Below, piece by piece: positions 1 to 64,000 of a stretch of 64,000 bases of DNA. The DNA is taken from the NCBI RefSeq assembly GCF_011044495.1, contig NZ_CP049143.1, positions 310,001 through 374,000 of the forward strand. The letters run 5' to 3'. Position 1 is the stretch's first letter. Each line of letters begins with the position of its first letter. The position numbers were made by a program, and so were the translations under genes. The stretch is from Roseimicrobium sp. ORNL1. GTDB taxonomy: Bacteria > Verrucomicrobiota > Verrucomicrobiia > Verrucomicrobiales > Verrucomicrobiaceae. Below the pieces are notes generated by a model. That model worked only from the letters and a program-made list of their open reading frames with translations. It searched no databases and had not been told where the DNA came from.

Positions 1-1
1 C

Positions 2-166
2 CTGCTGCGCCACAGCTTCGCCACGCATCTGCTGGGAAATGGAGCGGACCTGCGAGTCATCCAGGAAATGCTGGGCCATGCGGATATCGCCACCACGCAG
101 ATCTATACACATGTGGACCAGAATCGCCTGAAGGACACGCATCGTCGCTTCCATCCGCGAAGATAG
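2..166 (+). CDS. Tyrosine recombinase XerC/XerD, C-terminal fragment (5' end outside window)
   Basis: The reading frame is open from the first bases to a TAG at 164-166 and encodes the last 54 residues of a Xer-type site-specific tyrosine recombinase. The visible part has the helix with HxxR ([11 protein letters not shown]), the [10 protein letters not shown] segment with the catalytic His, and the nucleophile context IYTHV with its Tyr. Xer proteins resolve chromosome dimers at dif by strand exchange. XerC and XerD cannot be told apart from this fragment. The truncation is only the window edge; the end of the protein looks normal. Confidence 0.9.
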
Positions 167-233
167 CCGGTTCGTTTGATTGCGTTTCTGTTTCTTGCAG
201 ACTCGCCTCAGCCGTTCTGGTATTCTCCCGCCC

Positions 234-1169
234 ATGCGCCGCTTCCTTTCCTTCCTGCCGTTGTTCGTCGCTGCCACCACTGCTGTCACTGCCTTGCAGG
301 CTGGTGAAGTCATTGCCTCCAAAGCTCCTGCTCAAGTCACCGCCAGCAAGGGCACGGATGAAGCCCTGCTGAAGGAGTTCCTCGCCCCGGAGCTGGCCTT
401 CCGCTACGACTACGATTTCCCCATGTCCCTGGAGAATGCCGCCGGCGAATACTCCATGCACGAGTTCCGCGCCAGCGTGCCGCTGCCTCCGGTGATGACG
501 GATACCTTCATCCTTCTCGCGAAGCTGAACTACCGTCTCTTCCTCGCGGATGTGGATACCTCGGTGCTGCATGAGGACCTCGACCTCCACACGCTGCGCC
601 TGCCTATCCAGGCCGCCTGGCTTTCACCCACCAGCCCCTGGCTTGCCGCTGCGTATGTGGAGCCTGGTATCTCCAGCGACTTCAATCGCATCAACAGCGA
701 CGCCTTCGACCTCTCCGCCGGCTTTGGCATTGGCTACCGCTTCTCGCCCAACTTCATGGCCGCCGTCGGCGCGGGCTATTCGCGCAACTATGGCGATGAC
801 GACGTATTCCCCGTGCTCGCCCTGCTCTGGCGTGTGAGTGATCGCTTCACTGTCACCTTCTCGCCTGATGGACTCATCCCCTCCTACAAAGTAAGTGATG
901 ACCTCTACATCAAGCTGCGTGCCGAGCTCATCGGTGGCCGCTGGCTCATTGAGGACGAAGAAGGCCGCGGGCGCATCCTCCGCCTGCAAGGCGCCAGCGC
1001 CACCCTCCAAGCCGAGCAACGTCTCTTCAAAGATTGCTGGCTCACCCTCGGTGTTGGTATCAATGCCTTCTCCGAGTTGCGTATCGAAGACAGCAACAAA
1101 AGAGAACTGCTGGACGAAGACCTCGAAGATGGCGTGGTCATCCGCACGGGATTGAAGTGGGTCTTCTAA
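234..1169 (+). CDS. Outer-membrane beta-barrel-like protein (DUF6268-like)
   Basis: This 311-aa secreted protein starts at the ATG at 234. A longer frame exists, but this start gives a clean signal peptide (MRRFLSFLPLFVAATTA) ending in an A-x-A-like region. The mature part alternates short hydrophobic/aromatic strands with acidic turns and ends in Trp-Val-Phe, the terminal aromatic typical of BAM-assembled outer-membrane barrels. The pattern recalls the DUF6268 family common in Verrucomicrobiota and Planctomycetota; that assignment is from memory of the family, not a search. The substrate or role is unknown. It sits downstream of the Xer fragment on the same strand. Confidence 0.7.
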   Translation: MRRFLSFLPLFVAATTAVTALQAGEVIASKAPAQVTASKGTDEALLKEFLAPELAFRYDYDFPMSLENAAGEYSMHEFRASVPLPPVMTDTFILLAKLNYRLFLADVDTSVLHEDLDLHTLRLPIQAAWLSPTSPWLAAAYVEPGISSDFNRINSDAFDLSAGFGIGYRFSPNFMAAVGAGYSRNYGDDDVFPVLALLWRVSDRFTVTFSPDGLIPSYKVSDDLYIKLRAELIGGRWLIEDEEGRGRILRLQGASATLQAEQRLFKDCWLTLGVGINAFSELRIEDSNKRELLDEDLEDGVVIRTGLKWVF

Positions 1170-1235
1170 CTGGTGGACATCCTCGTGCTCGACTTTGAGG
1201 TGCTTTCCTCTCACACGACCCAAGATACTCCGCGT

Positions 1236-1640
1236 TCAAGAAGCGGCTCTTGTTCGCTGCTCAACCTCCTTCGGTGGCGGTGTATCCTCATAGTGAGCTG
1301 TGAGACCCATGTAGCCCAATGCCCCGGCTAAGATGAACGCCAAGGTCAGGTCTGCGGCCACGGTCCAGATGGCTCTGCGTTTGCGAAGAAGATATTGGAG
1401 GATGCAGCCCGCCACGAAATAGCACACTGCCGCCCCCAGACCAATCAGGGCGAAAATCACCACCACGCCAAATGCATCCTGTCCATCGCCCGGATAGGGC
1501 TCGCCCCACCGTATGTGCACGTAGGGCATGGCTCGGGCCACGAGAACAGCCAGTGCGAGGCGTAGGCAGATTGGCAGGATGTGCCTCCACCCACTTCGAT
1601 AGAGATCGTCGATATTCCTGGTGTCGGAAGGGGCCAGCAT
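1236..1640 (-). CDS. Small hypothetical membrane protein with about three transmembrane helices
   Basis: This is a 134-aa protein if started at the ATG at 1640; the frame extends upstream to 1811, but those residues are Arg/Ser-rich and look non-coding. Hydrophobic stretches lie near residues 20-36 (ICLRLALAVLVARAM), 55-80 (FGVVVIFALIGLGAAVCYF) and 95-115 (LTLAFILAGALGYMGL), consistent with three membrane helices and a short charged cytoplasmic tail. No family was recognised. It converges on the barrel gene upstream and is divergent from the secreted protein that follows. Confidence 0.55.
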   Translation of the reverse strand: MLAPSDTRNIDDLYRSGWRHILPICLRLALAVLVARAMPYVHIRWGEPYPGDGQDAFGVVVIFALIGLGAAVCYFVAGCILQYLLRKRRAIWTVAADLTLAFILAGALGYMGLTAHYEDTPPPKEVEQRTRAAS

Positions 1641-1865
1641 CGTTCGCGTTTTGGGAAGTGACAGCGCGGATGCTATCCAAGGTCGCCGCTGTAGTAAAGT
1701 AAAGGTAACGGCCGTCACTGGAAGCGCACAGTTCACGTGCACGATGCGCCTCTGCAAACCTCTTCGGGAGAGGCGGGATACACCGGATTCTTTTTTTGCA
1801 TTCCGTGGCAAAATCGTTTTGACGGATATGATAATGCATACTACCGGCCAGCCGTTTTGCGTGGC

Positions 1866-2627
1866 ATGAAAAAAATCGCATTCTCCCTGGCTGTCAGTCT
1901 GGCTCTATCCCTTCCTCTTGCGGCGCAAAAAGCCCCGGCTACGCCGCCCGGCATGACCTTTGCGACCAACTGGCTCGCGACCCAGCTCATTACCCGGCGT
2001 GAATTGTTGGAGTGTCTGGATCTCTATTCCAAGGCAGCGGCCGGTGGCAAAACGGATCCCGTCACCATCTGGGGCCCGGTGAAGTGGCTCATGCCGGTGC
2101 AGGAGGCCATCAAGGCGCTTCCCAAGGGAGTCCGCAAGCAGAGGGAGTTCAGGGTCACGAACCTGGCCTTTCCACAGAACTCACTCATGGTCACCATCAT
2201 GGCGATCACCGGGTCAGAATTTGTCGATGGAGGTGAGAAGTTCAATCTCATCTACTTCATCAGCGATGCGAAACAACAGGTGATAAGCGTCCAGCTTGTA
2301 CAGACGAATCCCAAAATTGTACTCTGGCAGCCCAGGCCGGAGGGGGTGAGGGAGCCTTACTACAATTTCATTGATGACAAATGGAATGGAAGCACCCGGC
2401 AGTGCGTGCCATTTCAGACCAAAACCACCAGCGACGGTGTCACCCTTATCAAGACTGCCCTTCTCAAGCTCCCGAACTTGCCGCAGCCTCCTACCGGTGC
2501 AGCGCCTCCGCCCAATTTTTACGCGTTCATTCCGTACCTTGAAAGCGTTCACTGGTACCTCCCGGCACCGTTCGCGGCCAAGTTCCAGGAAATCGTGGAG
2601 CACAATCGCAAGTCAGGAGTTCCGTGA
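1866..2627 (+). CDS. Secreted hypothetical protein
   Basis: This 253-aa protein starts at the ATG at 1866 (MKKIAFSLAVSLALSLPLAAQ), a textbook signal peptide with cleavage after LAAQ or nearby; the in-frame upstream extension to 1737 is not needed. The mature part contains a two-stranded-looking segment with IYFISDAKQQVISVQLV and a tail rich in Pro. No enzyme motif or named domain was recognised. It is probably periplasmic or extracellular. The gene stands alone, with a REPIN-like repeat immediately downstream. Confidence 0.7.
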   Translation: MKKIAFSLAVSLALSLPLAAQKAPATPPGMTFATNWLATQLITRRELLECLDLYSKAAAGGKTDPVTIWGPVKWLMPVQEAIKALPKGVRKQREFRVTNLAFPQNSLMVTIMAITGSEFVDGGEKFNLIYFISDAKQQVISVQLVQTNPKIVLWQPRPEGVREPYYNFIDDKWNGSTRQCVPFQTKTTSDGVTLIKTALLKLPNLPQPPTGAAPPPNFYAFIPYLESVHWYLPAPFAAKFQEIVEHNRKSGVP

Positions 2628-2648
2628 CTGAACCTGGACGGTTGATGG

Positions 2649-2725
2649 CAAGGAGCGGCGACTTCAGTCGCCGTTGCTTCGCGCCCGAAGCGCGAGTCGT
2701 CGGCGGCTAAAGCCGCGGCTCTTTG
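2649..2725. repeat. REPIN-like palindromic repeat, copy 1
   Basis: Two inverted half-elements flank a short spacer: the left arm begins CAAGGAGCGGCGACTTCAGT at 2650, and the reverse complement of the right arm begins CAAAGAGCCGCGGCTTTAGC. Each arm is itself a hairpin (GCGACttcaGTCGC; CGGCTaaAGCCG). The conserved CAAGGAGC edge recurs in the element at 12279-12420 and in a half-copy at 4234. The architecture matches REPINs, which are mobilised by RAYT transposases encoded elsewhere; no RAYT gene is present here. The element lies between two same-strand genes. Confidence 0.7.
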
Positions 2726-2838
2726 GGGGCGCATCGTGTGAAGGATACCTTCACCCGTGTGAGAGTCTTGCCTGTTGTGAGACGTTTGAATACGAGATTC
2801 CTCTGGCAGGAAAATCAACCACTGTTCACACTCACTTC

Positions 2839-4200
2839 ATGCACGCATCCTCCCGCTTCACCGCCGCGCTTCTGGCTGGCAGCCTCGCGATGGTATCCAC
2901 GTCACTCCGCACGCATGCGCAGGAGCGCCCCGGCATCAATTACGATGAATCCAAAGCCGGTGGCCTGCCCAATCTGGATCCACTCACGGCATCCGATGGC
3001 ACGAAGATCACCACCAAGGAGCAGTGGCTGGAGAAGCGGAAGCCGGAGCTCATGAAGCTCTTCGCGAGTGAGGTGTATGGGAAGACACCCGGTGGCGCGA
3101 CCAAAGCCACTAAAGTGGAAGTGTTATCTGAAGATAAGAACGCCCTCGGTGGCAAGGCCACGATGCGACGCGTCCGGCTGTCCTTCAGCAACGGCGCCGT
3201 GCTCACGGAGGGTGGCAAGGATCAGCCCAGTCAGAAAGGCGATGGCTACACGAGCCACGCCGACCTGCTGCTTTTCACGCCCAACGGCCTCACCAAGCCG
3301 GCACCCGCCTTTGTACAGCTGAACTTCGGTGGCAATCACTACACGACCACGGACCCCAGCATTCCCATTTCCGATGCCTGGTTCCGCAATGATAAGGACG
3401 GCAACTATGTGAACAACAAGGCCACGGAGAAGAGCCGTGGCAGTGGCGAACGACGCTGGCCGTACAAGGAAATCATCGAGCGTGGATATGCCGTGTGTAC
3501 CGCCTACTACGGCGACTTCGATCCTGATTTTGATGATGGATTCCAGAACGGCGTGCAGCCGCTCTTCTACAAGGACGGTCAGACCAAGCCCGCAGCAGAT
3601 GAGTGGGGCAGCATCGGCGCGTGGGCCTGGGGCATGAGCCGCATGGCGGACTACCTGCAAGGCGTCCCGGAAGTCGATGGCAAGAAGCTCATCTCCGTGG
3701 GCCACTCCCGCCTGGGCAAGACCTCCCTCTGGGCCGGCGCGCAGGATGAGCGCTTCGGTATTGTTGTCAGCAACGACTCCGGCGCGGGTGGCGCGGCCCT
3801 GAGCAAGCGCATCTATGGCGAGACTGTGGCCGTGCTGAACAAGAGCTTCCCTCACTGGTTCTGCGACAACTTCAACAAGTACTCCGACAACGAAAAGGAT
3901 CTACCCGTGGACCAGCACGAACTCATCGCTCTCATGGCCCCACGACCGGTCTACATCGCCAGCGCCACCGAGGATAACTGGGCTGACCAAAAAGGCGAGT
4001 TCCTCGGCGGAAAGCTTGCCGAACCCGTGTACGCCCTCTTCGGCCTGAAAGGTCTCGGCGTGGATGAACCCCCAGCCCCCGACAAGAGTGTGGGCGATGC
4101 CATTGGTTATCACAACCGCACCGGCAAGCACGACATCCTGCTGTTTGACTGGGAGCAGTACATGAACTTCGCCGACAAGCACTGGGGCAAGCCGCAGTGA
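2839..4200 (+). CDS. Glucuronoyl esterase, carbohydrate esterase family 15
   Basis: This 453-aa secreted hydrolase starts at the ATG at 2839 (MHASSRFTAALLAGSLAMVS signal peptide); the longer frame from 2674 runs through the upstream repeat. Family CE15 enzymes cleave ester bonds between lignin alcohols and 4-O-methyl-glucuronic acid side chains of xylan. The nucleophile elbow GHSRLGK (Ser about residue 290) and the following WAGAQDERF and SNDSGAGGAALS are diagnostic. MAPRPVYIASATED and the late YHNRTGKHDI, carrying the probable catalytic His, complete the alpha/beta-hydrolase core. The role would be plant cell-wall degradation outside the cell. No other xylan genes are adjacent. Confidence 0.88.
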   Translation: MHASSRFTAALLAGSLAMVSTSLRTHAQERPGINYDESKAGGLPNLDPLTASDGTKITTKEQWLEKRKPELMKLFASEVYGKTPGGATKATKVEVLSEDKNALGGKATMRRVRLSFSNGAVLTEGGKDQPSQKGDGYTSHADLLLFTPNGLTKPAPAFVQLNFGGNHYTTTDPSIPISDAWFRNDKDGNYVNNKATEKSRGSGERRWPYKEIIERGYAVCTAYYGDFDPDFDDGFQNGVQPLFYKDGQTKPAADEWGSIGAWAWGMSRMADYLQGVPEVDGKKLISVGHSRLGKTSLWAGAQDERFGIVVSNDSGAGGAALSKRIYGETVAVLNKSFPHWFCDNFNKYSDNEKDLPVDQHELIALMAPRPVYIASATEDNWADQKGEFLGGKLAEPVYALFGLKGLGVDEPPAPDKSVGDAIGYHNRTGKHDILLFDWEQYMNFADKHWGKPQ

Positions 4201-4232
4201 TAACCCGTCTGGCATCTGGATGGCAGCTTTCC

Positions 4233-4796
4233 TCAAGGAGCCGCGGCTTGCCCGGCTCCCACGATAAAGCTGCCCTTTTCCATTCGCTGATGTTGTTGAT
4301 AACCAGGAATGAAGTCCCCCAAGGCCTTGGGAAGCGCCTGCTTCAGCCGGAAGGTTTTTCCGGCAAGCCATGACCTGCTTTCGGGAGCCCAGTAATAGAC
4401 TACGGTGAGGCCGCTGAGTGTCGCCAGTGACAGGGGTTCGCCACTAATTTCGCTGCTGGCCATGATGAGCTTAACACGCTCCGTGCCATGCCCCTTGATT
4501 GTTACCACCGGATTGCCCGGTTTCACTCCGTGTATTAGCGCGGGGTGATATCCACCAGGCTTGAGGGGGATGCCAGGAGTGCTGGTGGCATATGCTCCAT
4601 AAAAGGCCGCAGGATACGCTGATGTATTCTGCACCTCGACTTCATATACAGGTCCATAGCCGGGTACCGTGGTAACCGGGCCTATCTTGAAGAGAAGTGG
4701 CGTGCGGACACGTGATTCCGGAATGAGATAGACTGCGCCCGCGATGGCAATGCAAGCGACGACCAAGAGAGTCCAAAACAAAAAGCGGCGTGGCAT
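4233..4796 (-). CDS. Hypothetical membrane-anchored protein
   Basis: This 187-aa protein begins MPRRFLFWTLLVVACIAIAGA, an uncleaved signal anchor or signal peptide, followed by a soluble domain with probable beta strands (VYEVEVQNTSAYPAAFYGAY; HGTERVKLIMASS). No family was recognised. Its last codons, encoding Ala-Ala-Ala-Pro-stop, fall inside a CAAGGAGCCGCGG sequence matching one arm of the local REPIN family, so the natural C-terminus may have been altered by a repeat insertion. It converges on the CE15 esterase gene. Confidence 0.6.
   Translation of the reverse strand: MPRRFLFWTLLVVACIAIAGAVYLIPESRVRTPLLFKIGPVTTVPGYGPVYEVEVQNTSAYPAAFYGAYATSTPGIPLKPGGYHPALIHGVKPGNPVVTIKGHGTERVKLIMASSEISGEPLSLATLSGLTVVYYWAPESRSWLAGKTFRLKQALPKALGDFIPGYQQHQRMEKGSFIVGAGQAAAP
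4234..4260. repeat. Possible solitary REP half-element overlapping a gene end
   Basis: CAAGGAGCCGCGGCTTGCCC resembles the edge and first stem of the REPIN arms at 2650 and 12281. Only one arm is present, and it overlaps the stop codon of the minus-strand gene ending at 4233. The match is short, so chance similarity is possible. Confidence 0.4.
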
Positions 4797-4994
4797 GCCG
4801 GATGAAACGCCAGCCCGTCACTCTATGAATCAAAAAAATCTGTTACCCAACCGGTCGCGGAGGGAGGGAACCGCTGAAGGGTTGCTTCGCCCCGGACATC
4901 AGACGCCCGGCACCTCAACGCTTTGCGTCTTTTGCGTTTTTTTGCGGCTAATAAAACAGCTTACTACCTCCCATGACGCGGCCTTCCTCCGCCC

Positions 4995-5034
4995 CAAAAA
5001 AACAGGAGACAACCTCGCGGTCGTCTCCTGTTAG
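4995..5034 (-). terminator. Rho-independent terminator
   Basis: An inverted repeat AACAGGAGACAACC / GGTCGTCTCCTGTT (one mismatch) with a 4-nt loop is followed on the minus strand by a T-run (AAAAAAA at 4996-5002 on the plus strand). It suits the catalase-like gene that ends at 5154 on the minus strand. The rest of 4797-5153 is GC-rich non-coding sequence in which no gene was seen. Confidence 0.75.
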
Positions 5035-5153
5035 TTCACCTCTTACCCGGGTCCTGCGGACGTTGGGGGCGTCGCCCGCTTTACCGGGTGGGGGATTTGG
5101 GGTGATTTTTTCTTACGTTATGGTGATGGGTTCGGATGCAGAAGTGGCTGCGT

Positions 5154-5495
5154 TCAGGCGGACGCGGAAGCCATCCTGGACATCTCCTGCTCGATGTTGA
5201 TGCCAAGGGCTCTTGCCGCACCGACGCCGTAGTTCACATCCGCGCGGTAGAAGTGGCAGATGGCGCGCATCTGGGTTTCGCGGGGCACCGAGCCCATGAC
5301 GCGAGCGACGTTGCCAAAGAGCCGCTGCCTTGCCTCCGAAGTCATGCGGCGGAAAAGACTCCCCGCCTGGGCGTAGATGCTCTCCCGGGCGAAGTCCGCC
5401 ATCTTCTCGATGAGTCCGAAGTTCTGCATGAGGACAGGTCCTTGCGGGCTGAGGGCGAGTTCCGTTGAAGGTTCTTCAGGCAATCGAGTGCTCAT
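5154..5495 (-). CDS. Core-less catalase-like protein (N- and C-terminal catalase segments joined)
   Basis: This 113-aa protein starts at the ATG at 5495. Residues about 14-40 (GPVLMQNFGLIEKMADFARE) resemble the N-terminal arm of clade-3 haem catalases (GPxLLQDxxLIEKLAHFxRE). Residues about 41-108 (QAGSLFRRM..., RAICHFYRADVNYGVGAARA) resemble the catalase-related C-terminal domain (PF06628 type). The roughly 350-residue haem barrel with the catalytic His and Asn and the axial Tyr is absent, so catalase activity is not expected. An OxyR-like operator lies 64 bp upstream and a terminator follows, both suggesting an expressed gene rather than debris. It could be a conserved small family, an accessory subunit or a recent deletion. 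Confidence 0.75.
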   Translation of the reverse strand: MSTRLPEEPSTELALSPQGPVLMQNFGLIEKMADFARESIYAQAGSLFRRMTSEARQRLFGNVARVMGSVPRETQMRAICHFYRADVNYGVGAARALGINIEQEMSRMASASA

Positions 5496-5558
5496 AGCGA
5501 ATACAGTGAGGGTTCGTGCGAACGTCTCTATTGTTGGCCCGGTGTTGCTGTGGCGGAA

Positions 5559-5595
5559 ATACTTCTTACCAAGGGTTACCATAGGATGGGCCTAT
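5559..5595. promoter_or_regulatory. Probable OxyR operator upstream of the catalase-like gene
   Basis: The element reads ATAC-N7-CAAG-N7-ATAG-N7-CTAT, the four-part spacing of OxyR sites (consensus ATAG-N7-CTAT-N7-ATAG-N7-CTAT). The second half is a perfect ATAG-N7-CTAT. Bases outside the core are also shared with the copy at 7106-7142 (ATACTT at the left, GGTWACCATAGG in the middle). It lies 64 bp upstream of the start at 5495. Confidence 0.7.
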
Positions 5596-5656
5596 GACGT
5601 TTCCTGTCAGGGAAAGAAAATAACCGCCACAGCGTGAACAGTTTGCGCAAGGATGC

Positions 5657-7021
5657 TTAGAGCGTTCTGAGGAATGCCGTTAGGTCTGCTTTCTCCTCGG
5701 TGGTCAGCTTGAGGGTGAGCACCAGGTTGAAGAATTCCACGGTGTCATCCAGCGTCATGAGACGGTCGTCATGCAGGTAAGGAGGCGAGTCCTTGATGCC
5801 GCGCAGCGGGAAGGTCTTGATGGGACCATCCGCGCTGGCCTTGCGACCGTTGATCATCTTCTCCTTGAAGAAGCGCTCCACCTGCAGGTCATGCATGAGG
5901 CCATCGGTGAAGTAGGGACCGGTGTGGCACACGGAGCACTGGGCTTTGCCAAAGAAGAGTTCCTGACCGCGCAGTTCCTGCTTCGTGGCCTTGTTGGGAT
6001 CCAGCTTGCCCAGAGGCGTGAGCTTTGGCGCGGGCGGGAAGCCGAGGATGTTTTCAAACTCCGCCATGAAGTGCACCTGGCTGCCTCGCTCGAGGATGTT
6101 CACCCCCTTGCGTGTGGCCTGTTCCGGATCACCATCGAAGTACGCCGCGCGTTGTTCGAACTCGGTGAAGTCTTCCACCGTCTTCATGGCGCGCTGTGAG
6201 CCAAAGGTATTGGTGATATTCATCCCGCGCAGCGTCGGCGTACCGATGCGGTGGCGATGTTCATTGGGGCGAATGTCACCCACGGTGTGCGTCGCGGCAT
6301 TCGTGTGGCCATTGGAGTGGCAGTCGAAGCAGGCGACACCTTGATGCGCGAGCAGAGCCTTGCGATCGTGCGTCGCATTGAACTGCGCCTGCGGGAAGGG
6401 CGTGACAAGCAATCGCAGACCTTCGAGCTGCTTGGGATTAAGGACGTTTTTGAAGACGTCGTAGAAATTTCCCAGCGTGATCAGTTTTCCTTGGGACACA
6501 TCGCCGAGGTCCGGTCGTGTGTTCAGGTAGATGGGCGCGGGGAACTCCGGCAGCATGTGGTCCGGCAGATCAAAGTCGAGGTCGAAGCGTGTGAGGTCAC
6601 GCCCCGTCTGCTCCTTCACACCGTCGATTTGCTTCTTGGGGAAGATCATGCCGCCCGCTTCGTGGTGCGGGTGGGGCAGGGGATAGAAGCCGGCAGGCCA
6701 GAGGTCCTTCGACTTGATCTCCTCGGGAGTCATCCCGGCGAGCTTGTCCCAAGTGGTGTCCTTGGGCAGATTCACGCGCACGCCGCCTTGCACGGCTTTG
6801 CCGCGGGGCATGGTGAGGCCTTCCACGGGTTTGTCGGAAAGGTCATAGCGTTCCTTGAGCAGGTCCTGCTGGCGTTTCGCGAACTGGGGCTTTTCGCCCT
6901 GCAGTTTTTTTACCATGGCATCGAAGTCGTCATCCGCGCGAGCGGCTGACGGCACCAGGGAAGAGGCGGTGAGCACGGCGAAAAGCGCGGCCCTCCGCAG
7001 GAATGCGGGTGGAGTGTTCAT
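5657..7021 (-). CDS. Di-haem cytochrome c peroxidase / MauG-like protein
   Basis: This 454-aa periplasmic protein has a signal peptide (ALFAVLTASSLVPSAARA). It has two c-type haem sites, CFDCH near residue 230 and CSVCH near residue 362. These and the surrounding segments (GTPTLRGMNITNTFGSQRA; FPLRGIKDSPPYLHDDRLMT) identify the CcpA/MauG superfamily. Members reduce hydrogen peroxide with electrons from small c-type cytochromes or oxidise protein side chains. It is divergent from oxyR, with the OxyR-like operator at 7106-7142 between them, so peroxide-inducible expression is likely. It is longer than classic CcpA (about 320-340 aa) and has an extra N-terminal region of about 120 aa. Confidence 0.88.
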   Translation of the reverse strand: MNTPPAFLRRAALFAVLTASSLVPSAARADDDFDAMVKKLQGEKPQFAKRQQDLLKERYDLSDKPVEGLTMPRGKAVQGGVRVNLPKDTTWDKLAGMTPEEIKSKDLWPAGFYPLPHPHHEAGGMIFPKKQIDGVKEQTGRDLTRFDLDFDLPDHMLPEFPAPIYLNTRPDLGDVSQGKLITLGNFYDVFKNVLNPKQLEGLRLLVTPFPQAQFNATHDRKALLAHQGVACFDCHSNGHTNAATHTVGDIRPNEHRHRIGTPTLRGMNITNTFGSQRAMKTVEDFTEFEQRAAYFDGDPEQATRKGVNILERGSQVHFMAEFENILGFPPAPKLTPLGKLDPNKATKQELRGQELFFGKAQCSVCHTGPYFTDGLMHDLQVERFFKEKMINGRKASADGPIKTFPLRGIKDSPPYLHDDRLMTLDDTVEFFNLVLTLKLTTEEKADLTAFLRTL

Positions 7022-7105
7022 GATCGGGTGAGGTGTAGGTGAGCGTGTTTTTTTGCTCCTGGGGGAGAGCGTATGATTTTAGGGCGGAATGGTAATATCA
7101 TTGAA

Positions 7106-7142
7106 ATACTTAGTGCCGCTGGTAACCATAGGTACCGCCTAT
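7106..7142. promoter_or_regulatory. Probable OxyR operator between peroxidase and oxyR
   Basis: The sequence reads ATAC-N7-CGCT-N7-ATAG-N7-CTAT, matching the OxyR four-half-site spacing with a perfect right half inside CCATAGG-N5-CCTATGG. The last half-site overlaps the oxyR start codon, a position expected for autorepression. It also faces the divergent peroxidase gene. The same spacing and shared flanking bases occur at 5559-5595. Confidence 0.75.
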
Positions 7143-8112
7143 GGAACTCCACCAGCTCCGCTACCTCACCGCTGTCGCGCGCACGGGAAATTTCAGCCGC
7201 GCCGCGGAGCAGTGCCACGTATCCCAGCCTTCGCTGAGCCAGCAGATACAAAAGCTGGAGGAGGAACTCGGCTGCCGTCTGTTTACGCGCCTCAAGCGTG
7301 AGGCGGTGCCCACGGAGGCGGGCAGGGCGCTCATCCAGCGCGCGCTGCGTATCCTTGCCGAGGTGGACGCCGCACAGCGTGAGGCGGATGATGCCGCGGT
7401 GGGTCAGGTGCGCGGCACGGTGAATGTGGGCGTGCTGCCTACTATCGCCCCGCATCTGCTGCCCTCCGTGATGAAGCGGGTGCGTGCGGAACTGCCCGCC
7501 GTGCAGGTCATCGTCCATGAGACCACCACGACCAATCTCCTCGCCCAGGCCGGCGCGTGTGAGCTGGACTTCGCCATCGTAAGCCTGCCCATCACGGATG
7601 AGCGGTTTGTGATCGAGACCTTGTTCTCAGAAGAGTTGCTGCTCGCCGTGCCGAAGGATCACGAACTCGCCACACGCCGCGAAGTGCGATTGGAAGATGT
7701 GGAACAGGAGCCTTTCATCCTGCTGCAAGAGGGACACTGCCTTGGCGACCAGGCCCTGCGTTTCTGTGACCGGCATAGCTGCCACCCGCCCGTGATTTTC
7801 CGCACGGCGCAGTTGGAGACGATTCAGGCCCTCGTCGCGGCAGGTGTAGGTGTGTCACTCATTCCAAACATGGCCTGCGGAAGCGGTCGTGTGTCCGAGC
7901 CCACCTATCGCTCTCTCACAGGAAAGCGCCCCGAGCGCGCCATCGCCGTCATCTGGCGAAAGGAGCAACACCTCAGCCGTGCCGCGGAGAGCTTGCTCAA
8001 TGTGTTGAGAAAAACGTACGGAGGACGCATTGCAAGTGCGGGTGCAGGGAAGGCAACGGCGTTGTCCCGCCCCAGTCAGAAGGCCAGCTCAGGCAAGGCG
8101 AAGAAGAGGTAA
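7141..8112 (+). CDS. oxyR: Hydrogen-peroxide sensor, LysR-type regulator OxyR
   Basis: This 323-aa LysR-family regulator has an N-terminal winged helix (MELHQLRYLTAVARTGNFSR, residues 1-60) and a C-terminal sensor domain. The OxyR signature is the pair of redox cysteines in EGHCLGDQALRFC, here Cys200 and Cys209, corresponding to Cys199/Cys208 of E. coli OxyR; oxidation to a disulfide activates the protein. The C-terminus carries a Lys/Ser-rich tail beyond the usual end. The operator at 7106-7142 overlaps its start, and the divergent peroxidase and the nearby catalase-like gene are the likely local targets. Confidence 0.92.
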   Translation: MELHQLRYLTAVARTGNFSRAAEQCHVSQPSLSQQIQKLEEELGCRLFTRLKREAVPTEAGRALIQRALRILAEVDAAQREADDAAVGQVRGTVNVGVLPTIAPHLLPSVMKRVRAELPAVQVIVHETTTTNLLAQAGACELDFAIVSLPITDERFVIETLFSEELLLAVPKDHELATRREVRLEDVEQEPFILLQEGHCLGDQALRFCDRHSCHPPVIFRTAQLETIQALVAAGVGVSLIPNMACGSGRVSEPTYRSLTGKRPERAIAVIWRKEQHLSRAAESLLNVLRKTYGGRIASAGAGKATALSRPSQKASSGKAKKR

Positions 8113-8129
8113 TTGGGAGATCTCCCAAT
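8112..8129. promoter_or_regulatory. Perfect 18-bp palindrome after oxyR
   Basis: ATTGGGAGATCTCCCAAT is a perfect palindrome that starts on the last base of the oxyR stop codon. It has no spacer and no T-run, so it could be a dimeric-protein site or a weak transcript end. The remaining 8130-8347 contains no recognised gene. Confidence 0.4.
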
Positions 8130-8347
8130 GGCATGGGTGAGATCCTATCCCGACTCAAGGTGATCCCGGATTGCCCGGAATTGATTTTGTGTCAGACGCA
8201 AACAGACCGGGGGGTGCGATTCGAAGAAGACTTCCCCTGTTCTTCCATGCGCAAAAGTGTTCTGCCCAGATCGCCTCGAATCCTGTCCTTCTCGCGAGCA
8301 TCCCGCTGCCCTCGTCGATAGTCGTCTTCCTCAAGTATTGGAACACC

Positions 8348-11300
8348 ATGGAAGGCTCGCTCGATATCCGACCGCGTGGGAGTGCTCGCAAGCCTGAGGC
8401 ATCCCCGGCGGGCGGCTTGCCGTTTGAGATGCTCATCCAGAATTCCCCGTTGGGCATGTTTCTGGTCGATGCGGATTTTAAGATTCAGCAGATCAATCCC
8501 GCGGCGTTGCCCGCCTTCGGTTCCATTCCCCACCTGATTGGCCGCGACTTGGTGGAGGTCACGTACCTCATGTGGCCCCAGGAATACGCAGCGGAAATCG
8601 TGGACCGGTTCCGCCGTACGCTGGAAACTGGGGAGCCGTATACCGCGCCCCGCATCGCTGAAGAGCGGCGTGATCGCGCAGTCACGGAGTTCTACGAGTG
8701 GAGCATTCATCGCGTGCCGCTTCTGGATGGACAGTCGGGAGTGGTCTGCTACTTCCGGGACATCTCCGCCAGCGTCACCGCGGAGCAGCGATTGAGGGAT
8801 ACCCAGGCGGACAATGAACGTCAGCGCCGCCTGTATGAGACCATTCTCTCAAACACCCCGGACCTCACCTACGTCTTCGACCTCAATCACCGCTTCACCT
8901 ATGCGAATGCCGTGCTTCTGCGCATGTGGGGCAAGACCTGGGACGAGGCGATCGGAAAGACTTGTCTGGAGCTGGGATACGAGCCCTGGCACGCGGAGAT
9001 GCATGACCGCGAGATTGAGCAGGTGATTGCCACGAAGGCTCCCATTCGTGGTGAAGTGCCCTTTGCCGGCACCTTTGGCCGCCGCATTTACGACTACATC
9101 TTCGTGCCCGTGTTCGATGCAGACGGGAATGTGGAGGCCATCGCAGGCACCACACGCGATGTCACCGAGCGCAAGGCTACCGAACTCCGCCACAGCTTCC
9201 TGGTAAGTCTTGACGACGCCTTGCGCCCCCTCATTGACCCGCAGGAGATCACGCTCACCGCGGCACGCTTGCTCGGGGAACACTTTCACGTGGACCGCTG
9301 TGCCTACGCCGATATCGAGGCGGACGAGGATACCATGAACCTGACGGGCAACTACATGCGCCGCCCGGACATCAGGAGCATCGTGGGCAGGCTCAGGTTT
9401 GCGGACTTCGGTCAGGAGGTCCTGCAACTTATGCGCGAAGACAAAGCCTACGTCGTGCATGACGTGGACACGCATCAGCCGCCGGTGGAAAATCTGGCTG
9501 CCTACCGCGCCACGCAGATTCAGGCCGTCATCTGTGTGCCTCTGCACAAGGCGGGACGCTTCGTGGCCGCCATGGCCGTGCACATGGCGACGCCTCGAGT
9601 GTGGTCCCCGGATGAGGTGGAGTTGCTCAGAGCCGTGGCGGCCCGCTGCTGGGAGTCCATCGAGCGCGCGCGACTGGAGCGTGGACTTCGCGAGAGTGAG
9701 GGGCGGTTCCGCGCCTTCGTGACGGCCAGCTCGGATGTGGTCTATCGCATGAATGCCGATTGGACCGTGATGCAGCAGCTCGCCGGCCGGGACTTCATCG
9801 AGAATACCCCTGAGCCGGAGCACAACTGGATGGAAAAGTACATCCACCCGGCAGACCGGCGCATGGTCGAGGCGGCGGTTGAGACAGCCATCCGTACCAA
9901 GGGTGAGTTCCAATTGGAACACCGTGTCTTTCGTGTGGACGGCAGTCTGGGCTGGACGTTCTCGCGCGCCATTCCCCTGCTGGATTCGGAGGGACGGATC
10001 ACCGAGTGGTTCGGCACGGCCAGCGATGTCACGGAGAACAGACACGCGGAAGAAGCCCTGCGGGAAAGTGAAGCGCGCTATCGCTCCCTGTTCGAATCCA
10101 TCGACGAAGGATTCTGTGTGATCGAGATGCTGTATGATGATCAGCAGCGCCCTGTGGACTACCGCTTTATCGAAGTGAATCCCGCCTTCGAAAAGCAGGC
10201 AGGCATGCAAGATGTCGTCGGGAAGCGCATGCTGGAGTTTGTCTCGAGCATCGAAGAACACTGGCTGGAGAACTACGACCGGGTGGTCAAGACAGGCCAG
10301 TCCAATCGCTTTGCGGCGGAATACAAGGGACTCGACCGGTGGTTCGACGTGTATGCCTTCCGCATCGGCGACACCGGGGATACTCGCCTGGCGGTTCTGT
10401 TCAACGACATCACCGAACGCAAGATGGCGGAAGACGTCCTGCGCGCCAGTGAGGAGCGCGCCCGTGCGGCCTCCGCGGCGAAGGACGCCTTCCTCGCCCA
10501 GCTGTCGCATGAGCTCCGCACGCCATTGACTCCGGTGCTGATGACCGCCGCCACGTTGCGCGACGATCCCAGCATCAATGACCACGGTCGTGAGGCCTTC
10601 GCCATGATTGAGCGCTTCATCAATCTCGAGGCCCGTTTGATTGATGACTTGCTGGACATCACCCGAGTAACCCAGGGCAAGCTGGCACTCCGCTTTGAAG
10701 TCTGCGACATTCATCACATCCTCACCCAGGCCATCGAAATCATCCGCGATGGCGCGCGGGAAAAAGGCATCACGCTTCAAGCCGACCTCAAGGCCCGGCG
10801 CACCGCTTTCCTGGGAGATGCCGCCAGACTCCAGCAGGTCTTCTGGAACATCCTGCAGAATGCGGTGAAGTACTCCTCCGGCGGCACCGTTGTTCACATC
10901 ACGACGCGGGACACGTCTGCATCCCATGCCGATGCGGCCCCGCGAGGGATAGTCATCGAAGTCAGCGACACCGGCATGGGATTCGATCCGGCGGAGGGTG
11001 AGAAGCTCTTCCAGCCGTTCCATCAGGCGGACGCCGCGAAGGGGGCAGGCCTCGGCCTGGGTCTCGCCATCGCCAGGGCCATTGTGGAGCAGCACTCCGG
11101 CAGCATTGTGGGAACGAGTGAAGGTGAGGGATGCGGGGCGAAGTTTGTTGTCGAGTTGCCCACCATCGCTCCGCCCACTGGCAAACCCCGCTCAGAACCA
11201 AAGGACCAGATCATTCACCGCTCGCTGCCGACTCGTTCCTTGCGCCTGCTGCTGGTGGAGGATCACGAGGCAACCCTGCAGGTGCTCTCGCGTTTCCTGA

Positions 11301-11614
11301 CGCACGCCGGCCATGTGGTCACCGTGGCCAGATCCATCCGTGAAGGGCGCGAGATCGCCGGGCAGCAGGCCTTCGACTTTGTCGTTTCCGACCTGGGACT
11401 TCCCGATGGCGTGGGGACCGAATTGATGAAGGAACTCCGGGACACCCATGGACTGACCGGTGTGGCGCTCAGTGGCTACGGCATGGAAGAAGATGTCCGC
11501 CGTTCCCGGGCCGCAGGGTTCGCCGCGCATCTCGTGAAGCCGGTGAAGTTCGAGGAACTGCAAAGCGCCCTCAGAGCTCTCGCGATGGAGAAGGACGAGA
11601 GTAACGGAGCGTGA
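8348..11614 (+). CDS. Multi-PAS/GAF hybrid sensor histidine kinase
   Basis: This 1088-aa kinase starts at the ATG at 8348. Order of domains: PAS (about 25-150, SPLGMFLVDADFKIQQINPA), PAS (about 165-280, NTPDLTYVFDLNHRF), GAF (about 290-440), PAS (about 455-560), PAS (about 570-695), HisKA with the phospho-accepting His721 in LSHELRTPL, HATPase (N box NILQNAVKYSS; GLGLGLAIAR), and a C-terminal receiver (LLLVEDHEA) with the phospho-acceptor Asp1015 in VVSDLGLPDG. There are no clear transmembrane segments, so it is probably cytoplasmic. The signal is unknown and no separate response regulator is adjacent; output may go through a phosphotransfer protein elsewhere. Confidence 0.9.
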   Translation: MEGSLDIRPRGSARKPEASPAGGLPFEMLIQNSPLGMFLVDADFKIQQINPAALPAFGSIPHLIGRDLVEVTYLMWPQEYAAEIVDRFRRTLETGEPYTAPRIAEERRDRAVTEFYEWSIHRVPLLDGQSGVVCYFRDISASVTAEQRLRDTQADNERQRRLYETILSNTPDLTYVFDLNHRFTYANAVLLRMWGKTWDEAIGKTCLELGYEPWHAEMHDREIEQVIATKAPIRGEVPFAGTFGRRIYDYIFVPVFDADGNVEAIAGTTRDVTERKATELRHSFLVSLDDALRPLIDPQEITLTAARLLGEHFHVDRCAYADIEADEDTMNLTGNYMRRPDIRSIVGRLRFADFGQEVLQLMREDKAYVVHDVDTHQPPVENLAAYRATQIQAVICVPLHKAGRFVAAMAVHMATPRVWSPDEVELLRAVAARCWESIERARLERGLRESEGRFRAFVTASSDVVYRMNADWTVMQQLAGRDFIENTPEPEHNWMEKYIHPADRRMVEAAVETAIRTKGEFQLEHRVFRVDGSLGWTFSRAIPLLDSEGRITEWFGTASDVTENRHAEEALRESEARYRSLFESIDEGFCVIEMLYDDQQRPVDYRFIEVNPAFEKQAGMQDVVGKRMLEFVSSIEEHWLENYDRVVKTGQSNRFAAEYKGLDRWFDVYAFRIGDTGDTRLAVLFNDITERKMAEDVLRASEERARAASAAKDAFLAQLSHELRTPLTPVLMTAATLRDDPSINDHGREAFAMIERFINLEARLIDDLLDITRVTQGKLALRFEVCDIHHILTQAIEIIRDGAREKGITLQADLKARRTAFLGDAARLQQVFWNILQNAVKYSSGGTVVHITTRDTSASHADAAPRGIVIEVSDTGMGFDPAEGEKLFQPFHQADAAKGAGLGLGLAIARAIVEQHSGSIVGTSEGEGCGAKFVVELPTIAPPTGKPRSEPKDQIIHRSLPTRSLRLLLVEDHEATLQVLSRFLTHAGHVVTVARSIREGREIAGQQAFDFVVSDLGLPDGVGTELMKELRDTHGLTGVALSGYGMEEDVRRSRAAGFAAHLVKPVKFEELQSALRALAMEKDESNGA

Positions 11615-11630
11615 GTGGAGGTTGCGCGAG

Positions 11631-12182
11631 TTACCTCTGCAGCATGTTGAGCGGATCGGCTGCTGCTACAGCAGCAGCAGCAGCCTTCACCTGGTACGCC
11701 GCGAGTATTTCCGCCGCGCATTCTTCAGGACTGCGCGTGCTGGTATCCACCTCCAGATCATAGCTGCGATTTTCGTGAACAATCGGTAGCTGGTACGCCG
11801 CGAGGCCAATGCGCCGGTCCCCACGCGACACCTCGCGATGCTGCACCACTTCCAGCGGGCAACGCACGCCCACCACGAGCACAGGATGATCTGCGAGTGC
11901 AGCCAGGCAATCGACATACCAGGAGTCCTGCTCGAAAACGTGGTCAATCACGCCTGGAAACGGCCCTGAGAGAAGCAAGCGCATGGACTGGTGCAGACTC
12001 GCGATGCTGTGCTTGTGGCAGGCCCGGCGCATCTCCGCATTCTCGATGGCATCCCAGCGGAACATCTCCGTGAAATCATCCAGCGCGATGCGGATGAACG
12101 GCTCCGGCGACAGCTTCTGAATGGCCTTCGCGATGCTGGTCTTGCCGGCGCTCGAAGTGCCGTTGAGGAGGATGGCGGGCAT
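11631..12182 (-). CDS. Chloramphenicol 3-O-phosphotransferase-like P-loop kinase
   Basis: This 183-aa protein starts at the ATG at 12182. The N-terminal P-loop LNGTSSAGKTS and the later ALDDF and VRCPLEVVQHRE segments match the chloramphenicol phosphotransferase (CPT) family, small kinases that phosphorylate chloramphenicol or other small hydroxyl substrates. Many relatives occur outside antibiotic producers, so resistance cannot be assumed. Near the C-terminus an AAAAAVAAA run is encoded by a (GCT/AGC)n triplet tract at about 11657-11685, which may vary in length. The gene converges on the hybrid kinase gene. Confidence 0.75.
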   Translation of the reverse strand: MPAILLNGTSSAGKTSIAKAIQKLSPEPFIRIALDDFTEMFRWDAIENAEMRRACHKHSIASLHQSMRLLLSGPFPGVIDHVFEQDSWYVDCLAALADHPVLVVGVRCPLEVVQHREVSRGDRRIGLAAYQLPIVHENRSYDLEVDTSTRSPEECAAEILAAYQVKAAAAAVAAADPLNMLQR

Positions 12183-12278
12183 GCAGGGAACCTTTCGTTG
12201 GAGGGGTAGGATGTTCTTCGACGAAAATGCAAAATCAATGCCAGCTTTCCACTGTCGAGTCGTGTGAAAGGATGCATC

Positions 12279-12420
12279 GTCCAAGGAGCGGCACTAGCCT
12301 TAGTGCCGGTGGTGGGCAACCCTGGGTGCGGAGCCATTTCCAGATGTTATATCGGCAGTTCACATTTGCCTCGCTCCGTTCACCTCGTTGACGGCACTAG
12401 GCTAGTGCCGCTCCTTGGAC
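12279..12420. repeat. REPIN-like inverted repeat, copy 2
   Basis: The left arm at 12279-12308 starts GTCCAAGGAGCGGCACTAGC; the right arm at 12391-12420 is its reverse complement apart from one base. Each arm contains its own hairpin (GGCACTAgccTTAGTGCC). The arms are separated by about 82 bp of unrelated sequence. It shares the CAAGGAGCGGC edge with the element at 2649-2725. The whole intergenic region 12183-12476 holds this element and no gene. Confidence 0.8.
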
Positions 12421-12476
12421 TGTCGGTGTTTCAGGTGCCTGGGCGATGGCTAGATTGAGGCCAGTCGTTGTCGCGC

Positions 12477-13148
12477 CTACATGAACTGAACCGCCACGGA
12501 GACAATTCTGCCGTCCACGGAGCCAATTTTCACTTCGTGCACACCGTCGCAGTCACCCGCCGAGACGAGAAACCCCACCCGGTTTCCGGTTTCATCCGCA
12601 AGCCAGAGGCGCAGGGGGGAACGGCCGGCTTCTACAAGTCCGTCCACGATGTGTCTTTCAAAACGTCTTTCATTCCAGCTTGCCCTGCCGTTTTCGGTCA
12701 AGAAGCACAGCCATCCCGTATCCATCACCATGGCGTTCTCCTTGCGTTGGACCCGCCCTTCGGGACCTCCTTCGAGACGGATGAGGAGCTGGCTGACGAG
12801 GCAGAAATCGTCGGTGAACTTCTCTTCCAGCTCGATGGTATAGGTGCCATCCATCTTACCGACTTCGGAGTATTCGCCTTTGTCATCAGCGGAGAAGACG
12901 TTGCTGACCCACAGAGGCGTACTGGGTGCCTCCATCGTCCCCATGGATGTCTTCCGGGTGGACAACCCGGTTCTCCAGGACCGTGCGGGCTTTGGCGAAA
13001 GTTTTTCGCATAGCAAGGCCAGCAGCAGAAACAGAAATCCCAGCCCACAAACCACGCCGCCTGCCAGTTCGTGGATCCAGGCGATGATGAGCCCAAGGAC
13101 CGTCGTCACCAAGGAGAGTCTCAGGAAGTGTTTGGCAGCGCGTTCCAC
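12477..13148 (-). CDS. Hypothetical membrane protein with soluble C-terminal domain
   Basis: This 223-aa protein has two adjacent hydrophobic helices at about residues 10-46 (LSLVTTVLGLIIAWIH; VVCGLGFLFLLLALLC), then a predicted cytoplasmic or periplasmic beta-rich domain (SEVGKMDGTYTIELEEKF; GWLCFLTENGRASWNERRFE). No family was recognised. It lies downstream of the sigma-factor gene on the same strand, but a terminator separates them. Confidence 0.6.
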   Translation of the reverse strand: MERAAKHFLRLSLVTTVLGLIIAWIHELAGGVVCGLGFLFLLLALLCEKLSPKPARSWRTGLSTRKTSMGTMEAPSTPLWVSNVFSADDKGEYSEVGKMDGTYTIELEEKFTDDFCLVSQLLIRLEGGPEGRVQRKENAMVMDTGWLCFLTENGRASWNERRFERHIVDGLVEAGRSPLRLWLADETGNRVGFLVSAGDCDGVHEVKIGSVDGRIVSVAVQFM

Positions 13149-13203
13149 GGTAGGAAGTAGGATTGGCTTCCACCATATCTGATCTCATCAACCGGCAGCA
13201 AAA

Positions 13204-13242
13204 CAAAAAGGCACCACCATTGGATTGGCGATGCCTTTCTGA
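13204..13242 (-). terminator. Rho-independent terminator of the sigma-factor gene
   Basis: On the minus strand AAAGGCA...TGCCTTT forms a stem followed by TTTTTGTTTT. It begins about 22 bp past the stop codon of the sigma gene, which ends at 13265. Confidence 0.7.
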
Positions 13243-13264
13243 AAACCTGGGTGCAGCCGAAGCT

Positions 13265-14164
13265 TTAGTCCACCAGTGCGGCTTCCTTCTTCTTCTTGCG
13301 GCCCTTCTTGCCACCGGCATTGCGGAGCGCCTTGGGAATCGGGTCTTCCTTCTTCTGCAGGGCGCGGCGCAGTTTGCGCAGGGCGATGTTCTGCAGCTGG
13401 CGGATACGTTCGCGGGTCACGCCGAACTCCTGGCCCACTTCTTCAAGGGTGCGCGCCTTCTGGCCGTTGAGGCCGAAGCGGGCATCGATGATCTTGCGCT
13501 CGCGCTCATCCAGAACCGTCAGCAAGCCGTCGAGCTGGCTGTGCATGTTCTTGTGGCTGAGAAGCTCGAAGGGGTTGTGCGCATTTTCGTCGCCCACGAT
13601 TTCACCGAACTCGGTGCTGTCGTCGTCGCTGATGGGGGCGTCGAGGGACGCGGGACGCATGGACGCGGTTTTGAGCTGGCTCAGCTTGGACCGGTCGATA
13701 CCGATTTCCTCGGAGAGTTCGTCATCGGTGGGCTCGCGGCCGAGTTCCTCGGACATGGCCATGGCCACGCGGCGCATCTTGGAGATCTTGTCCACCATGT
13801 GCACGGGCAGGCGAATCGTCTTGGACTGGTTCGCCAGGGCGCGCTTGATGGACTGCTTGATCCACCACGCGGCATACGTGGAAAGCTTGCCGCCCTTGTT
13901 CGGGTCGAAGCGTTCCACCGCCTTCATGAGGCCGATGTTGCCCTCGGAAATGAGGTCGAGGAGGGGAAGACCGTAATTCGCGTAATCTTGGGCAATCTTG
14001 ACTACGAGACGCAGATTTGCCTTGATCATGTGGGCGCGCGCTTCAGGGTCGCCCTTCTTGATGCGGTCAGCCAGCTCAACCTCCTGTTGGGGCGTAAGCA
14101 AATCGGTCTTTCCGATCTCGCGGAGGTAGATCTTGATGCCGCCGTCTAGTTCCATATTGGCCAT
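13265..14164 (-). CDS. RNA polymerase sigma-70 factor, group 1/2 (RpoD/RpoS-like)
   Basis: This 299-aa sigma factor has region 1.2 (IKIYLREIGKTDLLTPQQE, residues 10-28), region 2 (NLRLVVKIAQDYANYGLPL...; DLISEGNIGLMKAVERFD; YAAWWIKQSIKRAL, about 50-110) for core binding and -10 recognition, region 3 (about 120-200) and region 4 with the -35 helix-turn-helix (TLEEVGQEFGVTRERIRQLQ, about 240-262). It lacks the long region 1.1 of housekeeping RpoD, so it fits a compact group-2 (stationary-phase/stress) sigma factor. The C-terminus ends in an unusual Lys-rich extension (GGKKGRKKKKEAALVD). It is monocistronic. Confidence 0.9.
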   Translation of the reverse strand: MANMELDGGIKIYLREIGKTDLLTPQQEVELADRIKKGDPEARAHMIKANLRLVVKIAQDYANYGLPLLDLISEGNIGLMKAVERFDPNKGGKLSTYAAWWIKQSIKRALANQSKTIRLPVHMVDKISKMRRVAMAMSEELGREPTDDELSEEIGIDRSKLSQLKTASMRPASLDAPISDDDSTEFGEIVGDENAHNPFELLSHKNMHSQLDGLLTVLDERERKIIDARFGLNGQKARTLEEVGQEFGVTRERIRQLQNIALRKLRRALQKKEDPIPKALRNAGGKKGRKKKKEAALVD

Positions 14165-14396
14165 AAAGTGAGGGAGGGAGAAATTTGGGGGGTGGTCAAT
14201 CTAACTTACGTCTGGCGCTTTTCTTCCACTTTTTTAAGCAAAATGTTGGCCAGACTCTGGACGTTTTAAGACCGGGTTCCGGTCACTGGAAGATGACGCC
14301 CCTCGTGGCGCCTTGGATACCTTTCTCGTTCAACCAAAAACACCATGATCGGTCAATCCTAAACTTCATAATTGTAAAGGTTTCGAAATATTTGGT

Positions 14397-14882
14397 TCAG
14401 TAAGAAACACGGTCCGTTTTCGCCAACCACTCGGTGAACGCTTCCCTTGCCTCGTTTTGTAGCAATTGCCGGGCCGGAAGTGCCCGTTCCGTGTGCTTTT
14501 TCGGGATTTCCAGGTAGAGGTATTCGTCGTCGAAGCCGCTCGCGGCGGCATCCTCACGGGAGGCGGCGAAAACCAGCCGGTCCACCCGGGCCCAGTACGC
14601 CGCCGCCAGGCACATGGGGCAGGGCTCGCAGCTCGCGTAGAGGACGCACCCCTCAAGGGTGAACCTTCCCAGCCGCTGACCGGCATCCCGGATGGCCACG
14701 ATTTCCGCGTGGGCCGTGGGGTCGTTGGTGGAGAGGACTTGGTTCCAGCCTTCGCCTACCACCTGCCCCTCCTGCACCACCACCGAGCCGAACGGCCCAC
14801 CATCCCCCTTCACCATATGCTCCCGGGAGAGGCGAATGGCCTCTCGCAGGAACGGGATGTCGGGGTCGGCGGATGGGCTCAT
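14397..14882 (-). CDS. Guanine deaminase-type nucleoside/base deaminase
   Basis: This 161-aa zinc-dependent deaminase of the CDA fold has a zinc-ligand and catalytic HAE in DPTAHAEIVAIRDAG and the PCPMC pair in YASCEPCPMCLAAAYWAR. The later SGFDDEYLYLEI segment resembles bacterial guanine deaminases (GuaD), which convert guanine to xanthine, more than TadA tRNA deaminases. Substrate assignment is by motif resemblance. It follows the sigma gene on the same strand across a 232-bp spacer. Confidence 0.82.
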   Translation of the reverse strand: MSPSADPDIPFLREAIRLSREHMVKGDGGPFGSVVVQEGQVVGEGWNQVLSTNDPTAHAEIVAIRDAGQRLGRFTLEGCVLYASCEPCPMCLAAAYWARVDRLVFAASREDAAASGFDDEYLYLEIPKKHTERALPARQLLQNEAREAFTEWLAKTDRVSY

Positions 14883-14900
14883 GCGGATTTGGAGGGGTCA

Positions 14901-14920
14901 CGCCCGTGAGAAAACGGGCG
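14901..14920. terminator. Stem-loop between the giant secreted protein gene and the deaminase
   Basis: CGCCCGT-gagaaa-ACGGGCG is a perfect 7-bp stem with a 6-nt loop, placed between two minus-strand genes. There is no U-run, so it may be a weak or Rho-assisted terminator, or a processing signal. Confidence 0.4.
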
Positions 14921-14998
14921 GGCGCACGATGGATGTCGAAATGTCGCGACTTGTGACAACAGGAGTGATTTTTTGCTGATTTAAAGATTCGATTTTTT

Positions 14999-17900
14999 TT
15001 ACTGCTGGGGCGGGTCCACTTCCCGGGTGGTCGCGCCATGGGTGTCGCTCAGGATGAGCAGGGCCAGCTTTTGCACCTGGCCCAGTTCGGAGGGTTTTAA
15101 CATCTGGCGGTCCAGTCCGTTGCTTGAAGAATTTGCCGCGGAGACCGGCAGAGGCACTGGAGGCGGGACGGGGGCGTTCTCCCCGCTGCTGTTCAGGCTC
15201 GCGTAGTCGAAGCGTCCGCGCAGGTCGGTGTAGCCGTCCTTGAAGAAGCGTACGGTGCCGTCGTTCAGACGGGCGTACACTTTGACATACGCCTTCGGCA
15301 CCGGCTTGTCCGTGCTGGAGTCGCGGGCCTCGAGACGACCATAGTTCTCGGTGATGGCGAGTTTCAGGGTGTTTGCGTGGTGGGGCTTGGCCCGGCGCTG
15401 ACCGGCGCCTACGATTTCTACGAGCACGTTTGCCTTGGCGAACTGGGCGGGCAGAGGGACATCCAGCGTGGTGGCGCCGGCGGGCAGGGCCTGGGTGGTG
15501 GTGAGGTTCGGCTTGATGATGCTGAACCGGCTCGCATCCTGGCTCACGAACGGGCTGCTGCTGAAGCTGAACTCGGGGTCCATGAGGTAGTAGTTCACGG
15601 TCACCTCGCCCAGGTTCTGCCAGTTCAGGGAGATGGTGCGGTTCTCCACCTTGAAGTCGAATCCAGGCTCCGTGGCGGCCAGTTCGCTCTGCTGCTTCTC
15701 GCGGTTCGGCTTGTCCTTGTCACCGGGCTTCGCGTCGTGGCCTTCGATTTCATCGAGCTGCGAGGTGACCTCGGCGAAGAGGTTCCGCCAGCGGTTCACG
15801 GAGTGGTCGGTGTACTTCGCGGCCAGCGTGCGTGCTTCGCCCGTGTTGCCCTCGTAGAAGGCAGCGTAGCAGCGGAAGTAATCATGCTGCAGCTTCGTGG
15901 GCAGGGCATTGGCATCGATGGTCTTGAAGCGGGCGAGTGCCTCCTCCACGCGATCCTGCAGGAAGAGGTAATACACCACACTCATGGAGTCGATGGCATC
16001 GAGCTGCGCCTTGTGCGCGAGCACGGCCAGCAGGGACTGGTACTGCTCCAGCACAGCGGGGTTCGCGATGCGCCATTCATTGCCCACGCGGTGGGCGCGC
16101 TGGTTCACCAGCGGGCTGTACTCCAGGTGCTCATACTCGTGGCGCTCGATGGGCTCCAGCGTCACCAGCTTTGTGGCGAGGTAGGGGCCGCATTGCGAGG
16201 TAAAGTCATCACGATGCTTCAGCCACTCGCGCAGGGAGGGTGTATCATTGTGTAGCAGGGCGTAGGTGCCGATGGTTTCATTCCACATGTGACGCTGGTT
16301 CAGCACCTTCACGAGCTGGCGGTAGAAGTCCGGCTTCTTGCAGCGCCACGCGATGCGCTCCAGCGGTAGGGTCTCGATGTTGTTCTGCGCAATGAAGGCC
16401 AGGGTGTCGGCATCGCTCGCTTCCTGCGAGACATAATCCCACGAGGCCTTGTCCACCTGGGTGAGCCTTGCCACCACGGGGAATTCAAAGGCCTTCGCCG
16501 TGCCCGCCACATTGCCACTCACAGCTACGCTCACCGGGAAGTGGGCGAACTTCGTGCCCGCAGCAGGAATTGCCGGGAAGTAGAAGTAGTACTCAAAGGT
16601 CTGCGTGGTGTACGGGGCCAGCTGCACACGGCGGGAGTTGGTGGCCTTGCTGCCCGCCACAGGCAGTGAGCCCTGGGGAATTTGCAGCAGCACCTCCGCC
16701 TTGGCGGGAGAACTGGTGGGATTCGTCACCACGACGTTTGCGCCATACACGGCACCCGTGAGGAACTCGGCGGTCACGTACTTCTCGAACTGCTCATTCC
16801 CCACCTGGCGATAGCGATCCCCATGACGGAAGAACACCTGGGACACAAGCAGGTCTGGGGTGAACGCGGTGCCAGGAGCGATGCCTTCCGGTCCGGGTGC
16901 CACGGCAGGCACGGCCTTGCGGTTCTCCGTCGCGGGCTTGATCTCCTTGTGATACACAATCACCGGACCCGCCGCAGTCAGGGTGAACTGGCCATTCTCC
17001 GCCTTCGTCAGGTGCTTGGGTGCCTCGAAAGGAAGGTCCAGCACGGCGAGCGCGAGCATCATCTCCGTGAAGTTGCGATGGGATTCCGCGACCTCGGAGG
17101 AAACGAAAGGACCCTTCGAACCTGCGGCGACCCAGGCGGCATAGTCACGCCAGAAGGCATTCACCGGCACGAGGTCGGCAATCTGCTCATGGATGCGCAG
17201 CTTGTAGTAGTTGTTCTCAGCCCATTCCTTCGTAGGTCCGAGCGCGCGGTACATGGCGCGGAACTGCAGGCGCACTCTCTCGGACGCATCGTCGCCGAAG
17301 TATGCGAGCGTACCTGCCGAGATGGTGGTGGCTCCGGTGTAGGTGTTTGCACTATCCAGAGTCATGTAGCCACCGCCGTTCTTTGCCACTGCCCCGCTAA
17401 TGGAAAGCTGACCCAGTGCAGCCTGTCGCTTCAGCGCTTCCTCGCGCGGTGCTTGCAGAGCGGGCAGTTCCTTCACGTCTTTGTCCGTTGCCTCGGCCAG
17501 CGCGACCATGTCACTTTGGGTCATGGACCGCTGCATCTCACCGCCTGCGATGGCGCTCAGTTTTCTTCGCGCACCGGGCGATTCTGCTATGCTATAGCTG
17601 TCCGCAATCATGGGCGCTGGAGCAGGTGCCGCCGTGGCAGGAGCAGACATGACCATGGCCTTGGGAGGACTCTTCGCAGCCTCTTGATCGGCTTTCTCCT
17701 TCTCCAACTCCAATCCGTATGCCACCGCACCCCTGCCTGCGGCATCTTCCAGCACACGACCGCGCAACGCTGTTTCAAACAAACGATCCTGTTCCTCGGG
17801 ATTCGGCGGAATCATTTCCCACAGCTCCTTGAGATGGCGTGCGGTGTTGAGGCCTTCGCCTTCGATGCGCTGTGCCAGCAGACTGCGCTCCACGGCATTG

Positions 17901-20900
17901 AGGCGACCGAAGGCCCAGGGCTCCAGGTACTTTTTGAGGTCCAGTCCCAGCAGGAAGTCATCCATGAAGGTCTTGTCCTTCTTGCTGGCCAGGTAGGGCT
18001 TGATGACCGTGTTGAAGAACGCCGGGTCCTTCTTCGCCAGGAAGAAGCTCAGCTCATGGCAGGCGAACTCACTGTACTTCGCACGCTTCTCCTCGTCCTT
18101 CATCTTGGGCCAGTCGAGGATCCAGGCGAACTCAGCGAGATTGCCGTCACCGCTCAGTGTGGTGAAGAGCGAGTACACCCCACCGAGCGTGTCATACGTT
18201 TCCAGCTCGCTGGTGAGGATGTCACCAAGCGTGAGTGCCTTTCCATCCTGTAGCACGGTGATTTCACGACGCTGGGTGAAAGGCTTTGCGGGATCCAGAT
18301 TCCGCACCAGGCGCTGATCGGCGAACTTCGTGCCCGCCTCTGGAAGCGAGAGCTTCTGCCAAACGGCATTCTCGAGGTCTTCCGCGTACACCTGGATCTG
18401 TTGGCGATCGCCCAACTCCTTGCGGGCGATGCGTACCACGCCGTCCTTGTCCGGCAGCAGGTTGTAGATCACCGGAGCGGTGGCTGCGAGGAAATCGAGG
18501 TTTGTGGAATCAGTGCCGCCGGCGGGAGGTGGTGGTGCGGGTGGGGATTCAGGCTTCGCCGCACTCATGGCCCCTGCCGCGCCGCCGCGAGTCTGACCCG
18601 CGGCTTCACCACCGCGCTGTGCGAGGTCTTCCAGGCTCGCATCCTGAATGGCCCAGGGATTCAGCAGCAGACCGGGACGCGTGAGCATGTTTCCCGGGAA
18701 GAGCTTCGCATAGCGGCGCTCCAGGATGTAGCGGTACTCATCGCCAATCTCACGTCCGGCGGCGTAGAGATTGGGAAGCTTTGCAGGGCGTCCCTCCGAG
18801 GCGCCGAAGCGGGAGAACTTGCCCAACTCATTAAAGATGCTGCGACCCGACTCGAATCGCGCCGCGCCGATGTGCACGCGGGTGAAGGGCGAGTAGTTGG
18901 CCAGCTTCACGGTGACGAATTCATTGTCCGTCTGCAGCGAAGTGATCTGCAGTGGAGCGGTGCCACGCGCTTCCAGCAGGCGGTTCTTGCCGAGGAGCCA
19001 GCCGCCCATGGGCTTGCCATCGGTGATCTTGATGGAGATATCCTTGTTCTCCGCACGCAGGCGCAGCGAGTAGTCGCCGGGGGCAAGTCCTTCGATGACC
19101 AGGAAGCCATCGCGCAGCGTCATCTTCGCCGTTTCATTGGAGACGAAAGTGCCTGCGCGTGTCGCCAGCAGCGAAGCGCTGCCTTCTGCCAGGCCCGCGG
19201 GCGCGGGGATACGCACGGTGTCACCGGACTTCGCATGCACCGCGGAAGACCACGTGCGCTCCGCGTCATCCAGCGGCCAGGAACTCTGGCGGCCGTTGGG
19301 CGACGTTGCTCCCACGGAAGTGATGTCATCCAATGTGCCGAGAGCCACGCGCCCTTTTTCATCCGTGCGCAGCGCGATGGTAACGGGGCGGTTGAATCCC
19401 TTGCGACGGAATGTGAAGACAATCTGCTGGTCCGTGATTACCTCACCGTTCTTGCCGAGAAGCTCGTAAACATAGGCATCACCGAACTTCGAGAGGTGCC
19501 CGTCGTTTGTAGCATCGGTCGTATCCATGCCGTTGAGGTCCCAGGAGTGGCTGGCGGAGTAGGGGCGCTTCTCGCCACCGTTGCTCAGGATTTCAATCTC
19601 GCCTGCGAGGGTGACATTCAACCTCGCGAGGCGCTCCGGCACACTGATGTTGTGCAGCAGCACACTGCCAGCGCTGAGCTTGAGGTCCTTCACCTCACGC
19701 GTGGTGGAGATGCCATCCAGCGTGGTGGAGGTGACGAGCAGCCTGGGCTTCTTCAGCAACTCGGGCGCGAGGTGCGTGTTGCCGAGCATCAGCGCCACAC
19801 GCACCGCTAGTGTAGCTTCACGACGAGCGAGAAGCTGCTCACGCTCGATGTGGAACTGCGCGTCGAGGTGGTAGTTCTCCGCCTGGTGGGTGAACTGCGT
19901 GAAGGTGGCAAAGGTGCCGGCAGGATCGCTGATGATTAGATTCTTTCGCTGCGGCTGGTTCGTGAAGGGCACGATGATGCGCTCCAGCTTTTCATCGCGG
20001 GTGAGTTTGCGACCATCCACCCAGGCCACGGCATCCTTCACGGGATTGCCATCTTCATCCAGCACCTGCAGAAGCGTGCCCGTGGGACCCGGCTGCTCCA
20101 GCACCTGCCACTGGCCCACACGCACAAGAGCGCGGCTGCTGCGGCCACCACCGATGAACTCAATCACCCACGCGCCGCGCTTCCCGCGCAACTCATCGAA
20201 GGTGAAGGTCTGACGCGTGCGCTTGAAGGGACCGCTTTCGTAGGTGTGCGTCTGCTCCTTGTTCGCCACCAGTCCATCGAGATTCAGATCCGTGTTGAGC
20301 TGGCGACCCTGTGTCTGGAAGAAGTTCAGCGTATTCAGCTCATAGATTTTCACGATGAGCTGGGGCGTGTTCTTCAGAGTCACGTCGAACTTCACCTCGT
20401 CTCCCGGGCGGAAGAAGACAGTGTTCGTGCTGGGGAAGAGGATGTCCACGCGATCCTTCAGCGCCTGGAAAGCCTGAGGCGAAAGCAGCGATGCCCAGCG
20501 CTCGGGAGTACCCTGACCGGCAAGCACCATGGCCTCGGCGAAGACGGGCTTCAACCACGATGCCCGCACATATTCCGTATAGGGCGCGAAGGCGGCATCC
20601 ATATCACTCGCCGTCGCTGCATTGCGCATGAAGAGTTCCAGGAAAAACTCACGCACCAGCGGTTCATCTTCCGCGATAGGCGGGCGTCCCAGCAGGGCGT
20701 CCGCATAGTTCGCATGCAGATTCACCATGGGCACCTGCGCCTCCGCAGCGCGCTCCAGCATCTCCTCCCTCACATAGTGCTGCTGGCGGGGCAGCTTGAG
20801 GTATTCAATGAAGCGCTCGCGATCGTACACGCCCTTCTTCCGGTCGTGGTCGAGGCGTTGGTAGAGGACTTGTGCCTTCAGGCTGTTGAAGGCCGGCGGC

Positions 20901-21739
20901 AGGGTCTTCACATAGGCCCATACGCGGTCGAGCCACGCTTCGCGTTCGGCATCATCATAGGTGAGGTCTACATCCGCGGAAGGCGCGAGCTTCCGGATCA
21001 TGGCGCGCACATAGGCATCATTCGAGGTGAGCTTGGGCACCTGCTGGGCGAGCTGCGTAAGCTGTTCCGGAAGAAGCTGGCGATGGATATTGAAAGCACC
21101 GAAGCCGCTGGAGTTTTGGGAGCGCAGCTCGCGGGCGATGAACTCCACGAGGTTCGCCACATCCGGGCGCTGGAGCTTGGCAAGGATCGCCCGCGCTTGG
21201 GCAGGGGAGAGCGTGACGTTGTCGCGGATCAGCGTCTCCAGTTCAAGCTGCGAGAGACCTTGCAGCCCGTTGTCATTGACCAGCGCATCCGTGAGGAAGA
21301 CTTTCCGCGCGATGAATTGCGGATCCAGCACCGTAGGCAGGTCGGGCTTCCGGTCGCGCACCTCCTGCTGGTGATCGTGACGGATGTCGAGCTTCCGCTT
21401 GATGTAGGCAATGGTGGCCTGCGGGTTTGCATCGTAACTGAGCAGGGCCTCGCGATTCTCAATCATCGCGCGGGCGTCCGTGTCATCCGGGAAGCGCTTC
21501 TTCCACTGCGCCATGATGTCGGAGAATTTCGCGGCATTGCGCGAGTTCTGAAAATGCAGCGCGTGGTAGAAATAGAAGTCCTCCGTGCCGGGCACGAGTT
21601 CGGAGAGGATCTTCTCCCGATCCGCCGCCAGGGCGAAGCGCTCGATGAATCCAATTTCATTCGCATTCTCGGCAGTGACGGGAATGGCAAAACCAAGGGC
21701 GCTGGAAAGGGCAAGCAGTCGGAGGAGGCGCGGTTTCAT
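14999..21739 (-). CDS. Giant secreted protein with macroglobulin-like beta domains and one embedded PATR motif
   Basis: This 2246-aa protein starts at the ATG at 21739, giving a signal peptide (LALSSALGFAIPVTAEN). The N-terminal third is alpha-helical and repeat-like. The middle has beta-sandwich segments of macroglobulin or carboxypeptidase-regulatory type (GTLLQVLDEDGNPVKDAVAW; FGDAYVYELLGKNGEVITD). A linker at about 1180-1240 is rich in Gly/Pro, and another at about 1380-1440 is rich in Ala/Pro/Met. Just after the second linker, residues 1446-1486 carry a single autotransporter-repeat motif (see separate entry). The C-terminal part again shows beta domains. No CGEQ thioester motif was seen, so it is not a canonical alpha-2-macroglobulin. 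It is probably periplasmic or cell-surface, function unknown. Confidence 0.75.
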   Translation of the reverse strand: MKPRLLRLLALSSALGFAIPVTAENANEIGFIERFALAADREKILSELVPGTEDFYFYHALHFQNSRNAAKFSDIMAQWKKRFPDDTDARAMIENREALLSYDANPQATIAYIKRKLDIRHDHQQEVRDRKPDLPTVLDPQFIARKVFLTDALVNDNGLQGLSQLELETLIRDNVTLSPAQARAILAKLQRPDVANLVEFIARELRSQNSSGFGAFNIHRQLLPEQLTQLAQQVPKLTSNDAYVRAMIRKLAPSADVDLTYDDAEREAWLDRVWAYVKTLPPAFNSLKAQVLYQRLDHDRKKGVYDRERFIEYLKLPRQQHYVREEMLERAAEAQVPMVNLHANYADALLGRPPIAEDEPLVREFFLELFMRNAATASDMDAAFAPYTEYVRASWLKPVFAEAMVLAGQGTPERWASLLSPQAFQALKDRVDILFPSTNTVFFRPGDEVKFDVTLKNTPQLIVKIYELNTLNFFQTQGRQLNTDLNLDGLVANKEQTHTYESGPFKRTRQTFTFDELRGKRGAWVIEFIGGGRSSRALVRVGQWQVLEQPGPTGTLLQVLDEDGNPVKDAVAWVDGRKLTRDEKLERIIVPFTNQPQRKNLIISDPAGTFATFTQFTHQAENYHLDAQFHIEREQLLARREATLAVRVALMLGNTHLAPELLKKPRLLVTSTTLDGISTTREVKDLKLSAGSVLLHNISVPERLARLNVTLAGEIEILSNGGEKRPYSASHSWDLNGMDTTDATNDGHLSKFGDAYVYELLGKNGEVITDQQIVFTFRRKGFNRPVTIALRTDEKGRVALGTLDDITSVGATSPNGRQSSWPLDDAERTWSSAVHAKSGDTVRIPAPAGLAEGSASLLATRAGTFVSNETAKMTLRDGFLVIEGLAPGDYSLRLRAENKDISIKITDGKPMGGWLLGKNRLLEARGTAPLQITSLQTDNEFVTVKLANYSPFTRVHIGAARFESGRSIFNELGKFSRFGASEGRPAKLPNLYAAGREIGDEYRYILERRYAKLFPGNMLTRPGLLLNPWAIQDASLEDLAQRGGEAAGQTRGGAAGAMSAAKPESPPAPPPPAGGTDSTNLDFLAATAPVIYNLLPDKDGVVRIARKELGDRQQIQVYAEDLENAVWQKLSLPEAGTKFADQRLVRNLDPAKPFTQRREITVLQDGKALTLGDILTSELETYDTLGGVYSLFTTLSGDGNLAEFAWILDWPKMKDEEKRAKYSEFACHELSFFLAKKDPAFFNTVIKPYLASKKDKTFMDDFLLGLDLKKYLEPWAFGRLNAVERSLLAQRIEGEGLNTARHLKELWEMIPPNPEEQDRLFETALRGRVLEDAAGRGAVAYGLELEKEKADQEAAKSPPKAMVMSAPATAAPAPAPMIADSYSIAESPGARRKLSAIAGGEMQRSMTQSDMVALAEATDKDVKELPALQAPREEALKRQAALGQLSISGAVAKNGGGYMTLDSANTYTGATTISAGTLAYFGDDASERVRLQFRAMYRALGPTKEWAENNYYKLRIHEQIADLVPVNAFWRDYAAWVAAGSKGPFVSSEVAESHRNFTEMMLALAVLDLPFEAPKHLTKAENGQFTLTAAGPVIVYHKEIKPATENRKAVPAVAPGPEGIAPGTAFTPDLLVSQVFFRHGDRYRQVGNEQFEKYVTAEFLTGAVYGANVVVTNPTSSPAKAEVLLQIPQGSLPVAGSKATNSRRVQLAPYTTQTFEYYFYFPAIPAAGTKFAHFPVSVAVSGNVAGTAKAFEFPVVARLTQVDKASWDYVSQEASDADTLAFIAQNNIETLPLERIAWRCKKPDFYRQLVKVLNQRHMWNETIGTYALLHNDTPSLREWLKHRDDFTSQCGPYLATKLVTLEPIERHEYEHLEYSPLVNQRAHRVGNEWRIANPAVLEQYQSLLAVLAHKAQLDAIDSMSVVYYLFLQDRVEEALARFKTIDANALPTKLQHDYFRCYAAFYEGNTGEARTLAAKYTDHSVNRWRNLFAEVTSQLDEIEGHDAKPGDKDKPNREKQQSELAATEPGFDFKVENRTISLNWQNLGEVTVNYYLMDPEFSFSSSPFVSQDASRFSIIKPNLTTTQALPAGATTLDVPLPAQFAKANVLVEIVGAGQRRAKPHHANTLKLAITENYGRLEARDSSTDKPVPKAYVKVYARLNDGTVRFFKDGYTDLRGRFDYASLNSSGENAPVPPPVPLPVSAANSSSNGLDRQMLKPSELGQVQKLALLILSDTHGATTREVDPPQQ
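17283..17402 (-). repeat. Isolated PATR (autotransporter-associated beta-strand repeat) inside the giant protein gene
   Basis: The encoded segment contains [20 protein letters not shown] followed by AGTLAYF, close to the PATR consensus ([24 protein letters not shown]). The same motif recurs in the PATR protein at 26544-31259 (for example [18 protein letters not shown]). It sits in-frame between a low-complexity linker and a domain starting ASERVRLQFRAMYRAL. One lone repeat cannot form a beta-helix by itself. Confidence 0.75.
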
Positions 21740-22159
21740 GGCGGGATGGGGTGACCAATCGATGGGCAGGGGGTTCCGTTCGATGCCAAATGGCATCATC
21801 TCCGAGCATCACGGAGGAGTCCGGTGAACATTTGTAAAGACTTCGTCAAGGAATGGGAAGGCGTGTCACCCTCTCATTGTCGGTCAGTCAGCGTGAGTGA
21901 CATGAATCGGGAGCATTTTGCCCGAAACGGCAAGGATGTGTCGAGGCGATTCCTGATGACACTTTTCCCGGGACTATGGTACACGGTAATAAGGACAAAT
22001 CAAAGTGCCGCGTCGGCAGTGCTGTCCTTTCGCGCGGCTGGCGTGTGCTCATCTGTCAAAGGGTTGTTATTTTTGAATCCATTGCCCCTCGCGAAAATTC
22101 ACTGACGGGAGGATCCTTGCGGGGCCTTCCGCTTCAGAACTCCTGAACTCCCAATCGCC
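21740..22159. other. Intergenic region between the giant protein gene and the RND adaptor gene
   Basis: These 420 bp separate divergent genes and should hold both promoters. A 93-codon GTG frame at 21824-22105 has a purine-rich stretch upstream but a Ser/Arg/Cys-rich product with no recognisable feature, and it is not called. No repeat or structured element stood out. Confidence 0.4.
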
Positions 22160-23347
22160 ATGAAGTCGATGCTACGTGTTTCATTGTCCGTGGGTTTGAC
22201 ACTGCTGCTGGCGGCCTGCGGCGGCAAGGATGCCCCGCCACCTGCCGCTCCGCCGGAGGTGCTCGTACTGACCGCTGCCACGCAGGACGTGCCCGTTTTT
22301 CGCGAGTGGGTCGGCACGCTGGATGGCTCGGAGAATGCCGAGATTCGGGCCCGTGTCACCGGTTACCTCGTGAAGCGCAACTACCAGGAAGGCGCTGTCG
22401 TGAAGAAGGGAGATGTGCTCTTCGAGATTGACCCCCGGCCATTCGAAGCTGCGCTCGCGGAGGCGCGAAGCCAACTCGCCCAGGTGAAGGCAATGCAGGT
22501 GGCCGCCGCAGCCGAAGTCGAGCGCGATACGAAGCTCTTCAAGGATCGCGCCGTGTCTGAGCGTGACCTCTTCAACTCAACACAAGCCAATGAAAGCCAA
22601 CTGGCGAAAATCAAAGCGCTCGAAGCCGCCGTGGAGCAGGCGCAACTCAATCTCCAGTTCTGCAAGATCGAAGCGCCGGTGGATGGTATCGCGGGCATCT
22701 CGCAGGCACAGGTGGGCGATCTCGTGGGCACCGGCAGCAATGTGGTGCTGACGTCGGTATCCACGCTCGACCCAATTAAACTGGTCTTCCCCATCAGTGA
22801 GACAGAATACCTCATCGCCGCGGACTATCTCCAGAAGGCGCTGACGAAACCGCTCGAGCAACGGGAGGAGTTCATTGAATTGATTCTTGCAGATGGGAAG
22901 CCGTTTCCGCACAAGGGGCGGCTGCTGGCGGTGGACCTCAGTGTGAAAGGGGCTACCGGGACCATCGTCATCACGGCGCTGGCGGCGAATCCCGGTAACG
23001 TCTTGCGGCCTGGTCTCTTCGCACGAGCGCGTATCAAGACAAAGGTGCTGGAGAATGCCGTGGTGATCCCCCAGCGTGCAGTGAATGAAGTGCAGGGCAC
23101 CTACCAGTTGGGCGTGGTGGGCGCGGATGGGAAGGCGGAAATCCGCCCGGTGAAAGTGGGTCCGCGCACGGGCAGCAATTGGGTCATCGCCGAGGGCTTG
23201 AAGGCGGGCGAGACGGTGATCGTCGAGGGATTTCAGAAGGTCAGGGCGGGCGCGCCGGTGACGGCCAAGCCGTGGACGCCGCCGGCCTCGCATGCTGAAG
23301 CATCCACTCCAGAATCCGCCCCGACCTCCCAACCCGCCGCCAAGTAA
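22160..23347 (+). CDS. RND efflux periplasmic adaptor (membrane fusion protein, AcrA/MexA type)
   Basis: This 395-aa lipoprotein adaptor has lipobox LLAAC with the modified Cys at residue 20, then a lipoyl/barrel-sandwich half (EIRARVTGYLVKRNYQEGAV; KKGDVLFEIDPRPFEAAL), an alpha-helical hairpin (about 95-165), the second lipoyl half (CKIEAPVDGIAGISQAQVGD) and a beta-barrel/MP domain (ENAVVIPQRAVNEVQG). It links an inner-membrane RND pump to an outer-membrane channel. It lies 4 bp upstream of the permease gene, so the two are co-transcribed. The C-terminus is Pro/Ala-rich. Confidence 0.92.
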   Translation: MKSMLRVSLSVGLTLLLAACGGKDAPPPAAPPEVLVLTAATQDVPVFREWVGTLDGSENAEIRARVTGYLVKRNYQEGAVVKKGDVLFEIDPRPFEAALAEARSQLAQVKAMQVAAAAEVERDTKLFKDRAVSERDLFNSTQANESQLAKIKALEAAVEQAQLNLQFCKIEAPVDGIAGISQAQVGDLVGTGSNVVLTSVSTLDPIKLVFPISETEYLIAADYLQKALTKPLEQREEFIELILADGKPFPHKGRLLAVDLSVKGATGTIVITALAANPGNVLRPGLFARARIKTKVLENAVVIPQRAVNEVQGTYQLGVVGADGKAEIRPVKVGPRTGSNWVIAEGLKAGETVIVEGFQKVRAGAPVTAKPWTPPASHAEASTPESAPTSQPAAK

Positions 23348-23351
23348 CACA

Positions 23352-26300
23352 ATGGCCAGATTCTTCGTTAATCGTCCCATTGTCGCGATGGTCATCTCGA
23401 TCATCCTGACCATTGTCGGGCTGGCCTCGTACTTCAGCCTGCCGGTGGCGCAGTTTCCCAACATCGTGCCGCCGGAAATCCAGGTGAAGGCCACCTACAC
23501 CGGCGCGGATGCGCTCACGATCGAGCAATCGGTGGCCACACCCATCGAGCAGCAGATGAGCGGCGTGGACAACATGAACTACATGTACTCCACGAACTCG
23601 AACGACGGCAGCATGAAGCTGACGGTGAACTTCGACGTGGCCACGGATGCGAACACCGACCAGATCCTTGCACAGATGCGGAGCAATCAGGCGAATGCGC
23701 AGCTCCCCTCGGATGTGATCGCGGCGGGGGTGACGGTGCAGAAGTCCACCTCTTCGCCCCTCATCATGTTCTCCCTCTATTCGCCGAAGGGCACGTATGA
23801 CGGAACCTTCCTGGCGAACTACGCCTACATCAATCTGAATGACGAGTTCACCCGGGTGCCGGGCATCGCGAGTGTGACTGTCTTTGGAGCGGGCCAGTAT
23901 GCCATGCGCATCTGGGTGAAGCCGGACACGCTGGCCAAACTGGGACTCACCATTCCGGAAATCCTCTCAGCGATCAAAACCCAGAACACGGTGAACCCGG
24001 CCGGAAAGATTGGCGCTGAGCCCGCCCCACCCGGCCAGGAGTACACGTATGCGGTGCGCGCGCAGGGAAGGTTGCAGAGTCCGGATGAGTTTGGCGACGT
24101 CGTGGTGCGCGCCAATCCCGATGGTTCCATGCTGCGCGTGAAGGACGTGGCGCGCATTGAACTAGGGGCGCAGACCTACAGTGTCAGCAGCCGCCTCAAT
24201 GGTCAGCCTGCGGCCTCCATCGCCCTATACCAATTGCCGGGCTCGAATGCCATCGCTGCCGCTGAAGGAGCGAAGAAGCGGATGCAGGAACTCTCGGAGA
24301 AGTTTCCCAACGATCTGGAGTACACCGTCTCGCTCGATACCACATTGGCCGTCACGGAGGGCATGGTGGAAATCCAGCACACGCTGTTTGAAGCGCTGGT
24401 GCTGGTCATCATTGTGGTCTTCATCTTCCTGCAGGGGTGGCGTGCCACGCTCATTCCGCTGCTGGCGGTGCCGGTGTCCTTGATCGCGACGTTCGCGTTC
24501 TTCCCGCTTTTCGGTTTCACGGTGAATACGCTCTCGCTTTTCGGCCTCGTGCTGGCCATCGGCCTGGTGGTGGATGATGCAATTGTGGTGGTGGAGGCCG
24601 TGGAGCATCACATCGAGCAGGGAATGTCTCCCAAGGAAGCCACGCTGAAAGCGATGGAGGAGGTGACGGGGCCGGTCATCGCCATTGCGCTAATTCTTGC
24701 GGCAGTGTTCGTTCCCACGGCCTTCATTCCTGGCATCACGGGGCGATTGTACCAGCAGTTTGCGGTGACCATTGCGGTGTCCGTGCTCATTTCCGCCTTC
24801 AATGCGCTCACGCTTTCTCCCGCGCTCTCCGCACTGCTTCTGAAGCCGAAGAAGAAGAGCACGGGTCCGTTGCAGAAGTTCTTCAACCTGTTCAATCGTG
24901 GATTCGGCGCGGCTACCAACGGGTATGTGGCAGCGTGCCGCTTTCTGATTCGTAGAATTGTCATCGCCATGGTGTTGCTCGCGGTCATCGCAGGAGCAGC
25001 GGGTTTCTTTGGGAAGAAGGTGCCGGGAAGCTTCCTGCCCGAGGAGGACCAGGGCTACTTCTTTGCACAGGTGGTGCTGCCCGATGCTGCTTCCCTGCAG
25101 CGCACGGATGAGGCGATGAAAGTGGCAGAGAAGCTCCTCATGGACACGCCGGGTGTGAAATACGTCACGGCCATCAACGGATACAACTTCCTCAGCGGCG
25201 TGAATGTCACCTACAGCGGCGTGTTCTTCGTCACGCTGAAGGAATGGTCGGACCGGAAGGAGCCATCCGAAAAGTACGGCGCTATCCTGCGGCATGTGAA
25301 TGGCGCCTTGTCCAAACTACCTGCGGCGCGTGCATTTGCTTTCTCTCCGCCGGCCATTCCGGGGATTGGTACGAGTGGAGGGGTGACCTTCATCCTGCAA
25401 GATCGCTCGGGCAAGGACATCGCATTTTTGGATGAACAGGTTCGCAAACTCGTCGCCGCAGCACGCGAACGGAAGGAGCTCACTTCGGTGAGCACCACTT
25501 TTGCCCCGGGTGTGCCGCAGGTGTTCATGAATGTGGATCGCGAGAAGGTGCTGAAGCAGGGTATCGAACTCTCCACGGTCTACCAGACGCTTCAGACCTT
25601 CATGGGCGGCTATTTCGTGAACTACTTCAACCGCTTCGGCCGCCAGTGGCAGGTATTCGTGCAGGCGGAGGGTGACTACCGTGCCAATGCGGAGCAGGTG
25701 AAGCAGTTCTTCGTGCGGAACAAGGACGGCGCCATGGTGCCTCTGAGTGCCATCACCAATGCGGAATTCATCAGCGGGCCGGAGTTCACCATGCGGTACA
25801 ACCTCTATCGCAGCGCACAGATCAACGCGTCGGCGGCACCTGGGTTCAGTTCCGGACAGGCCATGCAGGCCATGGAGGAGGCGTTCGCCGCGTCGATGCC
25901 GAATGAAATGGGCTTCGCCTATCTCGGCATGAGCTTCCAGGAGAAGCAGGCGAGCGAGGGTGTCTCGCCCATGGCCATCTTTGCGCTGTCCTTCCTCTTT
26001 GTATTCCTCATCCTCGCGGCGCAGTACGAGAGCTGGAGCCTGCCTTTCAGCGTGCTGCTGAGCACTCCGGTCGCCGTCTTCGGAGCGTTCGCGGCGTTGA
26101 TGGTTGGTCGTTACGAGAACAACATCTATGCGCAGATCGGTCTGGTGATGCTCATCGGTCTCGCGGCGAAGAATGCCATCCTCATCGTGGAGTTTGCCAA
26201 GATGAAGCACGAGGAGGGGTTGTCACTCACGGAGGCTGCGCTGGAGGGAGCGAGGCTTCGCTTGCGTCCCATCCTGATGACCAGCTTCGCGTTCATTCTT

Positions 26301-26513
26301 GGCTGTGTGCCTTTGGCCATGGCCAGTGGTGCGGGTGGTTTGTCTCGTCAGGTCATGGGCTTCGTCGTGATCGGTGGCATGCTCGCCGCAAGTTTCGTGG
26401 CGATCTTCCTCATCCCGGTGACCTTCCATCTCGTGGGGAGACTCAGCGGGAAGAAGCAGGGTACGACTGCCGTCGATAAAGCTCATTCCGGGCCACCTGC
26501 GCACAAGGCGTGA
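23352..26513 (+). CDS. RND multidrug efflux permease, HAE1 family (AcrB/MexB-like)
   Basis: This 1053-aa inner-membrane transporter starts at the ATG at 23352 (MARFFVNRPIVAMVISIILT). Twelve transmembrane helices and two large periplasmic loops are evident. The proton-relay Asp pair is in VVDDAIVVVEAV at residues 408-409, and the FNALTLSPALSALLL and AAKNAILIVEFAK motifs are typical. It exports drugs, detergents or other amphiphiles by proton antiport. The adaptor is directly upstream; no TolC-like outer-membrane factor is adjacent, so the pump must use one encoded elsewhere. Confidence 0.93.
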   Translation: MARFFVNRPIVAMVISIILTIVGLASYFSLPVAQFPNIVPPEIQVKATYTGADALTIEQSVATPIEQQMSGVDNMNYMYSTNSNDGSMKLTVNFDVATDANTDQILAQMRSNQANAQLPSDVIAAGVTVQKSTSSPLIMFSLYSPKGTYDGTFLANYAYINLNDEFTRVPGIASVTVFGAGQYAMRIWVKPDTLAKLGLTIPEILSAIKTQNTVNPAGKIGAEPAPPGQEYTYAVRAQGRLQSPDEFGDVVVRANPDGSMLRVKDVARIELGAQTYSVSSRLNGQPAASIALYQLPGSNAIAAAEGAKKRMQELSEKFPNDLEYTVSLDTTLAVTEGMVEIQHTLFEALVLVIIVVFIFLQGWRATLIPLLAVPVSLIATFAFFPLFGFTVNTLSLFGLVLAIGLVVDDAIVVVEAVEHHIEQGMSPKEATLKAMEEVTGPVIAIALILAAVFVPTAFIPGITGRLYQQFAVTIAVSVLISAFNALTLSPALSALLLKPKKKSTGPLQKFFNLFNRGFGAATNGYVAACRFLIRRIVIAMVLLAVIAGAAGFFGKKVPGSFLPEEDQGYFFAQVVLPDAASLQRTDEAMKVAEKLLMDTPGVKYVTAINGYNFLSGVNVTYSGVFFVTLKEWSDRKEPSEKYGAILRHVNGALSKLPAARAFAFSPPAIPGIGTSGGVTFILQDRSGKDIAFLDEQVRKLVAAARERKELTSVSTTFAPGVPQVFMNVDREKVLKQGIELSTVYQTLQTFMGGYFVNYFNRFGRQWQVFVQAEGDYRANAEQVKQFFVRNKDGAMVPLSAITNAEFISGPEFTMRYNLYRSAQINASAAPGFSSGQAMQAMEEAFAASMPNEMGFAYLGMSFQEKQASEGVSPMAIFALSFLFVFLILAAQYESWSLPFSVLLSTPVAVFGAFAALMVGRYENNIYAQIGLVMLIGLAAKNAILIVEFAKMKHEEGLSLTEAALEGARLRLRPILMTSFAFILGCVPLAMASGAGGLSRQVMGFVVIGGMLAASFVAIFLIPVTFHLVGRLSGKKQGTTAVDKAHSGPPAHKA

Positions 26514-26543
26514 TTGATAGGAGAGAGGCCGCAGAAGAGTCGC

Positions 26544-29500
26544 TCACGCCTGTCGTCTCCTACGGCGCAGAATCATCACTGCGAGTGCTCCAGCGAGCAG
26601 CAGCGCCCGCCCGGGTTCCGGTACCACCGCAACTCCGACACTGATGATGCCTGTGCTGTACAATTGACTGACATCCCAATCGTACTCGTCGGAGAGTTCT
26701 GGCAAATCGAAATACGTGAAGGTTCCGGTGCGTGTGGTGCTGCCCAGGGACGTCCAATCGATGATCTGCCACGCATCCCCCAGCGCCCAGTCTACGACAT
26801 TATACAGGCTGTCCACACGCAGGGTGCTGCCAGTCTGGAGCACCACGCTTCCGCTGAGGTAGAGCATGTCCGCTTCCTCCGGCGCGTTGAGCATGCCGGA
26901 ACCTGCGCCACTGGTGATATCAAAGACCAGCACGCCCCCTGTTTCCACGAGGAAGGACCCACCTCCTGAAGTCTCAACATGGAAATCCTCAGCAAAGGTC
27001 GACACCTGCCCGATGCTGAAAGTGCCACGCACCACCACGGAATTCCCCGCGCTGGTGGTGATGTAGCCATTGCCCGCGAGTTTGCCTGCGGTTTCCACGG
27101 TCACACTTCCGGTGCCTGTGCCGGTGCCGTAGGAATTGAGCAGCATCAGTGTGCCGGAGTTCACACGAGTGCCGCCGGAGTACGTGTTGCCAACACTGTC
27201 GATGATGACCGTGCCGGTGGGCGCATTGTTGATCGCCAGTGCGCCCGATCCCTTGATGTGATTGAGAAGGGTGTACTGATCACTGCGATTGATGGCCAGC
27301 GTGCCTTGTGCGCCGATGTCGATGTCTGCCGCACCGACGGACCCGGTGGTTCCGCCATTGCCCAATTGGAGCGTGCCTTCGGTGATAGTAGTAGCGCCGG
27401 TGTAGGTGTTGTTGGCCGTGAGCACCTGGGTGCCCGCGCCCGTCTTGGTCAGAGCCAGCGTGCCATCAATGCCCGTGCCATCGCCGTTGCGAATGATGCC
27501 GGTGAAAGTCTTCGTTCCTGAGGTGACATTGATCGTGAGGGTGCCTTCACCTGCGACTCCGGATTCGTTTTCCACAATGCCCGCGCCGCCGGTGCTGCTG
27601 AGTCCTCCGACGGTATCGCTGCGATTATTCAGCCGGAAGACGCCGGCATTCGTGCCTGTTCCATTGAAGGTGATGGCGCTCGTGTCCGAGATTTGGTTGC
27701 TGTTGATGAGCTTCAGAATCGCGGAGCCACTGCCAGTGCCCACGGTGATGTCTCCTGCGACTGCTGTAATGCCATCGGTCTTGGAGAGATGCAGTTCCCC
27801 GGCATTCACATTCGTCATGCCGGTATACGTATTGGCCTCTGCACCGGAGAGGATGAGTGTGCCGGTGCCCAGCTTGGTGAGGCCGCCGGATGTATTCTCC
27901 GCCGTGCTTACAGTCCCTACGATGGCTCCCGCGCCACCGCCGCCTTTGAGAGTAATCGTCGGCGTGGAGGTGTAGTCGCGTCCCGGATTGGTAACCACGA
28001 TGCCGGTGACCTGGCCATACGTGGGACTGGCTGGATCGAGATCCACCGTGGCATACGCGGTGGCTCCCGTGCCCCCGCCGCCGGAGATTTCCACATAGGG
28101 AGCGCCAATGTACCCACTGCCCCCACCAGTGACAGTAATGCTCGTGACTCCATTGCCCGTGGGTGCGAGGAGGGCAGTGGAGAGGGTGGGAGTAAAACCA
28201 TTCGAGTCGATCACCGCTCCGCCCGCAAAGGTTCCGAACGCACCGTTCACATATGTTTTGATGGAACCTGTGCCACCCGTGCTCACTGTCGCGAAGAGCG
28301 CCGTGGATTGCGTCGCGCGCCAGAGACCACCGTTGAAATTTACGATGGCCTGCAGTGCCATGCCCGTGTTGTTGTAGAAGTTGATGCGATTGTTGATGAA
28401 GGTGCCTGCATTGAGGTTCAGGTACGCAGTGCCTTGGGCGCTGGCATCATTCTGCTGGCCAAAGGTGAGAGTGAGGATGCCATTGTCCACCACGCCGCCG
28501 GCGACGGTCATCACCCCCTGTGCCGTAGTGGTGGCGGTGGCAACCGTGGCACCGCTGCGGAAAGCGAGCGCAATGGCTTCGCCGGTTCGTACGACTTGCC
28601 CGCCAGTGACCGTGAATTCCCAACGCTCATTGCGAGTCATGATGTACCGCGAAGTATTCAGCGTGCCTCCGTCGACCCGCAGGATGGAGATGGCGGCATC
28701 TGTGGTGCCGTCGCCGGAGTCCACCCGCTTGGTGTTGATGGTGCCACCGGAGAGGAACAAGCCACCGTATCCTGTGGATCCAAGCAAGACGCCCGACTGC
28801 GTGCTGGTGGGGTTCATGGTGATCACACCGCCCGACACTACGAGAGATGCCCCCTTGAGTGTGGGGCCGACTCCAAGATTGAGCGCCCCGGTGGTGTAGT
28901 CCCCTCCGTTCACTATGCGCAGCACGGCAGGTGCGGTGGCAGAACCGACGGTGGTGCTGAAGGTGGCTGCCGGATGGCTCGTGGTTCCGGCAATCTCCAG
29001 CACCCCCGCGCTCAGCGTAATGGATCCGTTGAGAGCGACTGTCCCACTCAGACGCAGGGTGCCGGCTCCCGTTTTGATAAGACCAATGCTTCCCGCGCCG
29101 GTGATGATGTCAGATTCAATCGTAAGGTCGGCGATGGCGTTGCTACTGTCCGCGATGGCAAAGGTGCGCGTGGTCGTGCCGAAGTCGATGGTGCCTCCGG
29201 TGATCGTAGCTCCCAGCGGGTTGTTGTCATTGTTCACGGTCAAGGTGGCCGCACCGAGGGTAAGCAGGCCATTCTCTCCAAGGTCAATCACCGCCTGACT
29301 GGTACTGGTGGAGGTGGCGTTGTAGATCGTGATGCCTCCAGTGGCCCAGGAGTGTCCATCGAGAGACAGCGTGGCCTGCCCACCGGCGGCGGCGAGCACC
29401 AGGGGAGTGGTGGCGTTCAGCGCATTGTTCACGCCGAACTTCAACGTGCCTGCGTTGATCGTGGTGATGCCGGTGTAGGTGGTGGCGCTGGCGAGGATCT

Positions 29501-31259
29501 GCGTGCCGGTGCCGGCTTTGATCAGTGAGAGGACACCGCTGAGTGATCCATTCCGCAGGATGCCGCTGTAGCTCTGCGTGCCGGTGTTGTTCAAGGTGAG
29601 CACTGCGTTTGTGGTACTCTCGTTCTCCACAATGCCCTCACCGTTCACGCTCACGAGACCGCCGACGGTTTCGTTTCTACCGTTGAGACGGAACACGCCG
29701 GCATTCGCATCCAGTCCCTGTAAGGTGATGACGCTGGTATTGGCAATCTGGTCCGCATTGACCAAACGCAACAGTGCCGTGGCAGTGCCATCGCCAATGG
29801 TGATGTCTCCAGCGATGGCATTCACACCCGCTGTCTTGGAAAGGGCCAATTCTCCTCCATACACACGGGTGACGCCGGTATACGTATTCGCCTCCGTACC
29901 GCCGAAGGTGAGCACGCCGGCACCGCTTTTGGTGATGCCTCCGTCCGTGGCGGCATCTCCTCCAATCGAGGAATGGGTGAGGCCCTTTAAAATGGAGACA
30001 TTGAACGTGTTGGTATCAATGATGCCGCCACCATCACGCACATTGACCGTGGTGAGGCTTGTGGCCAGTGTCATCGTGGTGCCTGTGGCCTTCAGCGTGC
30101 CACCGTTGAAGTTGAAAATGGAAGCGCCCACCGTGCCTCCCATGATGGTCCGCAGGGTGGAGAGCGTGCCGCCATTGAGATGAATGGTGCCGGTGCTGTT
30201 GGTGTTTCCTGCGAGACCCGAGCCGAGTTGAATGGTGCCGGTGGTCGTGCCGGCATTGAAGTGTCCTGTGCCGGAAATGGTCAGCACGCTTGCACCGCTG
30301 TTCTCGGCATTAGTGTATCCTGCGCCGATGCGGACGAGGTTCCCATTTCCGGAGAGCACGAGTGAGCCGCCGGAGATATTCATGAATCCCTGTGCCGTGG
30401 CAGCGCTGCGACCCAGCACGAGCCCCCCGGAAGAAGCTCCCAAGGTGACCGTGCCGGCCGTGATATTCACCGTTGCATTGGTTGCTTCACCCACGCGGAA
30501 GGTGGAAGACGCCCCGGAGATGTAGGCCGTGCCGGAGAAGTTCGTGACGCTGTTGCCGGAAAATGCGGACTGGCCCAGGGCCACGGATGCACTGCCCAAG
30601 GTGCCGCTGACGTTGAAGGTGCCACCACTGACGGTTAGACCTGCGCCATAGGTGTTGAGCGTGTAGCTGCCCGAGAGATTCATCACGCCGCCGCTCACGG
30701 TCAGGCCACCGCCGTTCGTGAGATTGGAGGCCATCGTAAGCGTACCTGTGCCGGATTTGCCAAAGCTGAAGCCACCGCCGTTGATGTCGTAGTCAGCAGC
30801 AAGAGTCGTGTTCCCTGCGCCAGCGACGCCCGAGGCCAGCGTGAAGGCCATGTCCGATGCAATGGTCGCGGAGTGGCCCGCTGTGGTCACGTTGATCAAG
30901 CCACCCAAGCTCAGTATGTAGGGGTTCGCCTCCTCCGTGGTGATGGTGTAGCCCGAGGAGGTGAACGTCAATCCCGTGGTCGTGATTGGCCCTCCCAGAG
31001 TCACGGCGCCTGCCGTACCGCCGAAGGAGGCGATGTTGCCGGCCGCGTTGTCCCATGCGGTCATGGTGCCGGTATTGTTCCAGAGCTGGGCTGAGGTATT
31101 CCAGGTGCCCGCGCCACCGGTGGTGCCGCCTGCAGTGCCGTCCGAATCCCAGACGAGTGTGGCAGCCGGCAGAAGCGCCGTGTGAAGATGCAGGAGCAGT
31201 GCCAGCGCCAGGGACGAACGCACCGGCACACGCCGCAGGGCGTGGAAGATGAGGGGCAT
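26544..31259 (-). CDS. Large PATR-repeat surface protein with PEP-CTERM sorting signal
   Basis: This 1571-aa protein starts at the ATG at 31259, giving a signal peptide ([19 protein letters not shown]). Almost the whole length is Gly/Thr/Ser-rich beta-strand repeats of the autotransporter-associated type, with motifs such as [22 protein letters not shown] and [15 protein letters not shown], predicted to form a right-handed beta-helix. There is no C-terminal autotransporter barrel. Instead it ends [19 protein letters not shown] plus an Arg-rich tail, the PEP-CTERM signal recognised by exosortase for surface anchoring. Two copies of a block of about 180 residues are present. A large number of antisense frames arise from the biased composition and are not genes. 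Confidence 0.88.
27345..27893 (-). repeat. Internal long repeat, copy B, of the PATR protein
   Basis: About 180 codons from [15 protein letters not shown] to [12 protein letters not shown] align along their length with the block at 29421-29950, sharing EANTYTG, AGVFRLN, VGGL and GIVENES in the same order. The DNA has diverged, so the duplication is old or maintained by selection. Confidence 0.7.
29421..29950 (-). repeat. Internal long repeat, copy A, of the PATR protein
   Basis: The block runs from [15 protein letters not shown] to [10 protein letters not shown] and corresponds to copy B at 27345-27893. Boundaries are approximate, set by eye from the translated sequence. Confidence 0.7.
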
Positions 31260-31488
31260 TAGGGGGATGTTTTTTGAAGTCCATCTGTCCACCAAGCATG
31301 CAACGGGCCACCTTTGAGCAACGTCTGACTCCAAATCGGCAAACACGACGCCTTTTGTGCTTTTGGGGGAGAGTGGCCATCGCAACCGCCTGTTCAACGC
31401 CTGTTCTTCCGCTTCACATAAAGCTGCCGCAGATGACTTCGCCGCGCGTACATTGATGTATCGGTTTCACCGCGAACCACCTTGAGGC

Positions 31489-32652
31489 ATGACCATTGAC
31501 GACATCATCTCCGACGAATCCCTGCGCACTTCCGAATTCCCCGTGGCGCGCGACACCATCTTCATGGCGCACGGGGGCGTGTGCATCCTGCCGCAGCGCT
31601 CGGTGAAGGCCATGCAGGATTATCTTGAGGTCTGTGCCGTGCGCGGGCAGGAGAATCTCGATATCTGGAGGCACCTCAATGAGACGCGCGTGGTGGCGGC
31701 GAAGCTCATCGGCGCGCAGGCCAGTGAGATTGCTCTGCTGGGGCCGACGTCCCTCGGACTCAGCCTCGTGGCCAATGGGTTGCCGTGGGAGGCCGGTGAC
31801 GAGATCGTGTGTTATCACGATGATTATCCCGCGAATGTGTACCCCTGGATGGATCTGCAACGTCGTGGCGTCGTGCTGAAGTTCATCGAGCCGGAAGTGC
31901 CCGGGCATATCACCCCGGAAGTGGTGGAGCGAGCGTTGACACCGAAGACCAAGATGGTGGCGCTGGCCTCGTGTCACTTTTTCACCGGGTATCGCATCGA
32001 TGTGGATGCCATCGGCAAGATGGTGCGCAGCCGCGGCATCTACTTCTGCCTGGATGCCATCCAGACCGTGGGCGCCTTTCCCACCAGTGTGGAGCACGTG
32101 GACTTCCTCAGCGCGGATGCGCACAAGTGGATGCTCGGCCCCATGGCGGCGGGCATCTTCTATGTGCGTGAGTCGCTGCATGACGTGCTGCGACCCTCGC
32201 TCATCGGCGCGTGGAATGTGAAGTCACCGAACTTCATCACACAGGATCAGGTGGAATTTGAGAAAGGTGGTCGGCGCTATGAACCCGGTGTGCCGAATGC
32301 GATTGGCATCTACGGCATGCGCGGAGCCCTGGACCTGCTGGTGGAACTGGGCATCGAAAATGTCGCGGCGCGCCTGCTGAAGCTGAAGGCCCATCTCGTA
32401 TCGAAGCTGAAAGCGCTCGGTTTCCAGGTGCTGCCGCCCACGGGAGGAGAACATGCCAGCAGCATTACCACCGCGACACGTGACGGTGGCGCCTCGCTGG
32501 AGCAGGTCTTCGACCACCTCGCAAAGCACCACGTGACTATCTCCCTACGGCACAATCGGGCCTGCAGAGCTCACCTGCGCTTCAGCCCGCACTTCTACAA
32601 TACCGAGGCAGAAGTGGACCGCGTGTGTGCCCTGATAGCCGAGGTGAAATAA
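31489..32652 (+). CDS. PLP-dependent aminotransferase class V (cysteine desulfurase-like fold)
   Basis: This 387-aa enzyme has the fold-type I layout: substrate/cofactor region FMAHGGVCILPQRSV near the N-terminus, ALLGPTSLGLSLVANGLPW for phosphate binding, FCLDAIQTVGAFP with the cofactor-contacting Asp, and the Schiff-base Lys213 in SADAHKWMLGP. Class V members include cysteine desulfurases, isopenicillin-N epimerase-like proteins and kynureninases. There is no obvious active-site Cys loop for a desulfurase, so the substrate is left open. It lies 54 bp upstream of the ADP-ribose operon but on the other side of its operators, so probably a separate unit. Confidence 0.85.
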   Translation: MTIDDIISDESLRTSEFPVARDTIFMAHGGVCILPQRSVKAMQDYLEVCAVRGQENLDIWRHLNETRVVAAKLIGAQASEIALLGPTSLGLSLVANGLPWEAGDEIVCYHDDYPANVYPWMDLQRRGVVLKFIEPEVPGHITPEVVERALTPKTKMVALASCHFFTGYRIDVDAIGKMVRSRGIYFCLDAIQTVGAFPTSVEHVDFLSADAHKWMLGPMAAGIFYVRESLHDVLRPSLIGAWNVKSPNFITQDQVEFEKGGRRYEPGVPNAIGIYGMRGALDLLVELGIENVAARLLKLKAHLVSKLKALGFQVLPPTGGEHASSITTATRDGGASLEQVFDHLAKHHVTISLRHNRACRAHLRFSPHFYNTEAEVDRVCALIAEVK

Positions 32653-32667
32653 CAGTCCTCAATATTA

Positions 32668-32705
32668 GTGTTGATCTGACACGAAGCATGGTGTTAAAGT
32701 GACAC
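32668..32705. promoter_or_regulatory. Tandem NrtR-type operators
   Basis: Two 15-bp imperfect palindromes, GTGTTGATCTGACAC (32668-32682) and GTGTTAAAGTGACAC (32691-32705), start 23 bp apart, about two helical turns. Both fit GTGTT-N5-GACAC. The first is extended to TTAGTGTT...GACACGAA, resembling published NrtR sites of TAGTGT...ACACTA type. The second ends one base before the ATG of the Nudix regulator gene, implying autoregulation of the operon. Confidence 0.65.
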
Positions 32706-32706
32706 C

Positions 32707-33402
32707 ATGTCCTTCGCCTATAAATACGCGCGCCCTGCCCTCACGGTGGACTGCGTGATCTTCGGGTTCGCATCCGAGGAGCATGAGCTGCGCGTGCTGC
32801 TCATCCAGCGCGGGTTGCCACCTTTCGAAGGGCGGTGGGCGCTGCCGGGTGGCTTTGTGAAGGTGGGCGAGAGCACGGATGTGGCCGCGCGTCGCGAACT
32901 GGAGGAGGAGACCGGACTGAAACAGGTGTACCTGGAGCAGTTCAAGACCTTCAGCGATCCGAAGCGCGACCCGCGTGAGCATGTGGTGAGCGTGGCGTAC
33001 TACGCCCTGGTGCCCTTCCTGAGCCACCCTCCGAAGGCGGATACGGATGCGAAGGATGCCGCGTGGTTCTCCGTGGAAGATGTGCCTTCCCTGGCCTTCG
33101 ACCACAAGCTCATCCTCGAAACGGCCCTGCACCGTCTCCGCCTGAAGATGCAGCATGAACCGGTGGGCTTCGAACTGCTGCCACCGCAATTCACCCTCAC
33201 CCAACTGCAACAGGTCTATGAGGCCGTCCTTGGCCAGACCCTCGATAAACGCAACTTCCGGAAAAAGATCCTGAGCATGAACCTGCTCATCGACACCGGT
33301 GAAGTGCAGCAGGATGTCGCGCATCGCGCCGCGGCCCTGTGGAAGTTCGATGCGCGACGGTATGAAAAACTCAAGAAGGGCGGCTTCCATTTCGCCCTGT
33401 AG
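32707..33402 (+). CDS. Nudix-domain transcriptional regulator, NrtR family
   Basis: This 231-aa protein has an N-terminal Nudix domain (residues about 10-145) and a C-terminal winged-helix domain (about 155-231; [26 protein letters not shown]). The Nudix box [23 protein letters not shown] fits GX5EX7REUXEEXGU completely, so it may hydrolyse an ADP-ribose-like nucleotide as well as bind it. Known NrtR proteins repress NAD genes and are released from DNA by ADP-ribose. Here it heads an operon of ADP-ribose-processing genes and is preceded by two palindromic sites, so it is likely the local sensor. Confidence 0.85.
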
Positions 33403-33414
33403 AAACAGGCTTGC

Positions 33415-33879
33415 ATGAGCGGGAACGTGATCCAGTTTTACAGCACGAAGGGCGAGTATGGTCCCTTCTCCAACTTCTCCGCGCATCGTCTTTTCTTGAA
33501 GGGGAAGACGTGGCGCACCTCGGAGCACTATTTCCAGGCCCAGAAGTTTGCCGGAACAGAGCACGAGGAGGAATTGCGTATGGTGGAGTCGCCCATGGTA
33601 GTGGCCCGCATGGGACGTTCCCGGAAACGGCCGCTCCGCAAGGACTGGGATGCCGTGAAGGACGACATCATGCGCGAGGCGGTGATGACCAAGTTCACCC
33701 AGAACAAGGAACTCAAAGCCCTGCTGCTCAGTACGTGTGATGCAGCGCTCGTGGAACACACCGCGAACGACTCCTGCTGGGCGGATGGTGGCGATGGCAC
33801 CGGAAAGAACATGCTCGGCATCATCCTCATGGAGGTGCGTGAGAAGTTGAAGGAAGAACAAGAATCGGGGAGTGCCTGA
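33415..33879 (+). CDS. NADAR domain protein (YbiA/RibX-like)
   Basis: This 154-aa single-domain protein begins IQFYSTKGEYGPFSNFS and continues with WRTSEHYFQAQKF, the N-glycosidase core of the NADAR (YbiA/DUF1768) family, and ends with WADGGDGTGKNMLGIILM. Family members hydrolyse N-glycosidic bonds in riboflavin precursors, and some remove ADP-ribose from guanine in DNA as antitoxins of DarT-type toxins. It lies 12 bp after the NrtR-like gene, and its stop overlaps the next start (ATGA), indicating translational coupling with the first ADP-ribosylglycohydrolase. Confidence 0.88.
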   Translation: MSGNVIQFYSTKGEYGPFSNFSAHRLFLKGKTWRTSEHYFQAQKFAGTEHEEELRMVESPMVVARMGRSRKRPLRKDWDAVKDDIMREAVMTKFTQNKELKALLLSTCDAALVEHTANDSCWADGGDGTGKNMLGIILMEVREKLKEEQESGSA

Positions 33880-34769
33880 TGAATAGTCACAACGAGAAGC
33901 TCCAGCGCGCATGCCTTGCATTAGAAGGGCTTTCCGTGGGAGATGGATTTGGCGAGCAGTGCTTCACCTCTGATGAGGTGATGTCTTTGCGCCTGGAGAC
34001 GCGTCAGATTCCGCCGCCGCCGTGGTTTTTCACGGATGACACGATCATGTCCATCTCCATCGTGGAGGTACTGCAGCAATACGGCATCATTCAACAGGAT
34101 GCGCTCGCCGCGGCCTTCGCGCACCGCTATGCCGCGGATCCGTTTCGCGGTTATGGCGGCACTGCGCATCGCATTCTCCGCGCCATTGGCGAAGGTGTTC
34201 CCTGGGAGCAGGCGGCAGGTGAAGCCTTCGATGGCATGGGCTCCATGGGCAATGGCGGCGCCATGCGCGCCGCACCGGTGGGAGCCTATTTCGCAAAGGA
34301 AGGCGTGGCAGCGGTGGTCGAACAGGCGAAACGCTCGGCCGCGGTAACGCATGCTCATGAAGAAGGGCAGGCGGGTGCGGTGGCCGTGGCACTTGCGGCG
34401 ATGTATGCGGTCCAGCATGGGGCCCGGGCGGAATCTCGCGGACTGCTGGAGTTCGTTCTCGAACACCTCACACCCGGAGATACGCACACAGCCTTGCGAC
34501 GTGCACTGAACATCCCATTCAGTCGCTCGCCTGCGGTGATTGCCCAGATGCTCGGCAGTGGTGAGAAGGTCATCTCACAGGATACTGTTCCCTTCTCCCT
34601 TTGGTGTGCCGCGAGGCATCTCGACAGTTTCCCATCGGCACTATGGTCCACCGTCAGTGGACTGGGTGATCGAGACACAACCTGCGCCATCGTTGCCCTT
34701 GCGGTCGGGCGTGAAGGCATCCCGGCAGACTGGGTCGCAAGTCGAGAGCCGCTGCCACTACTCAACTAA
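33879..34769 (+). CDS. ADP-ribosylglycohydrolase (DraG/ARH family), first copy
   Basis: This 296-aa all-helical hydrolase has a start ATG overlapping the NADAR stop. It shows GLSVGDGFGEQCF near the N-terminus, the dimetal motif FTDDTIMSI (Thr52-Asp53-Asp54), GAMRAAPVGAYF, and a C-terminal LGDRDTTCAIVALAVG in which Asp264 and Asp266 match the GDTDT metal ligands, with Arg replacing the first Thr. The family cleaves ADP-ribose from arginine, serine or other acceptors using magnesium. It is clearly diverged from the second copy at 35991, suggesting different substrates. Confidence 0.87.
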   Translation: MNSHNEKLQRACLALEGLSVGDGFGEQCFTSDEVMSLRLETRQIPPPPWFFTDDTIMSISIVEVLQQYGIIQQDALAAAFAHRYAADPFRGYGGTAHRILRAIGEGVPWEQAAGEAFDGMGSMGNGGAMRAAPVGAYFAKEGVAAVVEQAKRSAAVTHAHEEGQAGAVAVALAAMYAVQHGARAESRGLLEFVLEHLTPGDTHTALRRALNIPFSRSPAVIAQMLGSGEKVISQDTVPFSLWCAARHLDSFPSALWSTVSGLGDRDTTCAIVALAVGREGIPADWVASREPLPLLN

Positions 34770-34787
34770 TTCTCAAACTTCATTGTC

Positions 34788-35630
34788 ATGATTACCAAAC
34801 GGTCAGCGAGGGCTTCGCTGGCAGAAGAAACACTCCGCCTCATTGAACAAGGTGGATATACCAGTAGCAGCGGGAAGAGCGTGGACCTTGCCGTGTCCGT
34901 CAGCAGATCGGTGCGCGATACGGTGGGCATTGCCCCGGAGGAAACTCTGGAAGTCGCGCGAACGAGCGAAGTGAAAGGCGTCATCGAGGTGACTTCGGAG
35001 TCCACGCTGCAGGCGCTCATCCGCCTGCAGGGTGAGGACGCGCCTGGCCTGGCGTGCCTGAACTTCGCCAGCGCGAAGAATGCCGGTGGTGGCTTCCTGG
35101 GCGGGTCCCAGGCACAAGAAGAGTCGCTCGCGCGATCTTCCGCGCTGTATCCCAGCCTGACTTCGGTGCCGCAGTACTATGAGGCTAATCGTGCCTGCCG
35201 ATCGAGCCTCTACACGGACTGGATGATCTGGTCCCCTGAGGTGCCCTTCTTCCGTGATGATGAAGGCTCGCTCCTCGATGTGCCGGTGCTGGCTTCGGTC
35301 ATCACTGCTCCTGCACCGAACGCGGGCGCCGTAGCCAAGAACCGGCCGGATGAACTGCCGCTGGTGGAACCCACCCTGCAGCGGCGGGCGGAACGCGTGC
35401 TACAGCTCGCGGCCTCGCGTGGTGTGAAGACTTTTGTGCTCGGGGCGTGGGGCTGTGGCGTGTTCCGCAACGACCCGAGCATGGTGGCCAGCGTTTTTGC
35501 AGATCTCGTCCGCGAAGGTGCAGCCTTCGCAAATGTCTTCCCGCGCCTCGTGTTCGCCATCTATGACACCACCTCCACTGGTGAGGTGCTCACCGCCTTC
35601 AAGACAACCCTTTTGCAGACATCGTCATGA
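34788..35630 (+). CDS. Bacterial poly(ADP-ribose) glycohydrolase (TIGR02452/microbial PARG, macrodomain fold)
   Basis: This 280-aa protein has a catalytic loop GGGFLGGSQAQEES with the Glu pair at residues 111-112, preceded by LACLNFASAKNAGG, and a late LGAWGCGVFRNDP; all are hallmarks of the microbial PARG group related to the macrodomain. Such enzymes release ADP-ribose from poly- or mono-ADP-ribosylated targets by exo-cleavage. The N-terminal about 85 residues form the helical accessory segment usual in this group. It lies 18 bp after the first DraG-type gene, and its stop overlaps the next start (ATGA). Confidence 0.88.
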   Translation: MITKRSARASLAEETLRLIEQGGYTSSSGKSVDLAVSVSRSVRDTVGIAPEETLEVARTSEVKGVIEVTSESTLQALIRLQGEDAPGLACLNFASAKNAGGGFLGGSQAQEESLARSSALYPSLTSVPQYYEANRACRSSLYTDWMIWSPEVPFFRDDEGSLLDVPVLASVITAPAPNAGAVAKNRPDELPLVEPTLQRRAERVLQLAASRGVKTFVLGAWGCGVFRNDPSMVASVFADLVREGAAFANVFPRLVFAIYDTTSTGEVLTAFKTTLLQTSS

Positions 35631-35983
35631 CCTCTTCCACCATTACCCTCTACCGACCCGTCGGGCCGGAGGAGTTGAAGCTGATTGCTTACAGCGGTTG
35701 GCGGCGCTTTCCGCCACGGTTGCCAGATCAGCCCATCTTCTATCCCGTGTGCAACGAGGCCTATGCGCGGCAGATTGCGCGTGATTGGAATGTGCCCGCG
35801 AGCGGTGCTGGGCACGTGCTGCGCTTTGCTGTGGATGAAGGCTACGGCTCACGCTTCCCCAGGCAGATTGTCGGTGGCGCAGAGCATGAGGAACTCTGGG
35901 TGCCGGCGGAGGATCTGGAGGAGTTCAATGATCACATCATTGGCAAGATTGAGCTGATTGCGTCCTATGGCCGTGAGGGATGA
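35627..35983 (+). CDS. Small protein of the family labelled 'ADP-ribosylation/crystallin J1'; possible ADP-ribosyltransferase-like fold
   Basis: This 118-aa protein overlaps the PARG gene by 4 bp. From memory, similar short proteins beginning TLYRPVGPEELKLIAYSGWR and containing QPIFYPVCNEAYARQIARDW and EHEELWVPAEDLEEFNDHII carry this database label. The order LYR-, alternating helix/strand, then a late ELWVP strand followed by a helix recalls the split beta-sheet of ADP-ribosyltransferases, where the last motif bears the catalytic Glu. That fold assignment is inference; a nucleotide-binding or accessory role is equally possible. Its tight coupling with PARG and a second glycohydrolase supports a part in ADP-ribose chemistry. 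Confidence 0.6.
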   Translation: MTSSTITLYRPVGPEELKLIAYSGWRRFPPRLPDQPIFYPVCNEAYARQIARDWNVPASGAGHVLRFAVDEGYGSRFPRQIVGGAEHEELWVPAEDLEEFNDHIIGKIELIASYGREG

Positions 35984-35990
35984 CAGCAGC

Positions 35991-37025
35991 ATGGGTGACC
36001 GCATCACCGGCCTGATTCTCGGTGCTGCAGTGGGAGATGCACTGGGCCTGCCAGCCGAGGGCATGTCGGCGAATCGCATTGCGCGTCGCTGGCCAGGTGC
36101 CTTGCAACATCGCTTTCTCTTTGGTCGCGGCATGGTCAGTGATGACACGGAGCATGTCTTCTTCACCGCGCAGTCACTCCTGGAGGCTGGCAATGACGTT
36201 GCAGTCTTTCGCCGCGCCCTCGCGAGGCGACTGCGTTGGTGGCTTCTCGCGTTGCCTGCCGGCGTGGGCCTGGCCACGGCGCGATCCATCGTGAAGCTCT
36301 GGTTGGGATGGAATCCTGCGAAGAGTGGTGTGTGGTCTGCGGGAAACGGCCCAGCAATGCGAAGCGCTGTCATTGGAGCGCGCTTTGCGGAGGATGAAAC
36401 AAAGATCCGCGCGTTCGTGGAAGCATCCACGTGCATGACACATCGAGATCCCAAGGCCAACACAGGCGCGCTGGCAGTCGCATTGGGCGCCGCTGCGGTG
36501 ATTCGTGGTGCCGCCAGCGATGACGCTCTGATCCATACCTGGCAGACGCTTTCCTCTGATGAAGAATGGCAACGCGCCATGGCCTTGCTGCGCGCAGAGC
36601 TGGCACGTGGCTCTTCAGTGGTCGCTTTTTCAGAAGTGCTCAGCGGCAAACGCAAACGTGAGGTGAGTGGATACATCTACCGGACGGTGCCCGTGGCGCT
36701 CTACGCGTGGCTGCGGCATCGCGGTGATTTTCGTGCGACGCTTCAAGAAGTGATCGCATGTGGTGGTGATACAGACACCGTTGCTACGATCGCTGGAGCT
36801 CTTGCCGGATCGGAGTGTGGTGAGAAGGGCATTCCTGCGGAATGGATCTCGGGTATTTGCGAATGGCCACGAAGCACTCGTGTGCTGCGTGAAATAGCTT
36901 CACGTGCCGCGGATCAGAATTGCCGCACCCCAGTGAGCTATGTGGTGGCAGGCGTCATTCCGAGAAACGTTTTCTTCCTCGGTGTGGTGTTAACTCACGG
37001 CTTCCGCAGGTTGATTCCTGGATAA
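35991..37025 (+). CDS. ADP-ribosylglycohydrolase (DraG/ARH family), second copy
   Basis: This 344-aa protein starts at the ATG at 35991, 7 bp after the previous stop; a TTG 33 bp upstream is possible but overlaps that gene. Motifs: GAAVGDALGLPAEGM (10-25), the metal-binding VSDDTEHV (Asp51, Asp52), GNGPAMRSAVIGA, and ACGGDTDTVATIAGALAG, a fully canonical second metal site. The protein is longer than the first copy by a C-terminal segment. It is the last gene of the ADP-ribose operon, followed by a terminator at 37031. Confidence 0.88.
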   Translation: MGDRITGLILGAAVGDALGLPAEGMSANRIARRWPGALQHRFLFGRGMVSDDTEHVFFTAQSLLEAGNDVAVFRRALARRLRWWLLALPAGVGLATARSIVKLWLGWNPAKSGVWSAGNGPAMRSAVIGARFAEDETKIRAFVEASTCMTHRDPKANTGALAVALGAAAVIRGAASDDALIHTWQTLSSDEEWQRAMALLRAELARGSSVVAFSEVLSGKRKREVSGYIYRTVPVALYAWLRHRGDFRATLQEVIACGGDTDTVATIAGALAGSECGEKGIPAEWISGICEWPRSTRVLREIASRAADQNCRTPVSYVVAGVIPRNVFFLGVVLTHGFRRLIPG

Positions 37026-37030
37026 CAATA

Positions 37031-37053
37031 AAAGGCCTCCGAAGAGGCCTTTC
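37031..37053 (+). terminator. Terminator hairpin after the ADP-ribose operon
   Basis: AAAGGCCTC-cgaa-GAGGCCTTT lies 5 bp beyond the stop of the last operon gene. It is a perfect 9-bp stem whose A/T ends can act in either direction. Confidence 0.75.
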
Positions 37054-37084
37054 GCAGCGCTTGTTCGCTTGATTGAAAATAGGC

Positions 37085-37148
37085 GCCGGGCGGGAGAACT
37101 TCGGCATGGGAAGGGTGGGTCCATGCAGATAGAAGTCTCCCGCCCGGC
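37085..37148. other. Strongly structured intergenic element (candidate RNA)
   Basis: The left arm GCCGGGCGGGAGAACTTC (37085-37102) pairs with GAAGTCTCCCGCCCGGC (37132-37148) apart from one bulged base. Inside it a second helix can form between GCATGG (37104-37109) and CCATGC (37121-37126). The nested stem is far stronger than a terminator needs to be and has no U-run. It could be a small RNA, a 3' protective structure of the minus-strand small ORF, or a repeat. The surrounding 37054-37206 has no protein-coding signal. Confidence 0.55.
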
Positions 37149-37206
37149 TTGCGCGCGCCCTGCGTAACCGGGGCGTCGGCGCGATGAACGCGGGCGAGTC
37201 GCGGCA

Positions 37207-37389
37207 TCAACGCCACGAAAATCGTGGTGGACTGGACTCGCGAGGGGCGTTCAAACTGCTCACCAGGCTGGCACCTGAGGTCAGGGTGCCGCTCTGCACC
37301 AAACGCACCGAGAGAGGTACGCGGGTGAAGTCGCCTTTTGGGAGCTTGAGGATGGGGTTGTTGGTGGAGGTGATGACGGGGGAGTTCAT
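37207..37389 (-). CDS. Possible small protein, 60 aa
   Basis: The ATG at 37389 is preceded by GGAG with 7 nt spacing, a good Shine-Dalgarno arrangement. The product MNSPVITSTNNPILKLPKGD... is polar, lacks a signal peptide or membrane helix and matches nothing recognised. Its last codons lie in a small hairpin (CCACGAaaaTCGTGG), and the stable element at 37085-37148 is downstream in its direction. The flanking 37390-37675 holds no other convincing frame. Confidence 0.4.
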   Translation of the reverse strand: MNSPVITSTNNPILKLPKGDFTRVPLSVRLVQSGTLTSGASLVSSLNAPRESSPPRFSWR

Positions 37390-37613
37390 GGCAGTGCTCC
37401 GTTCTTTGTCGGGGTTCCAGCGAGGGAAGCCCGCTGGTGCGCCGCTATCAGGTGCAGGGCGCGTGCCATGTGGGAGGTGTTGCGGTTGAGGGGAAAATCA
37501 GGAAATCTGAATTAACAGTGTAATACCCTCAAATCGTGAAGCATGTTACAGCGCGTCCATTTCACAGTGGGCTCAGGAGGGCCATACCGTGATGTAAACT
37601 TTTTGCCTAGCCC

Positions 37614-37630
37614 GTGTGCATCCTGCACAC
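37614..37630. terminator. Stem-loop downstream of the lactate permease gene
   Basis: GTGTGCA-tcc-TGCACAC is a perfect 7-bp stem with a 3-nt loop, about 46 bp past the permease stop on the minus strand. There is no T-run, so it is a weak terminator candidate. Confidence 0.35.
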
Positions 37631-37675
37631 CGCAGGGCGGCAGGATGGGCGGAATGCACTGTAGGCACCAGAAAC

Positions 37676-39361
37676 TCAGCCGGCTGGTTTCACCACCATC
37701 AGGGTGAAGGGCCACACATATGCCTGGAGGAATACGAGCACACCGACGAGCGATGCGAGAATGATGCTGTGCCAGAACACGCGGCGAAGGATCGCGCTCT
37801 CCTGACCAAACACGTTCGCTGCGGTACTGGCAACCACGATGCTCTGCGCGTCCACCATCTTGCCCATCACGCCGCCCACGCTGTTCGCACTGGCCATGAG
37901 CACGGGACTCACGCCTACCTGTTGCGCAGTGAGTGTTTGGAGAGAACCGAAGAGTACATTCGATGCGGTATCCGAACCGGTGAGCGCCACGCCGAGCCAA
38001 CCCAGAAGTGTGCCGAAGAAGGGATAGAGCCATCCCGTCTTTGCCAGAGCCAGGCCGAGGGTGGCATCGGCGCCGGAATACTTCGTCACGAATCCGAGTG
38101 CAAGCATGGCGGCGATGGTGATCAAGGAGAGTCGGATCTTCACCAGCGTGCGCAACCAGATCTGAAACATGCGTCCGGGTCCAAAGCCCATGACCGCGCC
38201 GGCGATGATTGCTGCGAGCAGAATGCCGGTACCGGTGGTGGAGAGCAGGTTGAGCGTATAGATGGCCTTCTCCGGCTTGGCCACCACATCCGGGGGAATC
38301 ACGGGTGGCGTGCGCACCACCGCTTCATGCAGGCCTGCCACAGGGAAGTCGCGTGTGAAGACGCCGTCGAGCCAAGTCTTTGTCCCCTTCTGGCTCCATA
38401 CAAAGACGATGCTCACGAGAATGATCCACGGCAGCCACGCGCGCTTCAAAGGGCGCTCGTGAGGCTGGGTGGAGGTGTCAGGATCTGCGGTGATGGAGTC
38501 GTTGGGCATTCCTGCCCCAGCGGTGGCGAGCGCGGGTTGGGCGCTGATCTTGGGCTTCCAGATTCTCAGCAGCACCACCATTGCCAGCGTGGCAAAGAGG
38601 GCCGAGCCGATGTCCACGAGCATGGGACCGTGGAAGTTCGAAATGAGGAACTGCATCACCGCAAAGCTCAGGCCCGCAGTGACTGCCGCGGGCCAGACTT
38701 CCTTCATGCCGCGCCATCCGGAATACGCCACAATGATCCAGGTGGGAATGATGGCGGAGAAGAAGGGAAGTTGCCGGCCTGCCATCTGGGACAGCGTCAG
38801 CTCACCGAGACCCGTGACCTGATTCAGCGTGATGATGGGAATGCCCAGTGAACCGAAGGCGACCGGTGCGGTGTTTGCAATGAGGGAGAGGCAGCACGCT
38901 TCGAGTGGCTTGAACCCAAGCTGGATGAGCAACGCAGCGGTTACCGCGACTGGCGCGCCAAAGCCCGCGATGCCCTCAAAAAAAGAGCCGAAGCAAAACG
39001 CCACCAGCAAGAGTTGGATGCGGGGATCCGGTGCGAGCTGGGTGAAGCTGTGGCGCAGCGCATCGAACCATCCTTTCTCCACCGTCATGTTGTAGAGGAA
39101 AAGGAGATTCAGAATCATCCACCCCACCGGCAGCAGGCCGAAGGCCACGCCATAACCTGCCGCGCCGAAGGCTGCAGAGGCTGGCATGTGAAATGCGAAG
39201 GTGGCAATTGCGAGGGCGATCACCAGAGCCAGACACGCGGCGAGATGCACGCGGAGTTTCCCGGATGCAATGAGCCCCATGAGCACGCCGACCGGTATGG
39301 CCGCCACGAGGGTAGAGATGGCGGCGTTGTTGAAGGGGTCGTAATTCTGTGGCCAGGGCAT
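37676..39361 (-). CDS. L-lactate permease (LctP/LldP family)
   Basis: This 561-aa polytopic inner-membrane protein has about 13 hydrophobic helices. The segments FCFGSFFEGIAGFGAPVAVT, IANTAPVAFGSLGIPI and the late ALTGSDTASNVLFGSLQ are diagnostic of the lactate permease family, which imports L-lactate, D-lactate or glycolate with protons. The usual lactate dehydrogenase partners (lldD, lutABC) are not adjacent, so the substrate within the family is open. A predicted secreted hydrolase gene lies upstream on the same strand across a 91-bp gap. Confidence 0.92.
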   Translation of the reverse strand: MPWPQNYDPFNNAAISTLVAAIPVGVLMGLIASGKLRVHLAACLALVIALAIATFAFHMPASAAFGAAGYGVAFGLLPVGWMILNLLFLYNMTVEKGWFDALRHSFTQLAPDPRIQLLLVAFCFGSFFEGIAGFGAPVAVTAALLIQLGFKPLEACCLSLIANTAPVAFGSLGIPIITLNQVTGLGELTLSQMAGRQLPFFSAIIPTWIIVAYSGWRGMKEVWPAAVTAGLSFAVMQFLISNFHGPMLVDIGSALFATLAMVVLLRIWKPKISAQPALATAGAGMPNDSITADPDTSTQPHERPLKRAWLPWIILVSIVFVWSQKGTKTWLDGVFTRDFPVAGLHEAVVRTPPVIPPDVVAKPEKAIYTLNLLSTTGTGILLAAIIAGAVMGFGPGRMFQIWLRTLVKIRLSLITIAAMLALGFVTKYSGADATLGLALAKTGWLYPFFGTLLGWLGVALTGSDTASNVLFGSLQTLTAQQVGVSPVLMASANSVGGVMGKMVDAQSIVVASTAANVFGQESAILRRVFWHSIILASLVGVLVFLQAYVWPFTLMVVKPAG

Positions 39362-39452
39362 GGGAGAGAGCGGCGTGACGTTGTTGGTGAGGCTGAAGCT
39401 AAACCCCGGCTGGCGGCAGCATTTATCAGAGGATGGGTGAAAATGTGCGTGC

Positions 39453-40580
39453 TCAGGGCTGCGACTTCACGTGCAGGTCCATCCACTTCACCGTGCGCTC
39501 CCACATCTCCGGCAGGTACACGTGCCCCACACCGGGATAGATGACGTTTTCAAAGTGGCCTGGCGCTCCGTGGAGTTGGTAGATTGGTTTTACCCTTTCC
39601 ACGATGGCCTTGATCCCACTCACTGGTGAACCTGTATCTTGATCGCCTGTCATGAAGAGCATGGGACGCGGTGCAGCGAGTGCAATGACCGCTTCGCTGT
39701 CGAAGTGCTGGAGCATGCCCGGCACGAAGTAGTAGATGCCGTGGGCTTTTAGATTTTGTGCCTGTATGAGGTCTTGATAGCGGGTCATGCACGCCACGTT
39801 CACTGCGGCGCGCGGGCGATCGTCGAGCGCCATGATCCACCAGCTCCGCGTGCTGCCCATGCTGATGCCGGTGACACCCATGCGTGAGGCATCCACCTCC
39901 GGGCGGGAGCAGAGGTAGTCCAGCGCCATGAGATCATCGCGAACCATGACGCCCCACAGCGTGCGTCCCGCCCAGAGCTGGAATTTGGCTGCCGTCATTT
40001 CTCCAGCAGAGCCCTTCTCCGTCGGGCCACCGGGACCTTCGCCATTGCGTTCACCAAAGCAGCAGGCGTCGATCCCCAGCACCACATACCCGAGTGTTGC
40101 CAGAGCAGGACCCGCAGCCACAGGCGTGGCATTCGTCTGGAGCAGCTCCTCCTTCCCGATGTCGTACTGCCCACCATGCCAGTGGCAGTAGAGGATGGCG
40201 GGTGATTTCTTCCCGGAGGCTGCGGGAGCGGAGGGAAGAAAGAGATAGCCCGGTACCGTCATGCCGAGTCCATTTTCGAAGCGGAACTTCTCCAGGACGT
40301 AGCCATCCTTTTCCTCGCGCGAGATCGTGGTGACTTCGGGAACAGCGGGCCGGGGAGGGAAGGTGCCCAGCAGCGATTGCAGCGTCGCACGTATCTCCGT
40401 TCGCTGCTTGTCCCAGTCTTCCTTGGTGGCTGGCGCGGTGAACTCAGGAGTTTTCACGGCACTCAGCCAGCGCTCGGCATTGGTGATGGGGACGGGCGAT
40501 TGGGCGGGCAACATGGTGGCGGGGAATGTCACGCCCAAGGCGATAGTGATGACACGGAACGGAATCAGGCCGCTGGGCAT
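39453..40580 (-). CDS. Secreted alpha/beta hydrolase (acetylxylan-esterase/dienelactone-hydrolase-like)
   Basis: This 375-aa protein starts at the ATG at 40580 with a signal peptide (FRVITIALGVTFPATMLPAQ). The nucleophile elbow GISMGS, a probable acid in MTGDQDTGSP and His in YPGVGHVYLP give a complete catalytic triad in canonical order. The oxyanion region is ILYCHWHGGQYDIGK. Secreted relatives in Verrucomicrobiota and Planctomycetota are often annotated as acetylxylan esterases; the actual ester substrate is unknown. The gene is divergent from the Uma2 nuclease gene. Confidence 0.8.
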   Translation of the reverse strand: MPSGLIPFRVITIALGVTFPATMLPAQSPVPITNAERWLSAVKTPEFTAPATKEDWDKQRTEIRATLQSLLGTFPPRPAVPEVTTISREEKDGYVLEKFRFENGLGMTVPGYLFLPSAPAASGKKSPAILYCHWHGGQYDIGKEELLQTNATPVAAGPALATLGYVVLGIDACCFGERNGEGPGGPTEKGSAGEMTAAKFQLWAGRTLWGVMVRDDLMALDYLCSRPEVDASRMGVTGISMGSTRSWWIMALDDRPRAAVNVACMTRYQDLIQAQNLKAHGIYYFVPGMLQHFDSEAVIALAAPRPMLFMTGDQDTGSPVSGIKAIVERVKPIYQLHGAPGHFENVIYPGVGHVYLPEMWERTVKWMDLHVKSQP

Positions 40581-40665
40581 GACATGGCATGCAAGCAAAG
40601 TTCCGGGCAGATGGACAGGGGAAAGTCGTGAATTGACCTTCTCAGGCGATCGGCCATCGTAGGGT

Positions 40666-41280
40666 ATGGTCTTGCCGCAGACGTCTCCCTATGTCACCCC
40701 GCAGGAATACTATGCGCGGGAGCGTGCTGCCGACCACAAGAGTGAATACTACCAAGGCGAGATCTTTGCCATGGCCGGGAGTACCACGCGTCACGCACGG
40801 ATTGGCACCAATTTGCAAGGGGAGCTATACGGGCGCCTCAAGGGCGGTCACCGCTCTCCCTATAACAGCGACCAGAGGATCAAGATTGCTGCGACGGGCC
40901 TCCGCACTTACCCAGATGCCAGTGTATTTTGTAGCAAGATGGAGTACGACCCGGATGATCAACAGCGGGAAACGGCAGTAAATCCCACCATGCTCTTCGA
41001 GGTTCTTTCCGATTCCACTGAGGCCTACGATCGCGGGACCAAGGCGGAACAGTACCGTCGTATCGCTTCGCTACAGGCCTATCTGTTGATCAATCAAGGC
41101 ACAGCGCATGTGGAACACTTCGAACGCCAGGAGGATGGCACGTGGCGGCTCACGGAAGCGTCTGGCCTTGACTCCACAGTGCGGCTCTCCGCGCTTGGCA
41201 TCGATCTTCCACTCGCGGATTTGTACTCTGGAGCTGAACTGGATGAGCCGCCGCATCTAAACGTGGTTCGGGAAAGATAG
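40666..41280 (+). CDS. Uma2 family (DUF820) PD-(D/E)XK endonuclease-like protein
   Basis: This 204-aa protein shows the order YVTPQEYYARERAADHKSEY, YQGEIFAMAGST, YPDASVFC, then MLFEVLSDSTEAYDRGTKAE and LQAYLLINQ, the PD-(D/E)XK core of the Uma2 family with Asp in PDAS and Glu/Lys in FEVLS...K. These proteins are numerous in cyanobacteria and Planctomycetes-type genomes and are presumed nucleases with unclear targets; no partner gene is seen here. It is followed 28 bp later by a metallophosphoesterase gene. Confidence 0.88.
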   Translation: MVLPQTSPYVTPQEYYARERAADHKSEYYQGEIFAMAGSTTRHARIGTNLQGELYGRLKGGHRSPYNSDQRIKIAATGLRTYPDASVFCSKMEYDPDDQQRETAVNPTMLFEVLSDSTEAYDRGTKAEQYRRIASLQAYLLINQGTAHVEHFERQEDGTWRLTEASGLDSTVRLSALGIDLPLADLYSGAELDEPPHLNVVRER

Positions 41281-41308
41281 AACCGTGTGTGATGGGCAGT
41301 TCTCTGGC

Positions 41309-42451
41309 ATGCCCGCAAAGTTCATTGCTTGCCTCGCTGTTTTCGGCGCGTGTCTTTCTCCTGCCTACGCCCAGGTCGAGCGCGTGTGGCTCACGCATCA
41401 GACGAATGATCCCTCGAGCATCGTGGTGAATTGGGAAACGGCGAAGCCGACTCCATCCGTGGTGAACTATGGACTCAGTGCGAAGTATGATCGCGTGGCC
41501 ACGGCAGAAGGTCTGGCGACGTGGCATCACGTGGAGATCGCGATTCCGGAGAAGGATGTCGTGTGGCACTACTCCGTGGGCAGTGGTGAGCACGCGACCA
41601 AGGATGCCACTTTCAAGGGATTTCCGGTGGAGGAGTTGCGAGTGGCCATCGTCGGTGACTGGGGGTATGCACCGGGAAGGGACCTCAGTGCCTTGAAGAA
41701 GGATGATGTGCACCTGCTTATTACTGCGGGAGACAATGTGCCCAGCTTGCACGAGAAGGGGAGGGAGGGGGTAAAGGCCTTCGCCGCGCTCATCGACAGC
41801 GAGCCGGAGCTTTTTCGAAGCACGCCCTTTATGCCCATCCTGGGGAATCATGACAAGGAGGCAAAACCTCGCGGCCCCAAGCCACCGCCTGAGCCGGTCT
41901 ATGATGTGTCTGCCTCCGCGTATCGTGAGTTCTTTGTGCTGCCGAGCGACGAATGGAAGTGGCACTTCGATATTCCCGAGTTCGACGCACGCTTCATCGC
42001 CACGGACATCCAGCACATCTCAGACATTGGGAATACCTGGCAGACCTGCCATCCCATTGATGCGCAGTCGGAGCAGTTTGTCTGGTTCCGCGATTTGATA
42101 GGCAAGAGCACGCAAGGATATGTGTTCAGCCTCATCAATGAGAAGCAGTCCTCGCTGGCTGGTGCGACGAAAGGCATCTGGCACGAGCAGTTTCGCAAAG
42201 GCAGTGCTCTCATCACCGGCTTCGGCTATTTCGCCGAGCGTGCCGAACTGGATGGCGGATTACCCTGTTTCAACACCTGCCTGAAAGGCGATGGTTCACC
42301 CTACAAGGATGCGAAGGCACAGTTCTTCAAAAGTGAGGACAACTACCTGCTGCTCACCTTCAAGAAGGGGGCGTCCAGCATGACCGCGCAGTTCAAGAAC
42401 CTGCGCGGCGAGGTGCTGGATACGCGGGTGATTGAGAAGCGGAAGCTGTGA
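41309..42451 (+). CDS. Secreted metallophosphoesterase, purple-acid-phosphatase-like
   Basis: This 380-aa protein starts at the ATG at 41309 with a signal peptide (FIACLAVFGACLSPAYAQ). An N-terminal beta-sandwich (about 20-95, VWLTHQTNDPSSIVVNWETA) resembles the fibronectin-like domain of purple acid phosphatases. The metallophosphoesterase core follows with VGDWG, LITAGDN and LGNHDKE as dimetal ligands. The expected late GH(D/T)H motif is not obvious: the region QHISDIGNTWQTCHPID and the C-terminus lack a clear H-x-H, so activity is uncertain. A related protein is encoded at the right edge of the window. Confidence 0.75.
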   Translation: MPAKFIACLAVFGACLSPAYAQVERVWLTHQTNDPSSIVVNWETAKPTPSVVNYGLSAKYDRVATAEGLATWHHVEIAIPEKDVVWHYSVGSGEHATKDATFKGFPVEELRVAIVGDWGYAPGRDLSALKKDDVHLLITAGDNVPSLHEKGREGVKAFAALIDSEPELFRSTPFMPILGNHDKEAKPRGPKPPPEPVYDVSASAYREFFVLPSDEWKWHFDIPEFDARFIATDIQHISDIGNTWQTCHPIDAQSEQFVWFRDLIGKSTQGYVFSLINEKQSSLAGATKGIWHEQFRKGSALITGFGYFAERAELDGGLPCFNTCLKGDGSPYKDAKAQFFKSEDNYLLLTFKKGASSMTAQFKNLRGEVLDTRVIEKRKL

Positions 42452-42510
42452 GTGACCCGCACAGACCCTTGTACAGTCGCGGCGCGGCGCGGACGAGTTG
42501 AGCACGGCGG

Positions 42511-43059
42511 CTATTTTGCTGCCAGCGCTTCTTCAATCGCCTTCAGCAGTCCGGCATCCGTGGGCTCCACATCCGGCTCGAAGCGCTGCAGGGGCTTGCC
42601 GTCCTTGCCGATGAGAAACTTGCCGAAGTTCCAGCCTACATCACCGGGGAATGCGCCATCCTTGCCGGTCAGCGCGGTATAGAGCGGGTGCTGCTCGGAC
42701 CCCTTCACATGGATCTTGTCGAACATGGGAAAGGTCACCTTGTAGTTTGTGCTGCAGAAGGATTTGATCTCTTCATTGGAACCCGGCTCCTGTGCACCGA
42801 AGTCGTTGCAGGGGAAGCCGAGCACCACCAGGCCCTTGTCCTTGTATTGTTCGTAGAGTCCTTGCAGCCCCTGATACTGCGGTGTCAGGCCGCACTGCGA
42901 GGCCACGTTCACCACCAGCAGCACCTTGCCTTGGTGGGCCTTCAGCGAAGTGTCCTTGCCGTCGATGTCTTTGAGCGGGATGTCGAGAATGGTTTTGGAA
43001 TCAGCAGCGAGCATGGTGGTGACGGCAAAAAGGGAGACAAGGGCGAGAAAGCGTTTCAT
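42511..43059 (-). CDS. Glutathione peroxidase-family thiol peroxidase, exported
   Basis: This 182-aa protein starts at the ATG at 43059, with a signal peptide (FLALVSLFAVTTMLA). The GPx signature is present: catalytic Cys56 in NVASQCGLTPQY, then GFPCNDFGAQEPG with Gln and the second Cys, and WNFGKFLIGKDG with the Trp-Asn pair. It reduces hydroperoxides with thioredoxin-like donors in the periplasm. Cys in place of selenocysteine is normal for bacteria. It adds to the window's oxidative-stress genes but is 35 kb from oxyR and has no recognised OxyR site. Confidence 0.9.
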   Translation of the reverse strand: MKRFLALVSLFAVTTMLAADSKTILDIPLKDIDGKDTSLKAHQGKVLLVVNVASQCGLTPQYQGLQGLYEQYKDKGLVVLGFPCNDFGAQEPGSNEEIKSFCSTNYKVTFPMFDKIHVKGSEQHPLYTALTGKDGAFPGDVGWNFGKFLIGKDGKPLQRFEPDVEPTDAGLLKAIEEALAAK

Positions 43060-43129
43060 AGGAAGAACGTGGCAATCGTGCCAGCAGGACACGTAAAAGG
43101 CAGACGGAACTTTCAAAAACTCCCGTAGG

Positions 43130-43807
43130 CTACGGCGTGTCGACCAGAAGAGAGGCTGTTTGTTTTCGATTGAATGCACGCACGATTTTGTCGCGAGTGT
43201 CCCTTACTTGCGCGCCGGATAATGCAAAGGCGGGGGCAGCGAATTGCATGTCCACAATGAACTCGATGACATACTCGTCGCTGTCGGCAAGCAGTCCGAA
43301 CCGGATCATGCTTTGGGCGCCAGCGTCAGTTGCTTGAACGATGCGCATGCTCTTGTTAAGTATCTCGACATTCTTTTCGTCCGGTCGCGCAGTCTGCAGC
43401 GCGCGCACCGCTGCTTTATCGAGTTCGGGTGCGAACTCGCTCGCCGTGAATCTGCGTCCGTCAGGAGCGAGTGCCCAAAGAGTGCAGTCAAAAAACTTTC
43501 CCTGGTTGGTGATGGCTATCAGCGCCTTTCGACCGGGACCCCATGCGAAGATATGGCTATTTTTTGCAATGGGATAGGACGAGGTGGCGATGGAGGGTGA
43601 GACCGACTTTGCACCCTCCGTTTCGATGATGCGGAATTCCCACGCCTCCGACACGATCTTGCGCTGAATGGCATATCTGCCAGGCGGGCCAGACTCCTCA
43701 ACGAGGGGCGGCATTTCCTCCGCAAGCAGATGGCTGCTCCAGACGCCCATCAGTGCCGCCAGGAAGGTCCAGGCGGCAAATGACTTTCGCTGGAGGGTGG
43801 TCTCCAT
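43130..43807 (-). CDS. Secreted hypothetical protein
   Basis: This 225-aa protein begins METTLQRKSFAAWTFLAALM, a signal peptide; an ATG 18 bp further upstream is an alternative start. The mature part contains KIVSEAWEFRIIETEGAKSV, HIFAWGPGRKALIAITNQGK and a C-terminal segment with AQVRDTRDKIVRAFNRKQ. No family was recognised. It is divergent from the 3-methyladenine glycosylase gene and upstream of the glutathione peroxidase gene on the same strand. Confidence 0.65.
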   Translation of the reverse strand: METTLQRKSFAAWTFLAALMGVWSSHLLAEEMPPLVEESGPPGRYAIQRKIVSEAWEFRIIETEGAKSVSPSIATSSYPIAKNSHIFAWGPGRKALIAITNQGKFFDCTLWALAPDGRRFTASEFAPELDKAAVRALQTARPDEKNVEILNKSMRIVQATDAGAQSMIRFGLLADSDEYVIEFIVDMQFAAPAFALSGAQVRDTRDKIVRAFNRKQTASLLVDTP

Positions 43808-43854
43808 AAGCTGTGGTGTTTGCATTTCCGTCCGGGAAGTTCAAAGTCAAGAAG

Positions 43855-44475
43855 ATGCTCGGCCGCGACTTTTTCCAACGTGATGTGCTCACCGTGGCGC
43901 GAGAGCTGGTGGGTGTGGAGCTCGTGTGGCACGGGTGCAGCGGCATCATCGTGGAGACGGAGGCGTATGGTGTGGAGCATGATGAAGCCAGTCACGTCGT
44001 AAGCCGTCCAAGCGCGCGGCAGTTTGTGCTGAGTAACCCCCCGGGCGCGGCTTATGTGTACTTCAACTATGGCATGTACTGGCTCTTCAACCTGCTGGTC
44101 AAGGGAGGTCCACGCGATGGACTCATTCTCATCCGCGCCCTGGAGCCGGTGAGCGGGATTAAGGAAATGCAGAAGCGTCGTGGTCGTGAGAAAGTCATTG
44201 AACTGTGCAGTGGCCCCGGGAAACTTGCTCTCGCAATGGGCATCACCGGTGCTGACCATTGTACCCCCATGGCAGGACGAGGTCGGCCACCGGGCGTGGG
44301 GTTGCGCATTCCCAAGACCGGTCATGCGCACGATGTGGCGGAGGATATTCGTGTAGGCATCAGCAAGGCGGTGAATCATCCCTGGCGCTATCTAGCGCGC
44401 GGCAACCCGAACGTGAGCGTGCCGCATGGGAAGGTAAAACTTCCAGCGAGTCACACCGCGCCCAAATCAAAATGA
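43855..44475 (+). CDS. 3-methyladenine DNA glycosylase (AAG/MPG family)
   Basis: This 206-aa base-excision repair enzyme is taken from the ATG at 43855, which has AAGAAG just upstream; a GTG at 43813 could add 14 residues. Characteristic segments are RDFFQRDVLTVARELVG, GIIVETEAYGVEHDEASH with the catalytic Glu, YVYFNYGMYWLFN, and LCSGPGKLALAMGI. It removes alkylated purines such as 3-methyladenine and hypoxanthine. The last 15 residues are a basic Pro/Lys tail. The next gene starts 6 bp downstream, so they may be co-transcribed. Confidence 0.9.
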   Translation: MLGRDFFQRDVLTVARELVGVELVWHGCSGIIVETEAYGVEHDEASHVVSRPSARQFVLSNPPGAAYVYFNYGMYWLFNLLVKGGPRDGLILIRALEPVSGIKEMQKRRGREKVIELCSGPGKLALAMGITGADHCTPMAGRGRPPGVGLRIPKTGHAHDVAEDIRVGISKAVNHPWRYLARGNPNVSVPHGKVKLPASHTAPKSK

Positions 44476-44481
44476 AACAAG

Positions 44482-45111
44482 ATGTCCCCCGAGCAGTACC
44501 CCGATAGCGAATTTCCGTGGACGATGTACTTCAATGGACATGAGATGCCGAGGTGGGCAAACTGCTGGCACCTTGTCCCGATCCTGGGTCGCGCGGAGGA
44601 ACGCATGCGAGAATGGTCGTGCACAGCTGACCACAAGCGGCTGTGGAGGCTCAGCTGCAGGATCGATCACTGCGGTGGCGCCGAAAGTGAGGAGCCTGAA
44701 ATCTTCCGTGTTTGCTGCACCACACTCATCTATCTCATGCTCAAAGACGAGCAGGCTATCCTTGAAGAAATGTCCTCCGAAGAACGATCCCTGAGTGTTG
44801 CTCCGAAGGAAATCTTTGCCGGCGTGCTGGATGGACTCTTCGCAATGAACCATCGCTGCCACCAGGATGGCTTTGCCTTCTGGACAAGTGGGTATGAATC
44901 GGATCGGCAATCCTTGTGCAAGTATATCAACCGTCACCAGCTCCCCATGGGGCACCCTGACCGTTTTGAAGCGCCACATGTCGGGACGTTCCGCCGGGAG
45001 AATCTGCACCATGCTGACTTCATGCGCCGTGACATCGTGGCTCTCCTTGGTAAACGACCGATACCGAAGGAGATTCGGCGGGCGATTCACGAGTTGCCCA
45101 AGGAAAGTTAG
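44482..45111 (+). CDS. Hypothetical protein, 209 aa
   Basis: This soluble protein begins MSPEQYPDSEFPWTMYFNGH and has Trp/Cys-rich N-terminal and helical central regions (EIFRVCCTTLIYLMLKDEQA; CLH-type cysteines are not arranged as a zinc site). It has no signal peptide, membrane helix or recognised domain. It lies 6 bp after the glycosylase gene and 67 bp before the Wadjet operon on the same strand, so a link to either is possible but unsupported. Confidence 0.6.
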   Translation: MSPEQYPDSEFPWTMYFNGHEMPRWANCWHLVPILGRAEERMREWSCTADHKRLWRLSCRIDHCGGAESEEPEIFRVCCTTLIYLMLKDEQAILEEMSSEERSLSVAPKEIFAGVLDGLFAMNHRCHQDGFAFWTSGYESDRQSLCKYINRHQLPMGHPDRFEAPHVGTFRRENLHHADFMRRDIVALLGKRPIPKEIRRAIHELPKES

Positions 45112-45178
45112 CAACTGGCTCTTTGTATCATTTGCCGAGTTGAGTTGAACCCCGTCCCAGCCCGAGTATGGAAGGCGG

Positions 45179-46657
45179 GTGCAGGATGCCTCTCTCAGCG
45201 AACGACTCGCGCGCACGGTGTCGGCGGACTTTTTCCGGCCGCTGACCCGTCCCTCAGCGCCGGTGTCGGTGGACTGTGCCCAGCGCTTGATCGAGGAGGC
45301 CGGATTGGCGGGCAGATTGCCTTTCAATGAGGCGCGACAGATCATCCGTGAAGTGCTGGTGAGCCATCCACAGGTCTCGCTTGCGGATGACGAGGGTGCC
45401 CTCCTCCGAGATGTGGGCCAGAGGGCCGGCATGTTCATGAACCGCCTGCTCGCGGCCGGCTGGCTGGAGGAGCAGACACTGGGCCTGCAGGATCGCCGCA
45501 TCATCGTGACGCCCGGCCTGCGCTTGCTCATGGGTATGCTGCGGGCGCTGGCGGAGGATGAAATCGCCGAGTTGCGTACCTTTGCGGATACCTTGCGTGG
45601 GGTTTGCGAAACACTCGAGCGACCCCAGGTGCTGGATGCGGATGCGCATACCGGCGACTCACTGCGCGCGACAATTAATGATCTCAGTCAACGGCTCGAC
45701 CTCGCGGTGAATCAGCTCTACTCGGTGGAGAAGCTGATTGCAGGATTCGAAGCCCAGCAACGCCAGTCGGATTCCCCCGCGCAAACGTTGAAGCTCTTCT
45801 ACCTCGACTTTGCCCAGGGGCAGCACATGGTTTGTTACGATGTGTTGAGCAAGGGTGGTTTGCTTTCACGATTGCGTTCTGCAAGAGCCCTCGTGGCGGC
45901 GCAGCAGGATGATCCTCTCGTGCGTGAGCGGCTTGCAGAGGGGATACGCGAGCATTTTGGATACGATGCGCCGGAGTCCGTGTTGCGTGCCCGGCAGGTA
46001 TTGGCCACACTGGAGCGCAGTCTTGGTGGTCTGGGCGACATCGCGCGCGCCATCGATGAGCGGATGGCGGCTTTCAATCGCCTGTCCCAGCAGCGCTACC
46101 GTTACCAGACCGAAGTACGCGGCAGGCGGCCGGAACTGGTGAAGGCTTATTGCGAAGCGATCAATGCTGCCCACAATGGCACGCATTTCCGCGACCTGTC
46201 GAACATGCCCGCGGACTTCAAGCCGCTGTGTCCGGAGGTGAAGCTCTTCTTCGGCACTGGCGCCTTGTGGAAAGGAAGAAACCGCCGTCCACCGGTGGAT
46301 CTCAAATTCAACGCTGGCCGCGCCACTCCCGAAGATGAAGCCTCCGCGCTGGAAGCCATGCGCCAGCGGCAACGTCTTGCTCTCACACCCATGCGAGCGG
46401 CGCGTCTGGTATCGAAGATGCTGCCGGGCAAGAAGGCTTCTGCCGGCACCGATGCCTTCCGCGTCAGCAGCACGGATGAACTGCTGGACCTGCTGGCGAC
46501 GGTGGCCTACGACCACGCGCAGGATGAGCAAGGGCGCATGGTGCGCTGGAAGATCGCGAGCGAGCGTCAGAAGTCCGGCATGCAACCCGAGAAGGTGGTG
46601 CGCGATGAACAACTCGAGTGGAAGGTGGACCGCTTTACCCTGACAAGAACTTCATGA
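45179..46657 (+). CDS. jetA: Wadjet defence protein JetA (kleisin-like, non-DUF3375 type)
   Basis: This 492-aa protein is taken from the GTG at 45179; the frame is closed by a stop at 45146-45148 and no ATG lies before the conserved region. The N-terminal DFFRPLTRPSAPVSVDCAQR matches the 'Wadjet JetA family' found in type II/III systems rather than the DUF3375 JetA of type I. The rest is helical with winged-helix-like ends, fitting a kleisin subunit that bridges the SMC heads. The ATGA overlap with jetB shows translational coupling. Wadjet complexes extrude DNA loops and cut small circular plasmids. Confidence 0.85.
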   Translation: MQDASLSERLARTVSADFFRPLTRPSAPVSVDCAQRLIEEAGLAGRLPFNEARQIIREVLVSHPQVSLADDEGALLRDVGQRAGMFMNRLLAAGWLEEQTLGLQDRRIIVTPGLRLLMGMLRALAEDEIAELRTFADTLRGVCETLERPQVLDADAHTGDSLRATINDLSQRLDLAVNQLYSVEKLIAGFEAQQRQSDSPAQTLKLFYLDFAQGQHMVCYDVLSKGGLLSRLRSARALVAAQQDDPLVRERLAEGIREHFGYDAPESVLRARQVLATLERSLGGLGDIARAIDERMAAFNRLSQQRYRYQTEVRGRRPELVKAYCEAINAAHNGTHFRDLSNMPADFKPLCPEVKLFFGTGALWKGRNRRPPVDLKFNAGRATPEDEASALEAMRQRQRLALTPMRAARLVSKMLPGKKASAGTDAFRVSSTDELLDLLATVAYDHAQDEQGRMVRWKIASERQKSGMQPEKVVRDEQLEWKVDRFTLTRTS

Positions 46658-47313
46658 CGATTGAGCGAACGGATCCCCTGTGGCCCAGCTTCTGGCACGA
46701 TGTGCCCGTGGATGATCGTGCACCCATGCGTGATATCCTTGCCGACCTGCTGAGTCACGGGGTGCTGCTGGGAGATACCGGCAGCGGACGCGAACTTCTC
46801 CTGGTGGCGCGTGAGCATCAGCATCGGCTTGCCGATTACCTTGCGCCGTTGGGATTGGAACTGGTGCTTGATGAAGAAGTGCCACTGCTGCAGGCACGGC
46901 CACGCATGGAGTCTTGCCAGCTTCTTGGTTCCTTCAGCAAATATGAAACCCTCATGCTGCTCACCCTCTGGCGTGTGTGGGATGAGGCGCAGACGGGTGG
47001 ACTCAGCTCCGCAGTCACGCTCACGCTGGATGAGTTGTACGAGAAGCTTCGTGTGTATTTTGAAGACATCGAACGTCCCGAGCGCACACAGCTGGAGGAT
47101 GCGCTGGGCAAATTGAAGCGGCACCGGCTTATCCGCACTCGTCGCCCGGATGATTCCGAGGCTCCTGGTGAAACCATCATCGAGGTCCTGCCTTCGCTCG
47201 CGCGTGTGATACCTTTTGATTCCATCGAACAGTGGGGTGAGCGCGCTCAACTGGTCTCGCCAACCGCGGCCACAAGTGAGGAAGCTTCGACTGGAGGTGC
47301 GTCCGCAGTATGA
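46654..47313 (+). CDS. jetB: Wadjet defence protein JetB (DUF4194-like, KITE subunit)
   Basis: This 219-aa protein starts at the ATG at 46654, which overlaps the jetA stop; an in-frame GTG at 46618 would overlap jetA by 40 bp and is less likely. Tandem winged-helix character is seen in SFSKYETLMLLTLWRVWDEA, TLDELYEKLRVYF and LEDALGKLKRHRLIRTRR, as expected of the DUF4194 subunit that binds the kleisin in MukE-like fashion. The C-terminal 35 residues are Ser/Ala-rich. It overlaps jetC by 4 bp (ATGA). Confidence 0.85.
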   Translation: MTIERTDPLWPSFWHDVPVDDRAPMRDILADLLSHGVLLGDTGSGRELLLVAREHQHRLADYLAPLGLELVLDEEVPLLQARPRMESCQLLGSFSKYETLMLLTLWRVWDEAQTGGLSSAVTLTLDELYEKLRVYFEDIERPERTQLEDALGKLKRHRLIRTRRPDDSEAPGETIIEVLPSLARVIPFDSIEQWGERAQLVSPTAATSEEASTGGASAV

Positions 47314-50300
47314 ATTCACCCCGTCGCATCACCCTGAGCCGCATCGTGGCGGTGAACTGGTATGGGTATCGTCAGTTCATTGATGTGAATGGCCTTTCGC
47401 TAATCACTGGAGCGAATGGTTCCGGCAAGAGCGCGCTGTTGGACCTCATCCAGTTCGTCATGCTTGGGGAACAGCTCAGCCGCTTCAACAAAGCGGCGGC
47501 CGGCGCGGGCAGCGGGCGTACGCTGCGTGGTTACTGTCTCTGTGATACCAATACCCTCAGCCGCGATGGCAACGAGCGTTTCCTGAGGTCGAGCGGCGTG
47601 ACGTTTGCGGGACTGGAGTTTGCGGCGCCCCCGAATGCCAAAGGCGAAATTCCACGGCAGACCTGGGGAGCGCGTATTGAGTATGATAGCCCCACGGCGA
47701 AAGGCAGTGTTCGCTGGTTCCGCGCGCCATGCCGATTGGAGAAGGCTGATTTCCTTCGCGTGGATTTGCATGGCGAGGAGGAGTTCCTGTCTGACGAAGA
47801 ATTCCGCGTGCATCTGAAGCGCGACCTGGAAGGGGATTGCTGGGAGCACCAGCGCACCTACTTGGAGGAGATGCGGCAGCGCACCGGCCTGCACTTTGAC
47901 CGGGAGCAGATGAACAAGACGCTGCCGAAGGCCATGGCATTCCAGCCGGAGAGCAACTTTGAGGCATTCATTCGCGACTACCTCTTGGAAGTTTCCCTCC
48001 CTGATGTGCGGGCTGTGAAGGCAAGCGTGGAAGCGCACAATCGCGCAAAGCTCCACCTGGAGAAGATGCATGATCAGCATCAGCGTCTGGGGCGCATCTG
48101 CCAGCTTCATGACGCAGCAGCATCACATCGCCGGGAGTCTTCCTTGTGGTATCACCTTGCGGATGCCCTGCAGCATGAAGAGGCGCTGGAGAAGCTGGAG
48201 GGTGCCCGCCAGACCTTGCGGAAGATCACGGAAGACAGCGCGCAGCAGGTGCGCGATCGCGAGGATGCCATCGCCGAGCGCAATGAACTGGAAGACCAGC
48301 TTGCGGAAGTGCGCCTCGTGGTGGGCAACGACTCTCAACTCGCCCGACTCAGTGAGAACCGTGAGAAGCTGCGCAAGCTGAAGGAGGAACTGACTGAGCT
48401 GCGAGAGGCACGTAAGACGGCCTCGCAGTTCCTGCAGACGCATGGCATGCACTGGAAGAACTGGCTGCGCCTTGCGGAGTCTCTGCATGTGGATGTCCCG
48501 CGCGAGGTGAATGAGCTGCTGGGCGTGATTCGTGGTAATGATGAATCAAAGGGGCTTGATGCCGTGGCACGTCTTGGCAGGCAGGGAGATGCGCTGCTGG
48601 AGACTGCACGGGAACGCCTTCGCGAATTGCGTGCCGAGGTCGAAAGGCTGGAGTCACGTGAGCGTGAACTGCAGCGCGATCTGGAACATTATCGCGAGGG
48701 CCGGTCAGCGCCTTCGCCACTGCTGGATGCCCTGCGTGCGCGTGGTCAGAAAGTGTCGGCCTTGGGGCGCGTGGTGGAGGTGAAAGCCGAGGCGGAGGCC
48801 TGGTGGCCACTGCTGGAGAGCCTGCTTGCGCAGGACAGGCAGGCCATCCTGCCGGAAGACTTCGCCGCCGCCTGGGAAGAAGCGCAACGCACGCCCAGCC
48901 CGGGCGAGCCGCTCATTCATCCGGAAGAGGTCCGCGCGAAGGCGGCCAAGAATGCCGTGCAGACAGGCAGTGTGCGCGAGTTTCTGGAGACGAAGCATGC
49001 GGGCGCTGCTGTTTATCTGGATGGCCTCCTGGGTGATCTCATGCCTGTGGATCACACGCATGGCCTCACCCAGCATACGCGGGCCTTGAGCCGCGATGGC
49101 TGGCTGAAGGATCCGCCGCGCCGTGTTCGCCTCGTTCCTGCGAAGGAACTCACCTTGGGTGAGGAAGGTCTGCGTCGCATGCGTGAGGTGCGCGAGACGG
49201 AACTGCGCACCGTGCGTGAGCAGCTCTCCGTGGCGCGCCGCCAGCATTCCGACTGGCAGGGCTGGGCCAATCAGGCGGAAACTCATGGTCTGATACACCC
49301 CACACCACCGGATGTGGGTTCCGCTCTGCGCCGCCTGCCTGAGGTGGAGAAGGAAAGTCATACGCTGGATGAGACCATCCGCCTGCTGGCCACACCAGAG
49401 CGCGAGGCGACGGTGGAGAAGCTGCGCAAACTTGAGTCTGCTTTCAAGGGGGCCTCCGAGCGGGCCATCCGTCTGGAAGAGCGTCTTGGGCATCTGGATT
49501 TGCAGCAACGGGAACTGCGGGAGCGCATTGCCACGCTGGAGGAGGAGGAGAATTCACTTCACCTCAGCAGGCATGCCAGCCGCGCCAAGCTTACGGGCGT
49601 GCTGGAGACAGACATCGCCTCTCGCCTCACCGCCGCCAAGTCCGAGAAGGGCTCCTGGACGAAGCGTCGCGAGACCGCCATGGTCGTGGCCAATCACGAG
49701 GCGAATCGCGCCGCGGAATCCACACGGCAGCGGGATGCCGAGCGTCAGCAGTTTGCCGTGGCGCATCCGGATATCGCGGAGGCGTTCGATGCGCAGGAAG
49801 AAGACAACGAGCGCTACGCCTCACGTCTACGCCAGCTTGCCGAGCAGGAGCTGGATCGTTACAAGGCAGAAGCCGCGCAGGCGCAGAAGGAGTGGGAGGA
49901 GCGTCTGCAGCATCAGGTGCTGGACGTGCTGAAGGAAAAGCTGGATGAGGCCGACCGCACCAAGCGCGAGCTGAACAAGGCGATGGCCCATGACATCGGC
50001 GGCATGCGCTACCAGATCACCAGCCAGAAGGATCGCACGCACACGGCCATCTGGGAACTCGTGGACGGTGGCATCCCGACGGGTGAGCAGCTCGCCCTCT
50101 TCAACCATTCCAAGCGGGAGGAACTGGAGAAGGCCAAGTTGGAGCTCATGGCTGCCATCGAAGCGGCGGATAATCCCGAGGACAAGCGTGGTCAGCGTGC
50201 CCTGGACTACCGCTATTACCATCACTGGGACATCGAAGCCCGGCCTACGGGCAAGGGCGATGGCGCGGCCATCTCGCTGAACAAGAGTGCGAAGAAGCAA

Positions 50301-50657
50301 AGCGGTGGTGAAAATCAGGCGCCCTTCTTCGTGGCCACCCTTGCGGCGTTCCATCGCGTGTATGACGTGAGCACGCCCAACGGCCCGCCGACCTTGGGCC
50401 TCGTGGTCATGGATGAAGCCTTCAGCAAGCTCTCTGGCGACCGCATCGATGACTGTCTGGAACTCGCCCAGAACTTCGGTCTGCAACTCGTCATGGCCTT
50501 CCCGGAAGACCGCCTTCCCACCATGATTGAGCATGCGGATACCGTCGTGCAGTGCCGCGTGGAGCGCACTTATGATGATGCCACCGGATCTGTAAGCGAC
50601 ATTCAGAACTGGGTGGTGCGTGTGGATCGTGATCGTCTGCGGGAGGCCTTTGCATGA
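47310..50657 (+). CDS. jetC: Wadjet defence protein JetC (SMC/MukB-like ATPase)
   Basis: This 1115-aa ATPase has Walker A ITGANGSGKSALLDL (residues about 32-46), long coiled-coil arms rich in Glu/Leu/Arg (about 250-480 and 620-900) separated by a hinge-like globular part (about 500-610), an ABC signature KQSGGENQAPF, and Walker B LGLVVMDEAFSKL near the C-terminus. These are the features of the JetC motor, which dimerises and extrudes DNA loops with JetA and JetB. All ATPase motifs are intact. Its stop overlaps the jetD start by 4 bp. Confidence 0.93.
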   Translation: MNSPRRITLSRIVAVNWYGYRQFIDVNGLSLITGANGSGKSALLDLIQFVMLGEQLSRFNKAAAGAGSGRTLRGYCLCDTNTLSRDGNERFLRSSGVTFAGLEFAAPPNAKGEIPRQTWGARIEYDSPTAKGSVRWFRAPCRLEKADFLRVDLHGEEEFLSDEEFRVHLKRDLEGDCWEHQRTYLEEMRQRTGLHFDREQMNKTLPKAMAFQPESNFEAFIRDYLLEVSLPDVRAVKASVEAHNRAKLHLEKMHDQHQRLGRICQLHDAAASHRRESSLWYHLADALQHEEALEKLEGARQTLRKITEDSAQQVRDREDAIAERNELEDQLAEVRLVVGNDSQLARLSENREKLRKLKEELTELREARKTASQFLQTHGMHWKNWLRLAESLHVDVPREVNELLGVIRGNDESKGLDAVARLGRQGDALLETARERLRELRAEVERLESRERELQRDLEHYREGRSAPSPLLDALRARGQKVSALGRVVEVKAEAEAWWPLLESLLAQDRQAILPEDFAAAWEEAQRTPSPGEPLIHPEEVRAKAAKNAVQTGSVREFLETKHAGAAVYLDGLLGDLMPVDHTHGLTQHTRALSRDGWLKDPPRRVRLVPAKELTLGEEGLRRMREVRETELRTVREQLSVARRQHSDWQGWANQAETHGLIHPTPPDVGSALRRLPEVEKESHTLDETIRLLATPEREATVEKLRKLESAFKGASERAIRLEERLGHLDLQQRELRERIATLEEEENSLHLSRHASRAKLTGVLETDIASRLTAAKSEKGSWTKRRETAMVVANHEANRAAESTRQRDAERQQFAVAHPDIAEAFDAQEEDNERYASRLRQLAEQELDRYKAEAAQAQKEWEERLQHQVLDVLKEKLDEADRTKRELNKAMAHDIGGMRYQITSQKDRTHTAIWELVDGGIPTGEQLALFNHSKREELEKAKLELMAAIEAADNPEDKRGQRALDYRYYHHWDIEARPTGKGDGAAISLNKSAKKQSGGENQAPFFVATLAAFHRVYDVSTPNGPPTLGLVVMDEAFSKLSGDRIDDCLELAQNFGLQLVMAFPEDRLPTMIEHADTVVQCRVERTYDDATGSVSDIQNWVVRVDRDRLREAFA

Positions 50658-51877
50658 AGCCCCCGGCCTGGCTGCGCGAACTGCATCGCCAGTGGCAGTC
50701 CGCCCGCGGTGCGCGGGCGCAGCAGGCCAGTCGGACATTTACGCGTGGTTGGGAAGACCTGCTGGACGCCGCAGGGATCATGTCCGCAGACGAGCGTCTC
50801 GTTGCGGAGCGGGAGGCAATCGCACTGGAGCGGGAAGGCAGGCTCAAGCTGGTGCGCCATCGTTATCGAAAGTATCGCGTCGAGAAGGTTGCGTTGCCAC
50901 TTGAGTCCGAGGCATGGCTTGTTGGTTTGTTTGGCGAGCAGACGGGAGGTGAGAAGCTGGAGCAGTGTGTCGCGATGCTCAAGCATTGGAACGTGCAGAC
51001 GCATCCGCGTTTTCCCGAGTCGTGGGGCGACCTGTGTCACAGGGTTTCGGAGGCGATGCACGCTGGCAAATCAGTGCGACCATTCTCGTGGCGTCATCCC
51101 AGACTGTTTGGCGAACTGCTGGGTTCGTTGTACGCACTGACTTCGAGGGAATGGCCTCCAGGCACCCATATGCGCGTTGCGAGTGAAGAGCTTGGTTGGG
51201 GATCGAAAGCCTTGGAAGAACATCGCGCAGCGTTGGAAGCAGGCCTTGGAGTGCTGTTCGGAGAGCCTTCGCCACTGGAATCCCTTGGTCTCGTCTGCAC
51301 GCGCAGCCATGCGCGAGTTCAGGGTCCACTCACCCTTCATTTCGAAGATGGCACTGCGCATACCATCTCCAATCTCCAAGGTGAGACGACCATCACGCAT
51401 GCGGATCTCCAGCGGGCGACCCATATCACCACCACCGCAGCGCGACTACTCAGCATCGAGAATAGCAAAAGCACCTTTGCAGACGCCTGCGCGGTGAACC
51501 GGAGTGGCGATACCCTGCTTCTCGCTACGTCCTATCCCAATGCCGCCACGCTCCGCCTGCTGGAGCTGCTGCCTGAGGAGCTTCCCCATGTTCACTTCGG
51601 CGATACCGACGTTTCCGGCTATGCCATCCTCCGTGCGCTTCGGCAGCAGAGCGCGCGTCCGGTGCAACCCTTCTTGATGGCGTGGGAAGATGATTTGGCC
51701 TCCAAGGCGCTCAGTGAGCATGATCTTCGTTTGTTGCCCATGTTGTTGGAGGGAGAGGTATTGGCGGATTGTCGCGAGCATCTTGAGCGCATGAAATCCG
51801 TCGGGCGCAAAGGCCGGTTTGAGCAGGAGCGCTATGGTATGCCGAGGCTGTTGGAATGGCCGTTTTGGAACCCTTGA
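50654..51877 (+). CDS. jetD: Wadjet defence protein JetD (TOPRIM-type nuclease)
   Basis: This 407-aa protein has an N-terminal DNA-binding-like DUF3322 region (about 1-190) and a C-terminal DUF2220/TOPRIM domain with ISIENSKSTFADAC-like Glu motif (LLSIENSKSTF) and the Asp pair at 317 and 319 in HFGDTDVSGYAIL. JetD is the subunit that cleaves the circular DNA once the JetABC motors stall. The metal-binding residues are all present. It is the last gene of the operon and converges with the small membrane protein genes downstream. Confidence 0.92.
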   Translation: MKPPAWLRELHRQWQSARGARAQQASRTFTRGWEDLLDAAGIMSADERLVAEREAIALEREGRLKLVRHRYRKYRVEKVALPLESEAWLVGLFGEQTGGEKLEQCVAMLKHWNVQTHPRFPESWGDLCHRVSEAMHAGKSVRPFSWRHPRLFGELLGSLYALTSREWPPGTHMRVASEELGWGSKALEEHRAALEAGLGVLFGEPSPLESLGLVCTRSHARVQGPLTLHFEDGTAHTISNLQGETTITHADLQRATHITTTAARLLSIENSKSTFADACAVNRSGDTLLLATSYPNAATLRLLELLPEELPHVHFGDTDVSGYAILRALRQQSARPVQPFLMAWEDDLASKALSEHDLRLLPMLLEGEVLADCREHLERMKSVGRKGRFEQERYGMPRLLEWPFWNP

Positions 51878-51892
51878 TGCCCGGAGCTTGCC

Positions 51893-52435
51893 TCAATCCG
51901 GTCGATTGGTGCTCTTTCGAGCCATCGGAATTCCACCCCGGCCTCTTGGTCCGTTGGTATTGATGAGAAGTTCGTTCTTATCATGCTCCTGTACGAAGAC
52001 CTGCATGGAATGATTGTTCCCCATCTTGAGAACCACAAGGAAAGCCCGTGCTGTGCCCCAGTGGCTCCACATCGGTTCGTCGCAGGAGCCATCAGGAAAA
52101 CCTATGTCAGCGAAGCCCCACATCGTAATGCGCATGTCGGCATCAATGACGACGCGTTCGCTTCCATTTTTCGAGATCCACTCCCCTGGCAGGTGGCGCT
52201 TTTGGCGATATTCACCGAGCCAGTACTCCATGTCCCGAGCGGGGATAAACAGCTTCCCTTTCGCGCGTTGCAACCACTCCGGTGCTTTCTGCCAGAGGCC
52301 CTCTCCGCTGCTGAAGAACTCGTTCCCCATGTCACTCTTTCTCGCAACCCAGTAGGCGCCGATGTAGGCAGCGAACAGGCCGAAGACTATGACTACGGCT
52401 AGACAGAGTTTTTGAACGAGGCGCACATCGATCAA
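51893..52435 (-). CDS. Hypothetical membrane-anchored protein, tandem paralogue B
   Basis: The likely start is the TTG at 52435, which overlaps the upstream gene's TGA as TTGA, giving 180 aa. The N-terminal helix LVQKLCLAVVIVFGLFAAYI anchors it, followed by a domain with GLWQKAPEWLQRAKGKLFIP, LPGEWISKNGSERVVIDADM and FADIGFPDGS. The same order is seen in the neighbour at 52432-52962 (WYPEWLHDAQNKLL, VGEWLSENPKCRAVIDENYH, DGIPDGSS), so the pair arose by duplication. No family was recognised. Longer in-frame extension to 52657 lies inside the neighbour and is rejected. Confidence 0.65.
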   Translation of the reverse strand: MIDVRLVQKLCLAVVIVFGLFAAYIGAYWVARKSDMGNEFFSSGEGLWQKAPEWLQRAKGKLFIPARDMEYWLGEYRQKRHLPGEWISKNGSERVVIDADMRITMWGFADIGFPDGSCDEPMWSHWGTARAFLVVLKMGNNHSMQVFVQEHDKNELLINTNGPRGRGGIPMARKSTNRPD

Positions 52436-52962
52436 GGAGTGTGCGCCTTTTGTTGTTTGCGCAGGATCAACATGCTTGGCCGCTTGTCGATAGTGATGTT
52501 CAGAAGCGAGGGTTCGTCCCCATTGACGTACACACGTGCGTAGACTGTGCTGCCTGTGTGTTCTCCAAACATCAAATATGCTTTGGCCACGCCACAGTGC
52601 TGGAAGGTGGTGGCATGCGACGAGCCATCGGGAATGCCATCTTTGGCAAGGCCCCAAAGGGTCACGTGATAGTTTTCATCGATCACCGCGCGGCATTTCG
52701 GATTTTCAGATAGCCATTCCCCAACGATATGACGGCGTTGCTTCTCCTCTCCAGCCCAGTGTTCCAGCCGTTTTGCCGGGGCGAGTAGTTTGTTCTGGGC
52801 ATCATGCAGCCACTCAGGGTACCACTTGTAGACTCCTTCCTCGGAATTGTAGAACTCCATGCCCCACTTGCTGTGGTTCACCATCCAGTAGAAAGCCAAA
52901 TAAGCGGTCAGCAGAGCTGCCAGAATGGCGAGAGCAATGCCGATGCGCTTGAAGGCTTTCAT
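52432..52962 (-). CDS. Hypothetical membrane-anchored protein, tandem paralogue A
   Basis: This 176-aa protein starts at the ATG at 52962 (MKAFKRIGIALAILAALLTA), with one N-terminal transmembrane helix and a soluble domain containing GEWLSENPKCRAVIDENYHV, a W-x-G-x-A-x-x-G-I-P-D-G-S stretch and a C-terminal beta region. It is paralogous to the next gene. Its ATG overlaps the holA stop (ATGA), making holA, paralogue A and paralogue B a coupled three-gene unit. The domain order suggests a lipocalin-like or ligand-binding module, but that is a guess. Confidence 0.7.
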   Translation of the reverse strand: MKAFKRIGIALAILAALLTAYLAFYWMVNHSKWGMEFYNSEEGVYKWYPEWLHDAQNKLLAPAKRLEHWAGEEKQRRHIVGEWLSENPKCRAVIDENYHVTLWGLAKDGIPDGSSHATTFQHCGVAKAYLMFGEHTGSTVYARVYVNGDEPSLLNITIDKRPSMLILRKQQKAHTP

Positions 52963-54104
52963 GCCGCCTTCCTCTGACCCGGCTTGCTCAACATCCCCAC
53001 AAGGAACCGCTCTAGAACCAGTTGCGGATCAATGCTCGTGGTCACCAGCTTGAGATTCGCATCCAGGCACGCTTGCAAAGCCGCACGCAGTTCAGCAGCA
53101 GTGTATTTGGAGCTCTCTCCGAGAGCGAGGAACACGGGATACACATTCAGCCCGCTACCGTCCTTCTTCTTGGGAAGATGTGAGGTTTCAGAAGCAGGCA
53201 GTTTGTCCAATGCAGAAGCGAAGGCAGGGTAGGCGGTGCGTGGCAAACGGGGATGACGGGCCACCAGATCCGCGGCGAGCAGCATGCTTTTCACACGAGG
53301 TACAATCGCGGCGAGCAGGATGCCGATGGGGCTCTGCCCCTGATAGACCAGCGTGCGCACCAGCTCCAAGGCACGACGCAGGTCGCGCTTGCCCATCGCA
53401 TTGCCGAGTTCGAAGATCACGCCGGCGCGGTTGAGCGGCACCAGGAGGCGTACATCGTCCACGGTAACGCGTGTGCGTTCGCCGAGGTAGAGACTGAGCT
53501 TTTCCACCTCGCTGTCGAGCTGGCGGGTGTCTTCACCGGCCAGATGCACGAGCATCTCGATGGCGTCATTGTCGAAGGTGATGCCGAGGTCGCGGGCGCG
53601 ACGCTCCACCAGCGGGATGACTTCATCCTCCCAGCCCGTTTTGCTCGTGTCCGGCTTGTCGAAGGTGCGTAGGTCCGCGAGCTTCTGGATGCGCTTGTAC
53701 GCACTGCGGCGCTTGTCCACGGCGGAGGCGCTGAGAAGGAACTTCACCTCAGGCGGAAGCTGCTGCTCCACGTAATCCAGAATGTACTCCATGCCCTCGC
53801 TCGCGGCATTGGTCTTGCCCACCTGGCTATCGGCGAGGAAGTTCACATTCTTCAGCCACACCAGCTTCCCACCGCCAAAGAAGGGCAGAGTCTGCAGCGC
53901 ATCCAAGGTTCGGCGCACAATCTGCCCGCAGTGCTCCGCGCTCTCCGCGATGCCTTCGATGACGTCCACGCCGAAGTCGCCCGCATCTGGCGGCGAGAGC
54001 TCGCGCGAAAGCCGGATCGCAGCCTCCTTCATGAGCGCTTCATCCGTACCCAGCACGGCGATGAAGTTCGAGGAAGCGGCAGAGGCGGATTTCTTGGGTG
54101 GCAT
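52959..54104 (-). CDS. holA: DNA polymerase III delta subunit (clamp loader)
   Basis: This 381-aa protein has an N-terminal AAA+-like region (FIAVLGTDEALMKEAAIRLS; LQTLPFFGGGKLVWLKNVNF), central LVHLAGEDTRQLDSEVEKLS and C-terminal collar helices (LVYQGQSPIGILLAAIVPRV; YTAAELRAALQACLDANL) in the arrangement of HolA. Delta opens the beta sliding clamp during clamp loading. Its length is slightly above the usual 340 aa owing to inserts. It lacks a functional Walker A, as expected for delta. It is translationally coupled to two unrelated membrane-protein genes downstream. Confidence 0.9.
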   Translation of the reverse strand: MPPKKSASAASSNFIAVLGTDEALMKEAAIRLSRELSPPDAGDFGVDVIEGIAESAEHCGQIVRRTLDALQTLPFFGGGKLVWLKNVNFLADSQVGKTNAASEGMEYILDYVEQQLPPEVKFLLSASAVDKRRSAYKRIQKLADLRTFDKPDTSKTGWEDEVIPLVERRARDLGITFDNDAIEMLVHLAGEDTRQLDSEVEKLSLYLGERTRVTVDDVRLLVPLNRAGVIFELGNAMGKRDLRRALELVRTLVYQGQSPIGILLAAIVPRVKSMLLAADLVARHPRLPRTAYPAFASALDKLPASETSHLPKKKDGSGLNVYPVFLALGESSKYTAAELRAALQACLDANLKLVTTSIDPQLVLERFLVGMLSKPGQRKAA

Positions 54105-54239
54105 GGAAGACGGGGAGAGGAATACGGGAAAAGGGGCGAGGGGTCAACGGTCAAGGAACGGGCAGGTCAGGACCGCGACGGGAAGTCGATTCAGAGCCCA
54201 GTTGACTCCCGGTCCTGTTGCCCGTTGACTCGCCCCACC

Positions 54240-54701
54240 ATGTCTTCCCCAATTTCCCAGCTTCTCTCCGCTTCCCCCATCGACTGGCAGGCCGTGCTTG
54301 ATGCCGTGGTGGCTGATTTTTCTGGAGCCACAGGCACCCTGCATAGGGTGGATCCCACGGACGGCCTCCTGAAGATCGTGGCGCATCGCGGCATCCCGCC
54401 GCAGCTCATCCCGGTAATCGGCACCATCCCCGTGGGCAAAGGCATCGCCGGTGTGGCGGCGGAGCGCCGTGAGCCGGTGGAGCTTTGCAACCTGCAGCAG
54501 GATCTCGGCGGCGTGGCCAAGGAAGGCGCTCGAGCCACGAATGTACAGGGGTCTCTTGCGGTGCCGTGCCTGGACGGTGAAGAGCTGCGAGGCACGTTGG
54601 GTGTGGGACTCTCCGTGCCGCATGATTTCACGGAAGAGGAGAAGGAGCGACTGCTGGCACTGGGGCGCGAGGTGGCGGGAAAGCTCGATGCTGAAGCGTG
54701 A
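54240..54701 (+). CDS. GAF-domain protein
   Basis: This 153-aa single-domain protein starts at the ATG at 54240. The GAF fold is seen in WQAVLDAVVADFSGATGTLH, VGKGIAGVAAERREPVELCN and GSLAVPCLDGEELRGTLGVG. The Cys pattern of free-methionine-sulfoxide reductases is not present, so it is a sensor or adaptor domain with an unknown ligand. It is divergent from holA; the longer frame from 53931 runs through holA in antisense and is rejected. Confidence 0.78.
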   Translation: MSSPISQLLSASPIDWQAVLDAVVADFSGATGTLHRVDPTDGLLKIVAHRGIPPQLIPVIGTIPVGKGIAGVAAERREPVELCNLQQDLGGVAKEGARATNVQGSLAVPCLDGEELRGTLGVGLSVPHDFTEEEKERLLALGREVAGKLDAEA

Positions 54702-54758
54702 CGACGGAAATAGTTAGAATTTTTCCATAAAACATCCTTTTTGTGCGTTGAGATATGC

Positions 54759-55511
54759 ATGAGTGCTTGCTTCCGCCTTTTGCTATTCCTCCTGATTTCG
54801 CTGTCCCTTCCGACTCCCGGTCATAGTGCGGTACAGACTTTCACGTTGAACACCGGGAAGAAGATTAGGGCGAACTTGGTTGCGGTCACAGGCGATAGTG
54901 TGATCTTGAGCCTAGAGGCAGGTGGGATAATGACCGTCAAGCTGGACAGCCTGTCTCCCGCAGACCGTCTTGATGTGCAGAACAGTCCCGCTGGCCGGGC
55001 TACAGGAGCACCAGCGACACCTCCCCCGTTCGTGCAGCCCGCCTCTCCTACGCCACTGAAGGTTGCCTGGACGCAAAACCGTGTCGGAAACAAACTCCAG
55101 CCCACTGATAAGAATGTTCTGGACGGCGGCAATTTTGAAACCTTCACGTGCCGCTTCGAAATCACGAATGCAGGCCGGGCCCGCCTCGAGGGTCTCGAGC
55201 TGTATTACGAACTTCACTGTCGTTTCAAGTCGCGCACGGGAGGGAAGGACGGAAGCATGCGCACCGTGAAGGGAGTGCTTCCAGTCACCGCGCTTGAGGG
55301 GCTCCGCTCTGTTAAAGTGGACACGCTTCCAATGCGGATGAGTGCCATGGCCTCCCAAGACCTGCGAGTAGTCCAAGGTCGCACGTACGATTCGGGCCGC
55401 CGAAATCTCTCCGTGGAGGAAATTGAAGGGGTGGTCGTGACCATAGCCCAGAACGGATCCTCAGTGTTCCGGTATGTGTCACCCGGAATTAAGGATACTG
55501 TCAAACCATGA
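54759..55511 (+). CDS. Secreted protein with SHD1-like N-terminal domain
   Basis: This 250-aa protein starts at the ATG at 54759 with a signal peptide (RLLLFLLISLSLPTPGHSA). Residues about 25-75 (FTLNTGKKIRANLVAVTGDS; VKLDSLSPADRLDV) resemble the small SHD1/SLA1-homology-like beta domain frequent in Planctomycetota and Verrucomicrobiota exported proteins. A Pro-rich linker follows, then a beta-sandwich-like domain (TFTCRFEITNAGRARLEGLE; LEGLRSVKVDTLPMRM). The role is unknown. It converges on accC. Confidence 0.65.
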   Translation: MSACFRLLLFLLISLSLPTPGHSAVQTFTLNTGKKIRANLVAVTGDSVILSLEAGGIMTVKLDSLSPADRLDVQNSPAGRATGAPATPPPFVQPASPTPLKVAWTQNRVGNKLQPTDKNVLDGGNFETFTCRFEITNAGRARLEGLELYYELHCRFKSRTGGKDGSMRTVKGVLPVTALEGLRSVKVDTLPMRMSAMASQDLRVVQGRTYDSGRRNLSVEEIEGVVVTIAQNGSSVFRYVSPGIKDTVKP

Positions 55512-55518
55512 ATGAGAC

Positions 55519-55545
55519 GGCTGAGGAGCCGACGACGCCTCAGCC
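55519..55545. terminator. Stem-loop between convergent genes
   Basis: GGCTGAGG-agccgacgacg-CCTCAGCC is an 8-bp stem that overlaps the accC stop codon and lies 8 bp after the upstream gene's stop. There is no T-run, so a bidirectional terminator role is plausible but weak. Confidence 0.4.
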
Positions 55546-56907
55546 CTTGTCCTTCATCCCCTCCTGACGGAGGAAATTCTCCACCCAGGTGATGTCATAC
55601 TTCCCTTGTTGGAAGTCGGCAGTGGTGATGATCTTGCTCTGGAGCGGGATCGTGGTCTTGATGCCCTGAATCATGAACTCACCCAGCGCGCGGCGCATGC
55701 GGCGGATGGCGGCATCACGCGTGGCAGCGGTGACGATGAGCTTGGCGATCATCGAGTCATAGTGCGGAGGCACGCTGTAGCCGGAGTACACGTGGGTATC
55801 CACGCGCACGCCGCGGCCACCGGGAGCGTACCACAGGTCGATGCGACCGGGGCTCGGGGCGAAATTGCGAGAGGGGTCTTCCGCATTGATACGGCACTCG
55901 ATGGAGTGGTGGCGCGGGGTGCTCTTCAGAATGTGCTGGGAGAGCGGCAGACCGGCGGCGATCTGGATCTGCTCCTTGATGAGGTCGCAGCCGTACACCT
56001 CTTCCGTGATGGGATGCTCCACCTGGATACGGGTGTTCATCTCCATGAAGTAGAAATTCTTCCCGTCGTTGTCCACAAGGTACTCAATCGTGCCGCAGTT
56101 CTCGTAGCCGATTTCCTTGCAGAGCTTCACCGTCGCATCGCCCATCGCCTTGCGCATCTCGTCCGAAATCTTCGGGGAGGGGCACTCTTCGATGATCTTC
56201 TGGTTGCGGCGCTGCATGGAGCAGTCGCGCTCGCCGAGGTGAATCACATTGCCGTGGCTGTCCGCCACCACCTGGAACTCGATGTGGTGCGGGCGCTCCA
56301 CGAGCTTTTCCATGTACACGCTGCCGTCGCCGAAGCACTTCAGCGCTTCCATGCTGGCCTGCTGGTAGCTGGAGCGGAGGGTCGCCTCATTGAGCACCGG
56401 GCGCATGCCGCGACCACCACCACCGGCGGTGGCCTTGATCATGACCGGATAGCCAATCTTGCGGGCGATTTCGAAAGCCTGATCTTCGCTCTCGATGATG
56501 CCGTCCGACCCGGGAGTGATCGGCACACCGAATTTCAGGGCCGTGGCGCGGGCGGTGTTCTTGTCGCCCATCATGCTGATGACTTCAGCTGAGGGTCCGA
56601 TGAACTTGATTTTGCACTGCTTGCAGATTTCCGCGAACTCGGCCTTCTCAGAAAGGAAGCCGTAGCCGGGGTGGATGGCGTCCACATTGGCAATCTCCGC
56701 CGCGGCGATGATGCGGGGGATCTTCAGGTAGCTCTCCGAGCTCGGTCCGGGTCCGATGCAGATGGCTTCATCCGCGAGATGGACGTGCATGGAGTCCACG
56801 TCCGCCTCGGAATACACGGCGACCGTTTTGACATCCAATTCTTTGCAGGCGCGGATGACGCGGAGGGCGATTTCGCCACGGTTGGCGACGAGGACTTTGC
56901 GGAACAT
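55540..56907 (-). CDS. accC: Acetyl-CoA carboxylase, biotin carboxylase subunit
   Basis: This 455-aa ATP-grasp enzyme begins [20 protein letters not shown] and has [31 protein letters not shown] as the Gly-rich ATP loop, [16 protein letters not shown], and [16 protein letters not shown] with metal-binding Glu and catalytic residues. It carboxylates the biotin on AccB, the first step of fatty-acid synthesis. Length and motifs match AccC exactly. accB lies 104 bp upstream on the same strand, so they form the usual accBC unit. Confidence 0.96.
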
Positions 56908-57011
56908 GAAGGAGATTGGCCGGGTAAACGAACTGAACTGGGGACCGGTGGGTCTGGGCTGCCGGGGGGAGGGGAGTCCGTCAGCAGCCCGGGTGAAAGG
57001 AGGACAGGGTC

Positions 57012-57539
57012 TTACTTCAGCTCGAAGAGGGGCTGTCCGTACTGCACGGGCTTCGCGTCATCCACGAGGATGCGTACAACGGTACCGCGGGCTTCGGCCT
57101 TGATTTCATTCATCACCTTCATGGCCTCGATGATGCAGACCGTCGTGTTCTCATCGACCGTATCACCCACATTGACGAAGGGCTTGTCGGTGGGACTGGC
57201 GGAGCGGTAGAAGGTGCCGACCATGGGGGAGTTGATGGTCGGACCGGCAGGTTCCGCAGCTGCGGGGGCCGGAGCAGCGGATGGGGCTGCGGCCGGAGCA
57301 GGAGCCGAAGCGGCAGGGGCGGCGATCATGGGGGCTGCCATGGTGGCGCCCACGGGAATCTTGGAAAGGAGGTCCTTGGCGGCCTCTACATCCGAGCCGC
57401 GACGCAGTTTGATCTTAAAAGACCCATGTTCCAGGTGGAAGAAAGACAGGTCGTTCTTGCTCATCAAATCTACGATCTGCCGGATCTCCTTGAGGTCCAG
57501 CCCTTGGGGGTCTTTCGGATGGTTGGTGTCGTTCTCCAT
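57012..57539 (-). CDS. accB: Acetyl-CoA carboxylase, biotin carboxyl carrier protein
   Basis: This 175-aa protein has an N-terminal dimerisation segment ([20 protein letters not shown]), a flexible Ala/Pro linker (about 75-100) and the C-terminal biotinyl domain with the biotin-acceptor Lys141 in [32 protein letters not shown] shows the thumb typical of BCCP. It is the carrier for AccC encoded downstream and the carboxyltransferase encoded elsewhere. Confidence 0.95.
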
Positions 57540-57658
57540 GGATTGGAAAAGAATGGAGGGGACTGGAAGCTAGGATGCCCAAAATGGCAAGAAGGAAGTC
57601 ACAAGGTCGGTTTCTCCAACTCCCTGTGTACTATGGGGTTTTCGCCTTGAAATGGGGC

Positions 57659-60600
57659 CTATTTCGGCTCCGCGCGCGCCTCTCCGGACCTCAGGCCGAG
57701 GTTCCCGTACCGGTGGTAGTCGAAGCTTAGGCTCTGCTCCTGCACGTACCAGAGCAACTCAGCCCGGCCCTCCATGAGCACGGGGGCATCGGCGAGGAAA
57801 ACATTCGCTTCCGCCGCCGCCCGCCGGATTTCGAGCGGCACCCGGTCCGCAGCCGCGTAGCGCACCCGGTCTGTCTGCCCACTCGAGATGGCTTGGGCCA
57901 GCTCAGCATCCGACTCCTCCACGAACTCGATCGCCCCTGCCCAGTCATCGGTGGCCGTTTGCAGACGGGTGAGGGCTCTCCATTCCAGATGGAGCGGGCT
58001 GCTCACCGTGATGCGGCAACCTGCCGACCGTGCCGCTGCCACCCGGGCAAAAAGGTCAAACGAGGTGTCATCCGGATGCAGGCGAATGCGCAGATCGGAC
58101 ATGGGCAGGTAGCGCCGGAGATTGTCCTGGCCGGGCAGTCGGAAATCATCGTGCTCCACCCCAAATTCCTCCGCCCATGCCCGCTCGTAGCTGGCGAAGG
58201 CGGCGATGAGGCGGGAATTTTCCGTGAGATTCAGCGTGTCCCAATCCTGCAGGGCGGCCAGCAGCCGGGCCATCTCGCCATCAGGTCGCGGGGTGGAGGG
58301 TGTGGCAGGGATGGTCTCGCTGAACTCCATGAACTGCGCCACGTAGTTCGGTCCGCCCGCCTTGATGCCGGGGCCGAAGGCGCTCTTTCCCATGCCGCCA
58401 AAGGGCTGGCGCAGGACAATGGCGCCCACCGTGGTGCGGTTGATATACAGATTCCCCGCTCGAATGTCGGCGCGCCACTCAGCCTGCTCCCGGTCGTCCA
58501 GGCTCTCCAGCCCGCTCGTGAGGCCGTACCCGGTCTGGTTCACCAGGGCGATGGCTTCGTGCAGTTTTTCATAGCGCATCACGCCCAGCACTGGGCCGAA
58601 GAATTCCGTGAGGTGCGTGTAGCTGCCAGGCTGCAACCCCCACTTGATGCCGGGAGACCAGAGATGGGGATTTCCCTCCAGCCGCTGTGGCATGAGTGCC
58701 CAGGATTCACCCGGCTCCAGGGTCTGCAGGGCATTTTCCAAATCTCCCGAGGGTGGACGGATGAGTGGCCCCATCTTGGAGGTGAGGTCCCAGGCGGAAC
58801 CCACTGTAAGGCTCTCCGTCGCTTCGACCAGAGCGCGCTTGAACTGGGGATCATCATACACCTCCGCCTCCAACAGCAGGACGGAGGTGGCTGAGCACTT
58901 CTGCCCCGCATGGCTGAAGGCCGAGTGCAGCACGTCTTTGATCGCCAGATCGCGATCCGAGAGCGCCGTGATGATAGTGGCATTCTTCCCGCCCGTCTCC
59001 GCGCTGAGGGGCAGGGCGGGATTTTCGCGCAGCATGTGCAGCGCCGTCTCCGTGCCTCCTGTGAGGATGACGGCATTCACCTTGGGGTGTTGCACCAGCG
59101 CGCGTCCCTCGGAGCCACCGCTGCACGGCAGGAACTGCAGGGTGCGGCGCGAGACTCCAGCGCGCCAGAAGCACTTGCAGAACTCCCATGCCACCAGCAC
59201 CGCGTCGGAGGCGGGCTTGAGGATTACCGTGTTTCCCGCCGCGAGGGCAGCTGCGACACCGCCACAGGGGATGGCGATGGGGAAGTTCCACGGCGAGACC
59301 ACGACCACCACGCCTTTACCTCTGGCGGTGAGATGAGGTGATACACCCTCCATCCACATCTTCGCGGTGGCAGCGTAGAATTCCGCGAAGTCGATGGCTT
59401 CGCTCACCTCGGGGTCGGATTCGGTGAGGACTTTGCCTCCGTTCGCCATGGCGGCGCCCATAAGGTCGGCGCGTGCTCGGCGCAGTTCCTGGGCGACCCG
59501 CTTGAGGATGGTCTGTCGCTCGGTGGGAGTCAGGGCGCGCCATCCATCGGGATCCTTCGCTGCGCATTCCACGGCACGTGCCACGTCTTCCGCACTGGCC
59601 TGACGATAGCGACCTACCACCACGCCCGGTCGTGAGGGATCCGCGCACTCGCGGACTTTGCGGTCCGTGAGCAGTTCTTCGCCATCGAGTACCAAGGGAA
59701 TCTCAGTGGCTTGATTGCCGGAGAGAGGCTCCCATTTCTCAACAATAGACGCTGCCCACTCGGCGTGATGGGGAAGGGACCAGTCTGTGTCGGGTTCATT
59801 CCGGAAGGGACCTGCCGGTGGCGCCTCGGCGGGCAGGCGGCGATCCTGCGTGCGCCGTGGCGCGTCGTTGAGATCCGGCAGCAAGGCGAAGGACTCGCGG
59901 AATCCCTTTTCCAATTCATGCCACTCGGCGCTGCCCGAGGAGAGCTTGAAGGCGTGCCGCAGGAAGTTTTCCTCACCTGTGTTCTCATCGAGCCGGCGAA
60001 TGAGGTAACCAATCGCGCTCAGGAAATGTTCCTTCCGGCAGACAGGTGCGTACAGCAGGAGGTTGGGCGCTTTCTCAAACAGGGCACGGCGTTGATGGTT
60101 TGCCATGCCCTCCAGCATTTCGAACTGCACACGGTCAAAGGCGTTGCGCTCATGTACCAGCGTCCACGCATAGGCGACATCGAAGAGATTGTGGGAGGCG
60201 ATGCCCAGTCGCACGGCAGCGAGATTCTCCGGTGTGAGCCCCTCATGCAGCATGCGCTTGTAGTTCGCATCCGTCTCCCGCTTCGTCTTGTAGGGTGCCT
60301 GAGGCCAGTCCTTCAGAGCCGCCTCGAAGCGCTCCATCTCCATGTTCGCGCCTTTCACGAGGCGGATGGTCACGGACGCCCCACCGGCGGCAACTCGCTT
60401 CCGTGCCCAATCATTGATCGCGCGCTGCCATCGCGCGCTGTCCGGCACATAAGCCTGCAGCGCGATGCCGGCGCTCACCTTCTCCAGGCCCGGACGATCC
60501 AGCGTGCGCATGAAGACTTCACACGTGAGGCTGAGGTCCCGGTACTCCTCCATGTCGAGGTAGATGAACTTCGGCACGCGTGAGCCATCGGCGCGCCTGA

Positions 60601-61246
60601 AGATGGAACGCGCTGCGCTGCGGTAGAGCCGCTCCAGCCGATCGCAGACGGTCACGATGGTGTGCTCACGTGCCAGGGGGGACATTTGCGAGTACAGCGT
60701 GGAGATCTTCGCGGAGAACACCTCCGTATCCGGCGCCTGCAAGGCCTCCAGGTACTGTTCCATCCTTCGCTCCGCTTCCGCCTCGCTGAGGATGGCTTCG
60801 CCGAGGAAGTTCACATTCATGCGCACGCCCTGTTCACGGCGCTGGCGCAGGTGTTCGGCCAGGAGCTCGGGCTCTGCGGGCAGGATCACGTTGGCCGTTT
60901 CCTGCTGCATGTGATCCTTCACCATCGGCACGGAGACGCCGGGCAGCCAGCCGCCGAAGGTCTGGAAGCCGCGCAACATGGCGCGATCCAGGGGGCTGAA
61001 AAAGCGTGGGATACCCTGCACATCCAGGATGTGGGTGAACTGATCCACCACACGGGCGGACGACTTCGCGCGAAATGCCTGATCCGTGAGCTGCACCAGC
61101 GTCGCCTTGTCCGTGGCCGTTTGCAGCATGCGATCCAGTTCCGCCTGCTGGCGACGCTCTGCGGAGGTCTGCAACTCTGTGGCGCGCTGCTGGAGCTCTC
61201 GAGCGACATCAAGGGCACGTTGGATGGAGGCGGCTTGTTCAGACAT
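57659..61246 (-). CDS. putA: Bifunctional proline dehydrogenase / delta-1-pyrroline-5-carboxylate dehydrogenase
   Basis: This 1195-aa enzyme oxidises proline to glutamate. The N-terminal FAD-binding proline dehydrogenase barrel (about 1-480) shows FIYLDMEEYRDLSLT, IRLVKGANMEMER and LYAPVCRKEHFLSAIGYLIR. The aldehyde dehydrogenase half (about 500-990) has VVSPWNFPIAIPCGG, ILTGGTETALHML, the Glu in LSAETGGKN and the nucleophile Cys784 in SHAGQKCSATSV. A C-terminal domain (about 1000-1195) follows. There is no N-terminal ribbon-helix-helix, so it does not regulate its own gene as E. coli PutA does. It is monocistronic. Confidence 0.94.
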   Translation of the reverse strand: MSEQAASIQRALDVARELQQRATELQTSAERRQQAELDRMLQTATDKATLVQLTDQAFRAKSSARVVDQFTHILDVQGIPRFFSPLDRAMLRGFQTFGGWLPGVSVPMVKDHMQQETANVILPAEPELLAEHLRQRREQGVRMNVNFLGEAILSEAEAERRMEQYLEALQAPDTEVFSAKISTLYSQMSPLAREHTIVTVCDRLERLYRSAARSIFRRADGSRVPKFIYLDMEEYRDLSLTCEVFMRTLDRPGLEKVSAGIALQAYVPDSARWQRAINDWARKRVAAGGASVTIRLVKGANMEMERFEAALKDWPQAPYKTKRETDANYKRMLHEGLTPENLAAVRLGIASHNLFDVAYAWTLVHERNAFDRVQFEMLEGMANHQRRALFEKAPNLLLYAPVCRKEHFLSAIGYLIRRLDENTGEENFLRHAFKLSSGSAEWHELEKGFRESFALLPDLNDAPRRTQDRRLPAEAPPAGPFRNEPDTDWSLPHHAEWAASIVEKWEPLSGNQATEIPLVLDGEELLTDRKVRECADPSRPGVVVGRYRQASAEDVARAVECAAKDPDGWRALTPTERQTILKRVAQELRRARADLMGAAMANGGKVLTESDPEVSEAIDFAEFYAATAKMWMEGVSPHLTARGKGVVVVVSPWNFPIAIPCGGVAAALAAGNTVILKPASDAVLVAWEFCKCFWRAGVSRRTLQFLPCSGGSEGRALVQHPKVNAVILTGGTETALHMLRENPALPLSAETGGKNATIITALSDRDLAIKDVLHSAFSHAGQKCSATSVLLLEAEVYDDPQFKRALVEATESLTVGSAWDLTSKMGPLIRPPSGDLENALQTLEPGESWALMPQRLEGNPHLWSPGIKWGLQPGSYTHLTEFFGPVLGVMRYEKLHEAIALVNQTGYGLTSGLESLDDREQAEWRADIRAGNLYINRTTVGAIVLRQPFGGMGKSAFGPGIKAGGPNYVAQFMEFSETIPATPSTPRPDGEMARLLAALQDWDTLNLTENSRLIAAFASYERAWAEEFGVEHDDFRLPGQDNLRRYLPMSDLRIRLHPDDTSFDLFARVAAARSAGCRITVSSPLHLEWRALTRLQTATDDWAGAIEFVEESDAELAQAISSGQTDRVRYAAADRVPLEIRRAAAEANVFLADAPVLMEGRAELLWYVQEQSLSFDYHRYGNLGLRSGEARAEPK

Positions 61247-61409
61247 CTGGATGATGGGCGTCTAGCCCGATGCTCAGGAGTGATGCCTTGTTATTGGAAC
61301 AAAGCTGTTCTTTCGAACCTGATGGGTGTACATGGAGACCAGCCTCCCCGTGCTTTTGTGGTCTTGACCACGATCGCGTTGGGAATCATCCTCCTCTCGC
61401 ATAGCATCC

Positions 61410-61988
61410 ATGAAGAACCATACGGTCTCCCAAAGGTTTTGGTTAGTCCTCATCCTCGGCAGTGTCTGTGCTTGGGGGTCTGTCTTTGCACAGTCAGGTC
61501 CGGTGATTGAAGTGTCCGCTGCGCATGGTGTGCGGGTCAATGGCATGCTGCTTACGCCCGGCCCGTGGGCTGAAGGGCTGGCAAAACGTCTCAGTGATGA
61601 GCCAAAGTTTTTCGAACTCAGGGGCACGTTCATTGAGTTTAATAAGAGCGGTATCATCATTCCCAGATATGGCAGGGCCGTACAGTTTGTGCTTCCGTTC
61701 AATGATGTGGGGCTGGACAAGAAAACACCCATTAGTTTTACGGGAACAGTGGCTATTGAAGGCGTTACCCTGAGAAATATGGAAAAGAGTTCCGTGGACG
61801 ACGTCCTGAAGTTGCTTGAGGCCAAAGGTATGATTCCTCAGAAGGGTGATTCCGAACCTGCGTCCAGTTATCGGTTCGTCATGGGGAAGGCAATCGTCAC
61901 GTTTGCTCCAGGTAAACAACGGCAAATGAGCAAAGTATGGATTCAGTGGAATGATTCTGAGCCTGACCCAAAGGAGTATCTGCGATAG
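61410..61988 (+). CDS. Secreted hypothetical protein
   Basis: This 192-aa protein starts at the ATG at 61410 with a signal peptide (FWLVLILGSVCAWGSVFAQ). The mature part includes VIEVSAAHGVRVNGMLLTPG, FELRGTFIEFNKSGIIIPR and a C-terminal FVMGKAIVTFAPGKQRQMS. No family was recognised. It is likely periplasmic. It is divergent from putA and converges on the peptidase gene. Confidence 0.65.
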   Translation: MKNHTVSQRFWLVLILGSVCAWGSVFAQSGPVIEVSAAHGVRVNGMLLTPGPWAEGLAKRLSDEPKFFELRGTFIEFNKSGIIIPRYGRAVQFVLPFNDVGLDKKTPISFTGTVAIEGVTLRNMEKSSVDDVLKLLEAKGMIPQKGDSEPASSYRFVMGKAIVTFAPGKQRQMSKVWIQWNDSEPDPKEYLR

Positions 61989-62033
61989 GTTAAGACAGCA
62001 GGTGCAAGTTCATGGGAGAACTTCCATTGATCG

Positions 62034-62702
62034 TTATTTGGGTTGGGTGGTGAGGAACTCCTTCCAAAGCGTCTCCGCATCCGCGCCGCACAGTTCTTTG
62101 AACTTCTCCGGGCTGTAAGTGCCGTCGTGAGAGGCGGTATTCAGCTTGCGCACCAGATCCTTGTCCCTGGTCTTCTTTTCTTCCAGCCAGATGAGGAAAG
62201 CGGCGGCAATGCCATAGCCCTGCTTGTAGCTGTGCTTCACACGGTCGATCCGATGCGTGCGCTTGCCGGGCTCGAAATGCCGGTCGCGCGTGTAGTCCGC
62301 GATGCCCTCCGTGAGCCACCAGTCACCCTTGCCCTTGTAGTTCTGCACCACATGCGTGAGCTCATGGATGACCATGCCGTAGTCATCTGGCGCTTTCTTG
62401 GTGACCCATTCCTCTGAGATGGTGATCTCGTTGTTCACCGTGCCGGCCACGCCTTTCATCGGTTTGAAGACAAGTTTCACCTCGGGATAGGGCAGCGGAT
62501 GACTCTCTCCGAAGAGGATGTTGTTGAGCTTCGGGTACCATTCCTCCACGAGTGTCTTCGACTTCTCCGCGAAAGCCTGGCACTGCGGCGCCTGGCTGTA
62601 GTCCACGGTGACGGTGAACTTCTGCTGTGCAGATGCGACGCCGCACAGGGATGAGGCAAGAAGAGCGATCAAAAGTCGGAAGCGGTGGCTGCGAGTTTGC
62701 AT
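62034..62702 (-). CDS. Secreted basic peptidase of plants and bacteria (BSP family, metalloprotease)
   Basis: This 222-aa exported protein has a signal peptide (RLLIALLASSLCGVASAQ) and a zinc-peptidase motif HELTHVVQ (residues 113-120, two His and Glu) followed by WWLTEGIADYTRD, which supplies the third ligand region. This is the gluzincin arrangement of the basic secretory protein family, presumed extracellular or periplasmic proteases. The gene ends where the downstream strand switches; the TRIC-type channel gene lies 19 bp upstream on the same strand, suggesting co-transcription. Confidence 0.85.
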   Translation of the reverse strand: MQTRSHRFRLLIALLASSLCGVASAQQKFTVTVDYSQAPQCQAFAEKSKTLVEEWYPKLNNILFGESHPLPYPEVKLVFKPMKGVAGTVNNEITISEEWVTKKAPDDYGMVIHELTHVVQNYKGKGDWWLTEGIADYTRDRHFEPGKRTHRIDRVKHSYKQGYGIAAAFLIWLEEKKTRDKDLVRKLNTASHDGTYSPEKFKELCGADAETLWKEFLTTQPK

Positions 62703-62721
62703 GGGGACGGAGGAGGAAGGA

Positions 62722-63333
62722 TCAGGTGCGTGAGTCGAAGACAGGAAGGCGCCATTTCCACACGATGGCTGCGAGCCGCAGCAGCAGGATCACGATCATG
62801 CCCACCAAGCCGGGCATGGGAAAGGTGGGGACGAACCGGTACAGCAGCACATAAGCGACAGACCCAATCGTGGCGGCGGTGGCGTACAGAAAAGTTTCCT
62901 GGCGGAACACGAGCGGCAGCTCGCGGCAGAGCACATCGCGAATGATTCCCCCGGCCACGCCGGTGATGACACCCAGGATCACGGCGATGATGCCGGACTC
63001 CTGGTATTGCAGCGACTTCTCTGCGCCCACGATGGTAAACATCGCCAGGCCGATTGCATCGGCAACCAGCAATGCCCGCAGCGGCATGCGCCAGAAGCGC
63101 GCGACCACGAAGGTGGCCAGCGCCGTGAGCAAGGCGGTGACAGTGACGGAAGGGTTTTGAATCCAGAACACAGGCTCCGCACCCAGGCACAGATCGCGGA
63201 TGGTGCCCCCTCCCACCGCCGTCACGAGTGCCAGCACCAGCACGCCAAACAGATCGACACCGCGCCCTGCGGCGGCGAGCACACCGGAAATGGCGCACAC
63301 GGCGACGGCGAAATGTTCAAGCCAGGGAGGCAT
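62722..63333 (-). CDS. Trimeric intracellular cation channel / UPF0126 family membrane protein
   Basis: This 203-aa inner-membrane protein has seven predicted helices in two homologous halves, each carrying the signature (AVGGGTIRDLCLG near residue 39; GVAGGIIRDVLCRELP near residue 125). The family contains bacterial TRIC-like potassium or cation channels and YadS/YicG-type glycine-export candidates. Substrate is not predictable. It lies immediately upstream of the secreted peptidase gene and 27 bp downstream of the metallophosphoesterase gene. Confidence 0.88.
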   Translation of the reverse strand: MPPWLEHFAVAVCAISGVLAAAGRGVDLFGVLVLALVTAVGGGTIRDLCLGAEPVFWIQNPSVTVTALLTALATFVVARFWRMPLRALLVADAIGLAMFTIVGAEKSLQYQESGIIAVILGVITGVAGGIIRDVLCRELPLVFRQETFLYATAATIGSVAYVLLYRFVPTFPMPGLVGMIVILLLRLAAIVWKWRLPVFDSRT

Positions 63334-63360
63334 GGGATGGGGCGCACATGAGCAAAGACA

Positions 63361-64000
63361 CTAAGACGTCTTCAGCGGAGCAAACTCCTGCTGCTGGAGT
63401 ACTTCGCCCTGGAGATTACGCATGGTGAACTGGAGTCGGGTTCCATTCGCATGCCCTTCCATGAACGTGGCCGCGTCCGGTTTTGGACCTCCGCCCACGA
63501 GTTGCGCGTACGGTCGCTCTGGTGAAGGTGGCAGCCAGGCGTGCTCGTGGGTATGTCCGGACACCACGACCTGCGCCTTCCACTCCACGAGAGCATCATG
63601 CCACAGATCGCGGCTTCTCCGGCTGAAGGCATCGTAGCTGCGGCCCTCTTCACTTTCATTGAGCCACCGGAGTGGGATGTGGCAGAAGACAACACGGTAG
63701 GGGGCATCGCGCAGCTCCGGTGTTGTCAGCACGTGGGAGCGCAGCCATGCGACCTGTTCCTTGCGGAGAGGTTCACACGCCACCCGGCCCTTGAAGCTGG
63801 GGTGGTCGTCATCTTTGTCTTCTCCGGTGTTCAGGCAGACCACGGCGACGGGGCCAGAGCGGAAGGCATAGTAGGAACGTCCTTCTGGTGCGGCGACATG
63901 ATCGGCGAGTTGGTAGCCATACTGCCCGCGCAAATCATGATTTCCCCAAACGAGGAAGAGGGGGCGCTCTGCGGTGAAGTCTGTGCCGGCGGGATGCAGC
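63361..64000 (-). CDS. Metallophosphoesterase, 5' end outside window
   Basis: The minus-strand frame is open from the right edge to its stop at 63361 and encodes the last about 213 residues. Visible motifs are VWGNHDLRGQ (GNHD), FCHIPLRW and VVSGHTHEHAW (GHTH), the later dimetal ligands of calcineurin-like phosphoesterases, so the active site is complete in the part seen. The tail TMRNLQGEVLQQQ resembles the tail of the protein at 41309-42451 (QFKNLRGEVLDTR). The N-terminus is missing only because of the window edge. Confidence 0.9.
   Translation of the reverse strand, partial: LHPAGTDFTAERPLFLVWGNHDLRGQYGYQLADHVAAPEGRSYYAFRSGPVAVVCLNTGEDKDDDHPSFKGRVACEPLRKEQVAWLRSHVLTTPELRDAPYRVVFCHIPLRWLNESEEGRSYDAFSRRSRDLWHDALVEWKAQVVVSGHTHEHAWLPPSPERPYAQLVGGGPKPDAATFMEGHANGTRLQFTMRNLQGEVLQQQEFAPLKTS

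Follow-up and report, generated by a model that had tools for sequence, protein, structure and literature searches.

The six co-directional genes at positions 32707–37025 of the 64,000-nucleotide stretch of the Roseimicrobium sp. ORNL1 genome analysed here (the window) probably form an autoregulated ADP-ribose clean-up operon, a variant of an NrtR-controlled locus for NAD recycling and ADP-ribose removal that is common in the order. This reading draws on gene content, catalytic motifs, operators and conserved linkage as read from sequence, and we infer repression by NrtR. The core idea is not new, because a similar system of ADP-ribosylglycohydrolase (ARH) and Nudix regulator has already been predicted to be antiviral (PMC9503650). 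The newer points are the complete Nudix motif of NrtR and a 118-residue protein, G5, that would represent an unannotated predicted ADP-ribosyltransferase (ART) family. Three subjects that are usually treated separately meet here: regulation of NAD metabolism by NrtR, removal of ADP-ribosylation by enzymes that differ in chemical specificity, and RNA-end repair (KptA).

Operon layout and regulator

The six genes share the + strand and are flanked by operators on the 5' side and a hairpin on the 3' side. Operator 1 (AGTGTTGATCTGACACG, 32667–32683, + strand) fits the pattern RGTGT-N7-ACACY with one mismatch (9 of 10 constrained positions), and operator 2 (GGTGTTAAAGTGACACC, 32690–32706, + strand) abuts the nrtR ATG. 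There follow genes for an NrtR-family predicted repressor with a Nudix domain and an NrtR winged helix (32707–33402), a predicted NADAR/YbiA-type ADP-ribosyl-guanine hydrolase (33415–33879), a first ARH with the ARH/DraG fold (ARH1, 33879–34769), a microbial-type PARG (34788–35630), G5 (35627–35983) and a second ARH (ARH2, 35991–37025), for which an ATG at 35991 is favoured as start over a TTG further upstream at 35958. Successive genes are spaced by +12, −1, +18, −4 and +7 bp. The single-orientation unit described in the first-pass annotation is thereby borne out and, at the level of sequence, the six-gene operon is confirmed. The reported gaps of 7–18 bp are also present, but only one of the reported 4-bp overlaps has that length (the G5 start over the PARG stop), the other being 1 bp. 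The hairpin at 37030–37053 (AAAAGGCCTC-CGAA-GAGGCCTTTC; strand not assigned) folds with −14 kcal/mol (z −1.75) and is a probable (bidirectional) terminator; a terminator had been expected here, and the hairpin exists, but a good T-run follows it only on the − strand, the + strand continuing with just TTTC. A sigma-70 promoter scan of the region gave nothing above the scan threshold; a weak −35/−10 pair within the operators (TTGATC, 18 bp, TAAAGT), offered only as a suggestion, would produce a leaderless mRNA. The AT5 gene upstream (31489–32652) was considered as a further member and rejected: it recurs in the same-genus locus L175 and is not counted in the unit because it is missing from the other 39 of 40 NrtR loci.

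The regulator matches NrtR_WHD (PF21906, 6e-29) and NUDIX (PF00293, 5e-23) above cut-off, in agreement with its original assignment as NrtR-like. Against the NCBIfam model NF050029 (ADPR-responsive NtrR equivalog) it scores 166.8 bits, below the cut-off of 400, and by sequence it is a protein of the same superfamily, other than that equivalog. NAD-type NrtRs have an impaired Nudix catalytic motif and are released from DNA by ADP-ribose (PMC4666351, PMC6800001); the impairment is typical of NAD regulators rather than a strict criterion for NrtR. Inspection of the window protein finds an intact catalytic box, and the complete motif is present in 36 of 41 orthologues (the window copy and 35 of 40 relatives), with all Nudix glutamates kept in 41 of 41. 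The intact motif suggests that this NrtR destroys its own inducer. The two tandem operators proposed earlier hold up well: RGTGT-N7-ACACY with at most one mismatch is found upstream of 39 of the 41 nrtR genes, against 1.8% of control windows, and the operator 1 motif recurs 23 bp from operator 2 in the same-genus copy L175 and the same-family copies L176 and L177. Exact matches to GTGTYRNNNTGACAC occur at these two sites only in the whole 7.96 Mb genome, while one-mismatch matches are no commoner than those to a reversed-pattern control. Control of a distant NAD-salvage gene by NrtR was considered and rejected, as searches of the 7.96 Mb genome found neither a NAPRTase family member nor a second exact operator pattern elsewhere. 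This genome thus lacks the NAPRTase route to nicotinamide recycling, the function that most often accompanies the locus in relatives.

A modular NrtR locus in related genomes

The neighbourhoods of 40 NrtR orthologues from the same order, chosen by similarity to the window NrtR, were compared with 20 control loci drawn from those genomes. Every linked gene runs in the direction of nrtR. ARH genes accompany it in 36 of 40 loci and in 0 of 20 controls (p = 3e-12), followed by KptA (20/40), macrodomain (19/40), PncB (19/40) and PncA (18/40) genes, and more rarely by G5 (10/40), DUF4291 (9/40; no literature on this family was found), NADAR (8/40) and PARG (4/40), all of them 0/20 in the controls. 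In the relative L073 all six families are present together with KptA and cREC, and in L064 the order is NrtR-PARG-PncB-NadE-NADAR-G5-KptA-ARH-PncA. Five of the six operon genes persist within the genus, with dN/dS of 0.07–0.11, and ARH1 is the gene missing from L175; the linkage thus exceeds what chance would give. Across the phylum, PARG and NADAR occur together in 5 of 289 genomes against 0.9 expected (p = 8e-4, from counts that ignore kinship). Since these co-directional neighbourhoods are conserved, the window operon is, as judged from sequence, a variant of a modular NrtR locus combining predicted functions in ADP-ribose removal, NAD salvage and RNA-end repair.

The predicted erasers and G5

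The assignments of NADAR, PARG and two ARHs are supported by Pfam and NCBIfam, with catalytic motifs intact in each. NADAR, the sole copy in the genome, matches PF08719 (3e-38) and TIGR02464 (147 bits, cut-off 73.7) and contains SEHYFQ, NDSCW and NMLG; other members of this family reverse guanine ADP-ribosylation (PMC11543638, PMC11833690). PARG matches PF10021 (PARG_cat_microb, 2e-48) and TIGR02452 (290 bits, 1e-86, cut-off 50), with the signature GGG-X7-QEE at residue 100. Both ARHs match PF03747 (ADP_ribosyl_GH; ARH1 3e-45, ARH2 5e-61) and keep their metal motifs (TDDT and GDRDT in ARH1, SDDT and GDTDT in ARH2), but at 36 and 91 bits fall below the 337-bit cut-off of the DraG equivalog TIGR02662. 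The unit had been credited with four different erasers; there are four proteins, but they belong to three families.

G5 has no family match in Pfam, NCBIfam, PHROG or PADLOC, no match in a sequence search against the PDB and no HMMER sequence-profile match to a known ART, and hhalign against the KptA profile returns a probability of 0.5%. Its AF2 model (pLDDT 93.4, pTM 0.86) nonetheless retrieves ARTs as nearly all of the top 24 PDB matches in Foldseek, with probabilities up to 1.00 and modest E-values (5e-3 to 1e-1). Across 53 G5 sequences (mean column identity 63%), R10, Y39 and E89 are invariant, and in the predicted model they fall on beta1, beta2 and beta5, the strands expected for the ART triad. 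The earlier description of this protein as ART-like therefore holds at the level of the predicted fold, and G5 is probably an NAD+-using ART. The predicted family spans more than 570 bacterial loci and jumbo phages, and offers a concrete target. A scan for close viral relatives with the single G5 protein as query found nothing, while an alignment-based viral scan found 16. In Rhizobium, G5 lies beside cysteine-desulfurase/SUF-like genes.

Proposed mechanism and alternatives

In the favoured reading, NrtR would occupy both operators and repress the unit until NAD+ cleavage or ADP-ribosylated macromolecules yield free ADP-ribose, which would bind the Nudix domain and release the repressor. NADAR would then take ADP-ribose off guanine, PARG would act on marks at ribose 2'-OH groups, at RNA phosphate ends or in poly-ADP-ribose, and other linkages (amino acids, phosphates) would fall to the ARH pair. 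The intact Nudix box makes it probable that NrtR splits ADP-ribose into AMP and ribose phosphate, so that the switch would reset itself; that an NrtR hydrolyses its own inducer is a testable prediction. The weakest step concerns G5, which would most likely modify or repair an RNA or protein bearing a mark that the adjacent PARG is able to erase. A dedicated response to ADP-ribose, as first suggested, is the natural reading and has been published for similar operons (PMC9503650, section 3.8). The relatives broaden it: there, genes of nicotinamide/nicotinate salvage (PncA, PncB, NadE), KptA and a macrodomain usually stand under the same NrtR and operator, which makes a role in NAD/ADP-ribose homeostasis no less probable than protection from toxins or phage. 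If the operon reading is confirmed, ADP-ribosylation of RNA and DNA in bacteria would gain a physiological, regulated setting beyond toxins.

Host immunity, the example given in the first-pass annotation, is a tentative alternative that we consider unlikely. The operon would stay silent until host molecules are ADP-ribosylated by an ART of phage origin or by the toxin of a competitor, and would then repair the damage. Immunity has been predicted for the same combination of regulator with ARH, Macro and NADAR proteins (PMC9503650, section 3.8), PARG shields cells against RhsP2, a toxin that modifies RNA (PMC11833690), and the genes are gained and lost in modular fashion among relatives. A Swiss-army-knife PTP phosphatase adjoins NrtR-ARH in L184 and matches the R-P phosphatase partner of the published systems, the window NADAR resembles an anti-phage NADAR family with a score under that family's cut-off, and 8 kb downstream, in this one window, there is a Wadjet system. 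Arguments against immunity are that the genes are under purifying selection in the genus rather than changing rapidly, that NAD-salvage genes often accompany NrtR loci, and that a predicted ART lies inside the operon, the published class being defined by the absence of one. Enrichment beside defence genes, which the annotation had proposed to look for, did not materialise: about 5 of 119 operon-flanking proteins match PADLOC, mostly as housekeeping look-alikes, against a similar or higher number among 119 control proteins. A defence-island location was accordingly rejected, and a defence role is possible but unsupported. More doubtful is a reading in which RNA ends are the true substrate and removal of protein marks is incidental. 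KptA is found in 20 of 40 relatives and in both same-family genomes, L176 and L177, a cREC cyclic-phosphate receiver is fused to ARH in L073 and L037, the best Foldseek matches of G5 include Tpt1/KptA, TROVE/Ro60 genes are carried by jumbo-phage G5 loci, and bacterial PARG and ARH clear RNA phosphate ends (PMC11833690); yet KptA is missing from the window operon and the same-genus copy, and neither RNA ligase nor RtcB was seen in the NrtR loci examined.

The position of G5 bears on two further readings. By TM-score, G5 comes closest to the toxin domain of RhsP2 (0.63, at about 12% sequence identity), whose mark PARG removes (PMC11833690); besides its overlap with PARG here, it adjoins PARG in jumbo phages L101 and L105, and one short gene separates the two in L102. 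A toxin-antitoxin pair, with G5 as ART toxin and NADAR or PARG as antitoxin, would follow DarT-NADAR or the precedent of YarT-YbiA (PMC11125620). We regard it as improbable: while paired with erasers in the window, G5 is solitary in many genomes, occurring without any eraser in Hymenobacter, Rhizobium and many actinobacteria. In L198 and L204 it accompanies NrtR in the absence of both PARG and NADAR, and it is highly conserved, unlike fast-evolving toxins. A dedicated toxin was judged unlikely because G5 is often solitary and strongly conserved. It is also improbable that the locus is a reversible circuit in which G5 would be an endogenous RNA (or protein) ART, PARG, NADAR and the ARHs its linkage-specific erasers, and an active, self-resetting NrtR both sensor and destroyer of ADP-ribose, with jumbo phages having taken the G5-PARG part.

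Among known systems, the ARG-centred operons with a Nudix or WYL regulator (PMC9503650, section 3.8, Figure 7; 'ARG' denoting ARH) are alike in that a Nudix-HTH regulator stands at the head of ARH genes whose NADAR and Macro-type partners vary. They differ in having no coupled ART or sirtuin by definition, whereas the window operon has a microbial PARG and a predicted ART; about 55% of them have the R-P phosphatase, whereas the window copy is without phosphatase or chaperone and its relatives have NAD-salvage genes. Neither PARG nor Verrucomicrobia is mentioned in the text of that paper. NrtR regulons of NAD metabolism in S. oneidensis, Mycobacterium and others (cited in PMC4666351 and PMC6800001) share a Nudix and winged-helix autoregulator and palindromic operators, and in relatives of the window locus PncA, PncB and NadE are likewise under NrtR; in contrast, the window copy has an intact Nudix catalytic box and no NAD biosynthesis gene, and its operator reads RGTGT-N7-ACACY where the mycobacterial one is GTTTTCGA-N7-TCGAAAAC. 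DarT1-NADAR and YarT-YbiA (PMC11543638, PMC11125620) likewise place NADAR and a small ART (here predicted) in one operon, but G5 matches no ART model, is often solitary and lies beside PARG rather than NADAR. Compared with RhsP2, whose 2'-OH RNA mark PARG erases, G5 is stand-alone and conserved, without a secretion or Rhs part. The Deinococcus operon DRB0100-0098 (in PMC11833690) also sets a bacterial-type PARG in a damage-related operon, but with RNA/DNA ligase and kinase-phosphatase partners and no NrtR, NADAR or ARH.

The six-gene operon and its relatives

The window, positions 310001–374000 of a single 7.96 Mb contig, carries six plus-strand genes between 32707 and 37025, encoding an NrtR regulator, NADAR, a first ADP-ribosylglycohydrolase (ARH1), microbial PARG, a 118-aa protein (G5) and a second ADP-ribosylglycohydrolase (ARH2); successive genes are spaced +12, −1, +18, −4 and +7 bp. 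Pfam and NCBIfam confirm NrtR (NUDIX plus NrtR_WHD), NADAR, both ARH proteins and PARG, which matches TIGR02452 at 290 bits (cut-off 50). Catalytic motifs are intact in NADAR (SEHYFQ, NDSCW), ARH1 (TDDT/GDRDT), ARH2 (SDDT/GDTDT) and PARG (GGG-X7-QEE), and NrtR has a full Nudix box. The six-gene unit described in the first-pass annotation is borne out. Directly upstream of the operators lies a class-V aminotransferase/cysteine-desulfurase-like gene (31489–32652); of the other NrtR loci analysed, only L175, a locus from the same genus, retains it.

Of 190 genomes of the order, 61 have an NrtR orthologue; 40 of these NrtR loci were compared with 20 control loci taken from the genomes that carry them. 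ARH is linked to NrtR at 36 loci (Fisher p = 3e-12 versus controls), KptA at 20, macrodomain and PncB genes at 19 each and PncA at 18; rarer partners are G5 (10), DUF4291 (9), NADAR (8) and PARG (4). All linked genes found share the NrtR strand, and none of these nine families appears at any of the 20 control loci. Neighbours assigned by Pfam comprise PncB, PncA (isochorismatase family), NadE, KptA, macrodomain, DUF4291 and a NadR-like adenylyltransferase. Among named records, loci with the NrtR operon belong mostly to Verrucomicrobiales and Verrucomicrobiaceae, which suggests that the window too comes from Verrucomicrobiota. The nearest copy, L175, lacks ARH1 and has the order NrtR-NADAR-PARG-G5-ARH2; dN/dS for these five genes against the window copy is 0.07–0.11, indicating purifying selection. 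KptA is added in L176 and L177 (same family), and in a Limisphaerales MAG locus, L073, KptA and a cREC-ARH fusion accompany the full set of six families. Across genomes of the phylum, co-occurrence exceeded chance for PARG with NADAR (5 genomes observed, 0.9 expected, p = 8e-4, kinship ignored) and more weakly for G5 with either of them (3 versus 0.55, p = 0.013, kinship likewise ignored).

The cREC (cyclic-phosphate processing receiver) fusion to ADP-ribosylglycohydrolase is found in NrtR operons at L073:10340-11677, where Pfam confirms it, and L037:2786-4135. DUF4291, for which a literature search gave no paper, recurs in NrtR/ARH/KptA operons at 9 of the 40 loci (for example L013:7565-8236 and L022:5932-6774).

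Operators and the NrtR Nudix domain

The tandem operators noticed at first pass are well founded: of 41 nrtR genes, 39 are preceded by RGTGT-N7-ACACY with at most one mismatch, compared with a rate of 1.8% in control windows (p = 6e-59). Paired copies are 23 bp apart in the window, L175, L176, L177 and L181, and about 30 bp apart in L178, L180, L183, L191 and L193. A whole-genome scan places the exact GTGTYRNNNTGACAC pattern only at the two operon sites, which suggests that the repressor acts solely on this locus. Operator 2 (32690–32706) abuts the nrtR ATG, and transcription may therefore begin at the start codon itself or within a short distance of it.

In published NAD-type NrtRs the Nudix signature is impaired, and several are enzymatically inactive (PMC4666351; MsNrtR in PMC6800001). 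In contrast, it is complete in the window NrtR and 35 of 40 relatives, and all 41 keep every catalytic glutamate. This clade may therefore have retained ADP-ribose hydrolysis, in which case the repressor would destroy its own inducer. NrtRs adjoining G5 in Hahella, Ideonella and Leptothrix have the impaired form.

The small protein G5

Searches of Pfam, NCBIfam, PHROGs and PADLOC assign G5 to no family. It has at least 570 relatives in bacterial genomes, including Bacteroidota, Actinomycetota, rhizobia and Planctomycetota, and occurs in 10 of 289 genomes of the phylum, in 16 IMG/VR contigs and in three huge-phage records. AlphaFold2, given 53 sequences, yields a confident model (pLDDT 93.4, pTM 0.86), and nearly all its Foldseek matches are ADP-ribosyltransferases (ARTs): Tpt1/KptA, the RhsP2 toxin domain (TM 0.63), PARP domains, TreTu, MbcT, ParT and diphtheria toxin, with modest E-values (5e-3 and up). 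R10 (strand 1), Y39 (strand 2) and E89 (strand 5) occupy the usual triad positions and are invariant in 53/53 sequences. Together, the model, its matches and these residues make a predicted ART fold well supported, in agreement at fold level with the ART-like label first given to the protein.

In jumbo-phage loci L101 and L105 PARG is directly upstream of G5, and in L102 one short gene separates them. G5 and an eraser might be read as an obligate toxin-antitoxin pair; against this, G5 is solitary in many hosts, among them Hymenobacter, rhizobia and Streptomyces.

The three jumbo-phage loci, on IMG/VR contigs of 267–481 kb, also carry TROVE/Ro60-like genes, a nucleoside deoxyribosyltransferase-Nudix fusion and a nucleotidyltransferase near G5. 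In rhizobia and Devosia (L048, L051, L065, L069, L075, L078) G5 is solitary, and about 2.8 kb downstream of it comes a cysteine-desulfurase-like gene in the vicinity of SUF-type genes. On a Deinococcus taeanensis plasmid (L237) NADAR is divergent from an adjoining G5, annotated only as a hypothetical protein.

Proposed role and defence context

ADP-ribose relieves repression by other NrtRs (PMC4666351, PMC6800001), and would likewise switch this operon on. Characterised eraser relatives act on guanine (NADAR), on 2'-OH RNA marks and RNA 5'-phosphate ends (PARG), and on phosphate ends (ARH- and macrodomain-type enzymes; PMC11833690), so NADAR, PARG and the ARHs would address complementary linkages. 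On these grounds the operon looks like an inducible clean-up unit for several ADP-ribose linkages. The NrtR unit of relatives encodes nicotinamidase, nicotinate phosphoribosyltransferase and NAD synthetase; these enzymes would recycle nicotinamide from the same NAD+ cleavage. A search of the window's whole genome detected neither NAPRTase family (nicotinate/nicotinamide phosphoribosyltransferases PF04095 and PF17767), and quinolinate phosphoribosyltransferase is present; the ADP-ribose arm alone is therefore represented there.

Operons combining ARH with a Nudix or WYL regulator are predicted to counter viral ADP-ribosylation (PMC9503650, section 3.8). The window operon resembles this class in its regulator, ARH and NADAR, and through a PTP-type phosphatase in its relatives, but its PARG and predicted ART set it apart. 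The suggested enrichment near defence genes did not materialise: the 119 operon-flanking proteins gave few PADLOC matches, mostly housekeeping look-alikes, and an equal number of control proteins (119) gave at least as many. A four-gene Wadjet type I system (JetA, JetB, JetC, JetD; 45179–51877; PADLOC E = 1e-131 for JetC) lies 8 kb downstream, a single case that proves nothing about defence. The original interpretation is upheld in part: a clean-up operon that senses ADP-ribose is the best reading, with protection from toxins or phage as one possible use. An ADP-ribose operon under such a regulator is already published; new here are a modular NAD-recycling context that extends over the order, the repressor with an intact Nudix domain and an unannotated predicted ART family linked with PARG.

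At L184:8830-9378 a PTP/DSP phosphatase ('Swiss army knife', PF22784), corresponding to the published R-P phosphatase partner, sits between NrtR and ARH, and 183-aa ORFs of the same length and place occur in other loci of that genus (L185, L187 and L190).
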